Part shown: positions 1 to 7,948 of the stretch, one piece after another
How the letters are laid out: every line of letters starts with the position of its first letter
Position numbering within the stretch: position 1 is the stretch's first letter
Origin: Elusimicrobiota bacterium
GTDB lineage: Bacteria; Elusimicrobiota; Elusimicrobia; UBA1565; UBA9628
Reading direction: 5' to 3'
Assembly: GCA_016194625.1 (NCBI GenBank)
Contig: JACQBB010000165.1
Coordinates: forward strand, 1 to 7,948
Length of the DNA stretch: 7,948 nucleotides
Made by a program: the position numbers and the translations under genes
Notes under the pieces: generated by a model
Seen by the model: only the letters and a program-made list of their open reading frames with translations
Databases searched by the model: none
Told to the model about the DNA's origin: nothing

Positions 1-1
1 C

Positions 2-289
2 GTCGCGATGCCCTCGGTCAAGCTGGACGCCTCCCGCGAGAACCGCGCCAACCCGTTCCGGGCCTTGCTGCCGGACGGCGTGGCCCGCTTCGACGGCTCC
101 GCTCCCGCCAAGTCCGAGAAGGACTCCGCGACCGAGCAGGAGCGCCTCAACCAGATCTTCGACGGCGAGGATCAGCCGGCCGAGCGGCCGACCGTCGAAC
201 TTCCGCGCCGGGCCCCCGTGACGCCCTCCCGCCGGCATTCGCTGCCGGAGTGGGACCTCGAGAACGAGCTGGGCCTGAGCTCGCACTAG
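2..289 (+). CDS. C-terminal end of an unrecognised hydrophilic protein (5'-partial)
   Basis: The frame is open to the left edge of the window (Val-Ala precede the first Met at 8-10), so this is most likely the tail of a longer gene, although the ATG at 8 cannot be excluded as the true start. The visible ~95 residues are rich in Arg, Glu, Pro, Ser and Ala, with no membrane segment, no signal peptide and no cysteine. A Pro/Arg-rich stretch (about residues 58-77 counted from the Met) is followed by an acidic, amphipathic end (PEWDLENELGL) that might be a short docking helix; this last point is inference. The composition suggests an intrinsically disordered tail. I do not recognise a family. It ends in TAG 19 bases before the convergent stop of the DUF4139 gene. 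That no frame disruption occurs and codon third positions are strongly G/C supports real coding. Confidence 0.6.
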   Translation, partial: VAMPSVKLDASRENRANPFRALLPDGVARFDGSAPAKSEKDSATEQERLNQIFDGEDQPAERPTVELPRRAPVTPSRRHSLPEWDLENELGLSSH

Positions 290-291
290 CT

Positions 292-307
292 CGCGGCGCC
301 CGCCGCG
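292..307. terminator. GC hairpin between convergent stop codons
   Basis: The 19-base gap between the two convergent genes is almost filled by an inverted repeat, CGCGGC (292-297) and GCCGCG (302-307), with loop GCCC. It sits where a bidirectional terminator would be expected, but there is no T-tract on either side, and in DNA this GC-rich such a stem can occur by chance. Confidence 0.3.
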
Positions 308-308
308 C

Positions 309-1649
309 CTACCAGGAATACTTGACGGTGTAGGTCACGACGGCCTCGCCGTCCTTCTTGACCGGGACCTCGAACTCGATCGTCTGCGCGTCCTTCTTCG
401 CGAACTTGGCCGAGGAGTCGACGATCTTCCAGTTCGTCCAGCGGTACAGGTGCTCGACGACGGTCACCGTCGCGTCGGCGTCCTTGTGGTTGCGCAGGCG
501 CACCTCGAAGGTCTCCTCGAAACGGCGCTTGTTCAGGTCGGACGCGTAGTCGGTGCGCTTGCGCTCGCCGACCACGTCGAACGCCTCGCCCATCTTCACG
601 CGGATCTTCTCGTCCTTGGGCGTGTGGTCGATCGAATCCTCGCCCGCGAACTGGAGCGAGCCCTCGTCGTCCTTCTTGTACACGCGCAGGCGGCCCTTCG
701 GCAGGGGGATCCCCAGGCCGTCGGCCTTCTTGTTCTGGAACTCCAAGAAGACCGAGACCTTCTTGCCCGACGACAGCCCGTAGTTCGGGTCCCAGTAGCC
801 CGAATCGCCGAAGCCCCACCACGACACTCCCTGCGCGCCGTCGTACACGTACCGCGCCAGCGTGTACAGGTGGTACTCGAAGAACGTCTTCTCCGTCATG
901 TTCTCCTCGCGCAGCGCCGCCTTGGCCATCATGCCGCCCATCGCGTAGCCGCCGCGCATCGGCACCGGGGCGCGGTGCACGTCCCCGGCGACCAGCTTGA
1001 GCTTGGCGTCCTTGTAGGTGGCGCCCGAGTTGTTGGTCACCGTCGTCCACGCGTTGAGGTCGCCCTTCGCGTCGTCCTTGTCCACGACGAGCACGTAGTC
1101 GGCGCTCCAGCTCATCCCCGAGGTCAGATAGGAGATCTCGCCCTGATGCTCGCCGCCCTTAGAGGCGCTCAGCTTCCACACCAGCGTCGGCTTGGTCAGC
1201 AGGCCCTCGGGCAGCTCGGGCAGGACCGGCGAGCCCGGCGGGTTGATCAGGATCTTCCCGTTCGACTGCAGGACGCGGCCGCCGGCCGTCGAGAGCAGGG
1301 TCCCCTTGATCGTCTCGCGCTTGTCGCCGTCGCGGCCGGTCACGCGCTCCAGCTCGATCTCCTTGCCGAGATAGCGGTTCAGGATGCTGTCGGGGCTGGC
1401 CAGGTCGTAGCGGAAGTCCTGCTCCAAGACGGTGACCGCGTCCGGAGCGGTCAACGACTTGAAGTGGACGCTGGTCGGGTCGATCTGCGCGGCCACGTCC
1501 TCGACCTTCAGCTCGCTGACGCCGGACCTCAGGGCGAAGGGGCGGGTCTCCTTCACCAGGCCCAGGTTGGAGTTGTACACGGTCACTTCGGTGGCCGACG
1601 CGGCGGACGCGAGCGCGGCGGCGGCGAGGAACGACAGGGTCGTTTTCAT
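309..1649 (-). CDS. Exported DUF4139 domain-containing protein
   Basis: 446 residues, ATG start at 1649. The open frame continues upstream to 2189, but this start is clearly right: it has AGGAGG seven bases upstream and begins with a signal peptide (MKTTLSFLAAAALASAASA, likely cut after residue 19), so the mature protein is outside the cytoplasmic membrane. Family hallmarks are YLTSGMSWSADY (174-185), FFEYHLYTL (256-264), GLGIPLPKGRLRVYKKD (311-327) and GEDSIDHTPKDEKIRVKMGEAFDV (336-359), all typical of the DUF4139 C-terminal domain. The family is widespread but its biochemical role is not established. An odd feature: the protein passes directly from YHLYTL (259-264) to ARYVYDG (265-271), whereas homologues as I remember them carry about 25-28 residues there (an RPTTL...NQTKQ...L segment). 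The N-terminal part (20-170) is predicted mostly beta. It is divergent from the umuD-like gene across an 87-base region and may share regulation with it. Family call is firm; function unknown. Confidence 0.9.
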   Translation of the reverse strand: MKTTLSFLAAAALASAASATEVTVYNSNLGLVKETRPFALRSGVSELKVEDVAAQIDPTSVHFKSLTAPDAVTVLEQDFRYDLASPDSILNRYLGKEIELERVTGRDGDKRETIKGTLLSTAGGRVLQSNGKILINPPGSPVLPELPEGLLTKPTLVWKLSASKGGEHQGEISYLTSGMSWSADYVLVVDKDDAKGDLNAWTTVTNNSGATYKDAKLKLVAGDVHRAPVPMRGGYAMGGMMAKAALREENMTEKTFFEYHLYTLARYVYDGAQGVSWWGFGDSGYWDPNYGLSSGKKVSVFLEFQNKKADGLGIPLPKGRLRVYKKDDEGSLQFAGEDSIDHTPKDEKIRVKMGEAFDVVGERKRTDYASDLNKRRFEETFEVRLRNHKDADATVTVVEHLYRWTNWKIVDSSAKFAKKDAQTIEFEVPVKKDGEAVVTYTVKYSW

Positions 1650-1656
1650 GGGTGAT

Positions 1657-1662
1657 CCTCCT
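1657..1662 (-). promoter_or_regulatory. Shine-Dalgarno AGGAGG of the DUF4139 gene
   Basis: AGGAGG on the minus strand, seven bases before the ATG at 1649. It is the only perfect Shine-Dalgarno in front of a gene in this window together with the one inside marR for pirin, and it fixes the start of the DUF4139 gene against the much longer open frame. Confidence 0.85.
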
Positions 1663-1679
1663 GACCTTGCGACGCCCGC

Positions 1680-1708
1680 ATCATAGGATAGTTCCCGGCC
1701 CTTGAAAC
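1680..1708 (-). promoter_or_regulatory. Possible promoter of the DUF4139 gene
   Basis: On the minus strand TATGAT (1680-1685) is a good -10 hexamer; 17 bases upstream lies GTTTCA (1703-1708), a poor -35. Transcription would begin near 1673 and give a leader of about 23 bases holding the AGGAGG. The -35 area overlaps the -35 of the divergent umuD promoter and abuts the LexA box, so the two promoters probably compete or are co-repressed. Inferred from sequence only. Confidence 0.4.
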
Positions 1709-1730
1709 CGAACAGACGTTCGACTATACT
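1702..1730 (+). promoter_or_regulatory. Sigma-70-type promoter of the umuD-like/umuC operon
   Basis: TTGAAA (1702-1707) and TATACT (1725-1730) are separated by exactly 17 bases, each matching the consensus at four to five of six positions. The region stands out as AT-rich in a very GC-rich window. The expected transcription start, six to seven bases past the -10, falls on or next to the ATG at 1737, which implies a leaderless or nearly leaderless mRNA. The spacer contains the LexA operator. Confidence 0.8.
1709..1722. promoter_or_regulatory. LexA/DinR operator (SOS box)
   Basis: CGAACAGACGTTCG matches the Bacillus-type SOS box consensus CGAAC-RNRY-GTTCG at every position: a five-base perfect inverted repeat around a four-base centre. 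It lies inside the 17-base spacer of the umuD-like promoter, the ideal place for repression, and ahead of the genes expected to be SOS-controlled. It also touches the -35 region of the divergent DUF4139 promoter. Confidence 0.88.
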
Positions 1731-1736
1731 GAGGTC

Positions 1737-2027
1737 ATGTTCGTCGCCGCCGAAGACTACGCCGACCAAGGCCTCAGCCTCGACGAGCGCCTCGTGCGCC
1801 GCCCCGCGGCGACCTTCTTCATGAAGGCGTCCGCGTCCTCCCCCGACGCCGGGATCGAGGAGGGCGACCTGCTGATCGTGGACCGCGGGGAGCCGCCGGT
1901 CCCCGGCAAGGTCGTCGTCGCCGTGGTCGCCGGCGAGCTGGCCGCGCGGCGCCTGCCGCCCGGCTGGCGCGAGGACGACGGGCTCGAGGTGTGGGGCGTC
2001 GTGACCTGGATCGCGCGCGCGCCGTAG
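1737..2027 (+). CDS. umuD: UmuD'-like subunit, truncated and probably non-cleaving S24-family protein
   Basis: 96 residues. From memory of E. coli UmuD (139 aa), AAEDYADQGLSLDERLVRRP (4-23) matches UmuD 30-48, FFMKASASS (27-35) matches YFVKASGDS (52-60), and AGIEEGDLLIVDR (38-50) and LEVWGVV (83-89) match the rest of the fold. UmuD must be cut at Cys24-Gly25 to become active UmuD'; this protein begins at the equivalent of residue 26, so the self-cleaved arm is absent. The ATG is the only possible start: the frame upstream has no ATG, GTG or TTG before an in-frame TAG at 1689-1691. Ser35 aligns with catalytic Ser60, but the catalytic Lys97 position is Arg71 (GELAARRL versus GEFTVKKL), and about 16 residues after it, including the LxPxN strand, are missing. 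Family role: binds UmuC to form DNA polymerase V during the SOS response. Here it likely serves as a constitutive UmuD'. umuC follows after four bases. Confidence 0.82.
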   Translation: MFVAAEDYADQGLSLDERLVRRPAATFFMKASASSPDAGIEEGDLLIVDRGEPPVPGKVVVAVVAGELAARRLPPGWREDDGLEVWGVVTWIARAP

Positions 2028-2031
2028 AGCC

Positions 2032-3273
2032 ATGGCCGTCTTCGCGCTCGTAGACTGCAACAACTTCTTCGTCTCCTGCGAGCGCGTCTTCCGTCCGGAG
2101 CTGGAAGGCCGCCCGGTCGTCGTCCTCTCCGGCAACGACGGCGTCGTGATCTCGCGCTCGGAGGAAGCCAAGGCGCTGGGGATCGGCATGGCGGTGCCCT
2201 TCCACGAGGTGCGCGCGCTCGCCGTCGAGCACCGGGTCGCGGCGCTGTCGGCCGATCACGAGCTGTACGTGGACATGTCGCGCCGCGTCGCCGAAGTCCT
2301 CCGGCGCCATTCGCCCGAGGTCGAGGGCTACTCGATCGACGAGTCGTTCCTGAGCATGCCGGACGACGGCTCGCTGCTGACGCGCGCCCGCGACCTGCGC
2401 GCCGAGGTCGGCCGCTGGACGGGCATCCCCGTCTCCGTCGGCCTGGGCCCGACGAAGGCGCTGGCCAAGCTCGCCTCCGACAAGTCCAAGAAGGCCGGCG
2501 GCGTGCTCTCCCTGCTCGACCCCGCCGTCCGCGCCGAGGCGCTGCGCGTCACGCCGGTCGAGCACGTGTGGGGCATCGCGAAGGCGTCGGCGGCCAAGCT
2601 CGCCGCCCATGGCGCGACGACCGCGGCGGACTTCGCGTCGCTGAGCGACGCCGTCCTGCAGGCCGCGCTCGGCGTCGGCGGCGTGCGCCTGGCCCAGGAG
2701 CTGCGCGGCGTCTCCTGCCTGACGCTGGCCCACGCCGCGCCCGAGCGTCAATCGGTGACCGTCTCGCGCACCTTCGGACGCCCGGTCGGCAGCCTCGCGG
2801 GCCTCGACTCCGCGCTCGCGTCGTTCGCGGCGCAGGCCGCCGAGCGCGCGCGGCGCCACGGCCTCAAGGCGGGCGCGGTGCGCGTGTTCGTCGGCTGGCG
2901 CGAGGAGGGCGGCCTCAAAGGCGACGACGCGGTCGTCCGCGTGCCGCCGACCGACGACACCGCGGCGATCACGCGCGCGGCCAAGGCGCTCGGCGAGCGC
3001 CTGTTCGTCGAGGGCCGCTCTCTGCGCAAGGCGGGCGTCGTGCTGGGCGCCTTGGAACGCGCCGACGACGCCCAAGGCGACTTCTTCGACGACGGGCGCG
3101 CGGAGCGCGCGCGCCGGCTGTCGAAGGCGGTGGACCGCCTCAACGCGTCGCTCGGGGCGGGGACCCTGCGCTACGGCGGGACGGCGGCCCCGAAGGAGTG
3201 GACGCCGAAGAGCGCGACGCGCTCGCCGCGCTGGACGACCGTCTGGTCGGAGCTCCCGAAAGTCGGAGCCTGA
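2032..3273 (+). CDS. umuC: UmuC, Y-family error-prone DNA polymerase V catalytic subunit
   Basis: 413 residues, close to E. coli UmuC (422). The family makes DNA across lesions during SOS. Visible marks: palm metal ligands Asp8 (ALVDCNNF) and Asp103-Glu104 (YSIDES); steric gate at Phe13, where UmuC commonly has Tyr; fingers motif LSGNDGVVISRSEEAKALGI; GLGPTKALAKLASDKSKK (143-160); thumb helix-hairpin-helix region beginning VEHVWGIAKASAAKLAAHG; little finger beginning about residue 240 (SVTVSRTFGRPV); a candidate beta-clamp motif QGDFF (348-352); and a DUF4113-type C-terminus (LNASLGAGTLRYGG...SPRWTTVWSEL). No key residue is missing, so it should be active. It starts four bases after the UmuD-like stop without a clear Shine-Dalgarno, which suggests translational coupling, and is under the LexA-controlled promoter at 1702-1730. 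Its stop lies one base from a convergent stop. Confidence 0.95.
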   Translation: MAVFALVDCNNFFVSCERVFRPELEGRPVVVLSGNDGVVISRSEEAKALGIGMAVPFHEVRALAVEHRVAALSADHELYVDMSRRVAEVLRRHSPEVEGYSIDESFLSMPDDGSLLTRARDLRAEVGRWTGIPVSVGLGPTKALAKLASDKSKKAGGVLSLLDPAVRAEALRVTPVEHVWGIAKASAAKLAAHGATTAADFASLSDAVLQAALGVGGVRLAQELRGVSCLTLAHAAPERQSVTVSRTFGRPVGSLAGLDSALASFAAQAAERARRHGLKAGAVRVFVGWREEGGLKGDDAVVRVPPTDDTAAITRAAKALGERLFVEGRSLRKAGVVLGALERADDAQGDFFDDGRAERARRLSKAVDRLNASLGAGTLRYGGTAAPKEWTPKSATRSPRWTTVWSELPKVGA

Positions 3274-3274
3274 C

Positions 3275-3457
3275 TCAGCGGACGCGTCCGCCGGAGAAGA
3301 CCGGGTGCGGGCGGCGGCGGCCGAAGAGCAGGACCACGGCGGCCAGGATCAGGGAGCTCCCCAGACCCGCGAAGACCGCGACCTGAGCGTCCGCGCGAGC
3401 GACCCCCGCGGACGGACGCGCGTTCCTCGGCCCGACGACGGAGAAGGTGGCGTTCAT
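3275..3457 (-). CDS. Small single-pass membrane protein A
   Basis: 60 residues, ATG at 3457. One strongly hydrophobic segment, residues 26-46 (VAVFAGLGSSLILAAVVLLFG), is followed at once by RRR and a short basic tail; by the positive-inside rule the N-terminus faces out and the tail is cytoplasmic. GAAGG lies a few bases before the start, and TACACT (minus strand, 3466-3471) eight bases before it could be a -10 giving a very short leader, but no good -35 is visible. No family recognised. It resembles the neighbouring small gene in size, start (MN), and topology. The N-terminal 25 residues are Arg/Ala/Pro-rich. Convergent with umuC, the two stop codons separated by a single base. Small ORFs arise easily in GC-rich DNA; the clean helix with flanking arginines argues for a real gene. 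Confidence 0.55.
   Translation of the reverse strand: MNATFSVVGPRNARPSAGVARADAQVAVFAGLGSSLILAAVVLLFGRRRPHPVFSGGRVR
3278..3291. terminator. Perfect 14-base palindrome at the convergent umuC/small gene A ends
   Basis: GCGGACGCGTCCGC reads identically on both strands, five bases past the umuC stop and inside the last codons of small gene A. As RNA it can form a GCGGA stem closed by a CGCG loop. The place suits a bidirectional terminator, but the stem is short and no T-run follows. Confidence 0.3.
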
Positions 3458-3470
3458 GCACCTTCAGTGT

Positions 3471-3487
3471 AGCCGGACAAGCCGGCT
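3471..3487. repeat. Inverted repeat between small genes A and B
   Basis: AGCCGG (3471-3476) and CCGGCT (3482-3487) flank a five-base loop in the 60-base gap between the two small genes. It may be a weak terminator for gene B or an element overlapping the putative -10 of gene A; no T-run is present. The rest of this gap shows nothing else. Confidence 0.3.
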
Positions 3488-3517
3488 CCGGCCACCAAAC
3501 GATCGGCGAACTCGCGG

Positions 3518-3703
3518 CTAGAAGCGCGGGCCGGTGTAGCGCGCGGCGTGGGGCTCGTGGAAGGACTTGAGCAGGCGGCCTCCGGCCATCAAGAACAGGA
3601 AGCCGACGGCGGCCATCACGGCGACGAAGAGAGCCCCCTCGGCGGTGCCGCCCAAGGCGGCGTGTCCGGACTCAAGTCCGACGGCGGCGATCATGATGTT
3701 CAT
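3518..3703 (-). CDS. Small single-pass membrane protein B
   Basis: 61 residues from ATG 3703 (a second Met at residue 4 is an alternative start). A single hydrophobic helix at about residues 23-41 (GALFVAVMAAVGFLFLMAG) is followed by GRLLK and a basic/aromatic tail (SFHEPHAARYTGPRF), giving N-out, C-in topology by the positive-inside rule. The N-terminal 22 residues are small and uncharged-to-acidic. GGGAG lies ten bases before the ATG and GAGAG directly abuts it, so the ribosome site is mediocre. No family recognised; not a known toxin motif. It lies downstream of RNase R on the same strand with a 94-base gap, and upstream of small gene A, with which it shares length and layout. Could be an assembly or scaffold peptide of a membrane complex, but nothing shows which. 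Confidence 0.55.
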   Translation of the reverse strand: MNIMIAAVGLESGHAALGGTAEGALFVAVMAAVGFLFLMAGGRLLKSFHEPHAARYTGPRF

Positions 3704-3772
3704 CTCTCGGTGTCTCCCGTCGCAGCAGCGACGCTCTCAGTCTAGCCGGGAGAGGTTACGGCGATATTGCGC

Positions 3773-3794
3773 CGCTCCGTCGGGAAAACGAGCG
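3773..3794 (-). terminator. Possible hairpin downstream of RNase R
   Basis: CGCT-C-CGT (3773-3780) can pair with ACG-AGCG (3788-3794) with one bulged base and a seven-base loop, four bases past the exoribonuclease stop codon. A second weak stem, CGGCG/CGCCG at 3759-3774, partly overlaps it. No run of U follows on the minus strand, so termination is only suggested by position. The rest of 3704-3797 holds only a weak -10-like TAGACT (minus strand, 3739-3744). Confidence 0.25.
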
Positions 3795-3797
3795 AGA

Positions 3798-5705
3798 TTA
3801 CCGCCGCGGCCTTCGCCGCCACGGCGAGGAACGGACCTGGCCGGGCATCGCGTCCTTCACCGCCTCGAAGTCGAGGCGGCCGAGGACGGGGTCCACGGAG
3901 AGCAGGCGGACCTTGAGCTTGGTCCCCAGCGGCGCCGAGCCGCCGCGCAGCAGGCCGATCGCGCCGGATTCGGGCAGGGCGACGAACAGTCCGGCGTTGG
4001 TCGCGTTGACGACGACGCCCGCGAACTCGGCGCCGACGCTGCGGCCGAGGAGCTGGACGCGCGCCAGGTCCACCGCCTTGCGTTCGGCCTCGGCGGCCAG
4101 GCGCTCGCGCTCCGAGCAGCGCCGCGCCAGCGACTCGAGGTCCACGCCCTCGGCGTGCGCGCGCGGCTTGCCCTTGAACAGACCCTTCAGCGCGCGGTGC
4201 ACGAACAGGTCCGGGTAGCGGCGGATCGGCGAGGTGAAGTGGCAGTAGTCCTTCGAGGCCAGTCCGAAGTGGCCGCCCGGCTCCGGAGAGTACACCGCCA
4301 GCTTCAGGCTGCGGATGACCTGGATGTTCGCGGTCTCCTCGAACGGATGGCCCACGGCGGCCTGCAGCAGGCTCTGCAGTCCGCGGACCGGGTCCTTCAC
4401 CGGCGAGACCTTCGCCCGGATGCCGAGCTTGGACAGCTCCTCCTGGAGCTCATCCAGGCGCGCGGGGTCGGGGACCTCGTGCAGGCGGCGCAGGAAGGAC
4501 GTGCGGGACTTCGAGAGCGTGCGCGCGACCGCCTCGTTGGCGGCCAGCATGAACTCCTCGATGAGCCGGTGGCTGTCCAGGCGCGCGCGCTTGCTCACCG
4601 CGACCGGCGTCCCGTCCGGGGCGCACTCGACCTTGTACTCGGGCGAGTTCAGGTCCAGCGCGCCGCGCTTGAGGCGCATCGCGGTCAACGCCTTCGCCAG
4701 CGGCCCCATGCGCAGCAGGGCGGCGCGCACCTCGGGGACCACGCGCTCGACCTTCTGGCCGTCGAGCACGGCCTGGACCTCCTCGTAAGTGAAGCGGCGC
4801 CAGGAGCGGATCACGGTCTCCTCGACCTTCGCGCCGTGCGCCGTGCCGTCGCGGTCGAGCTCGATCCAGCAGGTCAGCGTGAGGCGCGGGACCTCGGGCC
4901 GCAGCGAGCACAGCGCGTCGGAGAGGTTCGGCGGCAGCATCGGGATGACGGTGCCCGGGAGATAGACCGAGGTGCCGCGCCGCACGGCCTCCTTGTCGAG
5001 CGCCGAGTCCTTGGTCACGTAATGCGCGACGTCCGCGATGTGGACGCCGAGGCGGAACCGGCCGCCCGGCAGGTCTTCCAGCGAGACCGCGTCGTCGAAA
5101 TCCTTCGCGTCGGCGCCGTCGATGGTGAACAGGGGCAGGTCGAACAGCTCCGGACGCCCCGCCCAGTCGGCCGGCGACGGGTCGGCGGGCAGAGCCTTCG
5201 CCTGCTCGAGCGCGTCCTCCGGGAACTCGGTCGGGATGTCCCTGGACGCGACCACGGCCGCGCGCCGCGCCAGCGGGTCGCGCGGGTCGCCCAGGATCCT
5301 CTCGACGAGCCCGCCGGCGTTGCGGTCCTCGGTCGGCCAGCGCGTGATCCGCAGGGACGCCAGCGAGCGCTCGGTCAGGGTCACGCCCCGGGCGGCCTCC
5401 AGCACCTGCACGGCGTCGGACTCCGTCCCCCCCTCGGGGACCAGCGCCCAGAACTTCCCGGCGCGGCGCAGCTCTCCCACCACCACGGCCCGCGCCCGCT
5501 CGACGACGCGCACGATCTCGCCGGCGCGCTTGCCGCCGCGGTCGAAGAACACGCGCGCGGCGACGCGGTCGCCGTCCATCGCCAGGCGCAGGCTGGGGCC
5601 CTTCAGGTACACGTCGGGCTCGCCCTCGCGCTCCGAGATCAAGAACGCGAAGTGCCCGCGGTGCGAGATCTTCCCCTCGACCAGGCGCTCCGGTTTTCCG
5701 CTCAC
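3798..5705 (-). CDS. rnr: RNB-family 3'-5' exoribonuclease (RNase R type)
   Basis: 635 residues with a GTG start at 5705; the frame upstream meets a TAA at 5712-5714 with no other start between, so this start is fixed. The family degrades RNA processively from the 3' end in the cytoplasm, with roles in mRNA and rRNA turnover. Order of domains: cold-shock-like CSD1 (about 8-52), CSD2 (about 74-125), RNB catalytic domain (about 187-515) and S1 domain (about 556-615). The catalytic metal ligands are intact in TIDGADAKDFDDA: Asp196, Asp202, Asp204 and Asp205. The second signature, YCHFTSPIRRYPDLFVHRAL, spans 487-506. Compared with E. coli RNase R (813 aa) it lacks the N-terminal helix-turn-helix and the long Lys-rich tail, ending in a short basic SPWRRRPRR. 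Length is closer to RNase II, but the sequence motifs read as RNase R-like. It follows pirin after 16 bases with no Shine-Dalgarno. Confidence 0.93.
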   Translation of the reverse strand: MSGKPERLVEGKISHRGHFAFLISEREGEPDVYLKGPSLRLAMDGDRVAARVFFDRGGKRAGEIVRVVERARAVVVGELRRAGKFWALVPEGGTESDAVQVLEAARGVTLTERSLASLRITRWPTEDRNAGGLVERILGDPRDPLARRAAVVASRDIPTEFPEDALEQAKALPADPSPADWAGRPELFDLPLFTIDGADAKDFDDAVSLEDLPGGRFRLGVHIADVAHYVTKDSALDKEAVRRGTSVYLPGTVIPMLPPNLSDALCSLRPEVPRLTLTCWIELDRDGTAHGAKVEETVIRSWRRFTYEEVQAVLDGQKVERVVPEVRAALLRMGPLAKALTAMRLKRGALDLNSPEYKVECAPDGTPVAVSKRARLDSHRLIEEFMLAANEAVARTLSKSRTSFLRRLHEVPDPARLDELQEELSKLGIRAKVSPVKDPVRGLQSLLQAAVGHPFEETANIQVIRSLKLAVYSPEPGGHFGLASKDYCHFTSPIRRYPDLFVHRALKGLFKGKPRAHAEGVDLESLARRCSERERLAAEAERKAVDLARVQLLGRSVGAEFAGVVVNATNAGLFVALPESGAIGLLRGGSAPLGTKLKVRLLSVDPVLGRLDFEAVKDAMPGQVRSSPWRRRPRR

Positions 5706-5710
5706 GCCCG

Positions 5711-5719
5711 ATTATCGCA
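5711..5719 (-). promoter_or_regulatory. Extended -10 promoter for a leaderless RNase R transcript
   Basis: The 16-base gap between pirin and RNase R reads TGC-GATAAT on the minus strand, a TGn-extended -10 with one mismatch, five bases before the GTG. Transcription would start on or beside the GTG. No convincing -35 is visible within pirin's 3' end. The in-frame TAA that fixes the start is part of this element. Confidence 0.45.
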
Positions 5720-5721
5720 CA

Positions 5722-6450
5722 TCAGCCCGCGTCCGTCTGCCAGATCAGCACTTCCGCGCCTTCGGCCCCGGCGGTCCAGACCGGCGCCCCCGCCCGGAAC
5801 AGGCGCGCCGCGTCGCCCGCGCGCAGCTCCCCCGCGCCGGCCAGGCTCCCCGCGCCCTTGCCGACGAACAGGTGCGCGTGCGACGCCTCGGGCACCTTCA
5901 CCGTCTCGCCCGGGCGCAGGCGCCCCGCCCACAGCGTCGCGTCCTTCTGGCGGATGCGGATCGCGGCGACGTCGCCGCGGCCGGAGGCGACGGGCACCAG
6001 GCCGCCCTTGGCCAGCTCCGCGTTGATGTCGAGCTGCTCGTAGCCGGGCGCGACGCTCTCGGTGTCCGGGACGACCCACATCTGGACCAGGTGCGCTTCG
6101 GCGGACTTCGAGTTGTTGATCTCCGAATGCCAGATGCCGGAGCCCGCGCTCATGCGCTGGGCCAGGCCGGGATAGATCACGCCGAGGTTCCCCTCGGAGT
6201 CCTTGTGCTCCAGCTCGCCGGACAGCATCCAGGTGACGATCTCCATGTCGCGGTGCGGGTGCGTCATGAAGCCGGACGCGGGCTTGATGCGGTCCTCGTT
6301 GCTGACCAGGAGCAGGCCGTGATGCGTGTTGGTCGGGTCGTAGTGGGGCCCGAAGGAGAAGCTGTGGCGGCCGTCCAGCCAGCCGATCTTCGTGCGGAAG
6401 CGGTCGTCGCCCTTCACGATCCGGATCACGCCCTCGTCGGTCTCCTTCAT
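5722..6450 (-). CDS. Pirin-family bicupin protein (YhhW-like)
   Basis: 242 residues, ATG at 6450. Pirins are cytoplasmic two-domain cupins binding one metal; some show quercetin 2,3-dioxygenase activity and others act as regulatory partners. The four expected metal ligands are present: His64 and His66 in the MTHPHRDMEIVTWMLSGELEHKDS signature region (62 onward), and His108 and Glu110 in SAGSGIWHSEINNS. The N-terminal FSFGPHYDP and LLLVSNEDRI segments are typical. The C-terminal cupin (about 150-242) is Ala/Gly-rich and has no obvious metal site, as usual. The length is near that of E. coli YhhW (231). Its ATG overlaps the marR stop as ATGA, and GGGAGGG within the marR 3' end is its ribosome site, so the two are translationally coupled and should share the marR promoter and operator. 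A role in oxidative or electrophile stress is a guess from the MarR pairing. Confidence 0.92.
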   Translation of the reverse strand: MKETDEGVIRIVKGDDRFRTKIGWLDGRHSFSFGPHYDPTNTHHGLLLVSNEDRIKPASGFMTHPHRDMEIVTWMLSGELEHKDSEGNLGVIYPGLAQRMSAGSGIWHSEINNSKSAEAHLVQMWVVPDTESVAPGYEQLDINAELAKGGLVPVASGRGDVAAIRIRQKDATLWAGRLRPGETVKVPEASHAHLFVGKGAGSLAGAGELRAGDAARLFRAGAPVWTAGAEGAEVLIWQTDAG

Positions 6451-6905
6451 AAGCCCTCCCGGGCGGCCAAGCCCAGTTTGCGGCACAGCCGCCTCAGCTC
6501 GTCCTGCTCCGCCGCGCTCAGCGCGCCCATCGTCCTCGCGATCAGCCGCGCGTGGCGCGGGAACATGCCCGCGATGCGCCGGCGTCCCTTCGCCGTCAGC
6601 TCCAAGGTGCGGTAGCGCCGGTCCTCGGCGCGCGGCGTCCGCGCGATCAGCCCGTCGCGCTCCAGGTTCGAGACGACCAAGGTCAGATTGCCGCGGGTCC
6701 GGAGCACCTTCTCCGCGATCTCCGCCGCGCACAGCGGCCCGAGGTGGTACAGCGCCTCCAGGACCCCGAACTGCCCGTCCGTCAGGCCCGCCGCGTCGAT
6801 CGTCTCCTGCGTGCGCGCGCCGACGCTCTCCGCCGCGCGCGACAGCGCGATGAACGCGTTCAGCGCCCGGACCTCCGCGATGCTCCCCTTGTGCCTGGTG
6901 CCCAT
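6447..6905 (-). CDS. MarR-family transcriptional regulator
   Basis: 152 residues, ATG at 6905; AGGA lies two bases upstream, a weak ribosome site. Winged helix-turn-helix order: helix around GQFGVLEALYHLG (44-56), HTH AAEIAEKVLRTRGNLTLVVSNLERDGLI (60-87), wing with the family's DRR signature RTPRAEDRRYRTLELTAKG (89-107), then C-terminal dimerisation helices. Cys59, at the start of the HTH, and Cys141 might sense oxidants or electrophiles as in some MarR proteins, but they are not at the classical OhrR N-terminal position; this is inference. It is the first gene of a coupled pair with pirin (ATGA overlap), and a perfect inverted repeat nine bases upstream of its start is probably its own operator, which suggests autorepression. 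The effector is unknown. Confidence 0.92.
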   Translation of the reverse strand: MGTRHKGSIAEVRALNAFIALSRAAESVGARTQETIDAAGLTDGQFGVLEALYHLGPLCAAEIAEKVLRTRGNLTLVVSNLERDGLIARTPRAEDRRYRTLELTAKGRRRIAGMFPRHARLIARTMGALSAAEQDELRRLCRKLGLAAREGL

Positions 6906-6913
6906 GGTCCTAT

Positions 6914-6931
6914 TAGTTCAATGTTGAACTA
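6914..6931. promoter_or_regulatory. Likely MarR operator, perfect 8-2-8 inverted repeat
   Basis: TAGTTCAA-TG-TTGAACTA is an uninterrupted inverted repeat of eight-base arms, very AT-rich against its surroundings, located nine bases before the marR ATG. Its size and symmetry are those of MarR dimer sites. It overlaps a -10-like TATAGT on the minus strand (6928-6933), so binding would block marR-pirin transcription. The arms are GTTC...GAAC in orientation, opposite to the GAAC...GTTC of the SOS box. Confidence 0.82.
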
Positions 6932-6933
6932 TA
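6928..6933 (-). promoter_or_regulatory. Candidate -10 of the marR-pirin operon
   Basis: TATAGT on the minus strand, 22 bases before the marR ATG, overlaps one arm of the inverted repeat. No convincing -35 stands 16 to 18 bases upstream. The transcript would start inside the operator, leaving a leader of about 15 bases. Confidence 0.4.
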
Positions 6934-6943
6934 TGGACAGCAT

Positions 6944-6958
6944 ACCGCCGGAAGCGGT
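6944..6958 (-). terminator. Small hairpin after the phospholipase D-like gene
   Basis: ACCGC (6944-6948) and GCGGT (6954-6958) enclose a five-base loop in the 65-base gap between the stop at 6971 and marR. It is the only stem visible there that could end the upstream transcript; no T-run follows, so termination is uncertain. Confidence 0.3.
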
Positions 6959-6970
6959 TCCCGTCAAGAC

Positions 6971-7948
6971 CTACCAGGCGTGCGGGGCGATGCGCAGCGG
7001 CACGGCCGGCCCGGTCAGGTCGGCGGCGTCGTGGGGTCCGGTCGGCGCCTTATGGTCGTCCGGAGTCGGCTTGCGCGCCTGGTCCCAGATGCGCTGGAAG
7101 TAGGCGGCGTAGGCGGCGGCGTCGTCGGGCGCGTCCAGGTACACGGCGTTCTCGTAGTTGTTCAGCTCGCCGTTCCACGTCCAGTTGAACGAGCCGGTCT
7201 CCACGAGCTTGCCGTCGAACACGCCGAACTTGTTGTGCATCACGCTGCGCGGGCCGGAGCGGCCGTCGGACAGGCGCACGTCGAAGCCCATGTCCGTCAT
7301 CTCGGCCCCCTCCTTCAGCATCCCGTACTGGTAGCGGTCGAAGATCAGGCGGACCTTCAGGCCGCGGTCCTTGGCGCGCTTCAGCGCCTCGATGATCTCG
7401 GCGTTGGTGAACGAGAAGTTGGCCAGGTCGACGCTGGTCTTGGCGGCGTCGATGGCCGCGGCGACGAGCGACGCGGTCCCGTGCGGGGTGAACGACTCGC
7501 GCGGGAACTTCGTCCCGTTGAAGTCGACGGGGCGCGCCGAGTCCTGCGGGGCCGGCGGCATCGGGGCGGAATGGCCGTTCTCGTCGAGCACGACCGGCGC
7601 CGGCGGGTGGGCCAGGTCCACCGGTCGGCCCGCGGCCCACATCCAATCCCAGTAGCCCTGGAACGACGCGACGCGCACCGCCGCGTCGTCGAACAGCGCG
7701 TTCTCGAAGTGCATGGTGTCGGCCGCGCGCGTCCAGTTGTAGGAGCCGGTCTCCAGCAGCGCGCCGTCGAACACCGCGAACTTGTTGTGCATGATGCCGT
7801 ACGCGTCGCCTCCGCGCAGGGTCTTGATCGCGAAGCCGTCGTCGATCATCGCCTGCACCTCGGGAGTGCGGCGCGCGCCGGGCTTCGTCGGGTAGACGTG
7901 GCCCTCGTCCATCACGATGCGGATCTTCACGCCGCGGTCCTTCGCGCG
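6971..7948 (-). CDS. Phospholipase D-like protein with tandem HKD domains (5'-partial)
   Basis: The last 325 residues of a gene that enters from beyond the right edge; GTG at 7930 is an internal Val, since RAKDRG precedes it in frame. Two PLD-type units are visible, each with an intact HxKxxxxD motif: MHNKFAVFD (His codon at 7787-7789) and MHNKFGVFD (His codon at 7235-7237), both followed by G-x-L-x-ETGS-Y/F-NWT. PLD-fold enzymes use the paired histidines to attack phosphodiester bonds in phospholipids or nucleic acids; each unit here resembles a complete single-HKD nuclease/mitochondrial-PLD-like domain, whose two copies would form one active site. Between them is a Pro-rich linker and the next unit's start, ASLVAAAIDAAKTSVDLANFSFTNAEIIEAL. 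The C-terminal 31 residues are Pro/His-rich. A signal peptide, if any, lies outside the window. Substrate cannot be told. No defence or toxin partner is seen nearby. Confidence 0.88.
   Translation of the reverse strand, partial: RAKDRGVKIRIVMDEGHVYPTKPGARRTPEVQAMIDDGFAIKTLRGGDAYGIMHNKFAVFDGALLETGSYNWTRAADTMHFENALFDDAAVRVASFQGYWDWMWAAGRPVDLAHPPAPVVLDENGHSAPMPPAPQDSARPVDFNGTKFPRESFTPHGTASLVAAAIDAAKTSVDLANFSFTNAEIIEALKRAKDRGLKVRLIFDRYQYGMLKEGAEMTDMGFDVRLSDGRSGPRSVMHNKFGVFDGKLVETGSFNWTWNGELNNYENAVYLDAPDDAAAYAAYFQRIWDQARKPTPDDHKAPTGPHDAADLTGPAVPLRIAPHAW
7067..7378 (-). repeat. PLD unit 2 of an intragenic duplication
   Basis: Runs from RAKDRG (codon start 7378) through HKD 2 to the WDQARKP segment. 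It parallels unit 1 almost residue for residue: RAKDRG-V/L-K-I/V-R, MHNKF-A/G-VFDG, ETGS-Y/F-NWT, a later ENA-L/V-F/Y and a C-terminal FQ-x-x-WD. The DNA word gaacttgttgtgcat is identical in both copies. Confidence 0.8.
7622..7948 (-). repeat. PLD unit 1 of an intragenic duplication (cut by the window edge)
   Basis: Runs from RAKDRG at the right edge through HKD 1 to WAAGRP. Relative to unit 2 it has about six more residues between the RAKDRG strand and the HKD motif (the EGHVYPTKPGARRTPEV part). The preceding strand and helix of this unit lie beyond the window. Confidence 0.75.

What the first reader, a model, noticed from the sequence alone, without database searches (positions are those of the whole stretch)
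1737..2027. A UmuD homologue that begins at the UmuD' cleavage point
In E. coli the mutagenic form of UmuD is made only after RecA-stimulated self-cleavage between residues 24 and 25. This gene starts at the equivalent of residue 26, and no alternative start exists upstream (in-frame stop at 1689-1691, no ATG/GTG/TTG between). The protein would therefore be 'born cleaved', removing the post-translational delay that normally holds back error-prone repair and leaving LexA repression as the main control. The alignment is from memory of the E. coli sequence; the functional conclusion is inference.
Basis: partly seen in the sequence, partly recalled or inferred. Interest (0 to 1): 0.75.

Follow-up and report, generated by a model that had tools for sequence, protein, structure and literature searches.

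The report
UmuD' made ready-cut, without self-cleavage
A group of little-known bacteria (within the Elusimicrobiota) encodes the helper of its error-prone repair DNA polymerase directly in the shortened form that E. coli makes only by slow self-cutting, and the cutting machinery itself is worn away; a phage gene was the known example of this kind, and here it looks built into a bacterial chromosome.

Summary
The 96-aa ORF at 1737-2027 aligns with E. coli UmuD from residue 26, just past the cleaved bond, 4 nt before umuC. It is no start-codon artefact: a promoter whose spacer is a perfect LexA box ends 6 nt before the ATG. The same layout stands in 13 of 13 Elusimicrobiota genomes with the gene (of 340 searched); that box also precedes lexA in 9 of 9 genomes read and recA. 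Of 118 close homologues, 110 are exactly 96 aa; catalytic Lys97 is lost in 116, Ser60 in 58. Homologues with a cleavage site mostly keep both residues (105 of 106 in one set, 33 of 38 in another). Rhodospirillales show a parallel short form. Best explanation: a proteolytically dead, ready-cut UmuD' under LexA control, so Pol V needs no UmuD cleavage. Function is inferred, not tested. Phage P1 HumD is the precedent; new here are a chromosomal operon with its own umuC and no UmuD found, the lost dyad, about 16 residues trimmed, and fixation in a lineage.

The parts
1702..1730 (+). sigma-70-type promoter, TTGAAA - 17 nt - TATACT; -10 ends 6 nt before the ATG (probable leaderless mRNA)
   Evidence: only promoter-like site in 1500-2200, mean 0.0 in shuffles; composite pattern found once, 0 in 200 shuffles; same layout in 13 of 13 genomes
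1709..1722 (.). LexA box CGAACAGACGTTCG, lying in the -35/-10 spacer
   Evidence: the one exact match in the window (with up to one mismatch 2 matches, 0.56 expected by chance, so the box alone is not proof); box conserved at this place in 13 of 13 genomes and before lexA in 9 of 9
1737..2027 (+). born-cleaved UmuD' (96 aa), starting at the equivalent of UmuD residue 26; catalytic Lys97 replaced by Arg71; Ser35 at the Ser60 place followed by Pro with one residue missing; about 16 residues missing in the C-terminal half
   Evidence: AF2 model pLDDT 86.3 matching UmuD' first
2032..3273 (+). umuC, catalytic subunit of Pol V, with IMS, IMS_C and the C-terminal DUF4113 tail

Best explanation
The gene encodes a pre-activated, proteolytically dead UmuD' that pairs with the UmuC encoded next to it. 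In undamaged cells LexA sits on the box between the -35 and -10 elements and blocks transcription. When RecA filaments trigger LexA self-cleavage, a leaderless umuD'-umuC mRNA is made and translation gives UmuD' and UmuC at once. No RecA-driven UmuD cleavage, and no UmuD/UmuD' heterodimer stage, lies between transcription and Pol V assembly. Shown here: the short start, the promoter and LexA box, the conserved operon, the loss of the dyad, the UmuD' fold in a model. Inferred: leaderless translation, LexA binding, Pol V activity, mutagenesis, and loss of the cleavage delay. RecA and ATP are probably still needed to activate the polymerase.
For: Start at UmuD residue 26. 118 homologues, 110 exactly 96 aa; all 118 contain MF[VI]A.ED; 14 are annotated with 7-24 extra residues, and extensions such as MFEYTQG read the LexA box and -10. 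13 of 13 genomes plus the window: G[AG]ACN4GTTC box, TATACT, ATG 5-7 nt later. umuC directly adjacent in 12 of 13; in the 13th (G211) a contig end cuts umuC, whose first codons are present. TCGAACN4GTTCGA: 53 sites in 13 genomes against 1 for the reversed pattern; of 17 loci read, 6 have recA, 2 lexA, 5 umuD' behind the box. Lys97 lost in 116 of 118, Ser60 in 58 of 118. Homologues with an Ala/Cys-Gly site keep both Ser and Lys in 105 of 106 (Rhodospirillales-seeded list) and 33 of 38 (loci L013-L066), and in 29 of 29 other loci of an alphaproteobacterial class sample (30 loci read of 61 genomes with a match). LexA keeps VPAG, GDSM and TVKRL in 9 of 9 genomes read. M1, F2, A4, E6 and D7 are invariant in 45 aligned members though weak in the monomer model, as expected if they insert into UmuC like the UmuD' arm (PMC12926913, passage). 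pN/pS median 0.42 in 55 pairs of 11 distinct genes. Precedent: P1 HumD, called an already activated shorter UmuD (PMC7092418, passage).
Against: No experiment. NCBIfam cut-offs for UmuD and HumD are not reached (74.5 of 110 bits; 64.2 of 120). The residues missing in the C-terminal half could affect dimerisation or UmuC binding. 2 of 118 homologues (P0062, P0067) keep Ser and Lys at both places; if Ser34 may stand in for Ser60, only 19 of 118 lack a Ser there. One genome (G008, the closed one) has a frame break in the gene and in umuC. The window's own lexA and recA could not be read, as its genome is not held.
Confidence: 0.77

Rival explanations
1. A structural or inhibitory partner of UmuC: the short protein is made under LexA and binds UmuC (or DinB), but serves damage tolerance or checkpoint control rather than mutagenic synthesis.
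For: The fold is trimmed and function cannot be read from sequence; UmuD is known to modulate DinB (PMC9578287, passage).
Against: The conserved pair with a UmuC that keeps IMS, IMS_C and the DUF4113 tail and a clamp-like QGDFF stretch (motif recalled) fits a Pol V; full-length UmuD holds back mutagenesis and UmuD'2C does the synthesis (PMC3901139, passage).
Confidence: 0.13
2. The post-translational check is not gone but moved: another factor (RecA filament transfer, or a peptidase such as SRAP) still holds Pol V back after synthesis. Partly compatible with the best explanation.
For: RecA and ATP are needed by E. coli Pol V (PMC6511836, passage). In G008 an SRAP gene diverges across a LexA-type box (L187), and UmuC-like/SRAP links are reported (PMC12926913, passage).
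Against: The promoter elements at L187 face the other gene, a 194-aa ORF without Pfam match; no SRAP was seen beside umuD'C in the window; no direct link was tested.
Confidence: 0.25
3. Start mis-call or lost N-terminus: the true protein is longer, by a frameshift or a non-standard start upstream.
For: Gene callers give 7-24 extra residues in 14 of 118 homologues; 4 of 13 genomes have an in-frame ATG/GTG/TTG upstream.
Against: Those codons lie in the -35 element or the LexA box, or upstream of both; the layout is conserved in 13 of 13 genomes; the other 9 and the window have no upstream start.
Confidence: 0.03
4. A decaying remnant of UmuD on its way out.
For: Dyad lost, residues lost, one genome with a frame break.
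Against: 110 of 118 keep the exact length; pN/pS about 0.42; promoter and LexA box conserved in 13 of 13.
Confidence: 0.03

Closest known systems
HumD of phage P1 and its kin (N15 gp26, HK140; NCBIfam NF051876)
   Same: Starts at the cleavage point (MGFPSP, Met at the place of residue 24); LexA site annotated upstream of P1 humD; record note says it functionally complements UmuD'.
   Different: Phage gene; no umuC among the features within 1.2 kb in P1, HK140 and N15; Lys97 kept in these three; 128-129 aa with a long C-terminal part; the window protein is below the HumD family cut-off.
UmuD/UmuD' of E. coli Pol V
   Different: No arm, no cleavage site, Lys97 gone in 116 of 118 members, about 16 residues shorter in the C-terminal half; LexA box of the GAACN4GTTC kind.
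Rhodospirillales-type short forms (L031/L038; P0121-P0127, P0152, P0154, P0174, P0183)
   Same: Start MPFL at about residue 24-25, Lys97 replaced by Arg in all 11 proteins named; the 99-101 aa ones also lack the C-terminal stretch; GTTCN7GTTC box before the ATG and umuC after it in L031 and L038.
   Different: Different start motif; in L031/L038, P0122 and P0126 the open frame runs further upstream, so the short start there is inferred from the other members; UmuC groups with full-length alphaproteobacterial rows when these are in the tree, without firm support.
UmuDAb of Acinetobacter
   Same: A UmuD relative with altered regulation.
   Different: Opposite direction: a longer N-terminus with a DNA-binding domain and repressor activity (PMC4807011 and PMC8565304, passages).

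Membership tests
S24 / Peptidase_S24 (Pfam PF00717) | Profile match over the curated cut-off | tested here: met
   36 bits against 23.3
S24 / Peptidase_S24 (Pfam PF00717) | Ser-Lys catalytic dyad | tested here: not met
   Window: Ser kept, Lys97 is Arg71; in the family Lys lost in 116 of 118, Ser in 58 of 118
UmuD (full-length, self-cleaving) | N-terminal arm with Ala/Cys-Gly cleavage site | tested here: not met
   Starts at residue 26 equivalent; promoter directly upstream
UmuD (NCBIfam NF007621) | Score over curated cut-off | tested here: not met
   74.5 of 110 bits
UmuD' (active form) | UmuD' fold, beginning at about residue 25 | tested here: met
   AF2 model, best structural matches UmuD'; about 16 residues of the C-terminal half missing
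UmuD' (active form) | Operon with umuC under a LexA box | tested here: met
   LexA binding itself not tested
UmuD' (active form) | Supports SOS mutagenesis with UmuC and RecA | not testable with these tools
   needs experiment
HumD (NCBIfam NF051876) | Score over curated cut-off | tested here: not met
   64.2 of 120 bits
Proteins encoded already cleaved, HumD-like | ORF begins within two residues of the cleavage point | tested here: met
   HumD Met at 24, Rhodospirillales type at 24-25, window at 26
UmuC (Pol V catalytic subunit) | IMS, IMS_C and DUF4113 domains | tested here: met
UmuC (NCBIfam NF002955) | Score over curated cut-off | tested here: not met
   296.8 of 431 bits

The most novel reading that the evidence does not exclude
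The UmuD self-cleavage checkpoint, taken as the defining brake on Pol V, has been thrown away for good more than once in evolution, in chromosomal operons as well as phages. In Elusimicrobiota and in Rhodospirillales this went through the same steps: start moved to the cleavage point, Lys97 changed to Arg, a stretch of the C-terminal half deleted. The result is a minimal Pol V accessory subunit of about 96 residues whose only remaining pre-assembly brake is LexA.
Probability: 0.5. Interest if true: 0.68.

Novelty: new variant of a known kind. Interest (0 to 1): 0.55.

Why it matters
UmuD cleavage is the textbook delay that keeps mutagenic Pol V as a last resort. A bacterial lineage that encodes UmuD' directly, with its own UmuC, is a natural experiment on what that delay is for and on the smallest UmuD' that still works. 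It also predicts a fast onset of error-prone repair in these uncultured bacteria, set by LexA. One paper that I saw in passages calls P1 HumD the exception (PMC7092418).

Tried and rejected
A longer protein by upstream start or frameshift: rejected on promoter, LexA box and cross-genome conservation. A full-length UmuD in the phylum: none found in 340 genomes. Limits: at most 15 candidates per genome were scored, and the remaining matches have E of 6e-8 or worse, apart from a fragment of the broken G008 gene.

One common origin of the Elusimicrobiota and Rhodospirillales short forms: undecided. A first UmuC tree joined them (96/88; 7 rows dropped by name as fragments or near-copies). With alphaproteobacterial rows added, the Rhodospirillales pair moved next to full-length alphaproteobacteria (91/76 and 83/92, not starred), and the AU test did not reject one clade (p 0.289). 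The second tree left out 28 rows by name: fragments, near-copies and long branches, among them the Chlamydiia short form L050 and the Zixiibacteriota L013.

Coupling of arm loss to dyad loss is not absolute. Among the 54 loci L013-L066: 33 have site, Ser and Lys; 5 have the site but lost Lys or both (L027, L030, L032, L047, L052); 8 have no Ala/Cys-Gly site but keep Ser and Lys (6 viral with Ser-Gly, and Yersinia L048/L049); 8 have neither the site nor the full dyad. Phage HumD types keep Lys. In the 120-protein list, 12 of 14 without the site lack Lys; P0193 and P0238 keep it, and P0149, one of the 12, is an odd fragment. The Yersinia frames have earlier start codons too; the short start there rests on its SD-like GGAGG.

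P0119 (68 aa, cut short) and P0120 were left out of the 118; 98 of the 218 hits were not listed. In one search P0050 was trimmed at a wrong Met; one search gives corrected counts. One search printed only LexA frames chosen by motif on one strand; one search repeats this without that filter in 9 of 9 genomes. One search gave pN/pS 0.39 over 88 pairs with three duplicate loci; one search gives 0.42 over 55 pairs without them. first suggested SRAP as the gene driven at L187; searches show that the promoter elements face a 194-aa ORF and SRAP only diverges from the same box.

Papers: searches showed me no report of a chromosomal born-cleaved UmuD'C or of UmuD in Elusimicrobiota; some listings were capped (20 of 33, 12 of 150). 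I saw listings, and passages of PMC7092418, PMC4713147, PMC12926913, PMC3901139, PMC6511836, PMC4807011, PMC5101192, PMC9578287 and PMC8565304; no paper was read whole. The 1999 HumD paper is not held and is known only through citations.

Full report
What is there. The window's ORF 1737-2027 encodes 96 residues and is followed after 4 nt by umuC at 2032-3273. It matches Peptidase_S24 (Pfam, E 6e-9), and UmuC matches IMS, IMS_C and DUF4113. NCBIfam gives UmuD and HumD as best relatives, both under their cut-offs. Against solved structures the best hits are UmuD' chains; residue 5 of the query falls on residue 30 of full-length UmuD (8gmt), so the initiator Met is at 26, just past the Cys24-Gly25 bond.

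It is not an artefact. The only promoter-like site in 1500-2200 is TTGAAA-17-TATACT at 1702-1730, and its spacer holds CGAACAGACGTTCG, a perfect box of the GAACN4GTTC LexA type (box type recalled from Gram-positive bacteria). With one mismatch allowed the window has 2 such boxes where 0.56 are expected, so the box alone proves little; with the promoter the pattern occurs once and in 0 of 200 shuffles. The -10 ends 6 nt before the ATG, so the transcript most likely begins at or next to the ATG. There is an in-frame stop at 1689-1691 and no start codon between.

Relatives. A protein search gave 218 homologues (120 listed); 118 of those form one tight set at 63-100% identity, with Elusimicrobiota or Elusimicrobia in the names where NCBI names an organism. 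After trimming to the MF[VI]A start, 110 of 118 have exactly 96 residues. Fourteen are annotated with 7-24 more residues; extensions such as MFEYTQG or LEIERMFGYTGG read through the LexA box and -10, as the DNA of L001/L124 shows. A scan of genome contigs gave 12 Elusimicrobiota loci, all with the short start. A profile search of 340 genomes of the phylum found the short form in 13, the same 13 that have a UmuC at 58-73% identity; other S24 matches are LexA-sized or larger frames at E 6e-8 or worse. No full-length UmuD was found there. In 13 of 13, box, TATACT and ATG stand at the same spacing (ATG 5-7 nt after -10), and umuC is adjacent (12 on one contig, one cut by a contig end). Four of the 13 have an in-frame start codon further up, inside or above the promoter.

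SOS context. TCGAACN4GTTCGA occurs 2-6 times per genome in 13 of 13 (53 sites; reversed control 1 in all). Of 17 loci read, the box stands before recA in 6 (one checked by Pfam, the rest by motif), lexA in 2, umuD' in 5, a radical-SAM gene in 2 (Pfam for one), and an unidentified 194-195 aa ORF in 2; in one of these an SRAP gene diverges from the same box. In the 9 genomes whose lexA locus was read, all 9 LexA proteins keep VPAG, GDSM and TVKRL and all 9 genes have a GAACN4GTTC box 28-64 nt before the aligned start. So these cells carry an ordinary LexA/RecA response and seem to have dropped only the UmuD step.

Other short forms. Rhodospirillales-type MPFL forms start at about residue 24-25 with Lys97 to Arg in all 11 named, with GTTCN7GTTC before the ATG and umuC after it in L031 and L038; their 99-101 aa members lack the C-terminal stretch too. 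Two Yersinia loci have a short start (MSAFGNAAQDY, SD-like GGAGG, CTGTN8ACAG box) with Ser and Lys kept, though earlier start codons exist in frame. Phage HumD-type proteins start at MGFPSP. A Chlamydiia (L050) and a Paceibacter (L037) protein are also short and without Lys. UmuC trees put the Elusimicrobiota in one fully supported clade (100/100) and the Yersinia pair inside enterobacterial UmuC; starred branches force at least two changes of the short-start label. Whether Rhodospirillales arose separately is not settled.

How it most likely works. LexA blocks the promoter; on damage the operon gives UmuD' and UmuC together, with no cleavage step and no inhibitory UmuD. The conserved MF.A.ED start may take the place of the UmuD' arm in the UmuC cleft described in PMC12926913 (passage). 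This is inference from anatomy.

Against what is known. P1 HumD is described as an already activated, shorter UmuD and as an exception (PMC7092418, passage), so encoding UmuD' directly is not a new principle. New, as far as my searches go, are a bacterial chromosomal operon with its own umuC, its fixation in a lineage, the loss of the dyad and the trimmed fold.

Noticed in passing
L011 / G008 (CP096137.1): In the closed Elusimicrobiota chromosome the short umuD' and umuC both have a broken frame (umuD' reads on as 140 aa in L011; umuC matches in two pieces). Sequencing error or real decay cannot be told.
   Followed up: partly
window 6914-6931: Palindrome TAGTTCAA-TG-TTGAACTA (0 in 200 shuffles) just upstream of a MarR-family gene (6447-6905, minus) that overlaps a pirin-like gene (5722-6450); likely its operator.
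   Followed up: partly
window 309-1649 (minus): A DUF4139/DUF4140 protein diverges from umuD' across an 87-nt gap that holds the LexA box; it could be co-regulated.
   Followed up: no
L181 (G007), L188 (G003), L183 (G004), L187 (G008): LexA-type boxes before a radical-SAM gene (L181, L188) and before an unidentified 194-195 aa ORF that starts 13 nt after the box (L183, L187); in L187 an SRAP gene diverges from the same box. Suggests a wider SOS regulon.
   Followed up: partly
L067, L068, L069, L071, L073: In 5 of 9 genomes read the lexA gene has its box 28 nt before the aligned start, the same spacing as in umuD', so lexA mRNA may be leaderless there too.
   Followed up: no
L027, L032 (Zixiibacteriota); L047, L052 (Acidithiobacillus-type): UmuD homologues that keep an Ala-Gly site and an N-terminal region but have lost both Ser60 and Lys97: apparently uncleavable UmuD, the opposite state to born cleaved.
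   Followed up: partly
L048, L049 (Yersinia artesiana, Y. proxima): A HumD-like short UmuD' with Ser and Lys kept, in front of umuC, with an enterobacterial-type LexA box.
   Followed up: partly
window 3275-3457 and 3518-3703 (minus): Two small hydrophobic ORFs (60 and 61 aa) downstream of umuC.
   Followed up: no
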